NCBI RefSeq assembly: GCF_019880635.1 | Contig: NZ_JAINVX010000005.1 | Span: forward strand, 310,001-374,000 | Length of the DNA stretch: 64,000 nt | Reading direction: 5' to 3' | Origin: Hanstruepera marina | GTDB taxonomy: Bacteria; Bacteroidota; Bacteroidia; Flavobacteriales; Flavobacteriaceae | Shown here: piece after piece, positions 1 to 64,000 of the stretch | Layout of the letters: the number at the start of each line of letters is the position of its first letter | Numbering within the stretch: the first letter of the stretch is position 1 | Made by a program: the position numbers and the translations under genes | The notes under the pieces: generated by a model | What the model was told of the DNA's origin: nothing | The model's input: the letters and a program-made list of their open reading frames with translations, nothing else | The model's database searches: none

Positions 1-30
1 TGTAATTTTTAATTAAAAATATATTAGATA

Positions 31-61
31 AAAGTCTCGGTTAATAATCGAGACTTTTTTT
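31..61 (+). terminator. Intrinsic terminator or attenuator hairpin before pheA
   Basis: Perfect 9-bp stem AAAGTCTCG (31-39) / CGAGACTTT (49-57) with a 9-base loop, followed by a T run to 61. It has the form of a rho-independent terminator. It ends only four bases before the pheA ATG at 66. It may terminate an upstream gene outside the window or act as an attenuator of the aromatic operon; the sequence cannot decide between them. Confidence 0.75.
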
Positions 62-65
62 GTTT

Positions 66-893
66 ATGATAAAATCTGTTGCCATACAAGGAGTTCAAGG
101 ATCGTTTCATCATATAGTTGCAAAAAACTACTTTGGTGATACCGTTGTTTTAAAGGAATGTTTGTCTTTTGATAAAGCAGTAGACACCCTATTGTCAAAA
201 CAAGCTGATGCTGTTGTTATGGCTATCGAGAATTCTATTGCAGGCTCAATAATACCCAATTATGCTTTGATTGATGGATATAACCTGCATATAGTTGGTG
301 AATATTATTTAGATATTCAGCACCATCTCATGGTATTGCCAGGGCAAACAATTGAAGATATTAATGAGGTATGTTCGCATCCTATGGCTTTGTTGCAATG
401 CAAGGTGTTTTTAAAACAATATCCTCATATTAAGTTGGTTGAAGATAAGGACACAGCCGAAGTGGCCAAACGTATTCAACAAAACCAATTAAAAGGAGTT
501 GCAGCTATTGGAAGTTATCTTGCAGCTGATTTGTTTGAGCTCAACATATTAGCAAGAAGTATTCAAACAATTAAGCATAATGAAACACGCTTTGTTATAG
601 TAAAGCGTGAAAATCATGAAATTCCAAAAGGAGAAATAAATAAGGCATCTATAAAATTTCAACTAGAGCATAAACGAGGGAGCTTGGCTACCATATTAAA
701 TGTTATGAGCGATTGTAAATTGAACTTAACCAAAATACAATCGCTACCAAAAATTGAAACGCCTTGGAAATATGCCTTTTTTGTTGATGTTACTTTTGAC
801 GATTACAACGATTTTGAAAAAGCACAATCCATTATCAAAATTATGGCAGAAGATTTTAAAGTATTAGGGCTGTATAAACAAGCAAGATCATGA
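66..893 (+). CDS. pheA: Prephenate dehydratase
   Basis: Converts prephenate to phenylpyruvate in phenylalanine synthesis, in the cytoplasm. The 275-residue protein has the usual monofunctional layout: a catalytic domain with ENSIAG (residues 55-60) and the catalytic TRF motif (T174), then a C-terminal ACT domain. The GALxxxL-like element is present as GSLATIL, but the ESRP phenylalanine-binding motif reads QSLP, so feedback inhibition may differ from the textbook enzyme. I chose the ATG at 66 over the TTG at 60, which lies in the T run of the preceding hairpin. Its stop overlaps the aminotransferase start by four bases (ATGA), so the two are translationally coupled. First gene of a four-gene aromatic operon. 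Confidence 0.95.
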   Translation: MIKSVAIQGVQGSFHHIVAKNYFGDTVVLKECLSFDKAVDTLLSKQADAVVMAIENSIAGSIIPNYALIDGYNLHIVGEYYLDIQHHLMVLPGQTIEDINEVCSHPMALLQCKVFLKQYPHIKLVEDKDTAEVAKRIQQNQLKGVAAIGSYLAADLFELNILARSIQTIKHNETRFVIVKRENHEIPKGEINKASIKFQLEHKRGSLATILNVMSDCKLNLTKIQSLPKIETPWKYAFFVDVTFDDYNDFEKAQSIIKIMAEDFKVLGLYKQARS

Positions 894-2032
894 TTGAATT
901 AGCAAATCGATTACAAACGGTTGAGGAGTACTACTTTTCTAAAAAATTAAGAGAGGTTAGGTTGCTTATGGCAAATGGTAAGCCCGTTATTAATTTAGGA
1001 ATTGGTAGCCCAGATTTAAGTCCGCCACAAAAAGTTATCTCGGCTTTAGCCGAGAGTTTTACTAACCCTAAAGCCAATCAATATCAAAGTTATCAAGGCC
1101 TTCCAGAGTTGCGCGAAGCCATGGTTTCCTTTTATAGAGAGCAATACAATGTGTATTTAAGCCCATCAACAGAGGTATTGCCATTAATGGGAAGTAAGGA
1201 AGGTATTATGCATATTTCCATGGCGTTTTTAAATGCAGGTGATCAAGTTTTAATTCCCAATCCAGGATATCCTACTTACACATCAGTTACAAAGTTGGTA
1301 GGTGCAAAACCTATTTTATATAGTTTAACGGAAGAAAATGATTGGTTGCCAGATTTAGAACTTTTAGAAAAGCAAGACTTATCACAAGTAAAACTTATGT
1401 GGATAAATTATCCGCATATGCCAACAGGAGCAAAAGGCAGTGATGCTATTTTTACAAGGTTAGTATCTTTTGCCAAGCGGCATAATATTTTATTGGTTAA
1501 TGATAATCCTTATAGTTTTATTTTAAACACAGAACCTAAAAGCATATTTCAGGTTTCGGGAGCTAAAGACGTGTGTTTGGAACTTAATAGTTTGAGTAAG
1601 ACTTTTAATATGGCAGGATGGCGCGTTGGGATGGTTTTAGGAAAATCAGAATTTATTAATGCCATTTTGAAAGTGAAAAGTAATATGGATTCAGGTATGC
1701 TTTACGGTGTTCAAAAAGCAGCTATTGAAGCCTTAAATTGCTCAAAGCTATGGTATGTTAGCTTAAATCAGGTTTATAAGCAGCGTCGTGAACTAATCTG
1801 GAAACTGGCCGATGCCTTAAATTGTACTTACAATAAAAATGCATCGGGAATGTTTGTTTGGGCCAAGTTGCCGCCTTATATAAAATCGGAAGAGTTTATT
1901 GATTTACTATTAAAGGAAAATGACATTTTTATTGCGCCAGGAACAATTTTTGGTAGTAATGGCGAAGGCTATGTTAGGTTTTCACTTTGTGCAAATACAG
2001 AAGATATTGAAGAGGCTATTGCAAGAATTTAG
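890..2032 (+). CDS. Class I/II pyridoxal-phosphate aminotransferase
   Basis: PLP-dependent fold-type I aminotransferase of 380 residues, a usual length. Position between pheA and tyrA suggests it transaminates phenylpyruvate and 4-hydroxyphenylpyruvate to phenylalanine and tyrosine, although this family also uses aspartate or alanine. The Schiff-base lysine is K237 in SLSKTF, the PLP-nitrogen aspartate is D205 in NDNPYS, and YVRFSL near the end supplies the substrate-binding arginine. The usual NYPxNPTGA motif reads NYPHMPTGA (173-181), with Met at 177 in place of the Asn that normally touches the cofactor. It overlaps pheA by four bases and ends three bases before tyrA. Confidence 0.92.
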   Translation: MIELANRLQTVEEYYFSKKLREVRLLMANGKPVINLGIGSPDLSPPQKVISALAESFTNPKANQYQSYQGLPELREAMVSFYREQYNVYLSPSTEVLPLMGSKEGIMHISMAFLNAGDQVLIPNPGYPTYTSVTKLVGAKPILYSLTEENDWLPDLELLEKQDLSQVKLMWINYPHMPTGAKGSDAIFTRLVSFAKRHNILLVNDNPYSFILNTEPKSIFQVSGAKDVCLELNSLSKTFNMAGWRVGMVLGKSEFINAILKVKSNMDSGMLYGVQKAAIEALNCSKLWYVSLNQVYKQRRELIWKLADALNCTYNKNASGMFVWAKLPPYIKSEEFIDLLLKENDIFIAPGTIFGSNGEGYVRFSLCANTEDIEEAIARI

Positions 2033-2035
2033 ATT

Positions 2036-2887
2036 ATGAAGAATATTTATATAATAGGTGTAGGGTTAATAGGCGGTAGTATTGCGAAGGATGTTAAACA
2101 CTTAAATCCTGAAATTTCAATTTATGGAATAGATACCAATGAAGCACATCTAGAAAAAGCTATAAAGCTGGGAGTAATTGATTTTAAGGCAGAATGGAAC
2201 GATTTAAAACAGGCTGATAGTGTTATTTTATCAATTCCGGTTGATGCAGCTGTAGAGCTTTTGCCTAAAGTTTTAGATGTAGTTGGTGACGATACTTTGG
2301 TTATGGAATCTGGTTCTACTAAAGTTGAAATTTGTAAAGCTGTTGAAAATCACTCTAAACGGAGAAATTTTTTGGCAACGCATCCTATAGCAGGTACAGA
2401 ATTTTCAGGACCGGAAGCGGCTTTGTTAGGTTTATTTAAAGGCAAAACCAATATAATTTGTGAAATAGAAAAAACAGCATTCAAGCTTCAAGAACGCGCT
2501 TTAACTATATTTAAAATTATGGGAATGCGCATTCGCTATATGAACCCTGAAGCGCATGACAAGCACATTGCTTATGTGTCGCATTTATCGCATATAAGCT
2601 CCTTTATGTTAGGGAAAACGGTTATTGAAAAAGAAAAAAACGAACGCGATATTTTTGATATGGCCGGAAGTGGCTTTGCCTCAACAGTTCGTTTGGCCAA
2701 AAGTTCCCCAGATATGTGGACACCAATATTTAAACAAAATAAAACTAATGTGATTGAAACCCTAGAGGAATACATTCAGAATCTAAAAGCATTTAAAACG
2801 CATTTGGAAAATGATAATTTTGACAAAATTCATAATGAAATGGCTAATACCAATCATATAAAAGAAATATTAAACGGAATTGCTTAA
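2036..2887 (+). CDS. tyrA: Prephenate dehydrogenase
   Basis: Oxidatively decarboxylates prephenate to 4-hydroxyphenylpyruvate with NAD(P)+, the tyrosine branch. The 283-residue protein opens with the Rossmann motif GVGLIGGS (8-15). It carries the family motifs ATHPIAGTEFSGP and HIAYVSHLSH in the helical dimerisation domain. No ACT or chorismate mutase domain is fused; the mutase activity is supplied by the next gene. ATG follows the aminotransferase stop by three bases, consistent with one transcript. Confidence 0.95.
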   Translation: MKNIYIIGVGLIGGSIAKDVKHLNPEISIYGIDTNEAHLEKAIKLGVIDFKAEWNDLKQADSVILSIPVDAAVELLPKVLDVVGDDTLVMESGSTKVEICKAVENHSKRRNFLATHPIAGTEFSGPEAALLGLFKGKTNIICEIEKTAFKLQERALTIFKIMGMRIRYMNPEAHDKHIAYVSHLSHISSFMLGKTVIEKEKNERDIFDMAGSGFASTVRLAKSSPDMWTPIFKQNKTNVIETLEEYIQNLKAFKTHLENDNFDKIHNEMANTNHIKEILNGIA

Positions 2888-2897
2888 TAATAAGAGT

Positions 2898-3983
2898 ATG
2901 GAAAACAAGAAAGAATTAAGAAATTGGTTAGATAACTTTGGATTAAGTCATCCATTGGTAATAGCAGGGCCTTGTAGTGCAGAAACGGAATCTCAAGTGC
3001 TTAAAATTGCTCATCAATTAAAAGATAGTGACGCTACAGTTTTACGAGCCGGTATTTGGAAGCCAAGAACAAGGCCAGGAAACTTTGAAGGAGTAGGTGC
3101 TTTGGGATTAAAGTGGTTGCAAAAAGCTAAAGAGGAAACCGGAATGCTTATTTCTACAGAAGTAGCTAATGCCAACCATGTAGAATTAGCTTTACAGCAC
3201 GATGTTGATGTGTTATGGATTGGTGCAAGAACAACAGTAAGTCCGTTTATTGTACAAGAAATTGCAGAAGCTTTAAAAGGAACCGAAAAACCTGTTATGA
3301 TAAAAAATCCGGTTAATCCAGATTTAGCTTTATGGCTTGGAGCCGTAGAGCGTTTTCATACCGCAAATATTAAGAATTTAGGGGTTATTCATAGAGGCTT
3401 TTCAACTTATGAAAAAACGCGTTACCGTAATAACCCAGAATGGCAGTTACCTATCGATTTGCAAAATAGGTTTCCAGACTTGCCATTAATCTTGGATCCT
3501 TCACATATTGCTGGACGACGTGATATTATTTTCGATTTATGTCAAACAGCATTAGATTTAAACTATGATGGTTTAATGGTTGAAACCCATTTTGATCCTG
3601 ATAATGCATGGAGCGATGCTGCTCAACAGATTACACCTGAGACCCTAATTCAGTTTATGGAAGATTTAAAAATTAGAAAAGAAACTGGGGAAGCAGCAGA
3701 GTTTAAAAATAAAATTAACACACTTCGTACACAGATAGATGTGATAGACCACCAGCTAATTGAAATGCTCGGTAAGCGTATGAAAGTTGCTGATGATATA
3801 GGAGCACTTAAAAAAGAATTTAATGTGGCAGTACTACAAACAAAACGGTGGAATGAAATATTAGGTAAAATGATTTTGCAAGGAGAAGAAAAGAATTTAA
3901 GTGAGGAATTTATTTTACGGGTTTTTAAAGCGGTACATCAAGAATCTATAAATCATCAAGAGAAGATTATAAATGCTAATTAG
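2898..3983 (+). CDS. Bifunctional DAHP synthase / chorismate mutase
   Basis: A two-domain enzyme with the first step of the shikimate pathway (type I-beta, KDO8P-like DAHP synthase) and chorismate to prephenate conversion. Residues 1 to about 255 carry AGPCSAETESQ, RAGIWKPRTRPG, WIGARTTVSP and DPSHIAGRRD, typical of DAHP synthase. Residues about 265-361 form a helical AroQ-type mutase (LRTQIDVIDHQLIEML, then QESINHQEKI). The mutase is C-terminal, the common Bacteroidota order, and may also act as the regulatory domain. I chose ATG 2898 (361 residues), ten bases after the tyrA stop, instead of a TTG at 2880 that would overlap tyrA. Confidence 0.94.
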   Translation: MENKKELRNWLDNFGLSHPLVIAGPCSAETESQVLKIAHQLKDSDATVLRAGIWKPRTRPGNFEGVGALGLKWLQKAKEETGMLISTEVANANHVELALQHDVDVLWIGARTTVSPFIVQEIAEALKGTEKPVMIKNPVNPDLALWLGAVERFHTANIKNLGVIHRGFSTYEKTRYRNNPEWQLPIDLQNRFPDLPLILDPSHIAGRRDIIFDLCQTALDLNYDGLMVETHFDPDNAWSDAAQQITPETLIQFMEDLKIRKETGEAAEFKNKINTLRTQIDVIDHQLIEMLGKRMKVADDIGALKKEFNVAVLQTKRWNEILGKMILQGEEKNLSEEFILRVFKAVHQESINHQEKIINAN

Positions 3984-4004
3984 AAATTTAGCATCTTTGT
4001 AGTA

Positions 4005-4955
4005 ATGACAGGAATTGTTTATAAATCTACAGGAAGTTGGTACACGGTAAAAACCGATTTAGGTGCTACGTATTTATGCAGAATTAAAGGTAAATTTCGC
4101 TTAAAAGGTATAAAAAGCACGAATCCAATTGCGGTAGGCGATATAGTGGATTTTGAGCTCGAAACTAAAAATGATGAGGTTACTGGTGTTATAGAAAATA
4201 TTCACGGCCGTGAAAACTATATTGTTAGAAAATCGGTTAACCTTTCTAAGCAAACCCATATTATTGCAGCCAATATAGATCAGGTTTTTTTACTGATTAC
4301 AATTGATAATCCGCCAACATTTACAAGTTTTATAGATCGTTTTTTGGTAACGGCAGAAGCCTATTCGGTTAAGACCATTTTATTGTTCAATAAAATTGAT
4401 ACCTATTATGGTGATGCACTTCATGAGGTGAAATATTTAGCACATGTATATCGTAAAATAGGTTATGAGTGCATTGGCATATCGGCTAAAAATGGTAAAA
4501 ATATAGACCAGGTTAAGTCCTTAATGAAAGATAAGGTAAGCATGTTTGCTGGCCATTCTGGTGTTGGGAAGTCTACATTGGTTAATGCCATAGAACCTGA
4601 ACTGGATTTAAAAACAAAAGCTATTTCGTCACAACATATGCAGGGTCAGCACACTACCACTTTTGCCGAGATGTTCGATTTAGGTTTTGGGGCTAAAATT
4701 ATTGATACACCTGGGATAAAGGGTTTTGGAGTGGTAGATATGGATAAGGAAGAAGTCGGTGATTATTTTCCAGAGTTTTTTGCGTTAAAGCAAGATTGCA
4801 AATTCAACAATTGTATACACCTTGACGAGCCTAAATGTGCGGTAAAGGAAGCTTTAGATAATGATGAAATTGCCTATTCTCGTTACCGTAGTTATGTGCA
4901 AATTTTAGAAGGCGAAGATGAGCATTACCGAACCGATAATTATGATAATGTTTAA
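4005..4955 (+). CDS. rsgA: Small ribosomal subunit biogenesis GTPase RsgA
   Basis: Circularly permuted GTPase that acts late in 30S subunit maturation. The 316-residue protein has an N-terminal OB fold, then G motifs in permuted order: NKID (G4), P-loop GHSGVGKST (near residue 185) and DTPG (G3). A C-terminal zinc knuckle reads C-x4-C-x-H-x5-C (QDCKFNNCIHLDEPKC). All diagnostic residues are intact. It lies 21 bases after the aromatic operon and three bases before dtd, so it may share a transcript with both. Confidence 0.96.
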   Translation: MTGIVYKSTGSWYTVKTDLGATYLCRIKGKFRLKGIKSTNPIAVGDIVDFELETKNDEVTGVIENIHGRENYIVRKSVNLSKQTHIIAANIDQVFLLITIDNPPTFTSFIDRFLVTAEAYSVKTILLFNKIDTYYGDALHEVKYLAHVYRKIGYECIGISAKNGKNIDQVKSLMKDKVSMFAGHSGVGKSTLVNAIEPELDLKTKAISSQHMQGQHTTTFAEMFDLGFGAKIIDTPGIKGFGVVDMDKEEVGDYFPEFFALKQDCKFNNCIHLDEPKCAVKEALDNDEIAYSRYRSYVQILEGEDEHYRTDNYDNV

Positions 4956-4957
4956 TT

Positions 4958-5413
4958 ATGAGAGTAGTTCTTCAACGCGTTTCAGAATCTAGTGTAACTA
5001 TTAATGATAAACAAGTTGCAGTAATAGGTAATGGGCTTCTAGTGTTACTTGGAATTGTTGATGATGATACTCATGAAGATATAAGTTGGCTGACCAAAAA
5101 GATTGTTAATTTGCGCCTTTTTCCAGACGACAATGGTGTTATGAATCGTTCTGTTTTAGACTGTAAAGGCGATATAATTGTTGTAAGTCAATTTACATTA
5201 CATGCCAACACAAAAAAGGGCAATAGGCCAAGTTATATAAAAGCAGCAAAGCCAGATATTGCCATTCCACTTTACGAGGCTTTTATTAAAGCATTGGAGA
5301 TCAGCTTGGGAAAGCCTATTCAAACAGGTGAATTTGGAGCCGATATGAAAGTTTCATTAATTAACGATGGACCAGTAACAATAATAATAGACTCAAAAGA
5401 CAAAAATCTTTAA
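4958..5413 (+). CDS. dtd: D-aminoacyl-tRNA deacylase
   Basis: Hydrolyses D-aminoacyl-tRNAs such as D-Tyr-tRNA, protecting translation from D-amino acids. At 151 residues it has the standard length. It begins MRVVLQRVSESSVTI and carries the active-site motifs SQFTLHANTKKGNRPS and NDGPVTI, where the cross-subunit Gly-Pro motif lies. The ATG follows the rsgA stop by two bases. Confidence 0.96.
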   Translation: MRVVLQRVSESSVTINDKQVAVIGNGLLVLLGIVDDDTHEDISWLTKKIVNLRLFPDDNGVMNRSVLDCKGDIIVVSQFTLHANTKKGNRPSYIKAAKPDIAIPLYEAFIKALEISLGKPIQTGEFGADMKVSLINDGPVTIIIDSKDKNL

Positions 5414-5470
5414 GCTTTCCTTAAGAGGCTTATAAAAATAATCATATTTTTATATCCATAATTTATTAGC

Positions 5471-7378
5471 ATGCCCAAACCAACCAACCTTATTGCATTT
5501 TTCGCTATTTTATGTTTTCACATTTCCATAGCTCAAGAGAATGCTTTACTCATTCCGGATTCTATTCCATTCCAATTGAAAAATAAAGCCAATTCTGTTA
5601 TACGGCAGAATAAAATGGTAATCGAGATTAAAGATTACAACCATATGATTGTGACCAATAATAGGATTGTTACAGTGTTTAATAAGTATGGAGATTCTGA
5701 TGCAGGTACCTATGAATCATATAGTAATAATGTCAGTATCCGCGACCTTGAGGCTAGAGTTTATGATGCCAAAGGGAATGAAATAAAAAAGTTTAGAGAA
5801 AAAGACTTTATTGATGAAAGCGCTGTTGATGGGATTTCGTTGTATTCAGACAATAGAGTGAAATATTTAGATTATACACCAATTAACTATCCTTATACTA
5901 TTGTGTATGAATCGGAAGTGGACTACCGTACAACAGCGTTTTTGCCGTCGTGGTATCCAATTGAAGGCTATTACTCTAGTACCCAAAATGCGGAATATCA
6001 AATTATCAACAATTCAAGTTCTACTGTTAAGGTTAAAACAGAAAATTTTGGAGACTACGGAATTGAAAAGTTTAGTGATTTTCACTACAAAGCATCGAAT
6101 TTAATGTCAATTGCACCAGAATCATATAGTCCGCCCTACAAAACATTTGCGCCGAATTTAAAAGCTGCCCTAACTGAATTTGATATGGAAGGTGTAAAAG
6201 GTGTTAACAATAATTGGACAGATTTTGGTCAGTGGATGAACGACAAATTAATTACCGGGACACAAGAATTACCTGAAGCGGTAAAATCTGAAGTAAAAGC
6301 CTTGACGGCAAATGCAACTACAGATTTAGAGAAAGCAAAAATAGTCTATGAATACATGCAGGGCAAAACACGCTATATTAGTGTTCAAGTGGGTATAGGT
6401 GGCTGGAAGCCAATGTATGCTTCAGATGTTGATAGATTAGGCTATGGTGATTGTAAAGCATTGACAAATTACACAAAATCATTACTAGACGAAGTAGGTG
6501 TGCCATCATATTATACTATAATTTATGGTGACAAAGACATTAGAAATATTGATAAAGAGTTTTCAGCTACACAAGGAAATCATGCTATACTTTGTCTGCC
6601 CAATAATGGAGATTATGTTTGGCTGGAATGTACAAATCAAACGGTTCCTTTTGGATATATAGCTAATTTTACTGACGATAGAGATGCCTTGATAATTACA
6701 CCCGATGGAGGGAAAATTGTACACACAACAGTGTATAAGGATAAGGACAATATTTTAAATACCAAGGCAACGATTGAATTGGATGCCTCTGGAAATATAG
6801 TAGCCAAAGTTAATCTAGAATCTTTAGGCAGCCAATATAGAACCCACGAACGATTATTATATAAAACACATAAGGATCAAGAATTATACTACAAAGAATA
6901 CTGGGATTACATTAATAATTTATCAATCATATCAAAGTCCTTGACCAATGACAAGGATAATGTGGTTTTTACTGAAAATGTGTCTGTTGAAGGGTTGAAA
7001 TATGCAACCAAAGCAGGAAATAGGCTGCTTTTTCAACCTAATGTGTTTAACCGTGTAACAAAAGCACCACCTAGATATAAGAAAAGAAAATTGCCTGTCG
7101 AGGTTGATAGAGGTTTTGTAGATTATGATGAGTTTATAATAAAACTACCTAGCTCAATTCAAGTTGAAGCATTACAAGATGATATAAACATAAGTAATAA
7201 GTTTGGAGAATATGAATTCAGTATCAAGCAGATTAATGATAATGAACTATTATTTAAGCGTAAGTTCTTACTGAAAAAAGGAAACTTCCCTAAAGAAGAT
7301 TATAAAGATTTTAGAGCCTTTTGGCTAAAGGTTGTAAAATATGATAAGTCTAAAATAGCTTTAATAAAAAAGTCCTAA
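5471..7378 (+). CDS. DUF3857 / transglutaminase-like exported protein
   Basis: Exported protein of 635 residues with a signal peptide (cleavage near SIAQ, about residue 21), an N-terminal DUF3857 domain, and a transglutaminase-like core. The catalytic triad looks intact: C328 in GYGDCKAL, H371 in GNHAILC and an acidic residue E386 in WLECTN. The family is widespread in Bacteroidota; substrate and reaction are not established, and I infer a periplasmic or outer-membrane peptidase or crosslinking role only from the fold. It is followed directly by a paralogue that has lost the triad, which suggests the two proteins work as a pair. The dtd-to-start gap is 57 bases. Confidence 0.85.
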   Translation: MPKPTNLIAFFAILCFHISIAQENALLIPDSIPFQLKNKANSVIRQNKMVIEIKDYNHMIVTNNRIVTVFNKYGDSDAGTYESYSNNVSIRDLEARVYDAKGNEIKKFREKDFIDESAVDGISLYSDNRVKYLDYTPINYPYTIVYESEVDYRTTAFLPSWYPIEGYYSSTQNAEYQIINNSSSTVKVKTENFGDYGIEKFSDFHYKASNLMSIAPESYSPPYKTFAPNLKAALTEFDMEGVKGVNNNWTDFGQWMNDKLITGTQELPEAVKSEVKALTANATTDLEKAKIVYEYMQGKTRYISVQVGIGGWKPMYASDVDRLGYGDCKALTNYTKSLLDEVGVPSYYTIIYGDKDIRNIDKEFSATQGNHAILCLPNNGDYVWLECTNQTVPFGYIANFTDDRDALIITPDGGKIVHTTVYKDKDNILNTKATIELDASGNIVAKVNLESLGSQYRTHERLLYKTHKDQELYYKEYWDYINNLSIISKSLTNDKDNVVFTENVSVEGLKYATKAGNRLLFQPNVFNRVTKAPPRYKKRKLPVEVDRGFVDYDEFIIKLPSSIQVEALQDDINISNKFGEYEFSIKQINDNELLFKRKFLLKKGNFPKEDYKDFRAFWLKVVKYDKSKIALIKKS

Positions 7379-9394
7379 ATGAAAAAAATCACTTTAATTT
7401 TATTAGCATTATTTAGTTTGCATGCATCCTCACAAGATTTCCGTTTTGGGAAGGTTAGCAAAGAGGAGTTGTTAGAAAAGCGAAACCCACAAGATACTTC
7501 GTCACATGCCACAATTTTGTATCACAATCAAGAAATCTACTATCAGTACAGTCAAAATGATGGCTTTTCACAAGTAAATACAATATATCGACGTATTAAA
7601 ATTTATGATAATGAAGGCTATGATTGGGCAACTCACCAAATCAGATTATATGATCAATCGGCTTCAAGCGGGGAGGATTTAAAAAACTTAAGGGGCTATA
7701 CCTACCATTTAGAGAGTGGAAAAGTGAAAAAAACTAAACTAAAAAATGAAAGCATTTTTAACGAAAAAAAAAGTGATGATTGGGAAATACTAAAATTCAC
7801 GCTGCCTAATATTAACGATGGCGTTGTTATTGAATATGAATATGCCATTCATTCTCCGTATATCGGCATCGAAGATGTGGTTCTGCAAGAATTAATTCCA
7901 ATCAAGCAATTGGATTTTGAAGTAAGAATACCAGAGTTTTTTAATTTTAATAAAACGGTTAACCCAAAATCAACATATTATCCTGAAGTTTTAGATTCAG
8001 AATATGATCGCGTAGAAAATACATATGCAAGAAATAGAGTTACTACAAGTCGAGGAACACAATCAAGTACGACTGAAGCTTCGAAATGGAGATTTAAAGA
8101 ACGTAAAACAGAAGTACATGAAACTAATATACCGGCTTTGGTTTATGAACCCTATGTAGATAATTTAAGAAATTATCAAACCAGAATTTCTTGGGATTAT
8201 GCTTTTTTTAAAGGACCAGATGGTGAAATAAAAACCTACTCGACAACATGGGACAAAGTTGTTGAAACCATATATAGAAACGATAATTTTGGAGGGCAAC
8301 TTAATAAAACAGGTTATTTTGATGATGATCTAGATTCCGTTTTAGCTGGTATAGAAGACCCTATGGAAAAAGCAGCTAGAGTATTTAATTTTGTTAAATC
8401 TAAAGTAAAATGGAACGAGATTGTTTCTATTTATTCAAACGATGGAGTTAAGAATGCTTATAAAACAGGTTTAGGTAATGTTTCTGAAATCAACTTAATG
8501 CTAACTGCTATGCTGCGTTATGCAGGTTTAACAGCAAACCCTGTTCTGGTAAGTACACGTAGTCATGGAATTCCAATATTGCCTACGCGCTCGGGTTTTA
8601 ATTACGTTATTTCGGCAATAGAAGTACAAGATGGTTTGATTTTATTAGATGCTACCAACCCTTACGCAACTGCAAATATCCTACCAGAACATGTTATTAA
8701 TTGGCAGGGCAGAATAGTTCGTGAACATGGTAGTTCGGCATGGATTCCTTTAAATAGCACTGCGCAATCAAAAGAAACTATTTCCTTAAATGTTAAAATA
8801 AACGATGATTTGTCAATTGATGGGAAAGTAAGAGATCATTTAACCAATCATTTAGCGTTTAATTTTAGAGAACAATACAACAATATCAATAACGAACTTT
8901 ATATTCAAAAATTAGAAGAAGGTAAAGGCGAAATAGAAATTTCAAATTTAGAGATAAATGGTGATAAAGAATTAAGTAAGCCAATTATGTATTCGTATGA
9001 TTACCACCTAGAGAATGCTATAGAAGAAATAGGAGATAAGTTGTATATGTCTCCAATGATTTTTATGGAGCCAAAAGAAAATCCATTTAAACAAGAAACC
9101 AGACTTTACCCTATTGATATTATTTATCCAAGATCAGCTAAATATGTTGTAAACCTTATGTTACCAGAAGGTTATGCCGTTGAAAGTTTGCCCGAGAGTA
9201 CAAAAATTCAATACAACAATAACGAAGGAGAATTTACTTATCTTGCAAGAGAGAATGGTAAAATGTTACAATTCACTATAAGTTTGGATATGAATAGAAC
9301 ATTAATTCTTCCGGAAAACTATCCAGATTTCAAGAAGTTTTTTGAATTAATGATTGAGAAGGAAACCGAAAAAATAGTGCTTAAAAAAGTTTAA
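7379..9394 (+). CDS. DUF3857 protein with degenerate transglutaminase core
   Basis: Paralogue of the preceding gene, 671 residues, with a signal peptide (ending near HASSQ, residue 19), a DUF3857 domain and a transglutaminase-like fold. Aligned by eye with its neighbour, the catalytic Cys is V368 (GLGNVSEIN), the His is Y409 (SGFNYVIS), and only the acidic residue remains as D424 (LLDATNP). It is therefore likely a non-catalytic family member, perhaps a binding or regulatory partner. Its ATG follows the previous stop with no gap, which implies stoichiometric co-expression. It leads on to the MazG-like gene after one base. Confidence 0.82.
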   Translation: MKKITLILLALFSLHASSQDFRFGKVSKEELLEKRNPQDTSSHATILYHNQEIYYQYSQNDGFSQVNTIYRRIKIYDNEGYDWATHQIRLYDQSASSGEDLKNLRGYTYHLESGKVKKTKLKNESIFNEKKSDDWEILKFTLPNINDGVVIEYEYAIHSPYIGIEDVVLQELIPIKQLDFEVRIPEFFNFNKTVNPKSTYYPEVLDSEYDRVENTYARNRVTTSRGTQSSTTEASKWRFKERKTEVHETNIPALVYEPYVDNLRNYQTRISWDYAFFKGPDGEIKTYSTTWDKVVETIYRNDNFGGQLNKTGYFDDDLDSVLAGIEDPMEKAARVFNFVKSKVKWNEIVSIYSNDGVKNAYKTGLGNVSEINLMLTAMLRYAGLTANPVLVSTRSHGIPILPTRSGFNYVISAIEVQDGLILLDATNPYATANILPEHVINWQGRIVREHGSSAWIPLNSTAQSKETISLNVKINDDLSIDGKVRDHLTNHLAFNFREQYNNINNELYIQKLEEGKGEIEISNLEINGDKELSKPIMYSYDYHLENAIEEIGDKLYMSPMIFMEPKENPFKQETRLYPIDIIYPRSAKYVVNLMLPEGYAVESLPESTKIQYNNNEGEFTYLARENGKMLQFTISLDMNRTLILPENYPDFKKFFELMIEKETEKIVLKKV

Positions 9395-9395
9395 A

Positions 9396-9722
9396 ATGAA
9401 TCTAGAAAACGCGCAAAAAGAAGTTGATAATTGGATTAAAGAACATGGTGTTCGGTATTTTAACGAATTAACAAACATGGCTCAATTAACAGAGGAAGTT
9501 GGCGAAGTTGCACGTATTATTGCACGGCGTTATGGTGAGCAAAGTGAGAAAGAAAGCGACAAAGACAAGGATTTAGGAGAAGAATTGGCCGATGTTGTTT
9601 TTGTGGTACTGTGTTTAGCTAACCAAACCGGAATTGATTTGCAAGAAGCCTTTTCCAAAAAAATGCTCAAGAAAACCAAGCGCGATCATGACCGTCATCA
9701 AAACAACACCAAGTTGAAATAG
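9396..9722 (+). CDS. MazG-like nucleotide pyrophosphohydrolase
   Basis: Small all-alpha NTP pyrophosphohydrolase of 108 residues, the single-domain MazG/MazG-like type. The metal-binding signature is visible as QLTEEVGEV followed by GEELADVVFV, that is EExxE and ExxD. Members hydrolyse non-canonical or excess nucleoside triphosphates to monophosphate and pyrophosphate; the exact substrate here is unknown. The gene is packed one base after the DUF3857 gene and five bases before aroA. Confidence 0.85.
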   Translation: MNLENAQKEVDNWIKEHGVRYFNELTNMAQLTEEVGEVARIIARRYGEQSEKESDKDKDLGEELADVVFVVLCLANQTGIDLQEAFSKKMLKKTKRDHDRHQNNTKLK

Positions 9723-9727
9723 TTATC

Positions 9728-10963
9728 ATGACTATAAAGCTTCAAAAATCGGTACTATCAAATATTGATACTACAATTGCAATAACGGGTTCTAAAAGTG
9801 AATCTAATAGATTGTTGTTGCTTCAGGCTTTATTACCAAATCTGAAAATTAATAATCTATCAAATTCAGATGATTCCAAGGTCATGCAAAAGGCTCTAGG
9901 TGTTAAAAACCCTAAAGAGGTTGATGTGCATCATGCAGGCACAGCCATGCGTTTTTTAACTGCATACTTTTCAACGCAGCAAGGGCAAGAGGTTGTTCTA
10001 ACTGGTTCTTCAAGAATGAAAGAACGCCCAATAAAGATATTGGTTGATGCCTTAGTTCAATTAGGCGCAGATATTTCTTATTTAGAAAACATTGGCTTTC
10101 CACCTTTAAGAATTAATGGTAAGGCATTAACAAAACGTCAAGTAAACCTCCAGGCCAATGTGAGTAGTCAGTACATTTCGGCATTATTGCTAATAGGATC
10201 ACAACTAAAAAACGGTATTGAGCTGACTTTAGAAGGTAAAATAACATCAGTCCCATACATAAAAATGACATTGAGCTTACTTGACCAATTGGGAATTGAA
10301 ACCTTATTTTCAAACAATACAATAATTGTTAAACCAAAATCAAAAATTGAGGATACATTAATTACTGTAGAAAGCGATTGGTCATCAGCATCATACTATT
10401 TCAGCTTAATAGCTTTAAGTGAGATTAACACTCAAGTTACGTTGACATCCTATAGGCAAAATAGTCTTCAAGGTGATTCTCGACTAACAAAAATATATGA
10501 ACACTTTGGAGTGGTTTCTAACATCAAAAACAACAAACTCGTTCTTCGTAAGGTTGCGAATATTGATAATACATCGCGAATTGTATTGGATTTGTCTGAC
10601 GCACCAGACATAGCACAAACCATTGCTGTAACATGTTTTGGTTTAGGTTTACAATGTCAGCTTACAGGATTACACACATTAAAAATTAAAGAAACCGATA
10701 GACTATTAGCTTTAAAGGCTGAACTGGAAAAACTAGAGGCAAGGGTAGAGGTCACAGAGTCAACCTTAATGTTGCACCCTACAACTAAAGCTATAAAAAG
10801 CAATGTATTTATTAACACTTATAATGATCATAGAATGGCCATGGCTTTTGCACCTTTGGCATTAAAAACTGATATTTATATCAATGATGCAGTTGTGGTT
10901 TCAAAATCTTATCCAAGCTTTTGGGATGACATGAATACTCTTGGAATTAAAGTATCTCAATAA
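9728..10963 (+). CDS. aroA: 3-phosphoshikimate 1-carboxyvinyltransferase (EPSP synthase)
   Basis: Sixth step of the shikimate pathway, joining phosphoenolpyruvate to shikimate-3-phosphate. The 411-residue protein shows GSKSESNR near the N-terminus, HHAGTAMRF (in place of the usual LGNAGTA), KETDRLLA and YNDHRMAMAFA, all active-site motifs. The length is slightly short of the E. coli enzyme (427), as in many Bacteroidota. It complements the shikimate and prephenate genes at the left end of the window, although about 5.7 kb of unrelated genes lies between them. The next gene, queA, has its own promoter. Confidence 0.95.
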   Translation: MTIKLQKSVLSNIDTTIAITGSKSESNRLLLLQALLPNLKINNLSNSDDSKVMQKALGVKNPKEVDVHHAGTAMRFLTAYFSTQQGQEVVLTGSSRMKERPIKILVDALVQLGADISYLENIGFPPLRINGKALTKRQVNLQANVSSQYISALLLIGSQLKNGIELTLEGKITSVPYIKMTLSLLDQLGIETLFSNNTIIVKPKSKIEDTLITVESDWSSASYYFSLIALSEINTQVTLTSYRQNSLQGDSRLTKIYEHFGVVSNIKNNKLVLRKVANIDNTSRIVLDLSDAPDIAQTIAVTCFGLGLQCQLTGLHTLKIKETDRLLALKAELEKLEARVEVTESTLMLHPTTKAIKSNVFINTYNDHRMAMAFAPLALKTDIYINDAVVVSKSYPSFWDDMNTLGIKVSQ

Positions 10964-10978
10964 TAATTGCCTAAATAC

Positions 10979-11010
10979 TTGACAACCCCTACTTTCAGAT
11001 TGTATATTTG
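10979..11010 (+). promoter_or_regulatory. Bacteroidota-type promoter for queA
   Basis: A -33 TTG at 10979-10981 and a -7 box TATATTTG at 11003-11010 are separated by 21 bases, matching the TTG-N(17-23)-TAnnTTTG consensus without mismatch. It lies 41 bases before the queA ATG in the aroA-queA gap. Confidence 0.7.
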
Positions 11011-11051
11011 CAACTTTGCAAAATTAAATACAAACAAAATATAATAGGCAT

Positions 11052-12101
11052 ATGAAATTATCCCATTTTAACTTCGATCTTCCTGATGAATTATTAGCCG
11101 AGTATCCATCTGAAAATAGAGATGAATCTCGATTAATGGTTTTGAATAGAAAAGATCAAACTATTGAACACAAAATGTTTAAAGACATCATTGATTATTT
11201 TAATGAAGACGACGTGATGATTTTAAACAATACCAAAGTGTTTCCTGCAAGATTATATGGGAATAAGGAAAAGACTGGAGCAAGAATAGAGGTTTTTTTA
11301 CTTCGCGAATTAAACGAAGAACAACGTCTTTGGGATGTGTTGGTAGACCCAGCTCGTAAAATAAGAATAGGTAACAAATTATATTTTGGAGAAGAAGAAT
11401 CGTTAGTGGCAGAAGTTATCGATAACACGACCTCAAGAGGGCGAACCTTACGTTTTTTATACGACGGATCTTACAGAGATTTCAGGGCAAAACTTACAGA
11501 ACTAGGCGAAACACCGCTTCCAAAGTATATTAAAAGAGATGTACAGCCAGAAGATGAAGAACGCTACCAAACCATTTTTGCGAAAAACGAAGGAGCAGTT
11601 GCTGCACCAACAGCTGGATTGCACTTTTCTAAACATTTATTAAAACGTTTGGAAATCAAGGGTGTAAATTTTGCTGAAGTTACTTTACATGTTGGTTTAG
11701 GTACATTTAATCCAGTTGAGGTTGAAGATCTTTCAAAACACAAAATGGATAGTGAAGAGATTATTATCGATTCTAAAGCAGTTAATACAATTAATACAGC
11801 AATAAAAAATAAAAAGAGAGTGTGTGCAGTAGGTACAACAGCCATGCGCTCAATCGAAAGTTCTGTGTCGTCTAGTGGGACATTAAATGAATTCAATGGT
11901 TGGTCAAATAAGTTTATTTTTCCACCTTATGATTTCAGTATCGCTAATTGTATGATTACCAATTTCCATATGCCAAAATCTACTTTATTAATGATGGCTT
12001 CTGCGTTTGCAGGTCACGATTTCATTAAAAAGGCTTATGAAGAGGCTGTAAAAGAAAAGTATAAATTTTATAGTTATGGTGATGCCATGCTAATTTTATA
12101 A
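11052..12101 (+). CDS. queA: S-adenosylmethionine:tRNA ribosyltransferase-isomerase
   Basis: Transfers and isomerises the ribosyl group of SAM onto preQ1-modified tRNA, giving epoxyqueuosine in queuosine synthesis. The 349-residue protein begins with [19 protein letters not shown] and shows the family motifs [31 protein letters not shown] and TTAMRSIES. The length is normal. It is preceded by a consensus promoter and followed by a terminator, so it appears to be a single-gene unit. Confidence 0.96.
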
Positions 12102-12109
12102 ACAAAGAG

Positions 12110-12135
12110 AGCCTTGTTAATCAAGGCTTTTTTTT
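12110..12135 (+). terminator. Rho-independent terminator after queA
   Basis: Stem AGCCTTG (12110-12116) / CAAGGCT (12122-12128) with a five-base loop, then an eight-base T run. It begins nine bases after the queA stop. Confidence 0.85.
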
Positions 12136-12162
12136 GCTGTACGTTTAACTCGTTGTACAATT

Positions 12163-13200
12163 ATGAATACCAAAAAAGACATTCGGGCACTATCTAAAGA
12201 AGAACTTCGAGATTTTTTCGTGAAAGAAGGAGATAAAGCTTTTCGCGGAAATCAAGTTTACGAATGGCTATGGGTGAAATCGGCTCACAGTTTTGACGAT
12301 ATGACCAATATATCCAAAGAAACGCGAGCTATGCTTGAAGAAAATTTTGTTATTAACCACATTAAGGTAGATGCCATGCAGAAAAGTTCTGATGGCACCA
12401 TAAAAAATGCCGTAAAATTACATGACGGATTAATTGTTGAATCTGTATTGATTCCAGCAAAAAATAGAACAACAGCCTGTGTGTCTAGCCAAGTAGGCTG
12501 TAGTTTAGACTGTAGGTTTTGTGCAACTGCACGATTAAAGCGTATGCGTAACTTAAATCCAGATGAGATTTACGATCAAGTAGTGGCAATTGATAAGGAA
12601 AGTCGTTTGTACCACAACAGACCTTTGAGCAATATTGTATTTATGGGAATGGGAGAACCACTCATGAATTATAATAATGTTTTAAAGGCTATTGATAAAA
12701 TTACTTCAGAAGAAGGCTTGGGAATGTCACCAAAGCGAATTGTAGTATCTACTTCAGGTGTGCCTAAAATGATAAAAAAAATGGCAGATGATGGTGTTAA
12801 ATTTAAATTGGCCGTGTCCTTACATTCTGCCATAGATGAGGTTAGAACTTCTATCATGCCGTTTAATGCTACCTTTCCTTTAGCTGATTTACGTGAAGCT
12901 TTACAATACTGGTACTTAAAAACGAAAAACAGAATTACTTACGAATATGTAGTTTGGAAGGATATCAATGATAAGCAAAAGGATATTGATGCCCTGGTAG
13001 AATTTTGCAAGTTTGCACCAAGTAAGGTTAATTTAATAGAGTATAATCCAATAGATGACGGCGAATTTCAGCAGGCTAGTAATCAGGCAATTGATAAGTA
13101 TGTCAGTCAGCTTGAAAAAAATAATATTACAGTTACTGTTAGGCGCTCAAGAGGTAAGGATATCGACGCTGCTTGTGGCCAATTGGCCAATAAAAGTTAG
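12163..13200 (+). CDS. rlmN: Dual-specificity 23S rRNA/tRNA (adenine-C2) methyltransferase
   Basis: Radical SAM enzyme that methylates C2 of A2503 in 23S rRNA and A37 in some tRNAs. The 345-residue protein carries the 4Fe-4S motif CSLDCRFC (C113, C117, C120) in the context TACVSSQVGC. The methyl-carrying cysteine is C338 in DAACGQL near the C-terminus. Also present are GMGEPLMNY and VSTSGVP, normal for the family. It starts 28 bases after the queA terminator. Confidence 0.96.
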   Translation: MNTKKDIRALSKEELRDFFVKEGDKAFRGNQVYEWLWVKSAHSFDDMTNISKETRAMLEENFVINHIKVDAMQKSSDGTIKNAVKLHDGLIVESVLIPAKNRTTACVSSQVGCSLDCRFCATARLKRMRNLNPDEIYDQVVAIDKESRLYHNRPLSNIVFMGMGEPLMNYNNVLKAIDKITSEEGLGMSPKRIVVSTSGVPKMIKKMADDGVKFKLAVSLHSAIDEVRTSIMPFNATFPLADLREALQYWYLKTKNRITYEYVVWKDINDKQKDIDALVEFCKFAPSKVNLIEYNPIDDGEFQQASNQAIDKYVSQLEKNNITVTVRRSRGKDIDAACGQLANKS

Positions 13201-13251
13201 TGGATGGCTTTTTTCCAATATTTCAGAATAGTTTTTCACGTGCATTTTCAG

Positions 13252-13259
13252 TAAGTTTG
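13252..13259 (+). promoter_or_regulatory. Candidate -7 box for the polyprenyl synthase gene
   Basis: TAAGTTTG matches the TAnnTTTG box exactly and lies 25 bases before the TTG start at 13285. No clear TTG -33 element is at the right distance, so the call is moderate. A start site just after it would agree with initiation at TTG 13285. Confidence 0.45.
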
Positions 13260-13284
13260 TTACCCTTCAATTATAGATTGGTAT

Positions 13285-14262
13285 TTGAAAATTGTAGAGC
13301 AAATAAAACACCCTATTGCCTTTGAAATGGAACTTTTCGAGCAAAAGTTTCAGTTGTCAATGTCTTCCAAAGTTGCACTCTTAAATCGTATTACCCATTA
13401 TATTGTAAACAGAAAAGGAAAGCAAATGCGGCCTATGTTTGTTTTCTTGGTAGCCAAAATGGTGGCAAATGGTGAAGTAAACGAACGTACTTATCGAGGG
13501 GCATCTGTTATAGAGTTAATTCATACAGCTACATTAGTACACGACGATGTAGTAGATGATAGTAATAGGCGTCGTGGCTTCTTCTCAATTAATGCCTTAT
13601 GGAAAAATAAAATAGCCGTTTTGGTTGGTGATTATTTGCTTTCTAAAGGGTTGCTTTTATCAATAGACAATAATGATTTCGATTTATTAAAAATCATTTC
13701 AATTGCGGTACGGGAAATGAGTGAGGGTGAGTTACTTCAAATTGAAAAAGCAAGAAAACTGGATATCACCGAAGCCGTTTATTATGAAATTATTAGACAA
13801 AAAACGGCAACATTAATCGCTGCCTGTTGTAGTTTGGGAGCAGCTTCTGTAAAACCAGATTCTAGCGATGTGGAGCGTATGAGGAAATTTGGGGAGCTGA
13901 TAGGCATGGCTTTTCAAATAAAAGATGACTTGTTTGATTACGGTGAAGATAAAATAGGTAAGCCAACAGGTATTGATATTAAAGAACAGAAAATGACCTT
14001 GCCATTAATTCATGTTCTAAACAATGCATCAAAGAAGGACAAAAGCTGGTTAATAAACTCAATAAAGAATTACAATAAGGATAAAACCAGAGTAAAAGAA
14101 GTTATAGCTTATGTAAAGGCCAATAACGGATTAGATTATGCTATTGAAAAAATGAAAGATTTTCAAAAACAAGCATTGGCTATTTTAGAAACGTATCCAG
14201 AATCAACTTACCGCTCGTCTTTAGAACTTATGGTTAATTATGTGATTGACCGAAAAAAATAA
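13285..14262 (+). CDS. Polyprenyl diphosphate synthase (trans-isoprenyl)
   Basis: Elongates allylic diphosphates with isopentenyl diphosphate to the long-chain side chain of menaquinone. The 325-residue protein carries the first aspartate-rich motif DDVVD (87-91, followed by RRR) and the second DDLFDYGEDKIGKPTG. Two residues between the aspartate pairs of the first motif are typical of long-chain synthases (IspB-like). The start is TTG; the residues it adds (MKIVEQIKHPIAFEME) resemble the family N-terminus, and the first in-frame ATG would remove them. Exact chain length cannot be read from the sequence. Confidence 0.9.
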   Translation: MKIVEQIKHPIAFEMELFEQKFQLSMSSKVALLNRITHYIVNRKGKQMRPMFVFLVAKMVANGEVNERTYRGASVIELIHTATLVHDDVVDDSNRRRGFFSINALWKNKIAVLVGDYLLSKGLLLSIDNNDFDLLKIISIAVREMSEGELLQIEKARKLDITEAVYYEIIRQKTATLIAACCSLGAASVKPDSSDVERMRKFGELIGMAFQIKDDLFDYGEDKIGKPTGIDIKEQKMTLPLIHVLNNASKKDKSWLINSIKNYNKDKTRVKEVIAYVKANNGLDYAIEKMKDFQKQALAILETYPESTYRSSLELMVNYVIDRKK

Positions 14263-14265
14263 TGC

Positions 14266-15549
14266 TTACAACCCTAGGTCTGTTATAGCAGAATCATCTA
14301 GGTTGTAGTTATAACATCTCCAAAACGAGGTTCCATCATCACCAGAATATTTCCATGCAATTTCACCTAAAGGAGATACTTCCCAAAAGCCAAAGTCGCC
14401 TTCGCAAATTAGAGTATTACCATTCTGTAGTCTAACGGCACCAGAAATTCTACCATAGAATAAATCATCATCTGTAAAACTCCAAACCACTGTTGGTTCA
14501 TTATTAACGTTTGGTGTTAACTCAAGTGCAGATGGCATTTCAAATTCATAAACAGTAGACTGTTCAATATGGCTTCCGTTCATATAAATTAAAACATTAC
14601 CATTACCAGGCACATTGTTTTCAAGTATGTTGGCAAAATGATTGTTGTAGAATAATCGTTCACCTACATTGTTGTAGGTTTCAGGGTTACCAAACCTATA
14701 TAACAGATTTCCGCCTTTGTTATAGTTTCCACCTTCTGAGGTAGCTGCTTGAGCAGTAGTAGTGCTATGGTCTATTACCCAAACTTCACTGTAATAATTC
14801 ACACTTATATAAATAACATTGTTTAATGGGTCGTGGTCAATACCATTAGCGTGCATGATATCGCCATTATCAATAATGTTATAATTAATATTAATTAGGT
14901 TGGGATTGTTTGTTAGGTTTCCAAAATTAGGTAATGCAGGAAACTGATCTTGAATAATATGATCAAAACTATGCCATTCCCAAACAATCTGATTGGAAGT
15001 AGGGTTTACTTCAATAAGGGTTTCAGTAAAAATATCATGATCAGTATCTACACCAGTAGCGATAGCTTCATTCATTGGGATTCTTTCCCAAACTAAAAAC
15101 ATAACATTTCCGTTAGGTAATAACTCTACATCATGATGGGCAATATAATTTTCTGAAGCATATTCATATTCCCAATCAACAGTACCATCTATATTTAAAA
15201 TTTTAACAATACCACCACCTCCGCCAAAAGTAAAGATAGGGTCATCTACTTTAAACATTCCGATTAGCCTTCCATCTGGTAATATTTCCAAGTCGTTACC
15301 TAACCTAGTGTCTAATTCCCATTCATAGACTTTAAATCCAGCCTTATTTAATAAATACGATTTTGTCCCTCCATTTTCAATGGCAAATACATAGCTGTTT
15401 TCAACCAAATTAGAGTTGTAAACTTCTACATTTGGTGATAATTCAATAGGGTCTGGTTGATTATTTATTGAAAAGTCATCATCATTATTGCAACCTGTAA
15501 AAAATAAAGTTAAAATCAGTATTAAAAATGGTAATTTAGAGTAGGTCAT
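14266..15549 (-). CDS. Arylsulfotransferase-family (ASST) lipoprotein
   Basis: A 427-residue surface or periplasmic lipoprotein with lipobox FFTGC (C20), followed by NNDDD, an acidic stretch like the lipoprotein export signals of Bacteroidota. The rest is a beta-propeller of the ASST type, with repeated WEYEY, VWEWHSFDH and IAWKYSG strand motifs and a HANGIDHD segment containing candidate catalytic histidines. Known ASST enzymes move sulfate between phenolic compounds, but many family members are uncharacterised, so the activity is an inference. Two sulfatases occur about 12 kb away. It converges with the polyprenyl synthase gene with only three bases between stops. Confidence 0.75.
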   Translation of the reverse strand: MTYSKLPFLILILTLFFTGCNNDDDFSINNQPDPIELSPNVEVYNSNLVENSYVFAIENGGTKSYLLNKAGFKVYEWELDTRLGNDLEILPDGRLIGMFKVDDPIFTFGGGGGIVKILNIDGTVDWEYEYASENYIAHHDVELLPNGNVMFLVWERIPMNEAIATGVDTDHDIFTETLIEVNPTSNQIVWEWHSFDHIIQDQFPALPNFGNLTNNPNLININYNIIDNGDIMHANGIDHDPLNNVIYISVNYYSEVWVIDHSTTTAQAATSEGGNYNKGGNLLYRFGNPETYNNVGERLFYNNHFANILENNVPGNGNVLIYMNGSHIEQSTVYEFEMPSALELTPNVNNEPTVVWSFTDDDLFYGRISGAVRLQNGNTLICEGDFGFWEVSPLGEIAWKYSGDDGTSFWRCYNYNLDDSAITDLGL

Positions 15550-15635
15550 TAGGAAATGATTTTGTTAAGTGGTAAAACTACTAATTATTAATGTATATAT
15601 TAAATACATAATTTTTTATAAAATTATAAATGTCA

Positions 15636-15668
15636 GGCAACCATTTGTATTTTTTTTGCGTCTTTATA
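15636..15668 (+). promoter_or_regulatory. Candidate ECF-type promoter of the sigma factor operon
   Basis: GGCAACC at 15636-15642 and GCGTCT at 15658-15663, then TTATA, are 15 bases apart and 14 bases before the ATG. This resembles ECF-recognised promoters (AAC core at -35, CGTC core at -10) and not the housekeeping TAnnTTTG type. Autoregulation by the gene it precedes is inferred. Confidence 0.55.
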
Positions 15669-15681
15669 AATAGAAGATATA

Positions 15682-16254
15682 ATGAAAGCTATTTTGAAGG
15701 TTATTCAACTTTATAATAACACTAACCTAATTGGCAAAGCCAAGAAGAATAATCGTGAAGCGCAACATGTACTTTATGAGGAGTATTCGCCTAAAATGTT
15801 AAGTGTGTGCAGATATTATATAAAGGATATTCAACATGCCGAAGAGGTTATGCTAAATGGATTTTTTAAAGCCTTTACCAACATAAAGCAGTTTGAAGAC
15901 AAAGGAAGTTTTGAAGGCTGGCTTCGTAAAATAATGGTTAGGGAGGCTATTTCGTTTTTAAGGCAACAAAAAAAAATTGAGTTCAGTTTAGAAGACACAA
16001 ATTATGCAGTAGAGTATCAAAATGATATTTATGACAAAATAAATGTAGCCGAAATACAGGAACTGATAGATACATTGCCAGAAGGCTATAGAGTAGTATT
16101 TGTTATGTATGCCATTGAAGGCTATAAGCATCAGGAAATAGCAAAGATGTTGGAAATAAGCGAAGGCACATCAAAATCACAGCTGTCAAAAGCTCGAAAA
16201 TTGCTTCAGAAAAAATTAAAGGAATTAAATAGTAAGAATTATGGCACCAGTTAA
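15682..16254 (+). CDS. ECF-family RNA polymerase sigma factor
   Basis: Sigma-70 family factor of the extracytoplasmic-function class, 190 residues with only regions 2 and 4. Region 2 covers about residues 30-100 (YEEYSPKMLSVCRYY to GWLRKIMVREAISFLR), and region 4 covers about 130-180 (LPEGYRVVFVMYAIEGYKHQEIA with the HTH EISEGTSKSQLSKAR). It overlaps the next gene by 14 bases, the usual sigma/anti-sigma coupling. An ECF-like promoter lies upstream. The regulon is unknown; the operon's beta-barrel protein is a likely target. Confidence 0.93.
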   Translation: MKAILKVIQLYNNTNLIGKAKKNNREAQHVLYEEYSPKMLSVCRYYIKDIQHAEEVMLNGFFKAFTNIKQFEDKGSFEGWLRKIMVREAISFLRQQKKIEFSLEDTNYAVEYQNDIYDKINVAEIQELIDTLPEGYRVVFVMYAIEGYKHQEIAKMLEISEGTSKSQLSKARKLLQKKLKELNSKNYGTS

Positions 16255-17023
16255 ATTTGAAGAACATATAAAAGATAAGTTAGAGCAACGTGCTATAAAA
16301 CCTAGGGAAACAGCATGGAATAAATTGGCCGAAAGGTTAGATGCTAATGACCAAAAATTATCTCATGCCAAGTTTTGGTTGATTGGAATAGCTGCAAGTA
16401 TTGTAATTGTACTGGTGGTTTCCAATATCTTTTTTAACAATAATGAAGTTTCTAATGGAACCAATACCATTAAAGTGGTAAACAGTAATGAAACAGGTAG
16501 CGAAGTTAAAGAACAACCAAATAGTAGCGAGACTTTTACAACCGATGAGGTTTCTGATGATGAAACCGAAAAAGATAAGATAGAGAAGGACAACAAAATT
16601 CAACCAAACTTTATACAACAACAAAAAGTTGCAACTGTTAAAAAGAAAAACCAGCCAAGAAATACGAGTTCTAAAAACGTTAAGATTGAAAGAATGGCAT
16701 CTAATAAAGTTAATGATAAAGAAGAAGGTATAAACAAATTAAATATTGAAAGCGCAGAAAAAATAAGCACACTTGCTATCACGGATTTAGTTCCTGATAA
16801 TACGAAAAACATTGATAATGAAATAGATAGTTTATTATCCAAAGCCCAAAAGGATGTGTATTCGAAAACAGCTGATAACAAAGAGGAATTAAAAATAAGT
16901 CCGCAAGGATTATTAGAAGAAATTGAATTCGATTTGGACCAATCCTTTCGAGATAAAGTGTTTCAAAAATTAAAATCAAGTTATAAAAAAGTGTCTACTG
17001 CAGTGGCACACAGAAACGATTAA
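16241..17023 (+). CDS. Single-pass membrane protein, candidate anti-sigma factor
   Basis: The 260-residue protein has a cytoplasmic N-terminus of about 44 residues (FEEHIKDKLEQRAIKPRETAWNKLAERL), one membrane segment (about 45-65), and a long Lys/Asn/Glu-rich extracytoplasmic part. No zinc-binding anti-sigma motif (HxxxCxxC) is present. The short cytoplasmic helix, the membrane anchor and the 14-base overlap with the sigma gene support an anti-sigma role, but this is inferred from layout. The C-terminus (SFRDKVFQKLKSSYKKVSTAVAHRN) is basic and could be a periplasmic docking element. Confidence 0.65.
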   Translation: MAPVKFEEHIKDKLEQRAIKPRETAWNKLAERLDANDQKLSHAKFWLIGIAASIVIVLVVSNIFFNNNEVSNGTNTIKVVNSNETGSEVKEQPNSSETFTTDEVSDDETEKDKIEKDNKIQPNFIQQQKVATVKKKNQPRNTSSKNVKIERMASNKVNDKEEGINKLNIESAEKISTLAITDLVPDNTKNIDNEIDSLLSKAQKDVYSKTADNKEELKISPQGLLEEIEFDLDQSFRDKVFQKLKSSYKKVSTAVAHRND

Positions 17024-17051
17024 ATAATCATCAATTAAAAATCAAACAGTT

Positions 17052-18131
17052 ATGCAAATTATTACTAAACACTTACTATGTTTCATGCTTTTATGCGTTG
17101 TGCAATTTAGTTTTGCACAAGAAGACAATTCAGAAAAGATTGAAGCTTTAAAGACACAAAAAGAAGTTGTTAAAGAAGAAGAAAAAGCACGGCTTAAAGA
17201 AGAGGTTGAAGCCATAAATAAGAGACTTGATGACGGTGAGATTTCTTTAGAAGAAGCCGCAAGACTTAAAAATGAACAAGCTGAAAAGCATGCTTTAAAC
17301 ATTGAAAACCGCTTGGCAATTATTGACAACCGCATTGCGTTATTGGAGCGTAATGAGTATGTTGATTACGATACTGGTGCCAACCTTGAAGGCTTTAAAA
17401 TTGAAATTGGAAAAAATGAAGAGTCAGATGAGTACGATATGGGCAGTTTTTATATTGGCCCAGATCATAAGAGACGACCACGTAAATACGATAGACGCAC
17501 TACAAGCGATTTAGTTTTCGCCATTGGCTTCAACAACGCTATTATTGAAGGCCAATCGTTAAGCGACTCACCATACAAAATTGGAGGTTCTGGTTTTGTG
17601 GAGTTAGGTTGGGCTTGGAAAACACGTGTGTTTAAAAACTCAAATGCGTTAAGGTTTAAATATGGTGTGTCTTTTCAATGGAATAAATTAGATATTAAGG
17701 ACAATCTTTATTTTGTAGAAGATGATGATGGCAATGTCTCTTTAGAAGAGTTTCGGGTTAACGTCAATAAATCGAAATTCAGAACAACCAATTTGGTAAT
17801 TCCTATTCATTTTGAATTTGGCCCATCTAAAAAAATTGAGCGCGAGGATTACTTTAGGTATTCGACTTACAGAAAATTTAAAGTAGGATTAGGAGGTTAT
17901 GCAGGATTAAATTTACAATCTCAGCAAAAACTAAAATACTCTGAAAATGGTAATAAGGAGAAGGATAAGTTTAGAGATTATAACACCAATGCTTTTGTTT
18001 ATGGGTTAAGTGGCTATTTGGCTTGGGGCGGAATTGGTATCTATTGTAAATATGATTTACAGCCTATATTTAATAATCAAGCAATAGACCAAAATAACAT
18101 ATCATTAGGTATTCGTTTTGATATGGATTAG
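17052..18131 (+). CDS. Outer-membrane beta-barrel protein with coiled-coil N-terminus
   Basis: The 359-residue protein has a signal peptide (ending at SFAQ, about residue 23). A strongly charged coiled-coil region follows to about residue 98, rich in EKxKLKEEVEAINKRL-like heptads. The rest is aromatic beta-strands ending in ISLGIRFDMD, as in small outer-membrane barrels of Bacteroidota. No enzyme motif is visible. It starts 28 bases after the anti-sigma candidate and is probably the output or sensor of that sigma system. Confidence 0.7.
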   Translation: MQIITKHLLCFMLLCVVQFSFAQEDNSEKIEALKTQKEVVKEEEKARLKEEVEAINKRLDDGEISLEEAARLKNEQAEKHALNIENRLAIIDNRIALLERNEYVDYDTGANLEGFKIEIGKNEESDEYDMGSFYIGPDHKRRPRKYDRRTTSDLVFAIGFNNAIIEGQSLSDSPYKIGGSGFVELGWAWKTRVFKNSNALRFKYGVSFQWNKLDIKDNLYFVEDDDGNVSLEEFRVNVNKSKFRTTNLVIPIHFEFGPSKKIEREDYFRYSTYRKFKVGLGGYAGLNLQSQQKLKYSENGNKEKDKFRDYNTNAFVYGLSGYLAWGGIGIYCKYDLQPIFNNQAIDQNNISLGIRFDMD

Positions 18132-18157
18132 TGTTAATTACATTGAATTAGTAAGAA

Positions 18158-18187
18158 AAAAGGCTTCAATAAATTGAAGCCTTTTTT
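18158..18187. terminator. Bidirectional terminator between convergent genes
   Basis: Stem AGGCTTCAAT (18161-18170) / ATTGAAGCCT (18173-18182) flanked by an A run on the left and a T run on the right. It can serve the beta-barrel gene on + and the CocE-family gene on -, which converge here. Confidence 0.85.
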
Positions 18188-18193
18188 CAATTG

Positions 18194-20080
18194 CTATTCT
18201 GTTGCTTTTCTCAGAGCGTCTTCACCACCAACTATAGGTAAGGTCAAACTTGTTTTGTCTAAATCTATAGTCAATTCTGTGCCAGGTTCTGGCAACAAGG
18301 TAAATTGGCTGTCGCTAGAGAATATCATTAAACCAATTTGTTGCCCTTTTTTAATCACTTGATCGTCTGGCTGTAAATCAAATTTTAGGCTGTAAAATTT
18401 GCCAGGGCTTAAAGGCTCACTTTCAGTTAAAGATTTGTGGTTTTGTGGGTCTGCCCAACCTCGTGTAATAATATTGTCGGTAATTTTAGGCTTACCTTCT
18501 GTATTCCATGGTAAAGACACCAACCAAACTGACAAGTTTGCAGCTGGCTTGCTGCTCGCTAATGTTATCGATATGCTAGCCAAGCCTGAAATATGAATAT
18601 CTTCTTTTAATTCAGGTGTAACATACAATAATCTGTTTTTTGAGTTTTTAGCTTGAGCTAAATCGTTTCCAGAAATATTGGCATTATCTACAAGGATTTC
18701 AGAGCCTTGTTTTTTGTTTTTTTCAACCGATAGTTTGCCAATTGCATTTCCACCAGCGTTTAAATGTAAGGTTACATCTTTGGCGTCTGGATTAGGATAA
18801 TCTTTATAAGCTGTTGGTTCTTTCATATTATCATCTTCTCTAACAATCCATGCTTTAGCATCATTCTCAACACCATTATCTACACCATGTAAATAATGTG
18901 TAAACCAACGATTCATCATACTAATTGGTGGTGGACCGCCATGTCCAAATTGGTGATAATATATTTGCGTAGGTAAGCCTTTATCTGATGCTGCTTTATA
19001 AATACGATAGCTATGTTCTGGCATAACATTCCAATCGTTAAAACCATGAGACATAAGTAAAGCAGCTTTCATAGGCTCCATATCATTTAAATAATCGCGT
19101 CCAGCCCAAAATTCGTTATAATCTCCAGTAATACGATCCATACCATTTTTCATTTCGGTATCTCGAATTTTAGCATTATTATAATCTCTTTTTCTAATAA
19201 ATTTTTTGGAGTCTTTACTGTCTTTGATATAGTTTTTATTCAGAATTAAGTCTTCGCCACCACTATGAATAAAATCATAAAGCACATCTATATCTTCACC
19301 TAAATAACCACCAGGTGAACGTACCAATCCGTTCGATCGGTAATAGTGGTAGTATGATGTGTTTGGAGCAATGGGAATAATGGCTTCCAAGCCTTCAACT
19401 CCAGTTGTTGCAGCGGCCAATGGAATTGTCCCATTGTATGATGTGCCGGTCATACCTACTTTCCCAGTAGACCAATAGGCTTCAACTTCTTCGTTACCGT
19501 CACGCTCTGTATAGCCTTTTGCACGACCATTAAGCCAATCGATAACGGCTTTTGGGGCCAAAGACTCATTGTCGCCACCTACGGTTGGAGCGCCATCAGA
19601 TAAACCAGTTCCGGGTGATGATGAATGTACAACAATATAACCACGAGGAACCCAAGTTTTTATTTGTGAATTTGAAATTATTGGTCGCTTTCCAATGCGC
19701 TTAACTTCTACTTGTGTGCGTGGTTTAGCTTCTTCTCCAAGTTCGTGGTGAACATCCCAAAATAAACCATCTACATTGGGCGCAACACCTGCATAATACG
19801 GACTAGACTCATAAACTACGGGTAATTTTAATCCGTTTTCTGTTTGCGGTGGTCGGGTAACAGCAACATGCATACGGTCTAATTTACCATCACCATCTGT
19901 ATCAAAGGTTGTCTCAACCCATAAATCATGTCTAATCCATTCATCTGGATTATTAAATTCAGGAACAACTTGTGCTTCGCCATTTACAAAAATAGGTTCT
20001 ACTTTTTCCTGGGCAACAAGTTGAAATGAGCTAAAGAGAAAAAGTATAATTAACAGTGCTGAATGTTTAAAAATTTTCAT
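18194..20080 (-). CDS. CocE/NonD-family hydrolase (X-Pro dipeptidyl-peptidase type)
   Basis: Secreted alpha/beta hydrolase of 628 residues with a signal peptide (ending at LVAQ, about residue 24). The nucleophile is S214 in GTSYNG, the acid is the Asp of SHGFNDWNVMP, and the His is in HQFGHGGPP. The C-terminal third is the beta-sandwich of peptidase family S15 (PepX/CocE), which releases Xaa-Pro dipeptides or cleaves esters; the substrate is not decided by sequence. Its promoter and the dnaG 5' region share a 118-base divergent gap. Confidence 0.85.
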   Translation of the reverse strand: MKIFKHSALLIILFLFSSFQLVAQEKVEPIFVNGEAQVVPEFNNPDEWIRHDLWVETTFDTDGDGKLDRMHVAVTRPPQTENGLKLPVVYESSPYYAGVAPNVDGLFWDVHHELGEEAKPRTQVEVKRIGKRPIISNSQIKTWVPRGYIVVHSSSPGTGLSDGAPTVGGDNESLAPKAVIDWLNGRAKGYTERDGNEEVEAYWSTGKVGMTGTSYNGTIPLAAATTGVEGLEAIIPIAPNTSYYHYYRSNGLVRSPGGYLGEDIDVLYDFIHSGGEDLILNKNYIKDSKDSKKFIRKRDYNNAKIRDTEMKNGMDRITGDYNEFWAGRDYLNDMEPMKAALLMSHGFNDWNVMPEHSYRIYKAASDKGLPTQIYYHQFGHGGPPPISMMNRWFTHYLHGVDNGVENDAKAWIVREDDNMKEPTAYKDYPNPDAKDVTLHLNAGGNAIGKLSVEKNKKQGSEILVDNANISGNDLAQAKNSKNRLLYVTPELKEDIHISGLASISITLASSKPAANLSVWLVSLPWNTEGKPKITDNIITRGWADPQNHKSLTESEPLSPGKFYSLKFDLQPDDQVIKKGQQIGLMIFSSDSQFTLLPEPGTELTIDLDKTSLTLPIVGGEDALRKATE

Positions 20081-20106
20081 GAGTAGTGGTTTAATGTAAT
20101 TTTTTA

Positions 20107-20136
20107 GAAAGTTAGTCGATTTATGCTATAAATCAA
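20107..20136 (-). promoter_or_regulatory. Candidate promoter of the CocE-family gene
   Basis: On the minus strand a TTG (20136-20134) is followed after 19 bases by TAACTTTC (20114-20107), one mismatch from TAnnTTTG. It is 27 bases upstream of the ATG at 20080. Confidence 0.5.
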
Positions 20137-20148
20137 ATAGAAGATGCT

Positions 20149-20188
20149 TTAAAGTCTCGTATCTTTTAGTAATTTTACAAGACTTTAA
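20149..20188. repeat. 9-bp inverted repeat upstream of dnaG
   Basis: TTAAAGTCT (20149-20157) and AGACTTTAA (20180-20188) are perfect inverted arms with a 22-base spacer, ending ten bases before the dnaG TTG start. It may be a hairpin in the dnaG leader or a binding site; no T run follows, so it does not look like a terminator. Confidence 0.4.
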
Positions 20189-20198
20189 CTTTTAGCAA

Positions 20199-22157
20199 TT
20201 GATTTCAAAAACAACTATAGACCAAGTATTTGAAACTGCCCGTGTAGAGGAGGTTATAGGTGATTTTGTGCAATTAAAAAAAGCAGGCAGCAACTTTAAG
20301 GGGTTGAGTCCGTTTAGCGATGAACGCTCTCCCAGTTTTATGGTGTCTCCAGTAAAACAAATTTGGAAAGATTTTTCAAGTGGTAAAGGAGGTAACGTTG
20401 TAGCTTTTTTAATGGAGCATGAGCATTTTACTTATCCAGAAGCTATAAAATATTTAGCTAAAAAGTATAATATTGAAATAGAAGAAACCGAACAGTCAAA
20501 TAAGGAAAAAGAGCAGGCTAATGAACGCGAAAGCTTATATTTAGTAAGTGAATATGCCAGTCAGTATTTTCAAAATATTCTTCATAAAACAGATCAGGGG
20601 AAGGCTATTGGTTTAAGTTATTTTAAAGAGCGCGGCTTTACTACTGAAACCATCAGGAAATTTGATTTAGGGTATTCATTGGATGAATGGCAAGCCTTTA
20701 CAGACGAGGCCTTAAAAAAAGGTTATCAGCTTGATTTTCTAGAGAAAACGGGGTTGACTATTGTAAAGGATGATAAACGTTTCGATAGATTTAAAGGGCG
20801 TGTTATGTTTCCAATTCACAGTATGAGTGGTAGGGTTCTTGGTTTTGGTGGTCGAATTCTAACCAATGATAAAAAGGCGGCTAAATATTTAAATTCACCT
20901 GAAAGCGATATTTACCATAAAAGTAAAGTGCTTTACGGTATTTATCAAGCCAAACAAAGTATTGCGAAAGAAGATAATTGCTATTTGGTTGAAGGGTATA
21001 CCGATGTTATTCAGTTTAATCAAACAGGAATTAAAAATGTGGTATCCTCTTCGGGTACAGCTTTAACACCCGAGCAAATCAGGCTTATAAATAGGCTTAC
21101 CAAGAATATTACTGTGTTGTTTGATGGCGATGCAGCTGGACTTCGTGCCTCACTTCGAGGCATCGATTTAATTTTAGAGCAAGGTATGAATGTGAAAGTT
21201 TGTACGTTTCCAGAAGGTGAAGATCCAGATAGTTTTGCTAAAGCGAATACATTAGAAGAGCTGTCCATTTATTTAGATGAGCAAGCAAAAGATTTTATTC
21301 AATTTAAAGCTTCAGTTTTATTTGAAGAATCTAAAAACGATCCTATTAAGAAAGCCGATACAGTTCGTGATATTGTAAATAGTATTTCAAAAATACCAGA
21401 CCGGATAAAAAAGGAAATTTATATTCAAGAGTGTGCTAGAATAATGGATATAAGTGAAGAAGTGCTTTTTAGTACGCTGGCACAAATTAATAAAAAGGAG
21501 TTTCAGGAAACCAACAAGCAATATAAACAAGAACAGAAGGCTTTTGAAGTAATTAAACATAAAGAGCCCGTTAAAAAGGTGGATGTTCAGTATGAATTAG
21601 AACGAAAAATTATTCAAATTTTGCTGCTTTATGGAAATCGAATCGAAGATTTTGAAGATTTAATTTTAAAGGAAAACGAGAAGAATGAATTAATACTGGA
21701 GCCAGTAAAACAGGAAGCTCGTGTTTTTGAAAAAATTTATTTGGATTTACAGGATGATGAAATGCAATTTTCAAACCCAACCTTCAAGGATTTATATTAT
21801 ATAATAATTGATACTTTAAATCAGGACCCTGATTTTCCTTTAGAGAGTTTTATTAATAAGGTTGATCCCAAAAATGCTAACGAAATAACAACCATTCTTA
21901 TGGAGGATGAACGCTATACTTTGGCCAATTGGGAGAGTAAGAATATATTTCCAAAGGAAAAAAATCAAACCATAGCACAATTGGTAAGTGAGACTATTTT
22001 GAGTTTAAGATGCTTTTTAATTGAACAAAAAGTAAGTGAATTTAAACAAGAAACTTTAGAGAATAAAACTGAAGTAAATCGAGAAGTTTTAGAAGAGGTT
22101 AAAGATTATTCTGGACTTAAAATGTTATTGTCGAGAAAATTAAATAGGGTGTTATAA
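20199..22157 (+). CDS. dnaG: DNA primase with degenerate zinc-binding domain
   Basis: Synthesises RNA primers at the replication fork. The 652-residue protein has the primase N-terminal domain, the RNA polymerase core, and a Toprim fold with EGYTDV (E265) and DGDAAG (D309), all intact. In the N-terminal zinc domain the four CHC2 ligands align with S37, S40, D58 and S61, so zinc binding is probably lost while the fold sequence (PSFMVSPVKQIWKDF) is kept. The C-terminal part is long and probably binds DnaB. The start is TTG 20199; an upstream ATG is absent and the residues from MISKTTIDQVFETARVEEVIG fit the family start. Its stop overlaps the convergent response regulator gene. Confidence 0.94.
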   Translation: MISKTTIDQVFETARVEEVIGDFVQLKKAGSNFKGLSPFSDERSPSFMVSPVKQIWKDFSSGKGGNVVAFLMEHEHFTYPEAIKYLAKKYNIEIEETEQSNKEKEQANERESLYLVSEYASQYFQNILHKTDQGKAIGLSYFKERGFTTETIRKFDLGYSLDEWQAFTDEALKKGYQLDFLEKTGLTIVKDDKRFDRFKGRVMFPIHSMSGRVLGFGGRILTNDKKAAKYLNSPESDIYHKSKVLYGIYQAKQSIAKEDNCYLVEGYTDVIQFNQTGIKNVVSSSGTALTPEQIRLINRLTKNITVLFDGDAAGLRASLRGIDLILEQGMNVKVCTFPEGEDPDSFAKANTLEELSIYLDEQAKDFIQFKASVLFEESKNDPIKKADTVRDIVNSISKIPDRIKKEIYIQECARIMDISEEVLFSTLAQINKKEFQETNKQYKQEQKAFEVIKHKEPVKKVDVQYELERKIIQILLLYGNRIEDFEDLILKENEKNELILEPVKQEARVFEKIYLDLQDDEMQFSNPTFKDLYYIIIDTLNQDPDFPLESFINKVDPKNANEITTILMEDERYTLANWESKNIFPKEKNQTIAQLVSETILSLRCFLIEQKVSEFKQETLENKTEVNREVLEEVKDYSGLKMLLSRKLNRVL

Positions 22158-22778
22158 TTCCAATAGTTTGGCGCGACTAATTAAATCTACAATGTTATCT
22201 ACCTGTAATTTTTTCATTAAACGCGCTTTATAGGTGCTAACCGTTTTTTCGTTGATGTTTAATTCTGCAGCAATTTCTTTATTTTTTCGTCCAGACGAAA
22301 TTAATTTTAAAACTTCAATCTCACGTGTAGATAATTTTCTATAATACGAACCAGAGCGCCCCACACGCCTGCCTTTTTTCATTTGCTCTTCCATATCATT
22401 ACTCAAATACGTTCCACCTTCATGAACCCTTAAAATGGCTTCTTTAAGTGTAATTATACCAGCAGTTTTGGAAAGATAACCATCTGCACCAGCTTTTATG
22501 GCGTTGATAGCGTAAATGCCTTCAGGTTGCGCACTAAATATAATGGTCTTAACTTCAGGAAAATCTTTTTTAAGTCGCCTTAAAGCTGTTAAACCATTTA
22601 ATTTTGGCAAATCAATTTCACACAAAATAATATCAACTCTATTTTCTTTTAGGAATTCAAAAATGGCTTCACCATTCCCAACTCCACCTACAACTTGAAT
22701 ATGTGGTGAGGTGACAAAAAGCAATTCAATGCCCTTTCTTACAATAGGGTGGTTATCAACTACCAACAGATTTATCAT
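22152..22778 (-). CDS. NarL/FixJ-type response regulator with atypical receiver
   Basis: The 208-residue protein has a receiver domain (1-120) and a LuxR-type HTH (about 145-208; KLSTREIEVLKLISSGRKNKEIA). The receiver departs from the consensus: the acidic pair is D8-N9 (VVDNHP), and the phospho-acceptor position is E54 (ILCEIDLP). K104 in YLSKTAG is kept. It may be phosphorylation-independent or constitutively active. No kinase gene is adjacent. It converges with dnaG and overlaps it by six bases. The target genes are unknown. Confidence 0.88.
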   Translation of the reverse strand: MINLLVVDNHPIVRKGIELLFVTSPHIQVVGGVGNGEAIFEFLKENRVDIILCEIDLPKLNGLTALRRLKKDFPEVKTIIFSAQPEGIYAINAIKAGADGYLSKTAGIITLKEAILRVHEGGTYLSNDMEEQMKKGRRVGRSGSYYRKLSTREIEVLKLISSGRKNKEIAAELNINEKTVSTYKARLMKKLQVDNIVDLISRAKLLEL

Positions 22779-22826
22779 GTCTAGAAATTTTTTTTGATGT
22801 TGATATTGTTGAGGCTTAAAAAGCTA

Positions 22827-22834
22827 CAAATATA
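22827..22834 (-). promoter_or_regulatory. Candidate -7 box for the response regulator gene
   Basis: The minus strand reads TATATTTG, an exact TAnnTTTG match, 48 bases upstream of the ATG at 22778. A -33 TTG is not evident. The box lies within a short GCTAC/GTAGC inverted repeat. Confidence 0.4.
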
Positions 22835-22880
22835 TTAGTAGCCTAGTAAAGATAATAAATTCTAATGATAAATAAGAGCC

Positions 22881-23669
22881 TTACTTTAAATTGTTTGGTA
22901 TTTCGCACACAGGAATAGGTAGCATTTTGTGCTTGTTTGATCGGTTGAAACGCTGGTATATTTTTAATACATCTTGTTTCCTACCTTCAAAATCATCTGT
23001 TGTTTTTCCTTCGGCATCCATTTGCATTGCCCATTCCAGTTCTGGATAAGAAGCTCCTATTTGATCTTCATCACTCCTGGCATCACCAAATAACCCATCG
23101 CTTGGAGCAGCGTCCATTATGGATTTAGGAACCTTTAAAAATTCACCAAGTTCATAAACTTCAGATTTTAGCAAATCGGCAATAGGGCTTAAATCAACAC
23201 CACCATCACCATATTTGGTATAAAATCCAACTCCAAAATCTTCTACTTTATTTCCTGTTCCAGCAACCAATAGTTTTTGTAGACCAGCGTAGTAATAAAG
23301 TGTTGTCATGCGCAATCTGGCCCGTGTGTTTGCCAAAGCCATATCTACTATGGCTTGTTCGCCTTCCAAAGAAATTTCGGTTTTAAATTCTTCAAAAACA
23401 GGTGTTAAATCGACATTAGCATCACGTACATTCTCAAATCGTTGCTTTAATTGTGCTATATGTTCTTGTGCCCGACTCACATGACTTGCTGCTTGGTGGA
23501 TTGGCATTTCAATACATAAAACATCTAATCCTGTTTTGGCACACAAGGTAGAAGTTACAGCAGAGTCTATACCGCCGGAAATACCAACAACAAAACCATT
23601 GACTTTTGCATTAATTGCATAAGTTTTAAGCCAATTTACAATGTGTTCAATAACTTTTTCTGTTTGCAT
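22881..23669 (-). CDS. nadE: NH3-dependent NAD+ synthetase
   Basis: Amidates nicotinic acid adenine dinucleotide to NAD+ with ATP and ammonia. The 262-residue form starting at ATG 23669 begins MQTEKVIEHIVNWL and carries the PP-loop GISGGIDSAVT and VEDFGVGFYTKYGDGGVDLSPIADLLK. No glutaminase domain is present, so it uses ammonia. An in-frame upstream extension to 23813 would add 48 hydrophobic residues absent from the family and would run into gldB, so I rejected it. The gap to gldB holds a promoter-like box. Confidence 0.94.
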   Translation of the reverse strand: MQTEKVIEHIVNWLKTYAINAKVNGFVVGISGGIDSAVTSTLCAKTGLDVLCIEMPIHQAASHVSRAQEHIAQLKQRFENVRDANVDLTPVFEEFKTEISLEGEQAIVDMALANTRARLRMTTLYYYAGLQKLLVAGTGNKVEDFGVGFYTKYGDGGVDLSPIADLLKSEVYELGEFLKVPKSIMDAAPSDGLFGDARSDEDQIGASYPELEWAMQMDAEGKTTDDFEGRKQDVLKIYQRFNRSNKHKMLPIPVCEIPNNLK

Positions 23670-23711
23670 TTTATAGAAGTTTTTTAACCAAAGAAGTGTA
23701 CCTTTGTTGCA

Positions 23712-23719
23712 CAAAAGTA
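23712..23719 (-). promoter_or_regulatory. Candidate -7 box for nadE
   Basis: The minus strand reads TACTTTTG, an exact TAnnTTTG match, 42 bases upstream of the nadE ATG at 23669 in the nadE-gldB divergent gap. This supports the shorter nadE start. A -33 element is weak. Confidence 0.45.
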
Positions 23720-23763
23720 AGGCAATATCATAACTAATAAAAATTAGGATTAGAATCTTAAAT

Positions 23764-24726
23764 ATGAAGTATATTATAATATTATTTTCAATGTTTGTTT
23801 TGGTTTCTTGCAATGAGGAATCTAAAGTGGAGCAAGAGATTGCTAAAATTGATGTTGATTTTATGGTAGAGCGGTTTGATAAGGCGTTTTATGAAGCAAA
23901 TGAATCAGATTTGCCCAAATTGAAACAGGCCTATCCTTTTATGTTCCCAAATTCTTATCCAGATTCATTTTGGATAGAGCGTATGCAAGATAGTTTGAGA
24001 CAGGAGTTGTTAGCAGAAAGCGTTTCAGCATTTGATGATTTTACCGAAGTAAGATTAGAAGTTGAGCAATTATTCCAACATCTAAAATATTATTTTCCAG
24101 AATTTACGGTGCCTCGTGTAATAACAACACCTTCTGATGTAGATTATAGAAATAAAGTTATTGTTACCGATACTATTGCTTTAATATCTGTAGATACGTA
24201 TTTAGGTGCAGAACATGAGTTTTATGATGGTATCCAAAACTATTTAAAACAGAATTTCAATAAAGACCAGATAGTTGTGGATATGGCAGCATCTTATGGC
24301 GAGAAATATGTTTATCAATTAGAGCGCAAGACATTTTTAGACGAAATGATATACTATGGTAAGATATTATACTTTAAAGATGTAATGATTCCTTTTAAAT
24401 CGGATGCTGAAAAAATTGGGTATACCGATGAGCAACTCAAATGGTCGCATGACAACGAGTATTTTATATGGAACTATTTTATTGATAAGGAATTGTTGTA
24501 TAGTACAGATTCAAAATTACCAAGCCGTTTTGTTAATCCTACACCGTTTTCAAAATTTTATTTAGAGATAATAGATAATGAGTCACCTGGAAGAATAGGT
24601 CGCTTTATAGGATGGCAGATTGTAAAGGCTTACATGGAAAACAACGATGTGTCTTTAAAGGATATGCTAACTGAAGAGCCTATAAACATATTTAATAACA
24701 GTAAATACAAACCACGTAAAGAATAG
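23764..24726 (+). CDS. gldB: Gliding motility lipoprotein GldB
   Basis: Lipoprotein needed for gliding in Flavobacterium, although its molecular role is not settled. The 320-residue protein has a signal peptide with lipobox LVSC (C16). It shows the family pattern DFMVERFDKAFYEA, AYPFMFPNSYPDSFW and PGRIGRFIGWQIVKAYMEN. Divergent from nadE and followed after five bases by gldC, the conserved Flavobacteriia arrangement. Confidence 0.93.
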   Translation: MKYIIILFSMFVLVSCNEESKVEQEIAKIDVDFMVERFDKAFYEANESDLPKLKQAYPFMFPNSYPDSFWIERMQDSLRQELLAESVSAFDDFTEVRLEVEQLFQHLKYYFPEFTVPRVITTPSDVDYRNKVIVTDTIALISVDTYLGAEHEFYDGIQNYLKQNFNKDQIVVDMAASYGEKYVYQLERKTFLDEMIYYGKILYFKDVMIPFKSDAEKIGYTDEQLKWSHDNEYFIWNYFIDKELLYSTDSKLPSRFVNPTPFSKFYLEIIDNESPGRIGRFIGWQIVKAYMENNDVSLKDMLTEEPINIFNNSKYKPRKE

Positions 24727-24731
24727 CAAGA

Positions 24732-25055
24732 ATGGAATCTACAATAGAGTTGAAAGTTGAGTTAGATGATAATAGAGTGCCCGAAAAATTAAGCTGGACT
24801 GCTGAAGATGGAGGCATTAATAATGAAGAAGCAAAGGCTATGCTTTTATCGGTTTGGGATCATAAATCGCAAGAGACATTACGAATAGATTTGTGGACAA
24901 AAGATATGCCTGTTGAAGAAATGAAAGTGTTTTTTCATCAAACTTTAGTTGCCATGAGTGATACCTTCAATCGTGCTACGCAAGACGAAAAAATGACAGC
25001 AACCATGAAAGATTTTTGTGATTATTTTGCTGAAAAATTAGAGCTAAAAAAATAG
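24732..25055 (+). CDS. gldC: Gliding motility protein GldC
   Basis: Small cytoplasmic protein (107 residues), known from Flavobacterium gliding clusters where it helps but is not essential. It has no signal peptide. The sequence STIELKVELDDNRVPEKLSW and LWTKDMPVEEMKVFFHQTL matches the family pattern I know. Five bases separate it from gldB, so the two are co-transcribed. A terminator-like hairpin overlaps its stop codon. Confidence 0.92.
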   Translation: MESTIELKVELDDNRVPEKLSWTAEDGGINNEEAKAMLLSVWDHKSQETLRIDLWTKDMPVEEMKVFFHQTLVAMSDTFNRATQDEKMTATMKDFCDYFAEKLELKK

Positions 25056-25081
25056 AGAAAGACTTAACTTCCTCTATTTTT
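25048..25081. terminator. Candidate bidirectional terminator between gldC and aquaporin
   Basis: Stem AAAAATAGAG (25048-25057) / CTCTATTTTT (25072-25081) with a 14-base loop, between convergent genes. The stem is AT-rich and overlaps the gldC stop codon. Confidence 0.5.
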
Positions 25082-25100
25082 AAAATATTTATTGGTTGTA

Positions 25101-25802
25101 TTAGTCTTTGTTTGGAGCCATATATTTGTAGACAATACCTGCCAAAATTGCTCCAATAATAGGTGCTACCCAAAATAACCATAACTGACCAGTTGCATCA
25201 CCGCCAACAAATAAAGCTTGACTGGTACTTCTTGCTGGGTTAACCGATGTATTGGTAACAGGAATACTAATTAAATGGATTAAGGTTAAAGCTAATCCTA
25301 TGGCCATACCGCCAAAGCCTGGAGAGGCATTTTTATGTGTGGCACCAAGGATAACAATTAAAAACATAAAGGTCATAACAATCTCAGTTACAAGAGCGCC
25401 TACCAACCCATAGTTTACACCATAAACATTAGCATCGTAAAAATTTGTAGCAAAAGCTCCAGGACCAGAAAAACCAGAAAAATCAGTAGCACTACTAACA
25501 ATTAAGTATAAAATAGCTGCGCCAGCTAGGCCTCCTAACACTTGCGAAACGATATAGCCAAGTAAATCTTTGGCTTCAAATCGTCCGCCCATCCATAACC
25601 CAATAGATACAGCTGGATTAAAATGGCCTCCTGAGATATGCCCTAATGCGTAAGCTCCTGTTAAAACGGTTAACCCAAAGGCAAGTGAGACTCCAACAAG
25701 TCCGATGCCAATATCTGGAACACCTGCCGCTAAAACAGCACTTCCACAACCTCCTAGAACAAGCCAAAAGGTACCAATAAATTCTGCTAAAAGTTTTTTC
25801 AT
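25101..25802 (-). CDS. aqpZ: Aquaporin Z-type water channel
   Basis: Inner-membrane channel of the MIP family, 233 residues with six membrane helices. Both half-helix motifs are intact: NPA at 62-64 (GGHFNPAVS) and NPA at 188-190 (SVNPARS). H176 and R191 with a helix-2 Phe give a water-selective (AqpZ-like) filter instead of a glycerol filter. It appears to be a single-gene unit, with hairpins on both sides. Confidence 0.92.
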
Positions 25803-25894
25803 GATTTTAGTTTTAGTTAGATAATAAAGTAATCATTATTAGTAAATTATAGTCAAGATACAAAAAAATGTGAATCAAAATATAACTCTTAAAT

Positions 25895-25929
25895 AAAAAG
25901 GGAGTTCATTAAATTTGAACTCCCTTTTT
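25895..25929 (-). terminator. Terminator of the large sulfatase gene
   Basis: Near-perfect stem AAAAAGGGAGTTCA (25895-25908) / TGAACTCCCTTTTT (25916-25929), 14 bp, with a seven-base loop. It begins 28 bases after the sulfatase stop on the minus strand and gives a T run in that direction. It could work on both strands. Confidence 0.88.
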
Positions 25930-25956
25930 GCAGTGCTATCAATCAATTTATAAAAT

Positions 25957-28407
25957 TTATTGACTCATCATTAAACGTTTCGCTTCAGCTTCTAAATCAA
26001 TGTAAGGTGTACCTTCAGCAGTTACGCCAACACCAAATATAGTTCCACCTTCAAACTCACTTGGAGTTGGATAATGTTCACTTACAGCATCACCACTATC
26101 ATAACCAACACACAAGCCATCACCAGATAACGTAAATTTAGCAGGTTGTGTTTTCATTGGACCTTCTGCAACTACTTCTTCATCAATATATAGTTTAGTA
26201 TAACCTATTGGTTCACCATATTCACCTTTATCTTGCTTTTTAAATTCAACACCAAAAGTGTGTTTACCAGTTGGAATTGGCACATTAGAAACAAAAACTT
26301 GTTCTGGCTTAATACCTAAGAAATTATATACATAATATAACTTTTTGTCTTTAATAAAAAGAGCATGTCCACCAAAGCGTGAACCATGTGCAAAAATAAC
26401 ACCTTGAGCATTAGCATCTGTGATTTCAACATTTGCTAATAATTTATAATCTCGACCTCTAATATTAACAGCTACACCTTCTGGTACAGGATCTGTTCCA
26501 GGTTTATAAATAAAACGATCTCTAGGTGGTTCTTCTTTTGGTCTTTCAATAGTTAAAATTTCAGCAGCACTTCTGTCATCTAAAGGTAATACTTTATTAA
26601 TTTCAGCTTGACGGAACCATTCATCAATTAATTCTTGAAGTTTTTCTGGATACTCTTCCGCAAGATTATTAGATTCAGAACGATCTTCTTCTACATTGTA
26701 TAGCTCCCAGACATCTTTGTCAAAGTTACTTTTTCCAGATAATGGTGCGTGAATAGCAACAGCTTTCCAACCATCTTTCCAGATACCTCGTGTTCCAAGC
26801 ATAGTATAGTATTGTACTTCTTTTTGTGTTGGAGCATCTGGTTCAGCATCAAATGAATACATCATAGATACACCAGAAAGTGGCGTTTGCTTAACACCGT
26901 TATAAACTTCGGGCATTTCAATGCCAATTGCTTCAAGCAAAGTAGGTACAATATCTACAGAATGATGATATTGATGTCTAACTTCACCTTTAGCTTTTAT
27001 TCCTTTTGGCCAAGAAATCACTAAAGGATCGTTAGTTCCACCAGCAAATTGAGAATAACGCTTAAACATTTTAAAAGGTGCTGAAAATGCAGCTGCCCAA
27101 CCAGTAGGAAAGTGATTGTAAGTTTCAGGACCACCTAAAACATCCATATATTTTAAATTTTCTTCTAAACTATCTGGATAACCATTAAAGAATTTGTTTT
27201 CGTTTACAGAACCATTCGGACTTCCTTCTCCAGAAGCACCATTATCTGCAGCATAAAGTACGATGGTGTTTTCTAATTGTCCCGTTTCCTCGAGGTAATC
27301 AATGATTCTACCAACTTGAGCATCTGTATATTCTGAAAAACCAGCATATACTTCAGCCATTCTTGAGAATAGTTTTTTCTCGTCATCATTTAATTCATCC
27401 CAAGGGCGAACATAATCAGCTGGATTTGCCATATCTTCAGGCATAGGATTAAAAGGTGTCATTGCTGTATCTTCTGGAAGAATTCCTTTTTCTTTCATAC
27501 GATTAACAACCCAATCACGATAAGCATCGTAACCATCATCAAACATACCTTTGTACTTTGCTGTATATTCAGCAGGTGAGTGGTGTGGTGCATGATTAGC
27601 ACCTGGATTGAACCACATATAAAATGGTTTAGATGGATTAGTTGATCGTTGGTTTTGCAACATATTAATTGCTTGATCTGCTAAATCTTTTGATAAGTGA
27701 TAGCCTTCTTCTGGAGTTGCTGGAGGTTCAATAAAATGGTTATCCATTACTAAATCTGGATACCAATTGTTTGTTTCTCCTCCTAAAAATCCGTAAAAAC
27801 GGTCAAAACCAATTTGTGTTGGCCATTCTGAACGATTGCCTCCTGCAGCAATATCACTTTCTGGGACATTATGGTTTTTACCTAGCCAAAATGTTCCGTA
27901 ACCATTATCTCGAAGAATTTGTGCAAAAGGAGCACAATCGTCTGGAACACGACCATTTGATCCTGGGAAGCCATCAGCAGTTTCTGTAATGGAAGCCATA
28001 CCATTTAGGTGATGATTTCTACCTGTTAAAATAGTTGATCGTGTAGGTGAACATAAAGCAGTTGTATGCCATTGTGTATAGGTTAAACCATTGGCAGCTA
28101 ACCTATCCATAGTTGGCATATTAATACGACCACCATAAGGTGACCAAGCCCCTAACCCTGTATCGTCATAAAGGACGAACAAAATATTTGGAGCGCCTTC
28201 AGGTGCTTGTTTTGGTGCATAAGGAGTCCAGTCGGCTTCAGAGTCTCTGACATCTAGAGCTATTTTTCCTTTAAAACCATCATCTGCTACAGAAGGCTCT
28301 TCTGAAGGTGATTCCTGTTTATTGTTACATGCTGCGATTAGCATTAAGCAAAAAAGTGAACTAAAAAAATAGAACAAGCTTTGCTTTCTTAATTTGTGAT
28401 TTTTCAT
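25957..28407 (-). CDS. Arylsulfatase, type I (lipoprotein, 816 residues)
   Basis: Hydrolyses sulfate esters. Signal peptide with lipobox IAAC (C27). The sulfatase core starts at APNILFVLYDDTG (metal ligands D81, D82). The signature CSPTR (C119 to R123) is the cysteine that must become formylglycine. HYHHSVDIVPTLLEAIGIEMP and the C-terminal region (HGSRFGGHALFIKDKKLYYV) resemble AtsA-type arylsulfatases (about 530 residues plus a beta-rich extension). Substrate is unknown. No formylglycine-generating enzyme gene is nearby other than the structural homologue gldK. A consensus -7 box lies 33 bases upstream. It is in a cluster with a regulator, a HAD lipoprotein and a second sulfatase. Confidence 0.9.
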   Translation of the reverse strand: MKNHKLRKQSLFYFFSSLFCLMLIAACNNKQESPSEEPSVADDGFKGKIALDVRDSEADWTPYAPKQAPEGAPNILFVLYDDTGLGAWSPYGGRINMPTMDRLAANGLTYTQWHTTALCSPTRSTILTGRNHHLNGMASITETADGFPGSNGRVPDDCAPFAQILRDNGYGTFWLGKNHNVPESDIAAGGNRSEWPTQIGFDRFYGFLGGETNNWYPDLVMDNHFIEPPATPEEGYHLSKDLADQAINMLQNQRSTNPSKPFYMWFNPGANHAPHHSPAEYTAKYKGMFDDGYDAYRDWVVNRMKEKGILPEDTAMTPFNPMPEDMANPADYVRPWDELNDDEKKLFSRMAEVYAGFSEYTDAQVGRIIDYLEETGQLENTIVLYAADNGASGEGSPNGSVNENKFFNGYPDSLEENLKYMDVLGGPETYNHFPTGWAAAFSAPFKMFKRYSQFAGGTNDPLVISWPKGIKAKGEVRHQYHHSVDIVPTLLEAIGIEMPEVYNGVKQTPLSGVSMMYSFDAEPDAPTQKEVQYYTMLGTRGIWKDGWKAVAIHAPLSGKSNFDKDVWELYNVEEDRSESNNLAEEYPEKLQELIDEWFRQAEINKVLPLDDRSAAEILTIERPKEEPPRDRFIYKPGTDPVPEGVAVNIRGRDYKLLANVEITDANAQGVIFAHGSRFGGHALFIKDKKLYYVYNFLGIKPEQVFVSNVPIPTGKHTFGVEFKKQDKGEYGEPIGYTKLYIDEEVVAEGPMKTQPAKFTLSGDGLCVGYDSGDAVSEHYPTPSEFEGGTIFGVGVTAEGTPYIDLEAEAKRLMMSQ

Positions 28408-28440
28408 AGTTGTTTGTTTATATGATTAATTATAGCTTCA

Positions 28441-28448
28441 CAAAATTA
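28441..28448 (-). promoter_or_regulatory. Candidate -7 box for the large sulfatase
   Basis: The minus strand reads TAATTTTG, an exact TAnnTTTG match, 33 bases upstream of the ATG at 28407. No TTG is at -33, which may mean activator dependence; the adjacent Crp/Fnr-type gene is a candidate activator (inference). Confidence 0.45.
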
Positions 28449-28473
28449 TTGCATCATTGTCTTTAAAAAAATA

Positions 28474-29064
28474 TCATTTGATAACTTTTAGCTTTTTTTT
28501 GATGCGATGAAGCGTTAAGGGTTTTATACCTAAAAAACTTGCAATATGTTTATCAAAAGTTGATTTTAAATATTCTGGATTCATTTGTATTAAGTCTAAA
28601 TATCGCTCTTCTGATGTCATTGATACAAATGTGTGAATTCGATGTGAAAAAGCTGCAATAACCTCTTTTAATAAATTTATATATAGAGTCATGATTTTTG
28701 GATTTTGATATCCTATTTCCTCTAACTCTTCAACATTGAATTTTAGAATATGAGCCTCCCCAATAGCTTCAGCATTTAGTACTTGTTCTTTGTCTTCAAA
28801 AACTCTGGCGTCACCAAAAAAATAGCCTTCTGCTCTCAAGTGACAGTTTAATTCTTCTCCCTTTTCGTCTATAATATAGGCTCTAGAACTCCCTTTCAAT
28901 AATAAAAACAGAAACTTATCGGTTCGTCCTCCTTTGAGAATTATTTCTTTGTTATTATAAACTTCATAAGTAGACATTTTTAAGAAAATATCCACTTCTT
29001 TGTTTTTTAAATAAGGAATAAACTTTTTTACAAGTTGTTTTATTTCAGACTTTGAAAAAGTCAT
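28474..29064 (-). CDS. Crp/Fnr-family transcriptional regulator
   Basis: The 196-residue protein has a cyclic-nucleotide-binding beta-roll (about 25-135, with KFLFLLLKGSSRAYIIDEKGEEL and FFGDARVFE) and a C-terminal region where a winged HTH would be (SEERYLDLIQMNPEYLKSTFDKHIASFLGI then PLTLHRIKKKLK). This pattern is common in flavobacterial Crp-like proteins. No iron-sulfur cysteine motif of Fnr type is visible, so the effector is not predictable. It starts six bases after the HAD gene on the same strand and lies just upstream of the large sulfatase, suggesting local control. Confidence 0.85.
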   Translation of the reverse strand: MTFSKSEIKQLVKKFIPYLKNKEVDIFLKMSTYEVYNNKEIILKGGRTDKFLFLLLKGSSRAYIIDEKGEELNCHLRAEGYFFGDARVFEDKEQVLNAEAIGEAHILKFNVEELEEIGYQNPKIMTLYINLLKEVIAAFSHRIHTFVSMTSEERYLDLIQMNPEYLKSTFDKHIASFLGIKPLTLHRIKKKLKVIK

Positions 29065-29070
29065 ATAATT

Positions 29071-30102
29071 TTAATTTAATTGAAAAGGATAGATTACTTT
29101 CCAATCGTTTTTCATGTCAATTACTGTCCAACCTTTTTCTTTAGCTTCATCTAGTCCTTTATCTAACTTTCCAATGTGTGAGTTTCTATCGTAGGCCCAT
29201 TCACGGTCAGCATCGGTATGATGTAAGTACAATTGAAATGATTTATAGGTATTGGAATCTGTCCATTGCATCATTTGCAAATCACCATCAGAGTTTCCAG
29301 AAGCAAAAACGGGTTTTTTACCAATATGTTTATTAATACCTACAGGCTTTCCAACTTTGTCATCTATAAAGTCGATTTTTGGTAAACGTTTTATAACTGG
29401 ATTGCCGTTATTGTAATCGTATTCTGTTGCGACACTACTGCCAACTACTTGGTCAGTTGGGATACCGTAGACTTCTTCAGTCCAAGGGCGCATAAACTCT
29501 ATGCCACCACCTGAAACGATAAAAGTTTTAAAATCATTGGCTCTTAAATAATCTAGGAGTTCTAACATGGGTTGATACACCAGTTGATTATAGGGTTTGT
29601 CAAATCTTGGGTGTTTAGCTGTGGCTATCCAATCTTTAACAATAGTTTCAAACTCATCAGTCGTAATGCCCGAGTGTGTTGCCATAACCAGTTCCAATAA
29701 ACCATGTTCACCATAAGAAGCAAGTGCTTTCATGTCATCTTCCAAAACAGCTTTAAATGGTTGAGTAGTTTCCCAATCAGGATTTTCGGAAGCCAAAGCT
29801 TTTACTCTGTCTATGGCAAAAAACAATTGAAAGTAAGCCGGTTGCTCACTCCACAGATTACCATCATTATCAAATGTAGCGATACGATCTGCAACAGGAA
29901 TGAAATTTTGACTTTCTGAATTGGTAACATCTTCAACATAAGCCATGATAGCTTTTTTTGTATCAGTATCATTCCAAGAAGGTAATGGGTCAATTTCTTC
30001 TACTGTGCCTACAACAGTTTCAGTGTCAGCGTTTGTTTTGCCTTCTTCTTTGCATGTTAATAGGGTTAGTACGACTCCAATTAGGGCTAAATATTTTTTC
30101 AT
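29071..30102 (-). CDS. HAD-family phosphatase-like lipoprotein
   Basis: A 343-residue exported lipoprotein (lipobox LLTC, C17) with a haloacid dehalogenase fold. Motif I is FDNDG (D78, D80), motif II is the Ser of FIVSGGG, and motif IV is GNSDGD with paired acidic residues; all are intact, so phosphatase activity is likely. Periplasmic or outer-membrane placement is unusual for the mostly cytoplasmic family. I chose ATG 30102 over 30111 because it starts a normal signal peptide (MKKYLALIG). It is coupled with the Crp-like gene (six bases) and flanked by two sulfatases, so it may release phosphate from the same compounds they desulfate (inference). Confidence 0.85.
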   Translation of the reverse strand: MKKYLALIGVVLTLLTCKEEGKTNADTETVVGTVEEIDPLPSWNDTDTKKAIMAYVEDVTNSESQNFIPVADRIATFDNDGNLWSEQPAYFQLFFAIDRVKALASENPDWETTQPFKAVLEDDMKALASYGEHGLLELVMATHSGITTDEFETIVKDWIATAKHPRFDKPYNQLVYQPMLELLDYLRANDFKTFIVSGGGIEFMRPWTEEVYGIPTDQVVGSSVATEYDYNNGNPVIKRLPKIDFIDDKVGKPVGINKHIGKKPVFASGNSDGDLQMMQWTDSNTYKSFQLYLHHTDADREWAYDRNSHIGKLDKGLDEAKEKGWTVIDMKNDWKVIYPFQLN

Positions 30103-30117
30103 AATTATCAATTGAAT

Positions 30118-30150
30118 AAAAAAAGCTGTGTCTTAAATAGACACAGCTTT
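30118..30150 (-). terminator. Terminator of the second sulfatase
   Basis: Perfect 12-bp stem AAAGCTGTGTCT (30122-30133) / AGACACAGCTTT (30139-30150) with a five-base loop; the A run at 30118-30124 gives a T run on the minus strand. It sits 14 bases after the sulfatase stop and just before the HAD gene, leaving almost no room for a separate HAD promoter. Confidence 0.88.
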
Positions 30151-30164
30151 CTTAAAATTATTTG

Positions 30165-31724
30165 TTAATGGCTTTTAGTAACCATTGCTTCAATTTGCTT
30201 TTCAACTTTGCCTAGACTCCAATCTCCAGCCGTTTGACTTGGCGGATAATCTTTGAATGTGGACAAGAAATTAAAGGCATAACTTTGAATAGCTATAAGT
30301 ATGTAAGCTCTATCAATGTACCAATCGTAATATGTATTGGACCCTTCATAAGCTTTTTCAAATGGGTCGCGTCGTAGATTGAATAATAAGGGAGCTCGTA
30401 ATTCTACAAATGGTTCGAGCCATATTTGTAGTTGTCTTGCTCTATTTTCTAGAAACATGGCTTTCCAATCTCCAAAACGTAAGGCTGCAATAGATCCACC
30501 ATCATCTACATAAATAAAGCCTTCTCTTGGTGATTCTTTTGTTTTACCAGTTAAATAATCTAATTGGTTGTATCCGTCAATATGATTTTTATAGCTTCTG
30601 CCATTCAAGGAAGTACCTTTTGCCAATTGATCTTTGATATTTGGATTACCTGCAATAGCGGCAAAAGTTGGCAACCAATCTTCATGAGCTACAATACCAT
30701 TTAAGGTTACATTTTCTGGAAAATGCCCAGGCCATTTTACAAAGGCAGGTACTCTAAAGGCTCCTTCCCAGCTACTGTTTTTCTCACCATGGAAAGGTGT
30801 TGTTCCAGCATCTGGCCAGGTGTTGTAATGTGGCCCATTATCGGTAGAATACATAACTACTGTATTATCGGCAATGCCTAATTCATCCAATAAATCCAGT
30901 AATTGTCCAACATGCATATCATGCTCAATCATCCCATCGGTATATTCATCATGTCCTGGATTGCGCATGTCGTCTTTTACGTGTGTGCGAAAGTGCATTC
31001 TAGTAGCATTCCACCAAGTGAAGAATGGTTTTCCTGATTCTACCTGCTTTTTGATAAATGCTTTGGCAGCTTCGAGTGTCTCGTAATCGACATTTTCCAT
31101 GCGTTTTTTGGTCAATGGGCCTGTATCTTCAATACGTTGTCCGCCTTTACCATCTGCCCAGCTGTGAATGACACCACGTGGACCGAATTTTTCTCTAAAG
31201 GTTTGTCCGTCTTTTAAGACCATATCACCAGGATAATCAAAGTTTTCTGGTTCTTCTTCAGCGTTTAAGTGATATAAATTTCCGTAGAACTCATCAAACC
31301 CATGCATGGTTGGTAAATGCTCATCACGATCGCCTTGATGATTTTTACCGAACTGACCTGTAGCATAGCCTTGACTTTTAAGAACGGTTGCCATGGTGAC
31401 ATCGGTTTTTTGCCAACCTTCCTTGGCGCCTGGCATACCAACTTTAGTCATTCCTGTTCTAACAGGGACTACACCGCCAATAAAGGCTGCACGACCTGCT
31501 GTACAAGATTGCTGTGCATAATAATCAGTAAAGCCAACACCTTCTTTGGCGATACGATCAATGTTGGGTGTTTTGTAACCCATCATACCACGGTTATTGT
31601 GGCTAATGTTCCAAGTGCCAATGTCGTCTCCCCATATCACTAAAATATTGGGTTTTTTGTTGTTTTGAGAAATTGCCAGCAAGGGAGCTAATGCTAGCAA
31701 AAAAAGAATGTTTATTTTTTTCAT
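30165..31724 (-). CDS. Arylsulfatase, type I (519 residues)
   Basis: Exported sulfatase with a signal peptide (cleavage near AISQ, about residue 20) and no lipobox. The core begins PNILVIWGDDIG (metal ligands D33, D34). The formylglycine signature is CTAGR (C74 to R78), the Cys-x-Ala-x-Arg variant of the CxPxR motif. KNHQGDRDEHLP and YSTDNGPHYNTWPD add active-site histidine and acidic residues. It is unlike the 816-residue sulfatase of the cluster in signature and length, so the two probably act on different sulfate esters. Maturation needs a formylglycine-generating enzyme, which is not seen in this window. Confidence 0.9.
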   Translation of the reverse strand: MKKINILFLLALAPLLAISQNNKKPNILVIWGDDIGTWNISHNNRGMMGYKTPNIDRIAKEGVGFTDYYAQQSCTAGRAAFIGGVVPVRTGMTKVGMPGAKEGWQKTDVTMATVLKSQGYATGQFGKNHQGDRDEHLPTMHGFDEFYGNLYHLNAEEEPENFDYPGDMVLKDGQTFREKFGPRGVIHSWADGKGGQRIEDTGPLTKKRMENVDYETLEAAKAFIKKQVESGKPFFTWWNATRMHFRTHVKDDMRNPGHDEYTDGMIEHDMHVGQLLDLLDELGIADNTVVMYSTDNGPHYNTWPDAGTTPFHGEKNSSWEGAFRVPAFVKWPGHFPENVTLNGIVAHEDWLPTFAAIAGNPNIKDQLAKGTSLNGRSYKNHIDGYNQLDYLTGKTKESPREGFIYVDDGGSIAALRFGDWKAMFLENRARQLQIWLEPFVELRAPLLFNLRRDPFEKAYEGSNTYYDWYIDRAYILIAIQSYAFNFLSTFKDYPPSQTAGDWSLGKVEKQIEAMVTKSH

Positions 31725-31771
31725 AAGGTTTAGTTTATCGATTAATAGTTTAATTAAATTTCTCTATTTGA

Positions 31772-32887
31772 TTACTCTTTCTTCACTTCTACAATTTCGT
31801 ACATGTCTTTACCGTCTACTTGAATAGGTTGGTAATATGTCTCGCCAAATTGCACATAGGTAACATCACCTATTTTAACTTCTTCACCACCTTCAGGTAA
31901 TCCAGGAACAATGGTTCCAGCGGTTGCTGGAACTACAATATAGCCATCTTTGTTTTGTTCATAGAAAGCACCGCCATAGTAATAGTTAGTGGTATTGTTT
32001 ACTTCAACCTTTTCAGCTTCGTCAGGTATCTCTGGAACTTCTGCGCCTACAGGGGCTTGAACAGCTACAAAACCATCTTCAGTTTTAAGGTAATAATTAC
32101 CATTTTCGTAGTGGTATTCCTCATCATTGTCATCATTATTGTCGTTAACAATACTTACTATAATTGCTGTTGTTGCCAAAGAGGTTACAAAATAACCCCA
32201 AGGGTGGTAATAGGGTCCCCAATAAAAAGGAGTAAAGGGATGATAGAAATACGGTCTGTGGCAGTAATAGTGGTATCCTCCATATGCGTATGGCGGTCTT
32301 GCGTATGCCCGAGGACTAGGGCGAACATACGTGTTTCTTCTGTTAACATTAACGGTTCTACTATTATCTATATTAATATTTCTTCTATTGCCACTATTAA
32401 CATTGTTGCCTCGGTTTCCGCTTCCTCTATTGCCACTTCTATCTTTAACATTTGAAGTTTTACGATTACGGGTGTCTAATTTAGGGGCTGACTTGTCGCG
32501 TGTTGATTTATCGCGTGCAGACCTGTTGCCAGTTGTCGACCTATCTCTTGAAGCATTATTGTTTGTAGTACGATTGGTACTTCTATTAGGCATTTTATTT
32601 TTGGAATAGCTCCTATTGGTGCTTTTGTTATGGCCACCATTAATACTTCTATTTGGTGTTCTATTAGTTGTTGTTGGCCTTGTAGTTGCTTTATTTCTAC
32701 TTGAGCTTCTATTCGTGGTGGCTCTATTGTTTGATGGCCTGCTTGTAGGTCTTGACATTGTATGCCCTCCACCTCTTGAGGCATTATGTCTCATGCGTTG
32801 TGCACTTATTTCTGAAGGAAGTATAAGAGCAAAAAAGACTAAAACTATTCCAAGTAGGTGTTTAATATTTAAATTATATGTTGACAT
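31772..32887 (-). CDS. DUF6515 family exported protein with basic low-complexity region
   Basis: The 371-residue protein has a signal peptide (to about residue 29). A strongly basic, Arg/Asn/Ser/Thr-rich region follows (about 30-175, with repeats such as NRTTNRSSSRN and NRSTNRTTNN). Then comes a His/Tyr/Pro-rich stretch, a hydrophobic segment (FVTSLATTAIIVSIVN) and two C-terminal repeats, each a Tyr-rich strand plus DGFVAVQAPVGAEVP or DGYIVVPATAGTIVP. The C-terminal repeats mark DUF6515. Function is unknown. The basic region could bind sulfated or phosphorylated polymers, which is speculation from the sulfatase neighbours. Confidence 0.75.
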   Translation of the reverse strand: MSTYNLNIKHLLGIVLVFFALILPSEISAQRMRHNASRGGGHTMSRPTSRPSNNRATTNRSSSRNKATTRPTTTNRTPNRSINGGHNKSTNRSYSKNKMPNRSTNRTTNNNASRDRSTTGNRSARDKSTRDKSAPKLDTRNRKTSNVKDRSGNRGSGNRGNNVNSGNRRNINIDNSRTVNVNRRNTYVRPSPRAYARPPYAYGGYHYYCHRPYFYHPFTPFYWGPYYHPWGYFVTSLATTAIIVSIVNDNNDDNDEEYHYENGNYYLKTEDGFVAVQAPVGAEVPEIPDEAEKVEVNNTTNYYYGGAFYEQNKDGYIVVPATAGTIVPGLPEGGEEVKIGDVTYVQFGETYYQPIQVDGKDMYEIVEVKKE

Positions 32888-32920
32888 GATTTGTAATTTT
32901 TTTATTAAAATGTATGGTTG

Positions 32921-33646
32921 TTACTTTTTTAGAATACTTATCATTCTTGCAGTAGGAGGAGGCATAAAACTAAAAGCCGATTCAGGCACTATTGGGTTTA
33001 ATGACCAATTGCTAAAAGTTGACTCATATTGCATATTAGATTTAGCCTTGTTAATTAACACAAAATGTTTAGGCAATAAAAACGTTTCGTTAGATACCCA
33101 TATTTGGACACTTAAATCTTTATTTTGAGCCATGATATGATAACACTCTTCCCCATGAATAGTCTTTTTGCCTAGATAGGAAATACTATCAAATTGATCT
33201 ATTATATCGTCCGTAAAACTTGGGTAGAAAAAATCGGCAGCAGGAAAAACAAAATCATAATTTTCATGCATGGTGTCAATCATTTCAATGGTTGTTTCAG
33301 GAGCTTCTAGAGTTACATAATTATTTTCATCATAATTGTAATAAGTCATATAAGTACCGTCATACCAAAAACCTACTTTACCTTTATTACCATTTTTCCT
33401 AACCAAGAGTTTGCTTGGGCCAGAAAAGGTAATAGAGTTTGTTGAAAATTGGGTTACAACGTTGCCATTTTCATCAAATTCATCAGATGAATGAGCTAGA
33501 TTAAAAGAAACAGCTTCTAAATTGCCAATATTGTCAGCCATTTTGTCGAGAATAAAAATAGCAGTGGAATCGTGGTCTTTTGTTGTTTGTCCGAAACCTA
33601 GTAATCCAGTAATTAGGAAAGAGTAAAATATAATGTGCTTTTTCAT
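32921..33646 (-). CDS. DUF2092 family exported protein
   Basis: The 241-residue protein has a signal peptide (ending near GFGQ, about residue 19). It has the fold suggested by KLLVRKNGNKGKVGFWYDGTYMTYYN and HGEECYHIMAQN: a half-barrel resembling LolA/LolB-type lipoprotein carriers, as seen in the DUF2092 family. The function is not known. It lies 33 bases upstream of the DUF6515 gene on the same strand, so the two are probably a two-gene unit next to the sulfatases. Confidence 0.75.
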   Translation of the reverse strand: MKKHIIFYSFLITGLLGFGQTTKDHDSTAIFILDKMADNIGNLEAVSFNLAHSSDEFDENGNVVTQFSTNSITFSGPSKLLVRKNGNKGKVGFWYDGTYMTYYNYDENNYVTLEAPETTIEMIDTMHENYDFVFPAADFFYPSFTDDIIDQFDSISYLGKKTIHGEECYHIMAQNKDLSVQIWVSNETFLLPKHFVLINKAKSNMQYESTFSNWSLNPIVPESAFSFMPPPTARMISILKK

Positions 33647-33716
33647 GTGATGGTAGTTTTATGAAATTTTAACCTGTACATAACTCAAATAGTTATAAGT
33701 TTTATAAAAGTAAGAA

Positions 33717-33794
33717 ATTACATCGTGTAATGTAATGCTTTTTTGTAATAGATTTGGAACTTAACTTTTTAATAATAAAGAAAAAGAGTTAAGT
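33717..33794. repeat. Two short inverted repeats in the DUF2092-rodA gap
   Basis: This 200-base gap (33647-33846), one of the longest in the window, contains ATTACA-TCG-TGTAAT (33717-33731) and ACTTAACT (33759-33766) paired with AGTTAAGT (33787-33794). The first lies 71 bases upstream of the DUF2092 ATG and could be a regulator site. The second is AT-rich and has no T run, so it is a doubtful terminator for rodA. I see no gene in the gap. Confidence 0.35.
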
Positions 33795-33846
33795 AATAAA
33801 AGTAGCGAAATATTTTCCGCAAAAAAAATTTAAATTGAAGAACGAG

Positions 33847-35121
33847 CTACCATTCGTTAATTTTATTAGAGTCTAGCTTAATAAAAATAAACAATAAAAT
33901 AGTGAAGCCCCAAAGTCCAGAGCCTCCATAGCTAAAGAAAGGTAGTGGTATTCCTATGGTCGGAATGAGTCCCATAACCATTCCAATATTAATCATAAAA
34001 TGAAAGAATAAAATAGAGGCCACGCTGTAACCATAAACCCGACTAAATTGTGATTTTTGCATTTCAGCAAGCCTTAATATGCGTAATAACAGTAACACAA
34101 AAACAATAACAACAAGTGCACTTCCTAAAAACCCCCATTCTTCACCAACCGTACTGAAAATATAATCGGTGTGTTGTTCTGGTACAAATTTCCCTGTTGT
34201 ACGTGTGCCTTCTAGAAATCCTTTTCCATTGAAACCACCTGAACTAATGGCCTTTTCAGATTCGTAAAGATTATATAAAATATCGCGACGCATTTGTTCA
34301 ATTTTTTCAGGATCTTTTTCTAAACGTAACCAAAGGCTAATACGGTCTTGTTGATGTGGTTGCAATATTTTTTGATAGAAAAGGTTGACTCCAAATGTCA
34401 AGATGACTGCCGCTAAAAGCATAGCAATAGGTTGGATTATAGAAGGTTTTTTCTTCCGTAGAAAATGAAAGCCAAAAACAATAACACTAGTTGCAGCAAT
34501 AGTAATTAAGGGGCCAAATTTTAATGCTGCTACAGATATTAAACCAAGGACGACTATTATCCATAAATATATTTTTGGTAAACCTTCACGATAAAGAACA
34601 AAAAAGAATGAGCCATATACTAAAGTGCTTCCTGCATCATTTTGTAAAAGCACAAGAACAGCAGGTAGTGCAATGATAACACAGAGTCTTATTTGGTCTT
34701 TAAACGATTTAATGTCTGTATTCATGTCGCTAACATATTTAGCCACTGCAAGTGCCGTTGCAGCTTTGGCAAACTCACTTGGTTGTATGGTCATGCCTCC
34801 TATACCATACCATGATGTAGCTCCATTAACGTTTTTTCCAAAAACAAATAAGCCGGCTAAAGATAAAAGGCCTATTAAATAAATAATACTGGAGAAACGT
34901 TCATAAAATTTAGCTTCAATGGATAATAATATAACTATCAATAAAAACGTAAGCATTATAAAAACCAACTGCTTGCCATAAGGTTGTGTAAAGTCGAAAT
35001 AATCGATTGTTTCACCAATATGCGAAGCCGATAAAATATTCATCCATCCAAAACCTACTAAAAGTAAGAACAATACTATGGTAATCCAATCAAACTTAAA
35101 GTATCTATCGGTTTGTCTCAT
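33847..35121 (-). CDS. rodA: Peptidoglycan glycosyltransferase / rod shape protein RodA
   Basis: SEDS-family inner-membrane polymerase of the elongasome. The 424-residue protein has about ten membrane helices and the conserved segments NGATSWYGIGG, QNDAGS, and HTDYIFSTVGEEWGFLG with the catalytic Asp region, then GIPLPFFSYGGSG. It overlaps mrdA by 17 bases, in keeping with the RodA-PBP2 complex. It is the last gene of the mre cluster. Confidence 0.94.
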   Translation of the reverse strand: MRQTDRYFKFDWITIVLFLLLVGFGWMNILSASHIGETIDYFDFTQPYGKQLVFIMLTFLLIVILLSIEAKFYERFSSIIYLIGLLSLAGLFVFGKNVNGATSWYGIGGMTIQPSEFAKAATALAVAKYVSDMNTDIKSFKDQIRLCVIIALPAVLVLLQNDAGSTLVYGSFFFVLYREGLPKIYLWIIVVLGLISVAALKFGPLITIAATSVIVFGFHFLRKKKPSIIQPIAMLLAAVILTFGVNLFYQKILQPHQQDRISLWLRLEKDPEKIEQMRRDILYNLYESEKAISSGGFNGKGFLEGTRTTGKFVPEQHTDYIFSTVGEEWGFLGSALVVIVFVLLLLRILRLAEMQKSQFSRVYGYSVASILFFHFMINIGMVMGLIPTIGIPLPFFSYGGSGLWGFTILLFIFIKLDSNKINEW

Positions 35122-37072
35122 TAGCAGGTATCGTTATGGTTTGGTTTTGAGCTTCTACTGGTTTGTTAACTGTCTCTAGTTTTTCTGGCAAATCAATTAA
35201 TTGATATTGAGATTCGGCATTGATTTTAAATGGCTCTCTAGAAAACGGTTTTTGATATTCATTTTCTAGACTATGTGTTAAAACCCAATTTTCTAAATCA
35301 GTTCTACTGATTTTATCATTAATATATTTCTCAATCATTAAACTGGCTATTCTACCAGCAAATCGAGCACCATAATATCCGTTTTCAACAAATACAGCTA
35401 TGGCTATTTTGGGATTGTCTTTTGGAGCAAAAGCCACAAATATGGAATGGTCTGTTAATTGCGTACGCTGACCATCAATTACTGTGAAATTCTCTGCAGT
35501 ACCTGTTTTGCCACAAATTTCAATACCAGGTACTTGCAAAAAGTGAGCTGTTCCTTTATTGTAAACATCATATAAGCCTTGAATTACAGGCTCAAAATGA
35601 TTTTCATTTATTGTTGTTTGATGTTTGGTTACAAAATCTTTATTTATTTCTTGACCTTCAATATCTTTTATAATATGTGGTGTGTAATAGTAGCCTCTGT
35701 TGGCAATGGCAGCAGTCATATTTGCTAGATGAATAGGAGTTACTTGAATCTCACCTTGACCTATAGCATTTGAAATTATTGTTGTAGCTCCCCAATTAAA
35801 ATCTGGGTACCACTTGTCGTAATAAGCCCCATCGGGTATGTTTCCTTTTTTTCCAATAGGTAAATCGGTGCCTAAATATTGTCCTAAACCAAAGCTTTTT
35901 ATATGATTACTCCAAATATCCATGGCTTTATGAGAATCATCATATTTATCTACTGTTTTTCTGAAAGCATTGGCGAAATAGGAGTTGCAAGATTTTGCAA
36001 TACCTAAATTTAGACTACGTCTGCCACCGCCACAGTGGCAGCCCATTTTTCCGTTTCGTCCATAATGATAAACACCTGAACAACTTACAGCAGTTTCAGT
36101 AGTAATAACACCTTCTTGTAAAGCTGTTAAAGCTACAAGTGCTTTAAACGGTGATCCTGGTTCGTGCTCACGTAAAAGACTTTTGTCTATAAGGGGTAAA
36201 TGAATACTATCGTTATGGAGTTTGGTGTAGTTTCTTGACCGTTTTCTTCCAACCAAAAGGTTTGGGTTGTATGATGGCGCAGAAACTAATGTTAAAATTT
36301 CACCAGTCGATGGTTCTATGGCAACGATACCTCCTTTTTTATTTTTCATTAGCCATTCGCCATACTCCTGTAATTTGGAATCAATAGTGATAGTAATGTC
36401 TTTGCCTTGTTGAGGTAAGGTGTCAAATTTTCCCTCCTTGTAAGGGCCAATGTCACGATTAAATCGGTCTTTTTGAATAAATTTAATGCCTTTAACGCCA
36501 CGTAGTTCTTCTTCATAAGATAATTCTACACCTTGTTTGCCAATTAAATCACCCATTTTATAGTAAGGCGATTTTTCAATTTGACTTTGGGTAACTTCGG
36601 CTATAAAACCCAAAACATTGGCTGCGTATTGTGTTTGGTAATCGCGCAATAATCGTTTTTGTATGTAGAACCCTTCATATTTACGCATTTTTTCCTGAAG
36701 CACAGCATAGTCTTCCTTTGACAAATGCGGAATAAAGACATAAGGTAAACGCGGTGAGTACCTATATGCTTTTTCGTAAGTTTTTATAAACTGTTCCTTG
36801 GTTATCTTTAAAAGTGAGCAAAATTCAGCAGTATCTAATGGTTTAACTTCTCTTGGAATAACCATAACATCGTAAGACGGTTGGTTGCCTACCAAAAGCT
36901 TCCCATTTCTGTCATAAACAAAACCACGTTTAGGGTAATCATATACTTTTCTAATGGCATTATCCTCATACAAATTATGAGCTGATGAGGTGTAAACTTG
37001 TAAATAAAATAGACGCCCAATAAAGGTGAGACCTACAATTATTATTAAAAAGAAAAGTAAAAGTTGTCGCAT
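35105..37072 (-). CDS. mrdA: Penicillin-binding protein 2 (peptidoglycan transpeptidase)
   Basis: Cell-elongation transpeptidase of 655 residues, anchored by one N-terminal helix (about 3-20). A dimerisation domain is followed by the transpeptidase with SPFK (S307, K310), SCN (361-363) and a KTG near residue 550 (GKTGTAENF). Unusual: a Cys/His group C331, C345, H346, C347 and C362 surrounds the SxN motif (GKMGCHCGGGRR), which could bind a metal. The C-terminal tail after about residue 620 is low-complexity and Gln/Pro-rich. It overlaps rodA by 17 bases and mreD by one base. Confidence 0.94.
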   Translation of the reverse strand: MRQLLLFFLIIIVGLTFIGRLFYLQVYTSSAHNLYEDNAIRKVYDYPKRGFVYDRNGKLLVGNQPSYDVMVIPREVKPLDTAEFCSLLKITKEQFIKTYEKAYRYSPRLPYVFIPHLSKEDYAVLQEKMRKYEGFYIQKRLLRDYQTQYAANVLGFIAEVTQSQIEKSPYYKMGDLIGKQGVELSYEEELRGVKGIKFIQKDRFNRDIGPYKEGKFDTLPQQGKDITITIDSKLQEYGEWLMKNKKGGIVAIEPSTGEILTLVSAPSYNPNLLVGRKRSRNYTKLHNDSIHLPLIDKSLLREHEPGSPFKALVALTALQEGVITTETAVSCSGVYHYGRNGKMGCHCGGGRRSLNLGIAKSCNSYFANAFRKTVDKYDDSHKAMDIWSNHIKSFGLGQYLGTDLPIGKKGNIPDGAYYDKWYPDFNWGATTIISNAIGQGEIQVTPIHLANMTAAIANRGYYYTPHIIKDIEGQEINKDFVTKHQTTINENHFEPVIQGLYDVYNKGTAHFLQVPGIEICGKTGTAENFTVIDGQRTQLTDHSIFVAFAPKDNPKIAIAVFVENGYYGARFAGRIASLMIEKYINDKISRTDLENWVLTHSLENEYQKPFSREPFKINAESQYQLIDLPEKLETVNKPVEAQNQTITIPANETNR

Positions 37073-37575
37073 TATTTTTTTCTACTAAAAATGACAGTTG
37101 TAATTACGCATAAGAGTAAGGTAAATATACCAGAAAACAACGTTTTTTTAAGCACTAAAAGTATATTGCTTAAGTTAAAAATTTCTAGCGAAAATAAAAT
37201 GAGATGATGTATAAATATTATTATTATAAAATAGATGACTTTGGCACCAAAGTCAACCTGTTTGAATTTTATAGTTTGATGTTCATATATTGATCCAAAA
37301 CAAAATTTTAGAATAACTGGTCTTATAAATGCAATAGTAACCGATGCAGCAGCATGAACGCCTCCTGAGTCTGAAAATAAATCTATTGATAAACCCAATA
37401 AGAAGCTTAAAAAAATAAACGCAATTCGGTTGTTGTTAATTGGGAAAAGGCAAATAAAAATAACGTATAAATACGGATTAATATCCCCTAAAAAATTGAT
37501 ATGGTTAAGTACGGCAACCTGTAATAAAACCAACGCAATAAACTGAATTGTATGTGAGATAATGGTATTATTCAT
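37072..37575 (-). CDS. mreD: Rod shape-determining protein MreD
   Basis: Small inner-membrane protein (167 residues, about five helices) of the Mre complex. Recognition rests on length, hydrophobicity, the motifs YLYVIFICLFPI and GLSIDLFSDSGGVHAAAS, and its place between mreC and mrdA. It overlaps mreC by eight bases and mrdA by one, so all are translated from one message. Confidence 0.9.
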   Translation of the reverse strand: MNNTIISHTIQFIALVLLQVAVLNHINFLGDINPYLYVIFICLFPINNNRIAFIFLSFLLGLSIDLFSDSGGVHAAASVTIAFIRPVILKFCFGSIYEHQTIKFKQVDFGAKVIYFIIIIFIHHLILFSLEIFNLSNILLVLKKTLFSGIFTLLLCVITTVIFSRKK

Positions 37576-38383
37576 TATTCAGTAGGTTGTTTATTTCTTT
37601 CCTATCTGTATTTTCTATAATATACACATGTTCTATATTGGTCATGTCATTGAACAAATTAACTTCAATGGTGTAGAAATTTTCAGCCGAATCTAAATTG
37701 AAGGTTTCAATGGTGCCAATAGGAATCCCTTTCGGGAAAATTATTGAACGACCAGATGTAACAATGGTGTCTCCTTTTTTTAAGGGCGCTATTTTTGAAA
37801 TTTCATGTAATTGAACACGGTTTGGGTTTTTTGTGTCCCACTCCAAAGATCCAAAATGGTTGGTGTTTTTTAGTTGTGCACTAATTTTGATATTGGTGTT
37901 TAATACAGAGATAACAGTAGCATACTTGTTACTGGTTTCATCAACAATTCCTAAAATACCTTTTGAGGTTATTACGCCGAAATCTTGACTTATACTATCG
38001 TTTTTTCCTTTATTTAGAAGTAAAACGTTATTGGTTGACGCGTAACTGTTTTTAATGATTCTGGCAGGTGTAAATTTATAATTGCTTGAAAAACGCGTGC
38101 TATCAATAAAACCTTCTTGGGGTTTACCTGATGAGTTATAAAGCAGAGATTTTAAATAATTATTTTCTTCCTGAAGCAGTTCGTTTTGTGATTTTAAATT
38201 AAAAAACGATTGTATGTTATTGGCCGAATTGTAAATGCCACCCGTTAAAAAATTAGCTGAATTAATAAATCTGCTTTTGTGGTATGAATGAGACTGAATA
38301 GTGAAAACTAAAGACAGAAACAGTAAAAACAAATACAACAAAAACGTTTTGTTTCTTAAAAAGAAGTTTATAATTTGTTGCAT
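37568..38383 (-). CDS. mreC: Rod shape-determining protein MreC
   Basis: Periplasmic scaffold of the elongasome, 271 residues. One N-terminal membrane helix (about 13-28), a coiled coil (ELLQEENNYLKSLLYNS) and a two-lobed beta-barrel part with GKNDSISQDFGVITSKGILGIV and TIVTSGRSIIFPKGIPIGTIETF, typical of MreC. It begins ten bases after mreB and overlaps mreD by eight bases. Confidence 0.93.
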   Translation of the reverse strand: MQQIINFFLRNKTFLLYLFLLFLSLVFTIQSHSYHKSRFINSANFLTGGIYNSANNIQSFFNLKSQNELLQEENNYLKSLLYNSSGKPQEGFIDSTRFSSNYKFTPARIIKNSYASTNNVLLLNKGKNDSISQDFGVITSKGILGIVDETSNKYATVISVLNTNIKISAQLKNTNHFGSLEWDTKNPNRVQLHEISKIAPLKKGDTIVTSGRSIIFPKGIPIGTIETFNLDSAENFYTIEVNLFNDMTNIEHVYIIENTDRKEINNLLNNE

Positions 38384-38393
38384 GGTTTAAATG

Positions 38394-39422
38394 CTATTTT
38401 ATCAATACGCTTTTGTATTTAGATAAGTTTTTAAGTGTAATTCCCGTTCCGCGAACTACTGCCCGTAAAGGGTCTTCAGCAATATAAACAGGTAAATCCG
38501 TTTTTTGAGATAATCGTTTATCAAGCCCACGAAGCATAGATCCGCCTCCAGCTAAATAAATACCTGTATTATAAATATCAGCAGCTAATTCAGGAGGTGT
38601 TTGCGATAAAGTTTCCATGACAGCATCTTCAATACGTAAAATAGATTTATCTAAAGCTTTGGCAATTTCGCGGTATGATATAGAAACCTGTTTAGGTTTA
38701 CCAGTTAACAGATCACGACCTTGAACGCTCATGTCTTCTGGTGGCAATTCTAAATCTTCAGTTGCCGCACCAATTTGGATTTTTATTTTTTCGGCAGTAC
38801 GCTCACCAACATATAAATTGTGTTGCGTACGCATATAGTATATGATATCGTTTGTAAACACATCACCAGCAATTTTTACCGACTTATCACAGACGATGCC
38901 GCCAAGAGCAATAACGGCAATTTCCGTAGTTCCTCCACCTATATCAACAATCATGTTTCCTTTAGGTTGCATGATGTCTACACCAATACCAATGGCAGCA
39001 GCCATAGGCTCGTGAATTAAGTAAACCTCTTTACCGTTAACACGCTCGGCACTTTCTTTAACCGCTCGCATTTCTACTTCGGTAATACCAGAAGGAATAC
39101 AGATTACCATTCGTAGTGATGGTGGGAATAACTTCTTTTTAAGTGCAGGAATGTTTTTAATAAACATACTTATCATTTGCTCACTGGCATCAAAATCAGC
39201 AATTACACCATCTTTTAATGGCCTAATGGTTTTAATGTTTTCATGAGTTTTTCCCTGCATCATGCTGGCTTCTTTACCAACTGCAATAATTTTTCCTGAA
39301 ATTCGATCTCTGGCAACAATAGAGGGGCTATCTACAACCACCTTATCATTGTGGATGATAAGTGTATTGGCGGTTCCTAAATCGATTGCAATTTCTTCGG
39401 TTAAGAAGTCAAAAAATCCCAT
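38394..39422 (-). CDS. mreB: Rod shape-determining protein MreB (actin-like)
   Basis: Actin-like filament protein that positions wall synthesis. The 342-residue protein has the ATPase motifs EIAIDLGTANTLI (phosphate 1), IVDIGGGTTEIAVI (phosphate 2) and YLAGGGSMLRGLDKRL (adenosine). Standard length. It follows purH by 55 bases on the same strand with no clear terminator or promoter between, so it may be co-transcribed with purH. Confidence 0.96.
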   Translation of the reverse strand: MGFFDFLTEEIAIDLGTANTLIIHNDKVVVDSPSIVARDRISGKIIAVGKEASMMQGKTHENIKTIRPLKDGVIADFDASEQMISMFIKNIPALKKKLFPPSLRMVICIPSGITEVEMRAVKESAERVNGKEVYLIHEPMAAAIGIGVDIMQPKGNMIVDIGGGTTEIAVIALGGIVCDKSVKIAGDVFTNDIIYYMRTQHNLYVGERTAEKIKIQIGAATEDLELPPEDMSVQGRDLLTGKPKQVSISYREIAKALDKSILRIEDAVMETLSQTPPELAADIYNTGIYLAGGGSMLRGLDKRLSQKTDLPVYIAEDPLRAVVRGTGITLKNLSKYKSVLIK

Positions 39423-39477
39423 GGGCTTTAAGTAAATTTTTGAGGTTAATTAAGTCTATCTCGTAAATGTAATAAAA

Positions 39478-41010
39478 TTAATGTTTAAAATGACGTGTTC
39501 CTGTAAATACCATAGCCATGTTATTATCATTGCAATAATCAATACTCAATTGGTCTTTTATAGAGCCGCCTGGTTGGATTACAGCTTTAATTCCTGCATT
39601 GTTGGCAATCTCAACACAATCTGGAAATGGAAAAAACGCATCGCTGGCCATAACAGCTCCTTTTAAGTCAAAATTAAAAGATTGCGCTTTGTGAATGGCT
39701 TGGTTAAGTGCGTCAACGCGGCTGGTTTGACCAGTTCCGCTTGCGCATAATTGTTTGTTTTTTGTCAATACTATGGTGTTAGATTTGGTGTGCTTGCAAA
39801 TTTTGGATGCAAAAATCAAATCTTCTAACTCACTTTCTGTTGGTTTATTGTTTGTGGCATGAGATAAATTTTCAATACTGTCCGTTTTATTGTCTCTATC
39901 TTGAACTAAAACACCATTAAGGCAGGTTCTAACTGTAGTCTGTGGGAGTTCGATATCTTTTAAAACCAAAAGAATTCGATTCTTTTTCCCTTTTAAAATC
40001 TCTAATGCTTCATCAGAAAAAGATGGTGCAATAACAACTTCGCAGAAGAGTTTATGGATTTCACTGGCTGTTGTTTCGTCAATTTCAGTGTTGGCAATTA
40101 AAATACCGCCAAATGCTGAAACAGGGTCGCCAGCCAATGCATCAACATAAGCCTTGGAAATAGAGTCGCGTTGAGCAAAACCACAAGCATTGTTATGCTT
40201 TAAAATAGCAAAAGTTGGCGCTTCACCTTTAAATTCTAACATTAAATTAACTGCTGCGTCAACGTCAAGTAGGTTATTGTAGCTTAATTCTTTACCATGA
40301 AGTTTGGTAAACATGGCATCAAAATCACCAAAGAAAAAACCACGTTGGTGTGGGTTTTCACCATATCGTAAAACCTGACCTTTTTGTTCGCTTATTTTTA
40401 AACTGGCTATATCGTGATTACTGTTGAAATAATTAAAAATAGCAGAGTCGTAATGTGAAGATACATTAAAAGACTTGGCTGCAAAACGCTTGCGGTCTTC
40501 TTCAGAAGTCTCTCCGTTTTTAGTTTCTAATAGTTCTAAAAATTCGCTGTAATCTTCTACTGAAGATACGCATACAACATCAGCATAATTTTTAGCTGCA
40601 GCTCGAATTAATGAAATACCACCTATATCAATTTTTTCAATAATGTCCTGATTGCTTGCTCCAGAAGCAACAGTTTTTTCAAAAGGGTATAAATCAACAA
40701 TTACTAAATCAATTTGCGGAATATCAAAATCTGCTAATTCAGCCACATCACTCTCATTGTTTTGGCGATTTAAAATACCTCCAAATACTTTTGGATGTAA
40801 GGTTTTAACACGGCCACCTAAAATAGAAGGGTAGGATGTAACGTCTTCAACTGGTACAACTGGAATACCAAGATCTTTTATAAACCTTTCTGTTCCACCT
40901 GTTGAATAAATAGTGACATTTTGTTGGTGTAATGTTTTAACAATTGGCTCTAATCCGTCTTTACTAAAAACTGAAATTAAGGCTGATTTAATGGTTTTGT
41001 TGTTGCTCAT
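39478..41010 (-). CDS. purH: Bifunctional AICAR transformylase / IMP cyclohydrolase
   Basis: Last two steps of purine synthesis. From ATG 41010 the protein has 510 residues. The N-terminal MGS-like IMP cyclohydrolase part reads SALISVFSKDGL, STGGTERFI and GRVKTLHPKVFGGIL. The C-terminal AICAR transformylase part has ILKHNNACGFA, DPVSAFGGI and AVIQPGGSIKD. The in-frame extension to 41052 adds residues unlike the family and includes the promoter box, so the shorter start is preferred. It heads the purH-mre-mrdA-rodA direction of transcription. Confidence 0.95.
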   Translation of the reverse strand: MSNNKTIKSALISVFSKDGLEPIVKTLHQQNVTIYSTGGTERFIKDLGIPVVPVEDVTSYPSILGGRVKTLHPKVFGGILNRQNNESDVAELADFDIPQIDLVIVDLYPFEKTVASGASNQDIIEKIDIGGISLIRAAAKNYADVVCVSSVEDYSEFLELLETKNGETSEEDRKRFAAKSFNVSSHYDSAIFNYFNSNHDIASLKISEQKGQVLRYGENPHQRGFFFGDFDAMFTKLHGKELSYNNLLDVDAAVNLMLEFKGEAPTFAILKHNNACGFAQRDSISKAYVDALAGDPVSAFGGILIANTEIDETTASEIHKLFCEVVIAPSFSDEALEILKGKKNRILLVLKDIELPQTTVRTCLNGVLVQDRDNKTDSIENLSHATNNKPTESELEDLIFASKICKHTKSNTIVLTKNKQLCASGTGQTSRVDALNQAIHKAQSFNFDLKGAVMASDAFFPFPDCVEIANNAGIKAVIQPGGSIKDQLSIDYCNDNNMAMVFTGTRHFKH

Positions 41011-41034
41011 TTTTGATGTGTTGTTATATGGATG

Positions 41035-41042
41035 CAAAAGTA
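41035..41042 (-). promoter_or_regulatory. Candidate -7 box for purH
   Basis: The minus strand reads TACTTTTG, an exact TAnnTTTG match, 24 bases upstream of the purH ATG at 41010. No good -33 TTG. It supports the start at 41010. Confidence 0.45.
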
Positions 41043-41121
41043 GGTAATTCAATCAAAAATTGAAGCTTAAAAACAAAGCAAATGCTCGATTTTTTTAACT
41101 TAAAGTGGAAGTTATTAACAA

Positions 41122-41577
41122 CTATAAAATCGAGGAGACCTTTTTACAAACAAATTCCAAAAAGCGCTCGTCAGCTTCTGTAAAAGGATCTGGTGTGTTT
41201 GAGTCGATATCTATTTGCCCAATGTTTAGTCCGTTAACAAAAATTGGGACAACAATTTCTGCTTTTACAGTAATGCTACATGCAATGTAATTGTCTTGAG
41301 CTGATACATCTGGAACTACAAAGTTCTGATTGCTGACAGCAACTTGCCCGCAAATGCCTTTGCCAAATGGAATGATTGTATGGTCTGTGGGCTCGCCAAT
41401 ATATGGTCCAAGTTTTAGCTCGTTTTTATCTCCGTTTTTAAAATAAAACCCTACCCAATTATAATATGGCACCTCTTTTTCAAGAAGTTGGCATACAGCT
41501 AAAAGTCTATCATTAACAGATAGTGAACTATCTGTTGTAATTTCTGTAACTAAAGGTTTTAGTTCTTGGAGCGTCAT
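41122..41577 (-). CDS. GAF-domain protein, probable free methionine-(R)-sulfoxide reductase
   Basis: The 151-residue single GAF domain resembles fRMsr (MsrC/YebR), which reduces free methionine-R-sulfoxide. Matching features are GKGICGQVA (C76), NYIACSITVKAEIVVPI (C100) and QIDIDSNTPDPFTEADERFLE. C100 aligns with the catalytic Cys of the family, and C76 would be a resolving Cys. Start ATG 41577 is sensible and the length is usual (about 150-165). It lies upstream of purH and divergent from xrtF. Confidence 0.82.
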   Translation of the reverse strand: MTLQELKPLVTEITTDSSLSVNDRLLAVCQLLEKEVPYYNWVGFYFKNGDKNELKLGPYIGEPTDHTIIPFGKGICGQVAVSNQNFVVPDVSAQDNYIACSITVKAEIVVPIFVNGLNIGQIDIDSNTPDPFTEADERFLEFVCKKVSSIL

Positions 41578-41667
41578 TGTTTAAAAGTTTAAACAAAAGT
41601 ATTTAAAAAGCACGAATACATAGGTTAATTTTATATAAATTTAACTACAATTTTAGGTGTATTTTTT

Positions 41668-42219
41668 TTGAAAAAACTAATTAGCAAATATAAGTCGGTC
41701 ATAAAATTTATTTTCAGTTTTTTATTGGTGTATTCTGTACTCACTATTACTTATAAATTCTATTTGCAGTTATCAACTGGTGAAAAATATTACCCAGATT
41801 ATATGACATATATTGTTGCTCAACAGAGTGCAGATTTATTGCATGATTTGGATTATAGGGCGCAGGTAATTCCACATCCAAATGAAGCCTCAATTAAGTT
41901 GATTATTAATGAAAAATATGTTGCGCGTGTCATAGAAGGATGTAACTCGGTAAGTGTTATAATTTTGTTTGTTTCATTTGTTATTGCTTTTTCTGGTCAT
42001 TTTAAAGTTACGGTTTTATATATTTTTGCAGGAAGTGTATTGATTTACATTGCTAATTTATTTCGAGTGGTAATCTTGTCTATTGGCTTATATCATTACC
42101 CATGGCGAAAAGACATTTTGCACACGGTTATTTTTCCTGGAATTATTTATGGAATGGTTTGTTTATTATGGGTATTTTGGGTCAATCGTTTTTCTAATAT
42201 AAAAAAGGTTAATGACTAA
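41668..42219 (+). CDS. xrtF: Exosortase family protein XrtF
   Basis: Inner-membrane transpeptidase-like protein that processes C-terminally tagged exported proteins in Flavobacteriia. The 183-residue, multi-helix protein has the exosortase triad C92 (IEGCNSVSV), R133 (ANLFRVVIL) and H152 (DILHTVIFPG). The start is TTG 41668 (MKKLISKYKS); no ATG lies at a suitable position, the first being residue 46 inside the family domain. It overlaps the next gene by eight bases, which encodes its usual partner. No substrate with a matching sorting tag was seen here. Confidence 0.9.
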   Translation: MKKLISKYKSVIKFIFSFLLVYSVLTITYKFYLQLSTGEKYYPDYMTYIVAQQSADLLHDLDYRAQVIPHPNEASIKLIINEKYVARVIEGCNSVSVIILFVSFVIAFSGHFKVTVLYIFAGSVLIYIANLFRVVILSIGLYHYPWRKDILHTVIFPGIIYGMVCLLWVFWVNRFSNIKKVND

Positions 42220-42640
42220 AGCTCTCAAATATATAAGTTTAGTCTTGCTCTTTGGACTGTTGATCTTAATACGTGTATTTGAGGAGCAATTATTCTACGA
42301 CCCATATTTGGCGTTTTTTAAAAATGACTATTTGTATATAGATTCACCTAGACAGGAAGTATTTAAACTAACATTATTTACAACGTTACGCTATGTTATG
42401 AATACTATAATTTCGCTCGGTATTTTGTTTGTTTTGTTTAAGGATTTAGGAGTGCTAAAATTTGCAACCCTTATTTATGTAATAGCTTATGTCACCCTTA
42501 TAACTTTGTTTTTGTATTTTGTAATTAACCCTAAACAATCTGACTATTATTTATTTTTTAATACGCGTAGATTCCTAATTCAACCTGTTATATTACTGCT
42601 CCTTATTCCAGCATTTTACTATCACCAGCAACGAGCTTAA
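42212..42640 (+). CDS. Exosortase F system-associated protein
   Basis: Small hydrophobic protein of 142 residues with four predicted membrane helices and an N-terminal YISLVLLFGLLILIRVFEEQLFYDPYLAFF segment (stretches 8-26 and on) typical of the XrtF partner family. It is always found next to xrtF as I know the family. It overlaps xrtF by eight bases. Function is unknown, probably an assembly or regulatory subunit. Confidence 0.82.
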   Translation: MTKALKYISLVLLFGLLILIRVFEEQLFYDPYLAFFKNDYLYIDSPRQEVFKLTLFTTLRYVMNTIISLGILFVLFKDLGVLKFATLIYVIAYVTLITLFLYFVINPKQSDYYLFFNTRRFLIQPVILLLLIPAFYYHQQRA

Positions 42641-42684
42641 GTGTTAATAGTATTTTAAATTATCCCCAAGTGTGCGATTTTTTG

Positions 42685-42692
42685 TAAATTTG
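42685..42692 (+). promoter_or_regulatory. Candidate -7 box very close to the HYC_CC_PP start
   Basis: TAAATTTG matches TAnnTTTG exactly and ends seven bases before the ATG at 42700. Transcription would start at or next to the ATG, giving a leaderless or near-leaderless mRNA. No convincing -33 TTG is present. Confidence 0.5.
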
Positions 42693-42699
42693 CAATATA

Positions 42700-43110
42700 A
42701 TGAAAGACATAGTTCATAGAGTATTTTCGGTAGGCATGGCACTTTTAGTGTTGTTTTCAACGGTTTCTTTTACTGTTGAAAAACACTATTGTGGTGATGT
42801 TTTGGTAGATGTTTCTTTGTTTGCAGAAGTCCAAAAATGCGCTATGGAAGCTTATGAAATGGAGCAATCTTCAATAACTAAAAAAAGTTGTTGTAAAGAC
42901 ACGATTGATGTAGTTCAGGGACAGGATGAGCTTACAGTAAAGACCTTCGATGATCTTGAGTTTGAACAACAGGTTTTTCTTACAACTTTTTCATATTCTT
43001 ATTTAAACCTTTTTGAGGATTTACAGGAAAGGGAAATTTCTCACCAAGACTATTCCCCTCCCAACTTGGTTTACGACATACAGGTTCGTGACCAAGCCTT
43101 CTTAATTTGA
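42700..43110 (+). CDS. HYC_CC_PP family protein
   Basis: The 136-residue exported protein has a hydrophobic N-terminus (about 8-25) and the three family marks HYC (29-31), CC (64-65) and PP (120-121), plus C47 and H115. The spaced Cys and His residues suggest a metal-binding periplasmic protein. Function is not established. It heads the Cys-rich cassette that continues with the HMA-MauE protein, TonB receptor and a second HMA protein. Confidence 0.85.
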   Translation: MKDIVHRVFSVGMALLVLFSTVSFTVEKHYCGDVLVDVSLFAEVQKCAMEAYEMEQSSITKKSCCKDTIDVVQGQDELTVKTFDDLEFEQQVFLTTFSYSYLNLFEDLQEREISHQDYSPPNLVYDIQVRDQAFLI

Positions 43111-43114
43111 TTTT

Positions 43115-43158
43115 TTGAACAATTTTCGTGAAAACGGATAGAATAACTAATTGTTCAA
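43115..43158. repeat. 10-bp inverted repeat between the HYC and HMA-MauE genes
   Basis: TTGAACAATT (43115-43124) and AATTGTTCAA (43149-43158) are perfect inverted arms, separated by 24 bases, filling the gap between the two genes. It may be an mRNA hairpin or a regulator site for the metal cassette; no T run follows. Confidence 0.5.
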
Positions 43159-43177
43159 TCAATAAAATCAAATAAAA

Positions 43178-43906
43178 ATGACACATATATATACGGTTAC
43201 AGGTATGACCTGTAATAACTGTAGAGTAAAAGTTGAAAGTGCTCTACAACATGTTGCCAATATTGACACTGTTAAGGTGAATTTAGAAAATAGCGAAGCT
43301 ATAATTACCATGTCTCAACACATAGCAACTAAAACCTTGCAAGAGGCTTTATCTGACAAATATCAAATTTCAGAGAAACAGGAGATAAATGTATTTGCAT
43401 CTACTGTAAATCAAGAAGAAGAATCGGAGTTAAAACAATTATTTCCTTTGTTTTTAATTTTTGGCTACATCATTATTGCATCATTTCTGCTAAATAATAA
43501 TCCAATGGATTGGAGCAATTTTATGCTCGATTTTATGGGCTTGTTCTATATTGTTTTTAGCTTTTTTAAGCTATTGGATTTAAAGGGTTTCCCAGAATCA
43601 TTTAAAATGTATGATCCGTTGGCTAAAATATTTCCCGCTTATGGTTGGATATATCCTTTTGTGGAGGTAGTGCTAGGGTTGATGTTTTTCATGCGTTTTC
43701 AAATTCTTTTGGCATTAGTAATCACATTGGTGATTTTGGGAATTACAACTATTGGTGTAACAAAAACATTATTGGATAAAAAGAGTATTCAATGCGCATG
43801 TTTGGGAACTGCTTTAAAACTTCCGATGACCAAGGCCACATTTATAGAGAATACTGTCATGATAGTTATGGCGATTATAATGATATTTAAAACCTACTAC
43901 TCATGA
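43178..43906 (+). CDS. HMA domain fused to MauE/DoxX-like membrane domain
   Basis: A 242-residue fusion. Residues 1-68 are a ferredoxin-like heavy-metal-associated domain with the metal-binding loop GMTCNNC (C12, C15). Residues about 85-240 are a four-helix membrane domain of the MauE/DoxX type, with IQCACLG near the end. The HMA domain binds Cu(I) or Zn(II) in known proteins. The fusion suggests metal handover at, or redox work in, the inner membrane. It overlaps the TonB receptor gene by four bases. Confidence 0.85.
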   Translation: MTHIYTVTGMTCNNCRVKVESALQHVANIDTVKVNLENSEAIITMSQHIATKTLQEALSDKYQISEKQEINVFASTVNQEEESELKQLFPLFLIFGYIIIASFLLNNNPMDWSNFMLDFMGLFYIVFSFFKLLDLKGFPESFKMYDPLAKIFPAYGWIYPFVEVVLGLMFFMRFQILLALVITLVILGITTIGVTKTLLDKKSIQCACLGTALKLPMTKATFIENTVMIVMAIIMIFKTYYS

Positions 43907-46143
43907 GGACGTTTTTGTTATTGATAATTATGTTACCTGGAATGCTTTTTTCTCAAGAAGAATTGCAAGGAACCGTTTTTGACAAAAACGATTCAAATCA
44001 AACAATTCCATTACCAGGCGCAAATGTATATTGGTTAAATTCCGAAGTGGGTGATGTTACTGATTTTAACGGGAAATTCACTGTTCCGTATAGTTCGGAA
44101 TATAAAAAATTGATAATTAGCTATGTTGGTTATAAAACCGATACCTTAACTATAAGTTCAGCTAAATCAATTGAACACTTTTTAGAACCCACAAGTAATT
44201 TAGATGAAGTGGTTGTGACTTCTAGAAAGCAAGCAACGGCAAAATCGTATTTGCAAGCGCAGAATGTAATAATGGTTAGCAGTGATGAGTTATTGAAGGC
44301 TGCTTGCTGTAACTTGTCAGAAAGCTTTGAAACCAACCCTTCAATTGATGTTAATTTTGCTGATGCCTTAACAGGAACCCGACAAATTAAAATGTTGGGG
44401 TTGACGAGTCCGTATATTTTAATTACAACTGAAAATATTCCATCTATTAGAGGAGCTTCGCAAGCTTTTGGATTGAGTTTTATACCAGGAACCTGGGTAG
44501 AGAGTATTCAAATAACCAAAGGCTCTGGTAGTGTTGTAAATGGTTTTGAAAGTATTGCTGGACAAATAAATACCGAATTGGTTAAACCTTTAACCGATGA
44601 TAAACTGTTTGTAAACTTATATGGCGCAAGTAGCCAGCGTGTGGAATTAAACACACATTTTAATACTAAAGTTAGTGATAAGTGGAGTACAGGTTTGTAC
44701 CTGCATGGAAATTATCATAACAAGCGACACGATGTTAATAACGATGGTTTTATGGATATGCCTTTGTACGATCAAGTAAATGTTATGAACCGTTGGCAAT
44801 ATACTAATCCAGAAAAGGGTTTGGTCAGTTTTATAAACTTAAAATACCTGTCAGATAACAAGTTGGCGGGTCAAGTGGATTATAATCCTGATACCGATAA
44901 GTTTACAACAAACTCCTGGGGAAGTGAAATAAATACCAAGCGCTACGAGTTGTCTGCTAAATTTGGTTATGTAAACCCAGAAATACCTTATCAAAGTTTG
45001 GGCGTTCAAACCGCTTTTAGTAGCCATAAACAAGATTCGTATTTTGGCTTTAATATATACGATATTAGGCACAACAGCTTGTATACTAATGTAGTGTATA
45101 ATTCAATTATTAGCGATTCGCGTCATAAAATAAAAACAGGCGTAAGTTATACTTACGACCATTATGATGAGTTGGTTAATACAGCAGATTATGAACGCAC
45201 GGAGACCTCAATAGGTGGTTTTTTTGAGTACAATTATGATAATTTAGATAAGTTAAACTTGACCGCAGGAGTTAGGGTGGATCAACATAATTTACTCGGT
45301 TTTTTTGTAACTCCCAGATTGCATTTAAGATATACCCCTTGGGAAAAATCAGCTTTTAGAGCATCTATAGGAAGAGGTAAACGAAGTGCTAATATTTTTG
45401 CAGAAAATCAAAAACTATTTTCAACTTCTAGACAGATTAATATTTTAAGCTCTGGAGGAGATATTTATGGTTTAGATCCAGAAATAGCTTGGAACTATGG
45501 AGTTTCGTTTTTACAAGGGTTTAACTTGTTTAATCGGAAGGGTGATGTAACATTAGACTTTTATAGAACCGATTTTACAAATCAAATAGTAGTTGATTAT
45601 GAAAACCCATTAGAAGTAAACTTTTATAACCTTCAAGGGAAAAGCTTCGCTAATAGTTTTCAAACCGAAGTTAACTATAATGTTTTCGAACGGTTTGATT
45701 TGCGATTAGCCTATAAATACTATAATGTACAGACAGAATATCTGTCAGGACAGTTGGAAAATCCTTTAACCCCAAAGCATCGCTTTTTTGCTAATGCAGC
45801 CTATGAAACCCACTTAAAGGAAGTCGGGTCTGGCCACTGGAAATTTGATGCTACTTTTAATTGGTTAAGCAAGCAACGTTTTTCATCAACGGCTAATAAC
45901 CCCCAGCAATATCAGTTGCCAGAATATTCGCCAACTGTTGCTACGTTGAATGCGCAAATAACCAAAGTGTTTTCTCCTAAATTTGAAGTATATTTAGGAG
46001 GTGAGAATATTACTAATGTTAGACAGAATAATCCAGTAATGTCTGCAGATAATCCATTTGAATCAAATTTTGATACAACCTTTGTGTATGGTCCAGTTTT
46101 TGGAAGTATGTATTATGCTGGATTACGATTTAAAATAAATTAA
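43903..46143 (+). CDS. TonB-dependent receptor with carboxypeptidase-like domain
   Basis: Outer-membrane receptor of 746 residues. Signal peptide (to about residue 17), a carboxypeptidase regulatory-like beta-domain (about 20-95), a plug (about 115-230) and a 22-strand-type barrel ending GLRFKIN. The plug starts with an unusual Cys pair, C135-C136 (LLKAACCNLSE), before TGTRQIKMLG. Because its neighbours are HMA and HYC_CC_PP proteins, I infer uptake of a metal, probably copper, or a metal complex. It overlaps the HMA-MauE gene by four bases. No SusD partner is adjacent, which argues against glycan uptake. Confidence 0.87.
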   Translation: MRTFLLLIIMLPGMLFSQEELQGTVFDKNDSNQTIPLPGANVYWLNSEVGDVTDFNGKFTVPYSSEYKKLIISYVGYKTDTLTISSAKSIEHFLEPTSNLDEVVVTSRKQATAKSYLQAQNVIMVSSDELLKAACCNLSESFETNPSIDVNFADALTGTRQIKMLGLTSPYILITTENIPSIRGASQAFGLSFIPGTWVESIQITKGSGSVVNGFESIAGQINTELVKPLTDDKLFVNLYGASSQRVELNTHFNTKVSDKWSTGLYLHGNYHNKRHDVNNDGFMDMPLYDQVNVMNRWQYTNPEKGLVSFINLKYLSDNKLAGQVDYNPDTDKFTTNSWGSEINTKRYELSAKFGYVNPEIPYQSLGVQTAFSSHKQDSYFGFNIYDIRHNSLYTNVVYNSIISDSRHKIKTGVSYTYDHYDELVNTADYERTETSIGGFFEYNYDNLDKLNLTAGVRVDQHNLLGFFVTPRLHLRYTPWEKSAFRASIGRGKRSANIFAENQKLFSTSRQINILSSGGDIYGLDPEIAWNYGVSFLQGFNLFNRKGDVTLDFYRTDFTNQIVVDYENPLEVNFYNLQGKSFANSFQTEVNYNVFERFDLRLAYKYYNVQTEYLSGQLENPLTPKHRFFANAAYETHLKEVGSGHWKFDATFNWLSKQRFSSTANNPQQYQLPEYSPTVATLNAQITKVFSPKFEVYLGGENITNVRQNNPVMSADNPFESNFDTTFVYGPVFGSMYYAGLRFKIN

Positions 46144-46162
46144 AAACTTAAAAAATAAAAAG

Positions 46163-46516
46163 ATGAAAAAATTAATAGTTGTATTGTTCGTGTTTTTTGG
46201 CGCATTAAGCTTCGCGCAAAACAAAAATGCAAAGGCTAGTATGGAAGTTGATGGTGTTTGTAATATGTGTAAAGAACGAATTGAAAAAGCATGTATTAAA
46301 ACAAAAGGCGTAAAATCTGCCGTATGGAATGTTGAAACTCATGAATTAAAATTAATTTATGATGAGCGCAAAACAAATCTGAAAACAATAACAGAAAACA
46401 TTGTTGCCGTAGGTCATGATACTAAAGAATTAAAAGCAACAGATGAAGCCTATAATTCTGTTCATGACTGTTGTAGGTATAGAGATGAAGAGGTTCAAGA
46501 TGATCATAAAAAATAA
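46163..46516 (+). CDS. Periplasmic heavy-metal-associated (HMA) protein
   Basis: The 117-residue protein has a signal peptide (ending at SFAQ, residue 19) and one HMA domain with GVCNMC (C33, C36). The C-terminal HDCC (101-104) adds a second potential site. It is a likely soluble metallochaperone between the TonB receptor and the inner membrane. It starts 19 bases after the receptor stop in the same direction. Confidence 0.85.
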   Translation: MKKLIVVLFVFFGALSFAQNKNAKASMEVDGVCNMCKERIEKACIKTKGVKSAVWNVETHELKLIYDERKTNLKTITENIVAVGHDTKELKATDEAYNSVHDCCRYRDEEVQDDHKK

Positions 46517-46582
46517 CAACTTATTTAAGTGTTAATTGTTTCAATTGGTTATTTTCGTTTCATTAACCAGTAAACCTATTTT

Positions 46583-47188
46583 ATGAAAAATTTAATATGT
46601 CTAGCATGTTTCCTAATAACTTTGGTGAGTTTTAGTCAGAAAGATTTTATCCTAACCATTGGAGACGAGTCTCATGAAATTGCTCTAGATGAGAGCAACG
46701 AATTTAAAGTTAATGGTAAAGCAATAACAATTTCCGTTCGAGAGAAAGATACATTGGTTTATGAAGATTCCTTTTATAATTTTAAGTATATAAAAGATTA
46801 CAGTATTTCAAAAACGGTATTGGAAGAAGGGATAGAGCAAATCATGATCATGACAGCTTCTGGGTCAGGTGTTTTAATTCAGAAGTATGAGGCGTTTGAT
46901 CCTACAATGTTGCAAGAAATGATGCTTAATGAAGTGACCAAAGAAAGTATTAGTTATGGTTACACCATGGAGCGTCAAGATTACGAACGGGCTTTAGTGT
47001 CTGGACAAAAGTTAGAGATTTTAAAATCTGTTTTGGAGTATAAAGGTGAGATTGAAACTTATGAAATTACTGCTCTTGGAGGTAAGGATGAGGGGATATT
47101 AATTATGACTATGAATATGAATGACGAAATAGACCCTGAGGGTGTAGAAATGATTAACTTAATGTGGAATTCGTTGCATATAAAGTAA
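46583..47188 (+). CDS. Exported protein of unknown function
   Basis: I do not recognise this 201-residue protein. It has a signal peptide (ending near SFSQ, about residue 19). The rest is a mixed alpha/beta sequence with KDFILTIGDESHEIAL and a C-terminus DEIDPEGVEMINLMWNSLHIK that contains a predicted helix. The Met-rich region (MIMTASG, MLQEMMLNEV, LIMTMNMNDE) could bind metal, but no motif fixes this. It lies 66 bases after the HMA gene on the same strand and before a terminator, so it could be the last gene of the metal cassette. Confidence 0.6.
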   Translation: MKNLICLACFLITLVSFSQKDFILTIGDESHEIALDESNEFKVNGKAITISVREKDTLVYEDSFYNFKYIKDYSISKTVLEEGIEQIMIMTASGSGVLIQKYEAFDPTMLQEMMLNEVTKESISYGYTMERQDYERALVSGQKLEILKSVLEYKGEIETYEITALGGKDEGILIMTMNMNDEIDPEGVEMINLMWNSLHIK

Positions 47189-47210
47189 TAACACCTATCT
47201 AAATAAAACA

Positions 47211-47237
47211 AAAAACACGGTTCTAAACCGTGTTTTT
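47211..47237. terminator. Bidirectional terminator after the metal cassette
   Basis: Perfect 12-bp stem AAAAACACGGTT (47211-47222) / AACCGTGTTTTT (47226-47237) with a three-base loop. It separates the + cassette from the convergent large exported-protein gene, and has A and T runs to serve both strands. Confidence 0.88.
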
Positions 47238-47281
47238 TGTTTTTATACCTATAGACTTAAATGTTTTTAGAAATAGAAAAA

Positions 47282-49630
47282 TTACTTTAAATCAATGGTC
47301 TCAACTTTTGAAAATAAACTACCATCATTTCCCATACCATTTATATGTAAATTAATACTTCCATAAAAATAGTTAGGAATCTTAAAACTAAATATACCAT
47401 TAGAATTTGAAGTTACATTGGGTATCCAATGTAATACTCCATATGCTGCAAAAGTATCTCGTTGTGATTTGTTGTAAAAAGGGGTGTAATAAGTTTCAGG
47501 TCTAGAAAAGCCAAATTCAATCATAGAGTTTTTTATTTCAATCATCGCCTTTTTTTGATAATCTTGGTAATCAAAATTAGGGGCAGATACAGCGTTAAAA
47601 ATGGTAGAGTGAGTTTGACTAGCTAGATTACTACGAATCATGGGGTTGTGTTGGGTAAATATTTGATTAAAATCTCCCGGAGCAACGTCACGCGTTCCAA
47701 AATAGCCACCTTGGCCATAGATGTTGTTGGAGTACCTACCGCTACCAGCATATCTGCCGTATTGTCCTTCAAAAATTCGAATGTCATAATTTCTATTGCT
47801 TCTAGCATAAATATTGCGATAGTCAGAGCTTCCTACTCGTAAAGCCGATTCATACCTATTAGTGTATCTTGAAGTATGTCTTAAGGTGTCTCGGGAATGT
47901 TTTAGATCTACAGTGTCCAGTATAGTTACATTATCATAGATAAACTCATCCATTCTAATTTGAAGGTTTAACTTATCTTCTTGCATTGTGTCAGTTTCCG
48001 TCCTAATGGACTCTTTAATTAAATTAGGGAAAGCATTGAAATAAACCTTTGGAGTGGTAACTCTACCGCTTTTATCTTTTAGGCTAAAAAACACTCTGGA
48101 ATCATCAGATAAATATAGTTTTTCAAAAGTAAATTTATTGCCAGGTTTTATATCGGAACGTAAGAAAATTTCATTAAGTCCAGAAACAAGCATAATTTCG
48201 CCTTGGGATAAATCATTTTTATCTGAAATGGTACCATTAATGGTTATACCAAATTCAAAAGGGAAATAAGATTTTGGCGGAGAATTGAAAATATTACTCC
48301 AAGAATATTTGCTCCATCCTTGAGTAATTAAAAGAACATCTAAATCATAAGCTGCTTTTGGGCTTTCACTATTAAAATAGTAATTGGGATTTTCAATATG
48401 ACCTTTAACATAGGGGCTTAATAGAAATTTTGAAAGTATTGTTTTATCTTGGTTATAAGATTTTGTGATTGCTGGCAAAACAGATACACTCATGTTTTGG
48501 GAAATGGAATCCTTTTTACCATTAAATCCAAACCTTACTATAGTTGAGTCTTCCTCTTTGGTGAAGCCCAAAAGCAAAATGTTTTTAACCGATTTGTCGG
48601 TATAGTTATAGGTCAAACGTTCAGATATAGGTTGATTGCTATCGTTAAATAGGGTGATAATATTGATGCCAGAATATAAATTGGCTTTGGGGATTTTAAG
48701 TAAGTAAGTGTGCTTATTTGGTTCAAATTTTACATTTATTTTATAGACTAAACCATCTCTGTGAACAAGTAAGAAGTATGATTTATCTACTAATTTTGGC
48801 AAGGACGCTTTATTGGTTTTAATTGCAACTGCGATATCACTTTTTTCAGTATTATTAAATACATTCATAACGACTCCAATTGGTTTTGCCAATGGTAAGG
48901 GCTTTCGAACTGTTTTTCCATCTTTTAATATAGCGACCGCTGTATAATGCTCTTTTTCATCAATCAATAGGCTAAATTGTCCCATTCCGAAATCGTTACT
49001 CTTAAAAGTGGTTATTTTGTTGTTTTGACTATCAATTACATAGCCAGAGTCTATTTTTACACTTTCGCCTTTTTTGTCAATAATTTTATATCCAAAATTA
49101 TTAATTACATGGTTTAAGGCATGTCCGCCTTCTGGTAAAACCTGAAAATCGAATTCCTTTTCTAAAGTGTTCTTTGATATGTTTTCTTCAGAATTAGCAC
49201 CAACTATTTGAAATTTATCAAGACTGTAATGATCTTCTTTAAAATTACGCATCCAGTTGGTGGATACTTTTAAATAGTAAGTTCCTGGCGGATAATCAGG
49301 TTTTAAATCAAAGTTTCCAGAGGTCATACCGTTTTTTGCAAAGAGTAACTTTTTCTCAATTAAATTGCCTTTGGAATCAAAAATACTAGCATAAATATTA
49401 GTGGTTCTACGATATGGTTTTTGAGTTTTGGTATAATATACATATGTTTTAAACCATAAATCTTCTGCTGTGAAAAATTTAGTTTTATTAAGTTGAGTGT
49501 AAATCGTTTCATGATTTAAACTAAAGTAATCAATGTATTGTTCCTCAATACTTTTTATAGAATCATTTTGGGCATTTGTAAGGCTAAAAGTAAGTAATAA
49601 AATAAATAGACAAAAGTGGTTAATCTTCAT
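47282..49630 (-). CDS. Large exported MG2-like protein with Tyr/Arg/Gly-rich insert
   Basis: From ATG 49630 the protein has 782 residues, with a signal peptide (ending at LTNAQ, about 21). The N-terminal part (HETIYTQLNKTKFFTAEDLWFKTYVY) looks like macroglobulin MG2-type domains seen in Bacteroidota proteins that often carry a TonB plug fold. Here the later part has a low-complexity stretch (SRYTNRYE, SDYRNIYARSNRNYD, YGRYAGSGRYSNNIYG, at about residues 600-660). Function is unknown. An upstream in-frame ATG at 49678 adds residues without signal-peptide features, so I took the shorter start. Confidence 0.7.
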   Translation of the reverse strand: MKINHFCLFILLLTFSLTNAQNDSIKSIEEQYIDYFSLNHETIYTQLNKTKFFTAEDLWFKTYVYYTKTQKPYRRTTNIYASIFDSKGNLIEKKLLFAKNGMTSGNFDLKPDYPPGTYYLKVSTNWMRNFKEDHYSLDKFQIVGANSEENISKNTLEKEFDFQVLPEGGHALNHVINNFGYKIIDKKGESVKIDSGYVIDSQNNKITTFKSNDFGMGQFSLLIDEKEHYTAVAILKDGKTVRKPLPLAKPIGVVMNVFNNTEKSDIAVAIKTNKASLPKLVDKSYFLLVHRDGLVYKINVKFEPNKHTYLLKIPKANLYSGINIITLFNDSNQPISERLTYNYTDKSVKNILLLGFTKEEDSTIVRFGFNGKKDSISQNMSVSVLPAITKSYNQDKTILSKFLLSPYVKGHIENPNYYFNSESPKAAYDLDVLLITQGWSKYSWSNIFNSPPKSYFPFEFGITINGTISDKNDLSQGEIMLVSGLNEIFLRSDIKPGNKFTFEKLYLSDDSRVFFSLKDKSGRVTTPKVYFNAFPNLIKESIRTETDTMQEDKLNLQIRMDEFIYDNVTILDTVDLKHSRDTLRHTSRYTNRYESALRVGSSDYRNIYARSNRNYDIRIFEGQYGRYAGSGRYSNNIYGQGGYFGTRDVAPGDFNQIFTQHNPMIRSNLASQTHSTIFNAVSAPNFDYQDYQKKAMIEIKNSMIEFGFSRPETYYTPFYNKSQRDTFAAYGVLHWIPNVTSNSNGIFSFKIPNYFYGSINLHINGMGNDGSLFSKVETIDLK

Positions 49631-49664
49631 TTGTTTGTGACTTATTGGGGAATAAATATAGAAT

Positions 49665-49700
49665 AAAAAACGCTCCAAAGATTATTCTTGAAGCGTTTTT
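49665..49700 (-). terminator. Terminator of groEL
   Basis: Stem AAAAACGCT (49666-49674) / AGCGTTTTT (49692-49700) with further partial pairing inside the loop. On the minus strand it follows the groEL stop by 24 bases and ends in a T run. Confidence 0.7.
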
Positions 49701-49724
49701 AAATTATTTGTATTTAATATGATT

Positions 49725-51368
<1,644 letters not shown>

Positions 51369-51378
51369 TTAATAATGA

Positions 51379-51654
51379 TTAAACAATTGCAAGAATATCG
51401 CTCTCTCGCATGATTAAATAGTCTTTTCCGTCTAGCTTTAATTCGGTTCCAGCATATTTTCCGTAAAGAACTTTATCGCCAACTTTCACAGTCATTGGTT
51501 CGTCTTTTGTTCCTTTTCCAACAGCCATAACATTCCCTTGTTGTGGTTTTTCTTTGGCGTTGTCAGGAATTATAATACCTGATGCTGTTTTAGTTTCAGC
51601 TTCAACAGGTTCTATAAGAACTCTATCTGCTAATGGTTTAATGTTTAATGCCAT
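51379..51654 (-). CDS. groES: Co-chaperonin GroES
   Basis: Lid of the GroEL cavity, 91 residues. It starts [16 protein letters not shown] and has the mobile-loop and roof regions ([38 protein letters not shown]). The in-frame extension to 51828 (58 extra residues) runs through the sigma-54-like site and the secG terminator and is unlike the family, so I rejected it. It is the first gene of groES-groEL. Confidence 0.97.
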
Positions 51655-51703
51655 TTTTATATTATTTTGATTAATTAAACTTGTTTTAATGATTAATGAA
51701 TAA

Positions 51704-51719
51704 GCCAAAAATGTGCCAA
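51704..51719 (-). promoter_or_regulatory. Candidate sigma-54 promoter for groES-groEL
   Basis: The minus strand reads TTGGCACATTTTTGGC, close to TTGGCAC-N5-TTGC, with the invariant GG at -24 and GC at -12 spaced by ten bases (one mismatch in the -12 TTGC). The predicted start lies about 39 bases upstream of groES. No TAnnTTTG box was noticed nearby. A sigma-54 activator is encoded about 2 kb away. Confidence 0.5.
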
Positions 51720-51761
51720 TAGACTCATACTGACAAATTTTCATCACTAGTTTTATAGTAT

Positions 51762-51790
51762 AAAAAAAGCCAACTTTTAAGTTGGCTTTT
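51762..51790 (-). terminator. Terminator of the miaB-secG operon
   Basis: Perfect 12-bp inverted repeat AAAAGCCAACTT (51765-51776) / AAGTTGGCTTTT (51779-51790) with an A run at 51762-51768 that gives a T run on the minus strand, 21 bases after the secG stop. Confidence 0.85.
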
Positions 51791-51811
51791 AAAATGTTTT
51801 TCTCGTTAAAA

Positions 51812-52165
51812 TTATTGTGCAGAATCATTTGCTACACCACCATTGTCGGTTTGGTCAGGTGTAGTGGCAGGAACTACAGGTTGTTCTGTATTAACGTCAT
51901 CAATGGCTTTAGATTCGGCATCGCCAGAACCTCTGTTGATAGCAACGTTAGAAAGTAAAATTAAGACTAGCATAAGTGTTGCTAATGTCCAAGTACTTTT
52001 GTCTAAAAAGTCTGTAGTCTTTTTTACACCTCCTAATTGTTGTGTGCCACCACCTCCAAATGAAGACGATAATCCACCACCTTTTGGATTTTGTACCATG
52101 ATTACTACAACTAATAAAAATGCTACAACAACTATTAAGGCTAAAAATATTGTAAACGTACTCAT
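51812..52165 (-). CDS. secG: Preprotein translocase subunit SecG
   Basis: Small subunit of the SecYEG channel, 117 residues. The first membrane helix (about 6-24) is followed by [19 protein letters not shown], the family signature, then a second helix (about 57-73) and a flexible Asp/Thr/Pro tail. It overlaps the upstream TPR gene by one base and is the last gene of its operon. Confidence 0.93.
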
Positions 52166-53121
52166 TATTCTATATTATTTTGTTCTTGTAATTGTTCTAC
52201 TGCTTTAATTTGGTCTGCAAAGAAACCACTTTTTTCTGGATATTTCAAACTTAAAATTTTATAAGATTGAATGGCTTTTTTATAGTTCTTTTGCTCCACA
52301 TAAATTCGTGCCAAAGTTTCAGTCATTAAAGCTTCTGGCTGTATCATTTGCTCTTCGGCTAGATTGATATTTTTAGCAGCCGTTTTTGTGGGTTTTAATT
52401 TTGGTGTTTTCTTTAAAAAACTATCAATTAATTCAAATTTTTTATCACGTGAATTAGAAGCTAGGTTTACTTCTGTAACTTTAATATGAGCTTTTTCTTC
52501 AGGTTCTTTTTGGATTTCCCTGTCAATAGGTTTAAAACTTGTAAGTTTTAACCATTCATTAAAAGAGTGCTTTTCGTCATGGCTAAATTGCAAAGGCGCT
52601 CCCAAGTTTAAAACGACTTCCGGAATATTTGCCTCAGTCTTTTCTGATTCTGATGATTCCTCAATTTTAGCTTCGGTGTCCAGTTTGAAGTTGGCAATTT
52701 TTGTACGTTCTACTTTAGGCTGAAATAATTCTGGATCGAGAACATTTTGGGTGTCTTTAATCTGCTCCTTAAGAGCGTCGTCAATTTGGACACTTTTGTT
52801 AACTGAAATATCTTCAATAGTTACATCTAAATCACGAACGTTTTCGGTATTCTGTTTAATGAATTGGGAAATTTCGTTTTGAATGAATTCTTCTGAAGTT
52901 ATAAAATCAAATAAAATACTACGGTCTGTGGTATAGGCAGCAGTTGTTTTTAACTCTTGGTTATATTTAACGCTCTGTTTGTTTTTTAAGGCTTTTAAAT
53001 AAATTGCTCGAGCTGATTGAAAATAAGGAAACTGACTAATGATATCTGAAAGTTCATCTGTATATTCAGAAGTTATTTTTTGAGGGTCTTGAATTATTTC
53101 AGAAAACAGAGTAGCAGTCAT
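52165..53121 (-). CDS. TPR-like protein of unknown function
   Basis: The 318-residue cytoplasmic protein has no signal peptide. A first helical part (about 1-90) is followed by a charged, low-complexity middle. The C-terminal TPR-like pair contains TETLARIYVEQKNYKKAIQSYKILSLKYPEKSGFF. It is known to me as a member of the miaB-lptE-secG gene set in Flavobacteriia; the function is undefined. It overlaps secG by one base and lies three bases after lptE. Confidence 0.75.
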   Translation of the reverse strand: MTATLFSEIIQDPQKITSEYTDELSDIISQFPYFQSARAIYLKALKNKQSVKYNQELKTTAAYTTDRSILFDFITSEEFIQNEISQFIKQNTENVRDLDVTIEDISVNKSVQIDDALKEQIKDTQNVLDPELFQPKVERTKIANFKLDTEAKIEESSESEKTEANIPEVVLNLGAPLQFSHDEKHSFNEWLKLTSFKPIDREIQKEPEEKAHIKVTEVNLASNSRDKKFELIDSFLKKTPKLKPTKTAAKNINLAEEQMIQPEALMTETLARIYVEQKNYKKAIQSYKILSLKYPEKSGFFADQIKAVEQLQEQNNIE

Positions 53122-53124
53122 TTT

Positions 53125-53634
53125 TTACCATTTAGCTAATGAAGCATTAAAAATGTCTTGTGTTAGGCGCTCAAAAATTTCTTCGTAGGCGGCTGCTCTA
53201 ACAGCTCCTGTTAATTGCGCGCTTGCTGGATAATCATAAAAAAATGAAAAACGCTGTTCAAAATTGTCTTCTTCATTTTTCATGTTGAAGAATCGAACAT
53301 TAACAGTCATGGTCAATCGGTTTTGGGCAGCAGTAATTTCTGCAGTTGCAGTAGTAGGGGAGATACGGTATTCGGTAATTTCGCCTTCGTAAATTAAATG
53401 CCCATTACTTTTTACTAAATCTAAGTTGGTTTGATTTAAAAGTAAATCGATTAATGAATTTGTAAAATCACGATCTAACCCAGGTTCTACCAAAAGGGCA
53501 TTGTTCTGGAAGAAATTAACTTGAAATGATTTTACATCTGATGATATGGAGGCTCCTGTAAATGAATATCCTCCGGCACAACCATTAATGGAAACAACGA
53601 TAACTAGTAATACGATATATTTTAAAAATCTCAT
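53125..53634 (-). CDS. lptE: LPS-assembly lipoprotein LptE
   Basis: Partner of LptD in lipopolysaccharide insertion at the outer membrane. The 169-residue protein has a signal peptide with lipobox INGC (C19). The rest has the alpha/beta pattern and motifs typical of the Bacteroidota family (GYSFTGASISSDVKSFQVNFFQN, EFTNSL-like regions, NVRFFNMKNEEDNFEQRF). Its order with miaB, the sigma-54 activator, TPR and secG supports the call. Confidence 0.85.
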   Translation of the reverse strand: MRFLKYIVLLVIVVSINGCAGGYSFTGASISSDVKSFQVNFFQNNALLVEPGLDRDFTNSLIDLLLNQTNLDLVKSNGHLIYEGEITEYRISPTTATAEITAAQNRLTMTVNVRFFNMKNEEDNFEQRFSFFYDYPASAQLTGAVRAAAYEEIFERLTQDIFNASLAKW

Positions 53635-53639
53635 GTATT

Positions 53640-54908
53640 TTATAGGTCAAATTGTTTAATCTTTCTATATAAGGTGCGCTCGCTAATGCCTAATTCTTGA
53701 GCGGCTAATTTACGCTTACCGTTATGTCTTTCAAGCGATTTTTTTATAAGTTCCAGTTCCTTATCGTGTAAAGATAAGGTTTCTTCTTCTTCAATTTCTT
53801 CAGCAAAGTGATATTTATCTTGAGTGTCTTCTGGTGTACTTGAATATTGGGTTTCTGATGACTTTTCAGGAATAGAAAGCACTTCTAATTCTTCAACATC
53901 TTCTTCGGTTGTACTATCGTCATCACCATATATTTTTTGAATAAGGCCCTCGTTTTGTTTTTGAACTTCTGAAGCATTTCCGCTTTTCATAAGTTCCAAG
54001 GTTAATTTTTTTAAATCGTTAAGATCACTTTTCATATCAAAAAGTACCTTGTACAGTATTTCACGTTCGTTACTAAAATCGCTTTCAGACTTGGAGTTGT
54101 TTATAACTGCTGGTAAATTGCTTCCTGAATTGGGTAAATAGCTTTGAAGTGTTGAAGCACTAATGATTCTATTTTGCTCTAAAACAGAAATTTGTTCAGC
54201 AACATTTCGCAATTGACGGATGTTACCGCTCCAACGATACTTCAATAACAAATTTACAGCATCATCAGATAATTTGATAGTCGGCATTTTATATTTTAAT
54301 GCAAAGTCACTTGCAAATTTTCTGAATAATAAATGGATATCATCTTTACGCTCACGAAGTGCAGGTAAGTGTATTTCTACAGTACTCAACCTGTAATATA
54401 AATCCTCTCGAAATTTTTCTTTCTTAATGGCTTCAAACATGTTGACGTTTGTTGCTGCCACAATACGTACGTTGGTTTTTTGAACTTTGCTGGAACCTAC
54501 TTTTATAAACTCACCATTCTCCAGTACACGTAACAAACGAACTTGTGTAGTTAATGGTAATTCGCCTACTTCATCAAGAAAAATAGTGCCACCATCAGCT
54601 ACCTCAAAATAACCCGATCGGGTTTGGGTAGCTCCTGTAAAAGCACCCTTTTCATGTCCAAATAATTCACTGTCAATAGTCCCTTCTGGAATAGCACCAC
54701 AGTTAACGGCAATATATTTACCATGTTTTCTGTGCGATAATTGATGTATTATTTTAGGGATACTTTCTTTACCAACACCAGATTCTCCAGTGACTAGTAC
54801 CGAAATATCAGTTGGAGCCACTTGGATAGCTTTTTCTATAGCACGATTTAAACTGGGATCGTTACCAATAATACCAAAACGTTGTTTTATAGCTTGAACA
54901 GATTCCAT
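53640..54908 (-). CDS. Sigma-54-dependent transcriptional activator without sensor domain
   Basis: The 422-residue enhancer-binding protein consists of the AAA+ domain at the N-terminus (Walker A GESGVGKE, 41-48; GAFTGA, 88-93; IFLDEVGELP) without a receiver or sensor in front. A variable acidic linker (about 250-380) and a C-terminal Fis-type HTH (NGKRKLAAQELGISERTLYRKI) follow. The intact GAFTGA loop means it should contact sigma-54 RNA polymerase. It is between miaB and lptE (three and five bases away), so its level is tied to that operon. The signal is unknown; regulation may be by concentration or a partner. Confidence 0.92.
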   Translation of the reverse strand: MESVQAIKQRFGIIGNDPSLNRAIEKAIQVAPTDISVLVTGESGVGKESIPKIIHQLSHRKHGKYIAVNCGAIPEGTIDSELFGHEKGAFTGATQTRSGYFEVADGGTIFLDEVGELPLTTQVRLLRVLENGEFIKVGSSKVQKTNVRIVAATNVNMFEAIKKEKFREDLYYRLSTVEIHLPALRERKDDIHLLFRKFASDFALKYKMPTIKLSDDAVNLLLKYRWSGNIRQLRNVAEQISVLEQNRIISASTLQSYLPNSGSNLPAVINNSKSESDFSNEREILYKVLFDMKSDLNDLKKLTLELMKSGNASEVQKQNEGLIQKIYGDDDSTTEEDVEELEVLSIPEKSSETQYSSTPEDTQDKYHFAEEIEEEETLSLHDKELELIKKSLERHNGKRKLAAQELGISERTLYRKIKQFDL

Positions 54909-54911
54909 AGT

Positions 54912-56363
54912 TTAATTATTTTCAGAAAGCCCAACAGCTTCACCAATAAGTGTAGCAGTCGTACAATCTGTAATTTTTACATTCACAAAATCACCTACGT
55001 TATAATTTTCCTTTGGAAAAACTACAACCGTGTTTTGCGTGTTTCTACCTGACCAATGCGTGTTTGAACGTTTAGATTCTTTTTCAATCAATACTTCTTC
55101 TACTTTACCTAAATGTTGTTGCGTTCTATAATGACCATGCTTACGCTGTAAATCTATAATTTCCTGCAAGCGTCTTTTTTTAACTGGTTCAGGAATATCA
55201 TCATCTAGTTTACGTTCGGCTAATGTTCCTGGGCGTTCAGAATATGCAAACATAAAACCAAAATCATATTTTACATACTCCATTAGGCTTAATGTGTCCT
55301 GATGGTCTTCTTCTGTTTCGGTAGGGAAACCGGCAATCATATCTTGGCTTAAGGCAATATCAGGAATAATGGCTCTTATATCGTCAATCAACTTAAAATA
55401 TTCTTCACGTGTGTGCTGACGGTTCATAGCTTTTAATATACGATTACTACCACTTTGAACTGGTAGGTGGATGTAATTACAGATATTTCGATGCTTTGCC
55501 ATAGTTTCTATAACATCCAATGTCATATCCTGCGGATTAGATGTTGAAAAACGAAAGCGCATTTTTGGCTGTGCCTGTGCACACATATCCAATAGTTTTG
55601 CAAAATTTACAGCAGTAGCTTTTTGAAGATCACTGGCTTTGTCGAAATCTTTTTTCAATCCGCCACCATACCACAAGTAGCTATCTACATTTTGACCTAA
55701 AAGCGTAACTTCTTTATAGCCTTTGTTCCATAAATCGTTGACTTCCTCTATAATACTTTGAGGGTCGCGACTACGTTCGCGGCCACGAGTAAATGGCACA
55801 ACACAAAATGTACACATGTTGTCACAGCCACGAGTGATGGATACAAATGCCGTAACACCATTGGTGTTTAAACGTACAGGTGATATATCGCCATAAGTTT
55901 CCTCTTTTGAAAGGATGACGTTAATGGCATCACGACCATCTTCAACTTCAGATAATAAATTAGGTAAATCTTTATAGGCATCTGGACCAACTACCAAATC
56001 GACTATTTTCTCTTCTTCTAAAAATTTACTTTTTAGGCGTTCAGCCATACAGCCCAAAACACCAACTTTCATTTTAGGATTTATTTTCTTTACGGCATTG
56101 TATTTCTCCAAACGCTTACGCACGGTTTGTTCAGCTTTATCCCGAATAGAGCAGGTGTTAACCAATACCAAATCGGCATCTTCAAGATTTTGAGTGGTAT
56201 TAAATCCTTCGTTGGAAAGAATTGAAGCCACAATTTCACTATCGCTAAAATTCATTTGGCAACCGTAACTTTCAATAAAAAGTTTGCGTGCGTTATTTTT
56301 TTTGGCTTCTAAATTAAGGCTTTGTCCTTGTATAGATTCGTCTATAATCTTCTCCATAATCAA
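54912..56363 (-). CDS. miaB: tRNA-2-methylthio-N6-dimethylallyladenosine synthase
   Basis: Radical SAM methylthiotransferase for A37 of tRNAs reading UNN codons. The 483-residue protein has three N-terminal cluster cysteines ([22 protein letters not shown]) and the radical [11 protein letters not shown] motif. A C-terminal TRAM domain ([20 protein letters not shown]) completes it. It heads the minus-strand operon and has a consensus promoter. A second ATG two codons in is possible. Confidence 0.96.
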
Positions 56364-56415
56364 TTTCCCAAATCAGGGAATCTTAAATTTCAAATAATAA
56401 ATAGTCAATATTCAT

Positions 56416-56431
56416 GCCTGTAATTACAGGC
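56416..56431. repeat. Perfect 16-bp palindrome at the miaB transcription start
   Basis: GCCTGTAATTACAGGC is fully self-complementary. It sits directly downstream of the miaB -7 box, around the expected start site, and could be an operator or the 5' hairpin of the transcript. Confidence 0.55.
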
Positions 56432-56436
56432 GCTTG

Positions 56437-56468
56437 CAAAGTTACAATTATTTTCATGATAATGACAA
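56437..56468 (-). promoter_or_regulatory. Bacteroidota-type promoter of the miaB operon
   Basis: On the minus strand TTG (56468-56466) is followed after 21 bases by TAACTTTG (56444-56437), both exact matches to TTG-N(17-23)-TAnnTTTG. The -33 TTG overlaps an ATGACA-AAG-TGTCAT inverted repeat (56462-56476). It is 73 bases upstream of the miaB ATG. Confidence 0.72.
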
Positions 56469-56491
56469 AGTGTCATACGGTAAAAATATTT

Positions 56492-56522
56492 TTGTTTATA
56501 CTGTTAATATGTATTTACTTTG
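56492..56522 (+). promoter_or_regulatory. Candidate promoter of the membrane-protein gene
   Basis: TTG at 56492-56494, then TTACTTTG at 56515-56522 after 20 bases, one mismatch from TAnnTTTG. It is 29 bases upstream of the ATG at 56552 and divergent to the miaB promoter. Confidence 0.4.
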
Positions 56523-56551
56523 AGTAATAACACTAACAAAAATCACACAAA

Positions 56552-57325
56552 ATGACTTCACTAACTCGAATTTTAGAACGTATAGAATCTGCACCAAGTT
56601 TAGACTTTGGGAATATTTTTAGCGATTCAATTGATCTGTTTAAAAAAACTTGGATACAAGGGTTTTTATTACAAATATTTTCAATGATTATTATGTTGCC
56701 TCTTATACTTATTGTGTATGTGCCCTTAATTGGAGTTTATATAGCACAAGTTGAAAGTGGTCAAGTAGATCCTGATGCCTATAATGCGGTTTTTGCTGGC
56801 TTTTCAGTTTTGTTTATCATTTTAATAATTATAGGTGCTCTGGTATTGAGCGTTGTAACCATTGCTTTGCAAGCTGGTTTTTTCAGAATTATGAAACGGT
56901 TAGACCATGATGAAGATGTTTTGACTTCTGACTTTTTTTATTTTATAAAAGGAAAATATTTGGGTAAATTATTTGTGCTAATGTTAGCCTCGGTTTTTAT
57001 TTCGACTCTTGCTACATTATTATGTTTCTTGCCTTTAATTTATGTGATGGTGCCCATGTCTTTCTTTACAATGTTTTTTGCTTATAATCCTGATTTAACA
57101 GTTGGAGACATTATAAAAGGTAGCTTTGCTTTAGGAAACAAAAAATGGTGGTTGGTTTTTGGGCTGCTTATAGTTTCGTCGTTATTGGCTCAAATAGTTG
57201 GGATGATACTTTGTGGTATAGGCGTGTTTTTTACAGCTGCTTTTGTTTACCATCCAACATATTTAGTGTATAAGAATGTTGTGGGTTTTAAAGATGAGGA
57301 AACAGTAAATCATATAGTGGAGTAA
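56552..57325 (+). CDS. Multi-pass membrane protein of unknown function
   Basis: The 257-residue protein has a soluble N-terminus (LERIESAPSLDFGNIFSDSIDLFKKTW) and about six membrane helices, with a Leu/Ile-rich first pair and a last pair near 200-245. It resembles membrane proteins often annotated as glycerophosphodiester phosphodiesterase membrane domain or beta-carotene monooxygenase-like, but has no catalytic motif I can identify. It appears to be a single-gene unit, divergent from miaB and followed by a terminator. Confidence 0.7.
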   Translation: MTSLTRILERIESAPSLDFGNIFSDSIDLFKKTWIQGFLLQIFSMIIMLPLILIVYVPLIGVYIAQVESGQVDPDAYNAVFAGFSVLFIILIIIGALVLSVVTIALQAGFFRIMKRLDHDEDVLTSDFFYFIKGKYLGKLFVLMLASVFISTLATLLCFLPLIYVMVPMSFFTMFFAYNPDLTVGDIIKGSFALGNKKWWLVFGLLIVSSLLAQIVGMILCGIGVFFTAAFVYHPTYLVYKNVVGFKDEETVNHIVE

Positions 57326-57352
57326 CCTGCAAACAAAAATTTTTAGACCAAT

Positions 57353-57392
57353 AAACCTGTGTTTTCACAACTTGAAATTCACAGGTTTTTTT
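57353..57392 (+). terminator. Terminator before topA
   Basis: Stem AAACCTGTG (57353-57361) / CACAGGTTT (57380-57388) with an 18-base loop, then a T run to 57392. It follows the membrane-protein stop by 27 bases. Confidence 0.72.
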
Positions 57393-57458
57393 GTTCGGTT
57401 GAACACTAATTCTGAATCTTGAGAATTTTAAAATTAGGAACATACCGTTTTTTTCATA

Positions 57459-57466
57459 TACATTTG
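57459..57466 (+). promoter_or_regulatory. Candidate -7 box for topA
   Basis: TACATTTG matches TAnnTTTG exactly and ends 19 bases before the topA ATG. No good -33 TTG is seen. Confidence 0.5.
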
Positions 57467-57485
57467 TAGCCTTAAAAAATGATAC

Positions 57486-59972
57486 ATGGCAAAGAATTTA
57501 GTAATTGTTGAGTCACCTGCCAAGGCCAAAACAATAGAAAAATTTTTAGGAAAGGATTTTAAAGTTGAATCTAGTTTTGGGCACATAGCCGATTTGCCTT
57601 CCAAGGAGTTGGGCGTAGATGTTGATGGCGATTTTAAACCAAAATATGAAGTTTCGAAAGACAAGAAAGCTGTTGTAAAAAAACTGAAAGATTTAGCCAA
57701 AAAAGCTGAGATGGTTTGGTTAGCTAGTGATGAGGACCGGGAGGGAGAGGCTATTGCTTGGCATTTAGCAGAATCGTTGGATTTAGATAAAAGTAAAACC
57801 AAGCGTATTGTTTTTCACGAGATTACTAAATCGGCCATTCAAAAAGCTATTGAAAATCCAAGAGGAATTGATTACGATTTGGTTGATGCACAACAGGCAC
57901 GTCGTGTATTAGATAGAATAGTAGGCTATGAATTATCTCCTGTTTTATGGCGAAAGGTTAAAGGAGGTCTTTCGGCTGGTCGTGTACAATCGGTTTCAGT
58001 AAGATTAATTGTAGAACGCGAACGCGAAATTCAAGATTTTACTCCAGAAGCATCTTACAGAATTGATGCGGAATTTTCAAATGAAGAAGGGCAATCCTTT
58101 AGAGCTAAATTACCAAAAAACATAGCTACAAAAGAAGAGGCTAATACGTTTTTAGAGGCTAACATTAATGCGACTTTTAAAGTAGACGATTTGCAAAAAA
58201 AGCCTGCCAAAAAATCGCCGGCAGCACCATTTACGACGTCAACGTTGCAACAGGAAGCGGCCAGAAAATTAGGATTTTCAGTAAGTAGAACCATGTCTAA
58301 CGCCCAGCGGTTGTATGAAGCTGGTTTAATAACTTATATGAGAACTGATAGTGTGAACTTATCTGATGAAGCTAGAAAAGGAGCTGAAGAAGAAATAAAA
58401 AACACTTATGGTTCTGAATTTAGTAAGCCGCGAAATTATAAAGGCAAAGCAAAAGGAGCCCAAGAAGCACATGAGGCTATTAGACCAACTAATTTTTCAG
58501 CGCAATCTGTGAATGTTGAAAGAGATCAGTCTAGGTTATACGATTTAATTTGGAAACGAGCTATCGCATCACAAATGAGCGATGCGCAATTGGAGCGTAC
58601 AAATGTTAAGATAGGAGCTTCAACACATAATGAAACGTTTACTGCAAATGGAGAGGTGATTAAGTTTGAAGGCTTTTTAAAAGTCTATCTTGAAGGTACT
58701 GACGATGAAGATACAGAGCAAGATGGTATGTTGCCTGCTATGAAGATTAACGAAATGCTTCTCAATACTTATATTACAGCAACCGAGCGTTATACGAGAC
58801 CTCCGGCTAGATATACAGAAGCTTCGTTGGTTAAGAAGTTGGAAGAGCTTGGTATAGGTCGACCATCAACTTACGCGCCAACTATTTCAACCATTCAAAA
58901 TAGAAACTATGTTGAAAAAGGAACTGTTGAAGGAGTAGAAAGAAACTACTCGCAATTAACCCTTGAAAAAGGTATTGTTAAGGATAAGCTATTGACCGAA
59001 AAAGTAGGTTCTGACAAAGGGAAATTGGTACCAACTGATATTGGAATGATTGTAACAGATTTCTTGGTAAATCATTTTCAGCAGATTTTGGATTATAATT
59101 TTACGGCAAAAGTTGAAGAAGATTTTGATGATATTGCCGAAGGCAAGGTTGATTGGTCTAAAATGATGAAAGACTTCTATAAAAATTTTCATCCTGTTGT
59201 TGAAGATGTTCAAGAGAATGCAGATAGGGAGTCTGGAGAGCGCGTTTTAGGCACAGATCCAAAAACAGGTCGTCAGGTTAGTGTGCGTTTAGGTAAGTTT
59301 GGGCCAATGGTTCAAATTGGAACAGCCGAAGAAGAAGAGAAACCATTGTTTGCAAGTTTGTCTCCAGACCAACAATTAAACACCATTACCTATGACGAGG
59401 CTATGGATTTGTTTAAATTGCCTAAAGATCTAGGAACTTATGAAGGGGAAGAGGTACAGGTTAACAATGGTCGATTTGGACCGTATGTAAAATTTGGGAA
59501 ACAATTTGTCTCATTACCTGCAGGTATGGATGCTTTGAGTGTTGAACTTGATGATGCTATTCAATTAATTGAAGCAAAGAAAAAAGCCGATGCACCTATA
59601 TATGTATATCAAGATTTACCTGTGCAAAAAGGTAAGGGGCGTTTCGGTCCATTTATTAAATGGAACAACATGTTTATAAATGTGAACAAAAAATATGATT
59701 GGGATAATTTAAGCGAAGATGATATTGTAACTCTGATTGAGGATAAAATTCAAAAAGAAAAAGATAAACTCATTCACAGTTGGGAAGATGAAGGTATTCG
59801 TGTAGAAAAGGCGCGTTGGGGAAGACATAATGTTATTAAAGGGAAAACAAAAGTTGAGTTACCGAAAACAGTAGATGTGTCTGATATGACACTAGAAGAG
59901 GCTAAAGCCATAATTGAAAAAAACGCACCAAAGAAGAAAGCAGTCAAGAAAAAAACAACCAAAAAAAAGTAA
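57486..59972 (+). CDS. topA: DNA topoisomerase I
   Basis: Type IA topoisomerase that relaxes negative supercoils. The 828-residue protein has the Toprim domain (LVIVESPAKAKTIEKFLG, DREGEAIAWHL), the active-site Tyr in GLITYMRTDS, and the C-terminal Topo_C repeats (GRQVSVRLGKFGPMVQIG, VNNGRFGPYVKFG, KGRFGPFIKW) instead of zinc fingers. It ends in a basic Lys-rich tail (KKKAVKKKTTKKK). Nine bases separate it from the arginase-like gene. Confidence 0.97.
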   Translation: MAKNLVIVESPAKAKTIEKFLGKDFKVESSFGHIADLPSKELGVDVDGDFKPKYEVSKDKKAVVKKLKDLAKKAEMVWLASDEDREGEAIAWHLAESLDLDKSKTKRIVFHEITKSAIQKAIENPRGIDYDLVDAQQARRVLDRIVGYELSPVLWRKVKGGLSAGRVQSVSVRLIVEREREIQDFTPEASYRIDAEFSNEEGQSFRAKLPKNIATKEEANTFLEANINATFKVDDLQKKPAKKSPAAPFTTSTLQQEAARKLGFSVSRTMSNAQRLYEAGLITYMRTDSVNLSDEARKGAEEEIKNTYGSEFSKPRNYKGKAKGAQEAHEAIRPTNFSAQSVNVERDQSRLYDLIWKRAIASQMSDAQLERTNVKIGASTHNETFTANGEVIKFEGFLKVYLEGTDDEDTEQDGMLPAMKINEMLLNTYITATERYTRPPARYTEASLVKKLEELGIGRPSTYAPTISTIQNRNYVEKGTVEGVERNYSQLTLEKGIVKDKLLTEKVGSDKGKLVPTDIGMIVTDFLVNHFQQILDYNFTAKVEEDFDDIAEGKVDWSKMMKDFYKNFHPVVEDVQENADRESGERVLGTDPKTGRQVSVRLGKFGPMVQIGTAEEEEKPLFASLSPDQQLNTITYDEAMDLFKLPKDLGTYEGEEVQVNNGRFGPYVKFGKQFVSLPAGMDALSVELDDAIQLIEAKKKADAPIYVYQDLPVQKGKGRFGPFIKWNNMFINVNKKYDWDNLSEDDIVTLIEDKIQKEKDKLIHSWEDEGIRVEKARWGRHNVIKGKTKVELPKTVDVSDMTLEEAKAIIEKNAPKKKAVKKKTTKKK

Positions 59973-59981
59973 TAATACCTA

Positions 59982-61148
59982 ATGAATTTTAATTTTTTAT
60001 CTCCTGTTCCAGACAGTGTACTTGCCCATAATGAATTATTGGCGCAACAAACAATGGGTAAAAAAATTAAAATTCACTCGCAACAGAATGGTATTCCGGA
60101 AATAGACGATGTTAAGATTGCTATTTTGGGTGTTCTTGAAAATAGAAATGATATTAATTATATAGGTGAGGAGTTTAATTTAAATGAAATTAGAAAATCC
60201 CTATATGCACTATTTCCTGGGAATTGGCATACAGCAATAGCCGATTTAGGCGACATTAATAAAGGGGAGTCTGTTGAAGACACGTATTTTGCCTTAAAAA
60301 CTACTATTTCAATTTTAGTTCAAAAAAACATCATACCTATTATTATAGGAGGAAGTCAAGATTTAACCTATCCAAATTATCGTGCTTACGACACATTAAT
60401 GCCCATGGTTAATATTGTTAATGTGGATTCTAGATTTGATTTGGGTGATTCGGCAAAACCAATGAAGAACAACAGTTTTGTAGGCAAAGTTATTTTAGAC
60501 CAACCTTACAACTTGTTTAACTATGCGACCATTGGGTACCAAACCTATTTTAATTCGCAAGAGGAAATAGACTTGATGGATAAGTTGTATTTTGAATCGT
60601 ACAGGTTGGGGCAAGTATCCAAAGATATTACTATAGTTGAGCCAGTTTTAAGAGACGCTAATATAGTAAGTGTAGATTTAAATGCACTAAAAGCTTCAGA
60701 AGTTAACTTGAGGCAGAAATTCTCACCAAATGGATTGGATGGAAAAGAAATTTGTGCCATTTCGCGTTACGCGGGTATAAGTAATAAGGTGTCAAGTTTT
60801 GGTATTTATGAATATAAACCATCACAAGACGATGAAATTACATCAGGTTTAATAGCCCAAATGATTTGGTATTTTATTGAAGGTGTTAACTACCGAGTTA
60901 AAGATGACGATTTTTTAAATGACAGTAACTTCAAGAAATTCATCACTTTAGTAGATGATCAAGAATTAATCTTTTATAAAAGTGTAAAAACTGAAAGATG
61001 GTGGATTGAAATACCTTTTTTAGAGGAAATAAATAATAAATTAAAAAGACATACGTTATTACCTTGCACACATCAGGATTATCTTGATGCTTGTGCTAAT
61101 AGTGTTCCAGAGCGCTGGTATAAAGCGTTTCAGAAGAATTGTGTGTAG
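59982..61148 (+). CDS. Arginase-fold protein with degenerate metal site (formimidoylglutamase-like)
   Basis: The 388-residue protein has the ureohydrolase (arginase/formimidoylglutamase) fold, but the metal ligands are altered: GGxH is GGSQ (Q126), DAHxD is DSRFD (149-153, His to Arg), and SxDxD is SVDLN (D232, N234). It is therefore likely not a functional Mn hydrolase, despite the usual annotation of the family. It sits nine bases after topA and 158 bases before gldK. I know this position to be common in Flavobacteriia. A structural or scaffolding role linked to gliding/secretion is only inferred. Confidence 0.8.
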   Translation: MNFNFLSPVPDSVLAHNELLAQQTMGKKIKIHSQQNGIPEIDDVKIAILGVLENRNDINYIGEEFNLNEIRKSLYALFPGNWHTAIADLGDINKGESVEDTYFALKTTISILVQKNIIPIIIGGSQDLTYPNYRAYDTLMPMVNIVNVDSRFDLGDSAKPMKNNSFVGKVILDQPYNLFNYATIGYQTYFNSQEEIDLMDKLYFESYRLGQVSKDITIVEPVLRDANIVSVDLNALKASEVNLRQKFSPNGLDGKEICAISRYAGISNKVSSFGIYEYKPSQDDEITSGLIAQMIWYFIEGVNYRVKDDDFLNDSNFKKFITLVDDQELIFYKSVKTERWWIEIPFLEEINNKLKRHTLLPCTHQDYLDACANSVPERWYKAFQKNCV

Positions 61149-61230
61149 ATTTTTAGTGTGTTTAGTGCTATTTTTCATCGGTAAAACGCACTTTTTTAAC
61201 GATGAAATGTAATTTTTTTAGTAAAAAAAG

Positions 61231-61261
61231 TTGTTTTTTACAAATTATATAAATATGTTTA
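61231..61261 (+). promoter_or_regulatory. Candidate promoter of the gldK-gldL-gldM operon
   Basis: TTG at 61231-61233 and TATGTTTA at 61254-61261, 20 bases apart, one mismatch from the TAnnTTTG consensus. It is 45 bases upstream of the gldK ATG. A GTAAAAAA/TTTTTTAC inverted repeat (61221-61241) overlaps the -33 TTG. Confidence 0.5.
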
Positions 61262-61306
61262 CGCTCTTAAATTTTTTTTAAGACAATTATTAACCTCGAG
61301 TTTTCT

Positions 61307-62686
61307 ATGGATATGAAGAAATTATTTTTATTAACCGCAATTTTAGCTATACTTTCTAGCTGTGGATCTGGCGACAGAGGACAGCTTGTTGGAGCTAAAG
61401 GAAAGAAATGGCACCCTGAAAAACCATTCGGTATGGAATTGGTTCCAGGTGGCGCATTTATTATGGGTAAAGCAGACGATGATCTTGCTGGTATTCATGA
61501 TGCACCTGCTAAAACTGTTACAGTAACATCTTTTTATATGGATGCAACTGAAATCACAAATAGTGAATATAGACAGTTTGTAGAGTGGGTACGTGATTCT
61601 ACTATCAGAACCCGTTTGGCTATTTTGGCCGATGAGGTAGGTTTAACGCAAACCGATGCTGGTACAATTGGAGACTATGCTTTTGTTGATGCAAATGAAG
61701 AAGATATGTCTGTGTATGAAAAATACATGTATGATAACTATGCAGGTTTAGGTCCTACAGGTTACGAAGGAAGAAAGCTAAACAAGGATATAGATATAGA
61801 ATTTGACACTGCTAATTACATAGATGAGTACTATGCTGAAGTTATGGATACCATGTACCTACCATTGGAAGAATCCTATAACGGTCAACGTACTTGGGAT
61901 GTAACAAAGTTCAAGTTCCAATATAAGTATATGGATATTGAAAAAGCAGCCAAAGCTAAAAATAAAGGGAAAAAACGTTCTGAATTCATCATTACTGAAG
62001 AAGTAGAAGTTTATCCAGATACTACGGCTTGGATCCGTGATTTCGCTTATTCGTATAATGAGCCAATGCATAACGATTATTTCTGGCATGCTGCTTACGA
62101 CGAGTATCCAGTTGTTGGTGTTTCTTGGAAACAAGCAAAAGCATTTTGTGAGTGGAGAACTTTACATCACAATGAATACAGAAAACAGAAAAAACAACAT
62201 TTTGTAAATAAGTATAGATTACCATCTGAAGCAGAATGGGAATATGCTGCTCGTGGTGGACTGCAAGCTGCAACATATCCTTGGGGTGGGCCTTATACTA
62301 AAAACGACAGAGGTTGTTTTATGGCAAACTTTAAACCGCTTCGTGGAGATTATGCAGCAGATCAAGCATTATATACAGTAGAAGCAAAATCATTCGAGCC
62401 AAACGATTATAATTTATATAATATGGCAGGTAATGTTTCAGAATGGGTGCATGCATCTTATGATCCATCTTCTTATGAATTTGTGTCATCTGTAAATCCA
62501 AGTGTAAATGATGTTGATAACCAACGTAAAGTTGTTCGTGGTGGTTCTTGGAAAGATGTTGCTTATTACATGCAAGTAAGCTCAAGGGACTATGAGTATG
62601 CAGATTCAGCTAGAAGTTACATTGGATTCAGAACTGTGCAACAGTATATGGGTACAGATGTTACTCTAAATGCAAAAAACAAATAA
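61307..62686 (+). CDS. gldK: Gliding motility / type IX secretion lipoprotein GldK
   Basis: Outer-membrane-associated lipoprotein that forms a periplasmic ring with GldN in the type IX secretion system. The 459-residue protein has lipobox LSSC (C19) and an FGE-sulfatase fold (GMELVPGGAFIMG, MDATEITNSEYRQFVEW, YRLPSEAEWEYAARGG, NMAGNVSEWVHAS, VVRGGSWKD, SRDYEYADSARSYIGFRTV). The start could be M1 or M3. It begins the gldKLM(N) operon. Confidence 0.95.
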   Translation: MDMKKLFLLTAILAILSSCGSGDRGQLVGAKGKKWHPEKPFGMELVPGGAFIMGKADDDLAGIHDAPAKTVTVTSFYMDATEITNSEYRQFVEWVRDSTIRTRLAILADEVGLTQTDAGTIGDYAFVDANEEDMSVYEKYMYDNYAGLGPTGYEGRKLNKDIDIEFDTANYIDEYYAEVMDTMYLPLEESYNGQRTWDVTKFKFQYKYMDIEKAAKAKNKGKKRSEFIITEEVEVYPDTTAWIRDFAYSYNEPMHNDYFWHAAYDEYPVVGVSWKQAKAFCEWRTLHHNEYRKQKKQHFVNKYRLPSEAEWEYAARGGLQAATYPWGGPYTKNDRGCFMANFKPLRGDYAADQALYTVEAKSFEPNDYNLYNMAGNVSEWVHASYDPSSYEFVSSVNPSVNDVDNQRKVVRGGSWKDVAYYMQVSSRDYEYADSARSYIGFRTVQQYMGTDVTLNAKNK

Positions 62687-62716
62687 TTAAACAATAACTA
62701 TAACTATTAAACTACC

Positions 62717-62733
62717 TAAGTAATATTTACTTA
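62717..62733. repeat. 7-bp inverted repeat in the gldK-gldL gap
   Basis: TAAGTAA (62717-62723), TAT spacer, TTACTTA (62727-62733), ending 16 bases before the gldL ATG. It may fold in the mRNA to tune gldL translation or processing; AT-rich, so doubtful. Confidence 0.35.
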
Positions 62734-62749
62734 ACTAAAACCTAAAATT

Positions 62750-63397
62750 ATGGCAGGACAATCAAGAGCATTTAAGAAATTCATGACTATGTCTTATGGA
62801 TTTGGAGCATCAATTGTAATTATTGGAGCACTATTTAAAATTATTCACTTTGAAATAGGACCACTTACTGGTAACGTAATGTTAACATTAGGTCTGGTAA
62901 CAGAAGCAATTGTATTTGCTATCTCAGCATTCGAACCAGTTGATGACGAATTAGATTGGTCATTAGTATACCCTGAATTAGCAGGTGGAAAGTCTATGGG
63001 CAAAAAGAAAGAAGAGCCTAAAGATGCAGAAGGTCTATTATCTAAAAAATTAGACAACTTATTAAAAGAAGCTAAAATTGATGCTGAATTAATGTCTAGT
63101 TTAGGTGAGAGTATCAAAAACTTTGAAGGTGCTGCAAAAGGAATTAGCCCAACTGTAGACTCTATTGCTGCAACAAAAAAGTATGGCGAAGAAATGTCAT
63201 TAGCCGCTGCACAAATGGAATCATTAAACAGTTTATATAAAGTTCAAATGGACGCTGCAAACAGACAAGCTGCTATCAATGAAGAAGCTGTTGAAAATGC
63301 AACTAAATTAAAAGAACAAATGCAATCATTAGCATCTAACTTATCATCATTAAATGGTGTATATGGTGGAATGTTATCTGCAATGAACAAAAGCTAA
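62750..63397 (+). CDS. gldL: Gliding motility / type IX secretion protein GldL
   Basis: Inner-membrane part of the T9SS motor, 215 residues. It has two membrane helices (about 14-35 and 42-62, with GASIVIIGALFKIIHFE and GNVMLTLGLVTEAIVFAISAFEP) and a long helical cytoplasmic domain. The Glu in the second helix is conserved in the proton-driven motor. It starts 63 bases after gldK and is followed by gldM after 54 bases. Confidence 0.96.
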   Translation: MAGQSRAFKKFMTMSYGFGASIVIIGALFKIIHFEIGPLTGNVMLTLGLVTEAIVFAISAFEPVDDELDWSLVYPELAGGKSMGKKKEEPKDAEGLLSKKLDNLLKEAKIDAELMSSLGESIKNFEGAAKGISPTVDSIAATKKYGEEMSLAAAQMESLNSLYKVQMDAANRQAAINEEAVENATKLKEQMQSLASNLSSLNGVYGGMLSAMNKS

Positions 63398-63449
63398 TTA
63401 GTTTAAAAGCTAAATTTTATTTTAACAATTAACTAAAAAAACTAATTAG
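63394..63449. repeat. 11-bp inverted repeat flanking the gldL-gldM gap
   Basis: CTAATTAGTTT (63394-63404) overlaps the gldL stop codon and AAACTAATTAG (63439-63449) ends two bases before the gldM ATG. The arms are perfect with a 34-base spacer. It is AT-rich, but the position suggests a hairpin that could affect gldM translation or mRNA stability. Confidence 0.5.
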
Positions 63450-63451
63450 AA

Positions 63452-64000
63452 ATGGCAGGAGGAAAATTATCTGCAAGGCAGAAAATGATTAACTTGATGT
63501 ATTTGGTATTCATTGCGATGCTTGCCTTAAATATGTCAAAAGAAGTGCTATCTGCATTTGGTTTAATGAATGAAAAATTAACCGAATCAAATGAGTTAGC
63601 CGAAGAACGTAACCAAGCCTTTATGCAAGGTTTAGCTGAAAAAGTATCTGAACAACCAGCTAAATATCAACCATTAAAACAACAAGCTGATCAAATAAGT
63701 AAATTGGCTGACGATTTTAATAGTTATTTAACTGAATTAAAAGGGAAGATGACCGCAACCGTTGATAATCCTCAAGATTATGAGATTATGGATAAAGGTG
63801 ATTTTCTTGACGAACACTTTTTTATTGGTGATAAATTAAAGCCAGAAGGGCAAAAATTTATCGATGAGATCACTAAATTTAGAGAAGGTGTTGTTGCTGT
63901 ACTTCAGCAAAACCCTGATTTAGCTGATATAGCTGACGATGTTAAAAAGAAATTTGCAACAGAGCCAGTAGTTAATCGAGATAACAATAAAATCGATTGG
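63452..64000 (+). CDS. gldM: Gliding motility / type IX secretion protein GldM (partial)
   Basis: The first 183 codons of gldM, open to the window edge; the gene continues beyond it. It begins MAGGKLSARQKMINLMYLVF and has one N-terminal membrane helix (about 13-27, then NMSKEVLSAFG), followed by the start of the periplasmic helical domain. GldM pairs with GldL in the motor and reaches GldK/GldN in the periplasm. ATG 63452 follows gldL by 54 bases. Confidence 0.96.
   Translation, partial: MAGGKLSARQKMINLMYLVFIAMLALNMSKEVLSAFGLMNEKLTESNELAEERNQAFMQGLAEKVSEQPAKYQPLKQQADQISKLADDFNSYLTELKGKMTATVDNPQDYEIMDKGDFLDEHFFIGDKLKPEGQKFIDEITKFREGVVAVLQQNPDLADIADDVKKKFATEPVVNRDNNKIDW

Follow-up and report, generated by a model that had tools for sequence, protein, structure and literature searches.

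A small cysteine-rich protein of the HYC_CC_PP family, encoded at the head of a four-gene cassette, is probably a cis-acting leader peptide of a copper-linked TonB-receptor operon, that is, a built-in switch for the mRNA downstream of it, and looks not to be a link in a metal route. The cassette lies in the window, the whole 64,000-nucleotide stretch of DNA that was analysed, and the coordinates of its genes and of its predicted control elements are given in Table 1. The original prediction had described four consecutive genes with Cys-pair motifs, two of which overlap, and it holds in this respect: all four open reading frames are present at the positions in the table, and the HMA-MauE and receptor genes share an ATGA and so overlap by 4 nt. 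The HYC_CC_PP and HMA-MauE genes are separated by a 67-nt gap, and the HMA gene starts 19 nt beyond the receptor gene. The first protein scores 133.9 bits with the curated HYC_CC_PP model (NF047658; threshold 28 bits), and its hydrophobic N-terminus is evident from its sequence. Together, the four genes make up a conserved outer-membrane receptor operon, probably one that handles copper, in a Flavobacteriaceae-type genome.

Table 1 Genes and predicted control elements of the cassette in the window.
Feature	Coordinates	Strand	Details
-7 promoter box match TAAATTTG	42685-42692	+	Bacteroidota TAnnTTTG; 7 nt upstream of leader ATG
HYC_CC_PP gene	42700-43110	+	136 aa; NCBIfam NF047658 4.7e-39; hydrophobic N-terminus, HYC 29-31 (C31), CC 64-65 (C64-C65), PP 120-121, tail FLI then UGA
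Gating stem (predicted), 5' arm ATTTGATTTTTTGAACAATT	43105-43124	+	last Ile codon, UGA stop and next 14 nt
Gating stem (predicted), 3' arm AATTGTTCAA, 5-nt bulge, AAAATCAAAT	43149-43173	+	ends 4 nt upstream of HMA-MauE start codon
HMA-MauE fusion	43178-43906	+	Pfam HMA 3.4e-9, MauE 5.5e-17; N-terminal HMA domain (C12/C15), MauE-type membrane domain with CAC 206-208 (C206/C208)
TonB receptor	43903-46143	+	Pfam CarbopepD_reg_2, Plug, barrel; plug motif KAACCNLSESFETN with C135-C136
Periplasmic HMA protein	46163-46516	+	Pfam HMA 4.4e-8; C33/C36, C103-C104, H85

The gene order argues for a leader. Either HYC_CC_PP or a look-alike, defined as a small, Cys-rich protein with a C-terminal PP, lies directly upstream of the cassette at 62 of 74 named loci, an arrangement that recurs in several families of the order, and the Cys/PP pattern was found in just 4 of 377 other small ORFs. 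At the other 12 loci no leader is recognised, which counts against the leader model. HYC_CC_PP also stands upstream of CusA/CzcA-type RND efflux pumps, at no fewer than 11 loci and, in addition, as a second copy in this genome, the latter sitting just 3' of a Zn/Cd-type ATPase gene.

The stop codon of HYC_CC_PP is embedded in a predicted 20-bp mRNA stem that reaches almost to the next start codon. The region 43105-43177 folds with -17.3 kcal/mol (z -4.6), a value matched by none of 200 shuffles. At 76 of 100 loci, a stem of -10 kcal/mol or lower is predicted between the stop and the next start, where it extends into the stop codon in 74 cases and ends no more than 20 nt from the next start in 75 (median 4); the stem is weak at roughly a quarter of loci, which again counts against the leader model. 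Pairing is stronger between cognate arms than after the arms are swapped (mean z -1.91 vs -0.27 in 193 control gene pairs), with arm pairing below z = -2 at 52% of leader loci and 11% of control gene pairs, and still at 49% once the set is thinned to 51 leaders below 45% identity. An intrinsic terminator was rejected for the window, where AAAA-ATG and not a T run follows the 3' arm, and an Rfam search over 41-47.5 kb gave sub-threshold chance hits only.

Sequence conservation of the leader extends up to its stop codon, and the stop codon itself is biased: 55 of 67 leaders (82%) end in UGA, compared with 31 of 530 (6%) background ORFs of at least 250 aa from 80 named loci. This bias is due in part to the stem, in which UGA can pair with UCA: of 73 leader UGA stops, 53 are paired. 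Even so, UGA accounts for 20 of the 36 leader stops that are unpaired. The distance from CC to the stop is nearly fixed (72.6±0.9 residues), while the HYC-to-CC, CC-to-PP and PP-to-stop distances vary more and partly compensate for one another, although a folded domain could also be the cause of the fixed length. A TAnnTTTG box occurs within 70 nt upstream of 49 of 67 leaders, in most cases with its first base 12-16 nt from the ATG; the corresponding counts are 7 of 170 for genes inside the cassettes and 76 of 436 for the remaining ORFs.

Gene order and conserved Cys residues, the spacing and stop-codon bias, the position of the promoter, the predicted stem and the recurrence before efflux pumps are all read from sequence; ribosome arrest, the sensing of a metal and its identity as copper, the direction of the response and transport are inferred. 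In the proposed mechanism, Sec would take up the N-terminus of HYC_CC_PP as the ribosome translates it. Once the ribosome has reached the UGA, the C-terminal tail (PP...FLI) would lie inside the exit tunnel and the CC, 72-73 residues back, would be outside the membrane and exposed to metal; metal binding, or its absence, would set how long the ribosome dwells at the stop. A ribosome on the stop would keep the stem (43105-43124/43149-43173) open by holding its 5' arm unpaired, and HMA-MauE, its start region free, would be translated. Translation of the receptor would be coupled to it via the shared ATGA, and the HMA gene would follow closely; on departure of the ribosome, the stem would shut over the start region. 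Arrest in the HYC_CC_PP leader would apparently take place at the stop codon. Its site is uncertain, however, because 15 residues separate the PP from the stop, unlike in CruR with its terminal PP, and this too counts against the leader model. Of the products, the receptor may be the route by which copper, probably in chelated form, crosses the outer membrane, the MerP/CopZ-like HMA protein in the periplasm may bind the copper that the receptor delivers, and HMA-MauE, present here and not in most relatives, may handle Cu(I) at the inner membrane.

The sign of the response can be read in two ways within the leader model. It is possible, if the less favoured choice, that the operon is on under copper excess, in which case the role of its receptor and HMA protein would be copper defence or redistribution, not scarcity-driven import. 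CutF switches on CutO under copper excess, the same leader family and stem geometry are found upstream of CusA/CzcA-TolC-CopA operons, and relatives have CopA between the leader and the receptor; on the other hand, TonB receptors are, to our knowledge, importers in all known cases. CruR, which lies upstream of a copper receptor, likewise acts in the opposite direction (PMC9426467). Receptor-type and efflux-type operons have the same stem geometry, yet they should respond oppositely to copper if the receptor is an importer, and this counts against the leader model.

On sequence grounds copper appears the likeliest metal because of the CPC-containing CopA in relatives' operons, the HMA domains and the invariant membrane Met residues of HMA-MauE. 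Zinc or another thiophilic metal is an unlikely choice: Zn, Cd and Hg are ligands of HMA domains and CC pairs as well, and the second HYC_CC_PP of this genome follows a Zn/Cd-type ATPase gene, but a CPC CopA lies within the receptor operon of five relatives, HMA-MauE has Met-rich membrane positions, and CopA is present in the efflux islands. The receptor and the periplasmic HMA protein form the core of the cassette, and as a metal unit they are conserved. Within the motif KAACCNLSESFETN, the plug CC is conserved more than by chance, as the original prediction required, being present in 41 of 41 aligned orthologues and invariant in two more alignments (25 and 37 sequences); it is absent from 2 distant receptor paralogues, and its motif marks a TonB-receptor family widespread in Bacteroidota. 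An AlphaFold2 model of the receptor has a good barrel and a low-confidence plug (pLDDT ~35-55) in which the CC, first proposed to hand over the ligand directly, is not placeable, and a PDB sequence search with the receptor returned general siderophore receptors and carboxypeptidase-like domains only. In the HMA protein, C33, C36, C103 and C104 are conserved across 105 sequences. HMA-MauE is an optional insert that is absent from most receptor loci; in five relatives a CopA-type ATPase with CPC occupies its slot, so that the cassette lacks an ATPase, as first proposed, in the window but not in these relatives. The fusion scores 62.7 bits with MauE (PF07291; Pfam gathering score 27 bits), keeps C12, C15, C206 and C208 in 28 of 28 sequences, and has invariant M116, M120, M217, M228 and M231 in its membrane domain. 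Its AlphaFold2 model has a mean pLDDT of 84, and Foldseek matched the HMA domain only, with no convincing match for the membrane part.

Plain translational coupling, in which the stem ties HMA-MauE/receptor translation to that of a leader that neither senses metal nor arrests the ribosome, would follow from the stem geometry alone, ribosome pausing or not. We consider it improbable, as it leaves unexplained why HYC and CC are invariant and why the tail is conserved up to the stop, and likewise the fixed CC-to-stop distance, the UGA enrichment beyond pairing and the presence of the leader before metal operons.

The four proteins had been read originally as a complete outer-to-inner-membrane copper route for respiratory oxidases. 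Of this reading, copper as the likeliest metal, the receptor-HMA unit and the conserved plug CC are supported, whereas the part given to HYC_CC_PP, which also precedes efflux pumps and bears the marks of a cis-regulatory leader, the completeness of the route and its oxidase purpose are not. The cassette is unlinked to oxidase genes, and a separate receptor of the genome, OprC-like with a CxxxM motif, lies within ~20 kb of ccoNO/ccoP/ccoG, with nosL/nosD and a gene resembling that of a copper nitrite reductase also nearby. With the endosymbiont family excluded, the receptor is found in 97 of 113 genomes with a heme-copper oxidase match vs 2 of 6 without, an association that rests on these 6 oxidase-negative genomes, some of them probably incomplete. 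A tight link to the cbb3 oxidase was rejected: receptor genomes include families with only distant oxidase-I matches, and endosymbionts possess ccoN without the receptor. That HYC_CC_PP is a stable periplasmic metal-binding protein within such an oxidase-feeding route is quite doubtful, for the conserved Cys pairs in all four proteins and the oxidase association are set against HYC_CC_PP at the head of efflux operons, leader conservation that runs into the stop codon and gating stem, the OprC-like receptor near the cbb3/nos genes, the few oxidase-negative genomes and the lack of HMA-MauE at most receptor loci.

The leader reading has precedents. CutF, the DUF2946-like leader of Rhodobacter capsulatus cutFOG, is a nascent-chain copper sensor, and its authors reported CutF-like proteins in many Bacteroidota (PMC9973294). 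HYC_CC_PP is similarly a small, probably exported Cys protein with a C-terminal PP, directly 5' of a probable copper gene and with a predicted stem over the next start, but it has HYC and CC in place of CxxxC, its PP precedes a conserved FLI-UGA tail, and its stem takes in the stop codon. Neither the leader nor any other part of the genome matches DUF2946 (PF11162, the Pfam family of CruR), and there is no sequence homology. By the published rules for CutF-like proteins, the leader is short enough (136 aa; <150 aa), has a same-strand downstream gene near enough (67 nt; <1000 nt) and has a stem-loop predicted to cover the next gene's start region (4 nt before ATG, z -4.6), whereas its PP (120-121 of 136) falls just outside the last 15 residues.

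CruR, the leader of the CrtA/BfrG receptor in Bordetella pertussis, carries a CXXC and, 45 residues on, a RAPP at which arrest occurs; its control is Rho-mediated across a 162-nt gap (PMC9426467). HYC_CC_PP would likewise be a leader ORF with a Cys metal site upstream of a copper TonB receptor operon, although its locus has the shorter gap of 67 nt and a strong predicted stem, and a RAPP 45 residues after a CXXC was not found in HYC_CC_PP, which has SPP and a CC-to-PP distance of 55-56 residues. Bacteroidota leader peptides with a conserved C-terminal end are known to stall the ribosome when its A site is occupied by the stop codon (PMC10987492); these lie upstream of Sec genes and end in Pro, while HYC_CC_PP carries putative Cys metal sites and its last residue is Ile. 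The window receptor resembles CrtA and OprC/NosA as a probably copper-linked outer-membrane TonB receptor. Its conserved plug CC is a difference from CrtA as published, which has no conserved Cys and has conserved substrate-site residues including an invariant His (PMC12914433), and the OprC/NosA model TIGR01778 gave no match for it, nor any genome hit at its position. MerP-MerT mercury uptake also combines a periplasmic HMA protein with an HMA-linked inner-membrane protein and no ATPase, but here the membrane domain resembles MauE, not MerT, and has conserved Met and CxC, and no mer genes were seen.

According to a recent survey, Bacteroidota lack leader ORFs with RAPP/RGPP motifs upstream of copper genes (PMC12992588); our results suggest that in this phylum the same job is done with a different motif and with the stop codon inside the mRNA lock. 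Tentatively, Bacteroidota may possess a large unrecognised class of metal-sensing leaders that hold the ribosome at the stop, with UGA and the last codon in an arm of the lock and a CC tether of ~72 residues, the same switch serving copper receptors and efflux pumps. The plug-CC receptor, the HMA protein and the Met-rich HMA-MauE would point to a copper route overlooked by genome surveys. None of the papers searched names HYC_CC_PP; the leader reading would assign a function to this family of unknown proteins and would explain the control of a phylum-wide, uncharacterised family of TonB receptors.

The cassette comprises four consecutive genes whose products all carry Cys pairs, with positions and domains as originally predicted. 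An ATGA at 43903–43906 forms the overlap of HMA-MauE with the receptor, and 19 nt separate the receptor from the HMA gene. The genome is 3.28 Mb and of Flavobacteriaceae type, and the nearest relatives of the receptor come from Flavivirga, Formosa, Tamlana, Winogradskyella and others. Across loci the constant core is the receptor plus the periplasmic HMA protein, in either order. HMA-MauE is optional and missing from most loci: the window and some close relatives have it between leader and receptor, in the Muricauda/Allomuricauda/Flagellimonas group it comes after the HMA gene, and elsewhere it sits beside efflux islands. In five relatives (L092, L142, L144, L153, L161) the slot before the receptor holds a CopA-type ATPase with CPC.

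Cassette genes and predicted mRNA stem (window positions)
Feature	Position	Strand	Comment
HYC_CC_PP	42700–43110	+	proposed leader
Stem 5' arm	43105–43124	+	last Ile codon, UGA, 14 nt
Stem 3' arm	43149–43158 and 43164–43173	+	pairs with 43105–43124
HMA-MauE	43178–43906	+
TonB receptor	43903–46143	+
Periplasmic HMA protein	46163–46516	+

Receptor orthologues occur in 99/146 genomes of the order and, using an alignment query, in 81/247 of the phylum. The plug pair (C135-C136), within KAACCNLSESFETN, is present in 41/41 orthologues of one alignment, where only two distant paralogues are without it, and is invariant in two more (25 and 37 sequences), so that the predicted conservation of the receptor CC holds. 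An AlphaFold2 model has a sound barrel and a poor plug, and the CC may face either the periplasm or the channel; the OprC/NosA model TIGR01778 does not match this receptor. Also conserved are the cysteines of the periplasmic HMA protein (105 sequences). HMA-MauE has four Cys and, in addition, invariant M116, M120, M217, M228 and M231; at these Met positions the genome's ordinary MauE protein differs (compared by eye). From its sequence, HMA-MauE would offer a Met-lined path, a cytosolic CxC and an HMA domain suited to Cu(I).

HYC_CC_PP had been counted as a component of the metal route. However, in the same genome and at least 11 other fetched loci it stands immediately before a CzcA/CusA-type pump with TolC, and CopA often comes next; because it heads an import-type receptor as well as efflux pumps, it is more likely a regulator. 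The genome's second HYC_CC_PP gene (L003:6524–14517, contig C4; then CzcA/CusA, TolC, CopA) has the same stop-to-start stem, at -16.8 kcal/mol. A leader lies directly 5' of the cassette in 62/74 named loci, while the Cys/PP criterion selects 4/377 of their other small ORFs. In other families of the order, leaders with little similarity to HYC_CC_PP share its plan: they are short and rich in Cys, start with a hydrophobic segment and have PP close to the C-terminus. Those of one such family (L101–L107) end in WQPPKLG or similar, with PP 2–3 residues from the end and mostly UAA stops, a tail class differing from FLI-UGA; several nonetheless have stop-to-start stems. Elsewhere on contig C4 (L003:345–2898), a small Cys-rich exported ORF with tail NIWQPPQVIS has the same plan, perhaps for another metal; it stands before a second TonB receptor, after which come a Fur-like regulator, an HMA membrane protein and a Zn/Cd-type ATPase.

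The predicted stem in the window has 20 bp and one bulge, stops 4 nt short of the start codon of HMA-MauE, and folds at -17.3 kcal/mol (z -4.6, 0/200 shuffles as good; z -2.6 with flanks). Comparable stop-to-start stems of -10 kcal/mol or better occur at 76/100 loci, reaching into the stop codon in 74/76 and ending no more than 20 nt from the next start in 75/76. A covariation test set each locus's own arms against arms exchanged among loci: mean z was -1.91 (52% below -2), whereas 193 ordinary pairs of neighbouring genes gave -0.27 (11%); the Mann-Whitney value of 2e-19 is too optimistic because the loci are related. Thinning to 51 leaders below 45% identity gave -1.90 (49% below -2).

The leader tail is conserved to its last residue, although the alignment was selected for the final Ile and that column is not evidence. 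UGA ends 55/67 FLI-type leaders versus 31/530 long ORFs, and still 20/36 leaders with an unpaired stop. The CC-to-stop distance is 72.6 ± 0.9 residues (71 leaders), varying less than HYC-to-CC (± 3.9), CC-to-PP (± 1.8) or PP-to-stop (± 1.4), the last two compensating in length (thinned set: CC-to-stop 72.9 ± 1.8, r -0.56); this distance is interpreted as a tether linking the metal site to a ribosome positioned on the stop codon. Of 67 leaders, 49 have a TAnnTTTG box in the preceding 70 nt, mostly starting 12–16 nt before the ATG; few inner genes do, which puts the start of the operon at the leader, and the transcript is perhaps leaderless. Since this box precedes the leader, the exosortase XrtF and partner membrane protein genes directly upstream (41668–42640), also found there in many Flavobacteriaceae relatives, are argued to be a separate unit. 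AraC-type regulators adjoin leaders or HMA-MauE in several relatives (L072:5509–6075 and similar loci), one of them bearing an HMA-like stretch (KNMVCDRC) at its N-terminus, and are a possible metal-responsive transcription factor.

The proposal that the cassette serves respiratory oxidases is not supported. Receptor and heme-copper oxidase matches are weakly associated (97/113 against 2/6, p 0.007, endosymbiont family left out), with no specificity for cbb3. A better candidate for respiratory copper is an OprC-like receptor in the same genome (TIGR01778 136 bits, below cut-off; CTDKM motif). Close by are nosL, nosD, Sco and a copper nitrite reductase-like protein with cytochrome c, while ccoNO, ccoP, ccoG and a P-type ATPase lie about 20 kb away. 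In this cluster (L245 and L246, contig C9) the cbb3 oxidase, CcoG and the P-type ATPase come after Sco.

CutF (PMC9973294) and CruR (PMC9426467) sense copper as nascent exported chains; CutF works by a stem that covers the next start, CruR by RAPP arrest and Rho, and their signs are opposite. Such leaders in Bacteroidota are not a new idea, since the CutF survey already counted many there, with TonB neighbours (PMC9973294); in a later survey, RAPP/RGPP leaders in front of copper genes were absent from the phylum (PMC12992588). Stop-codon arrest peptides are known there for Sec genes (PMC10987492). HYC_CC_PP-type leaders combine such traits but fall outside DUF2946 and RAPP, and narrowly outside the published PP-position rule. 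With a CutF-like action the receptor operon would be turned on by copper, a sign favoured by the CopA insert and a stem geometry common to efflux operons; with a CruR-like one it would be turned off, as the receptor's expected import role favours.
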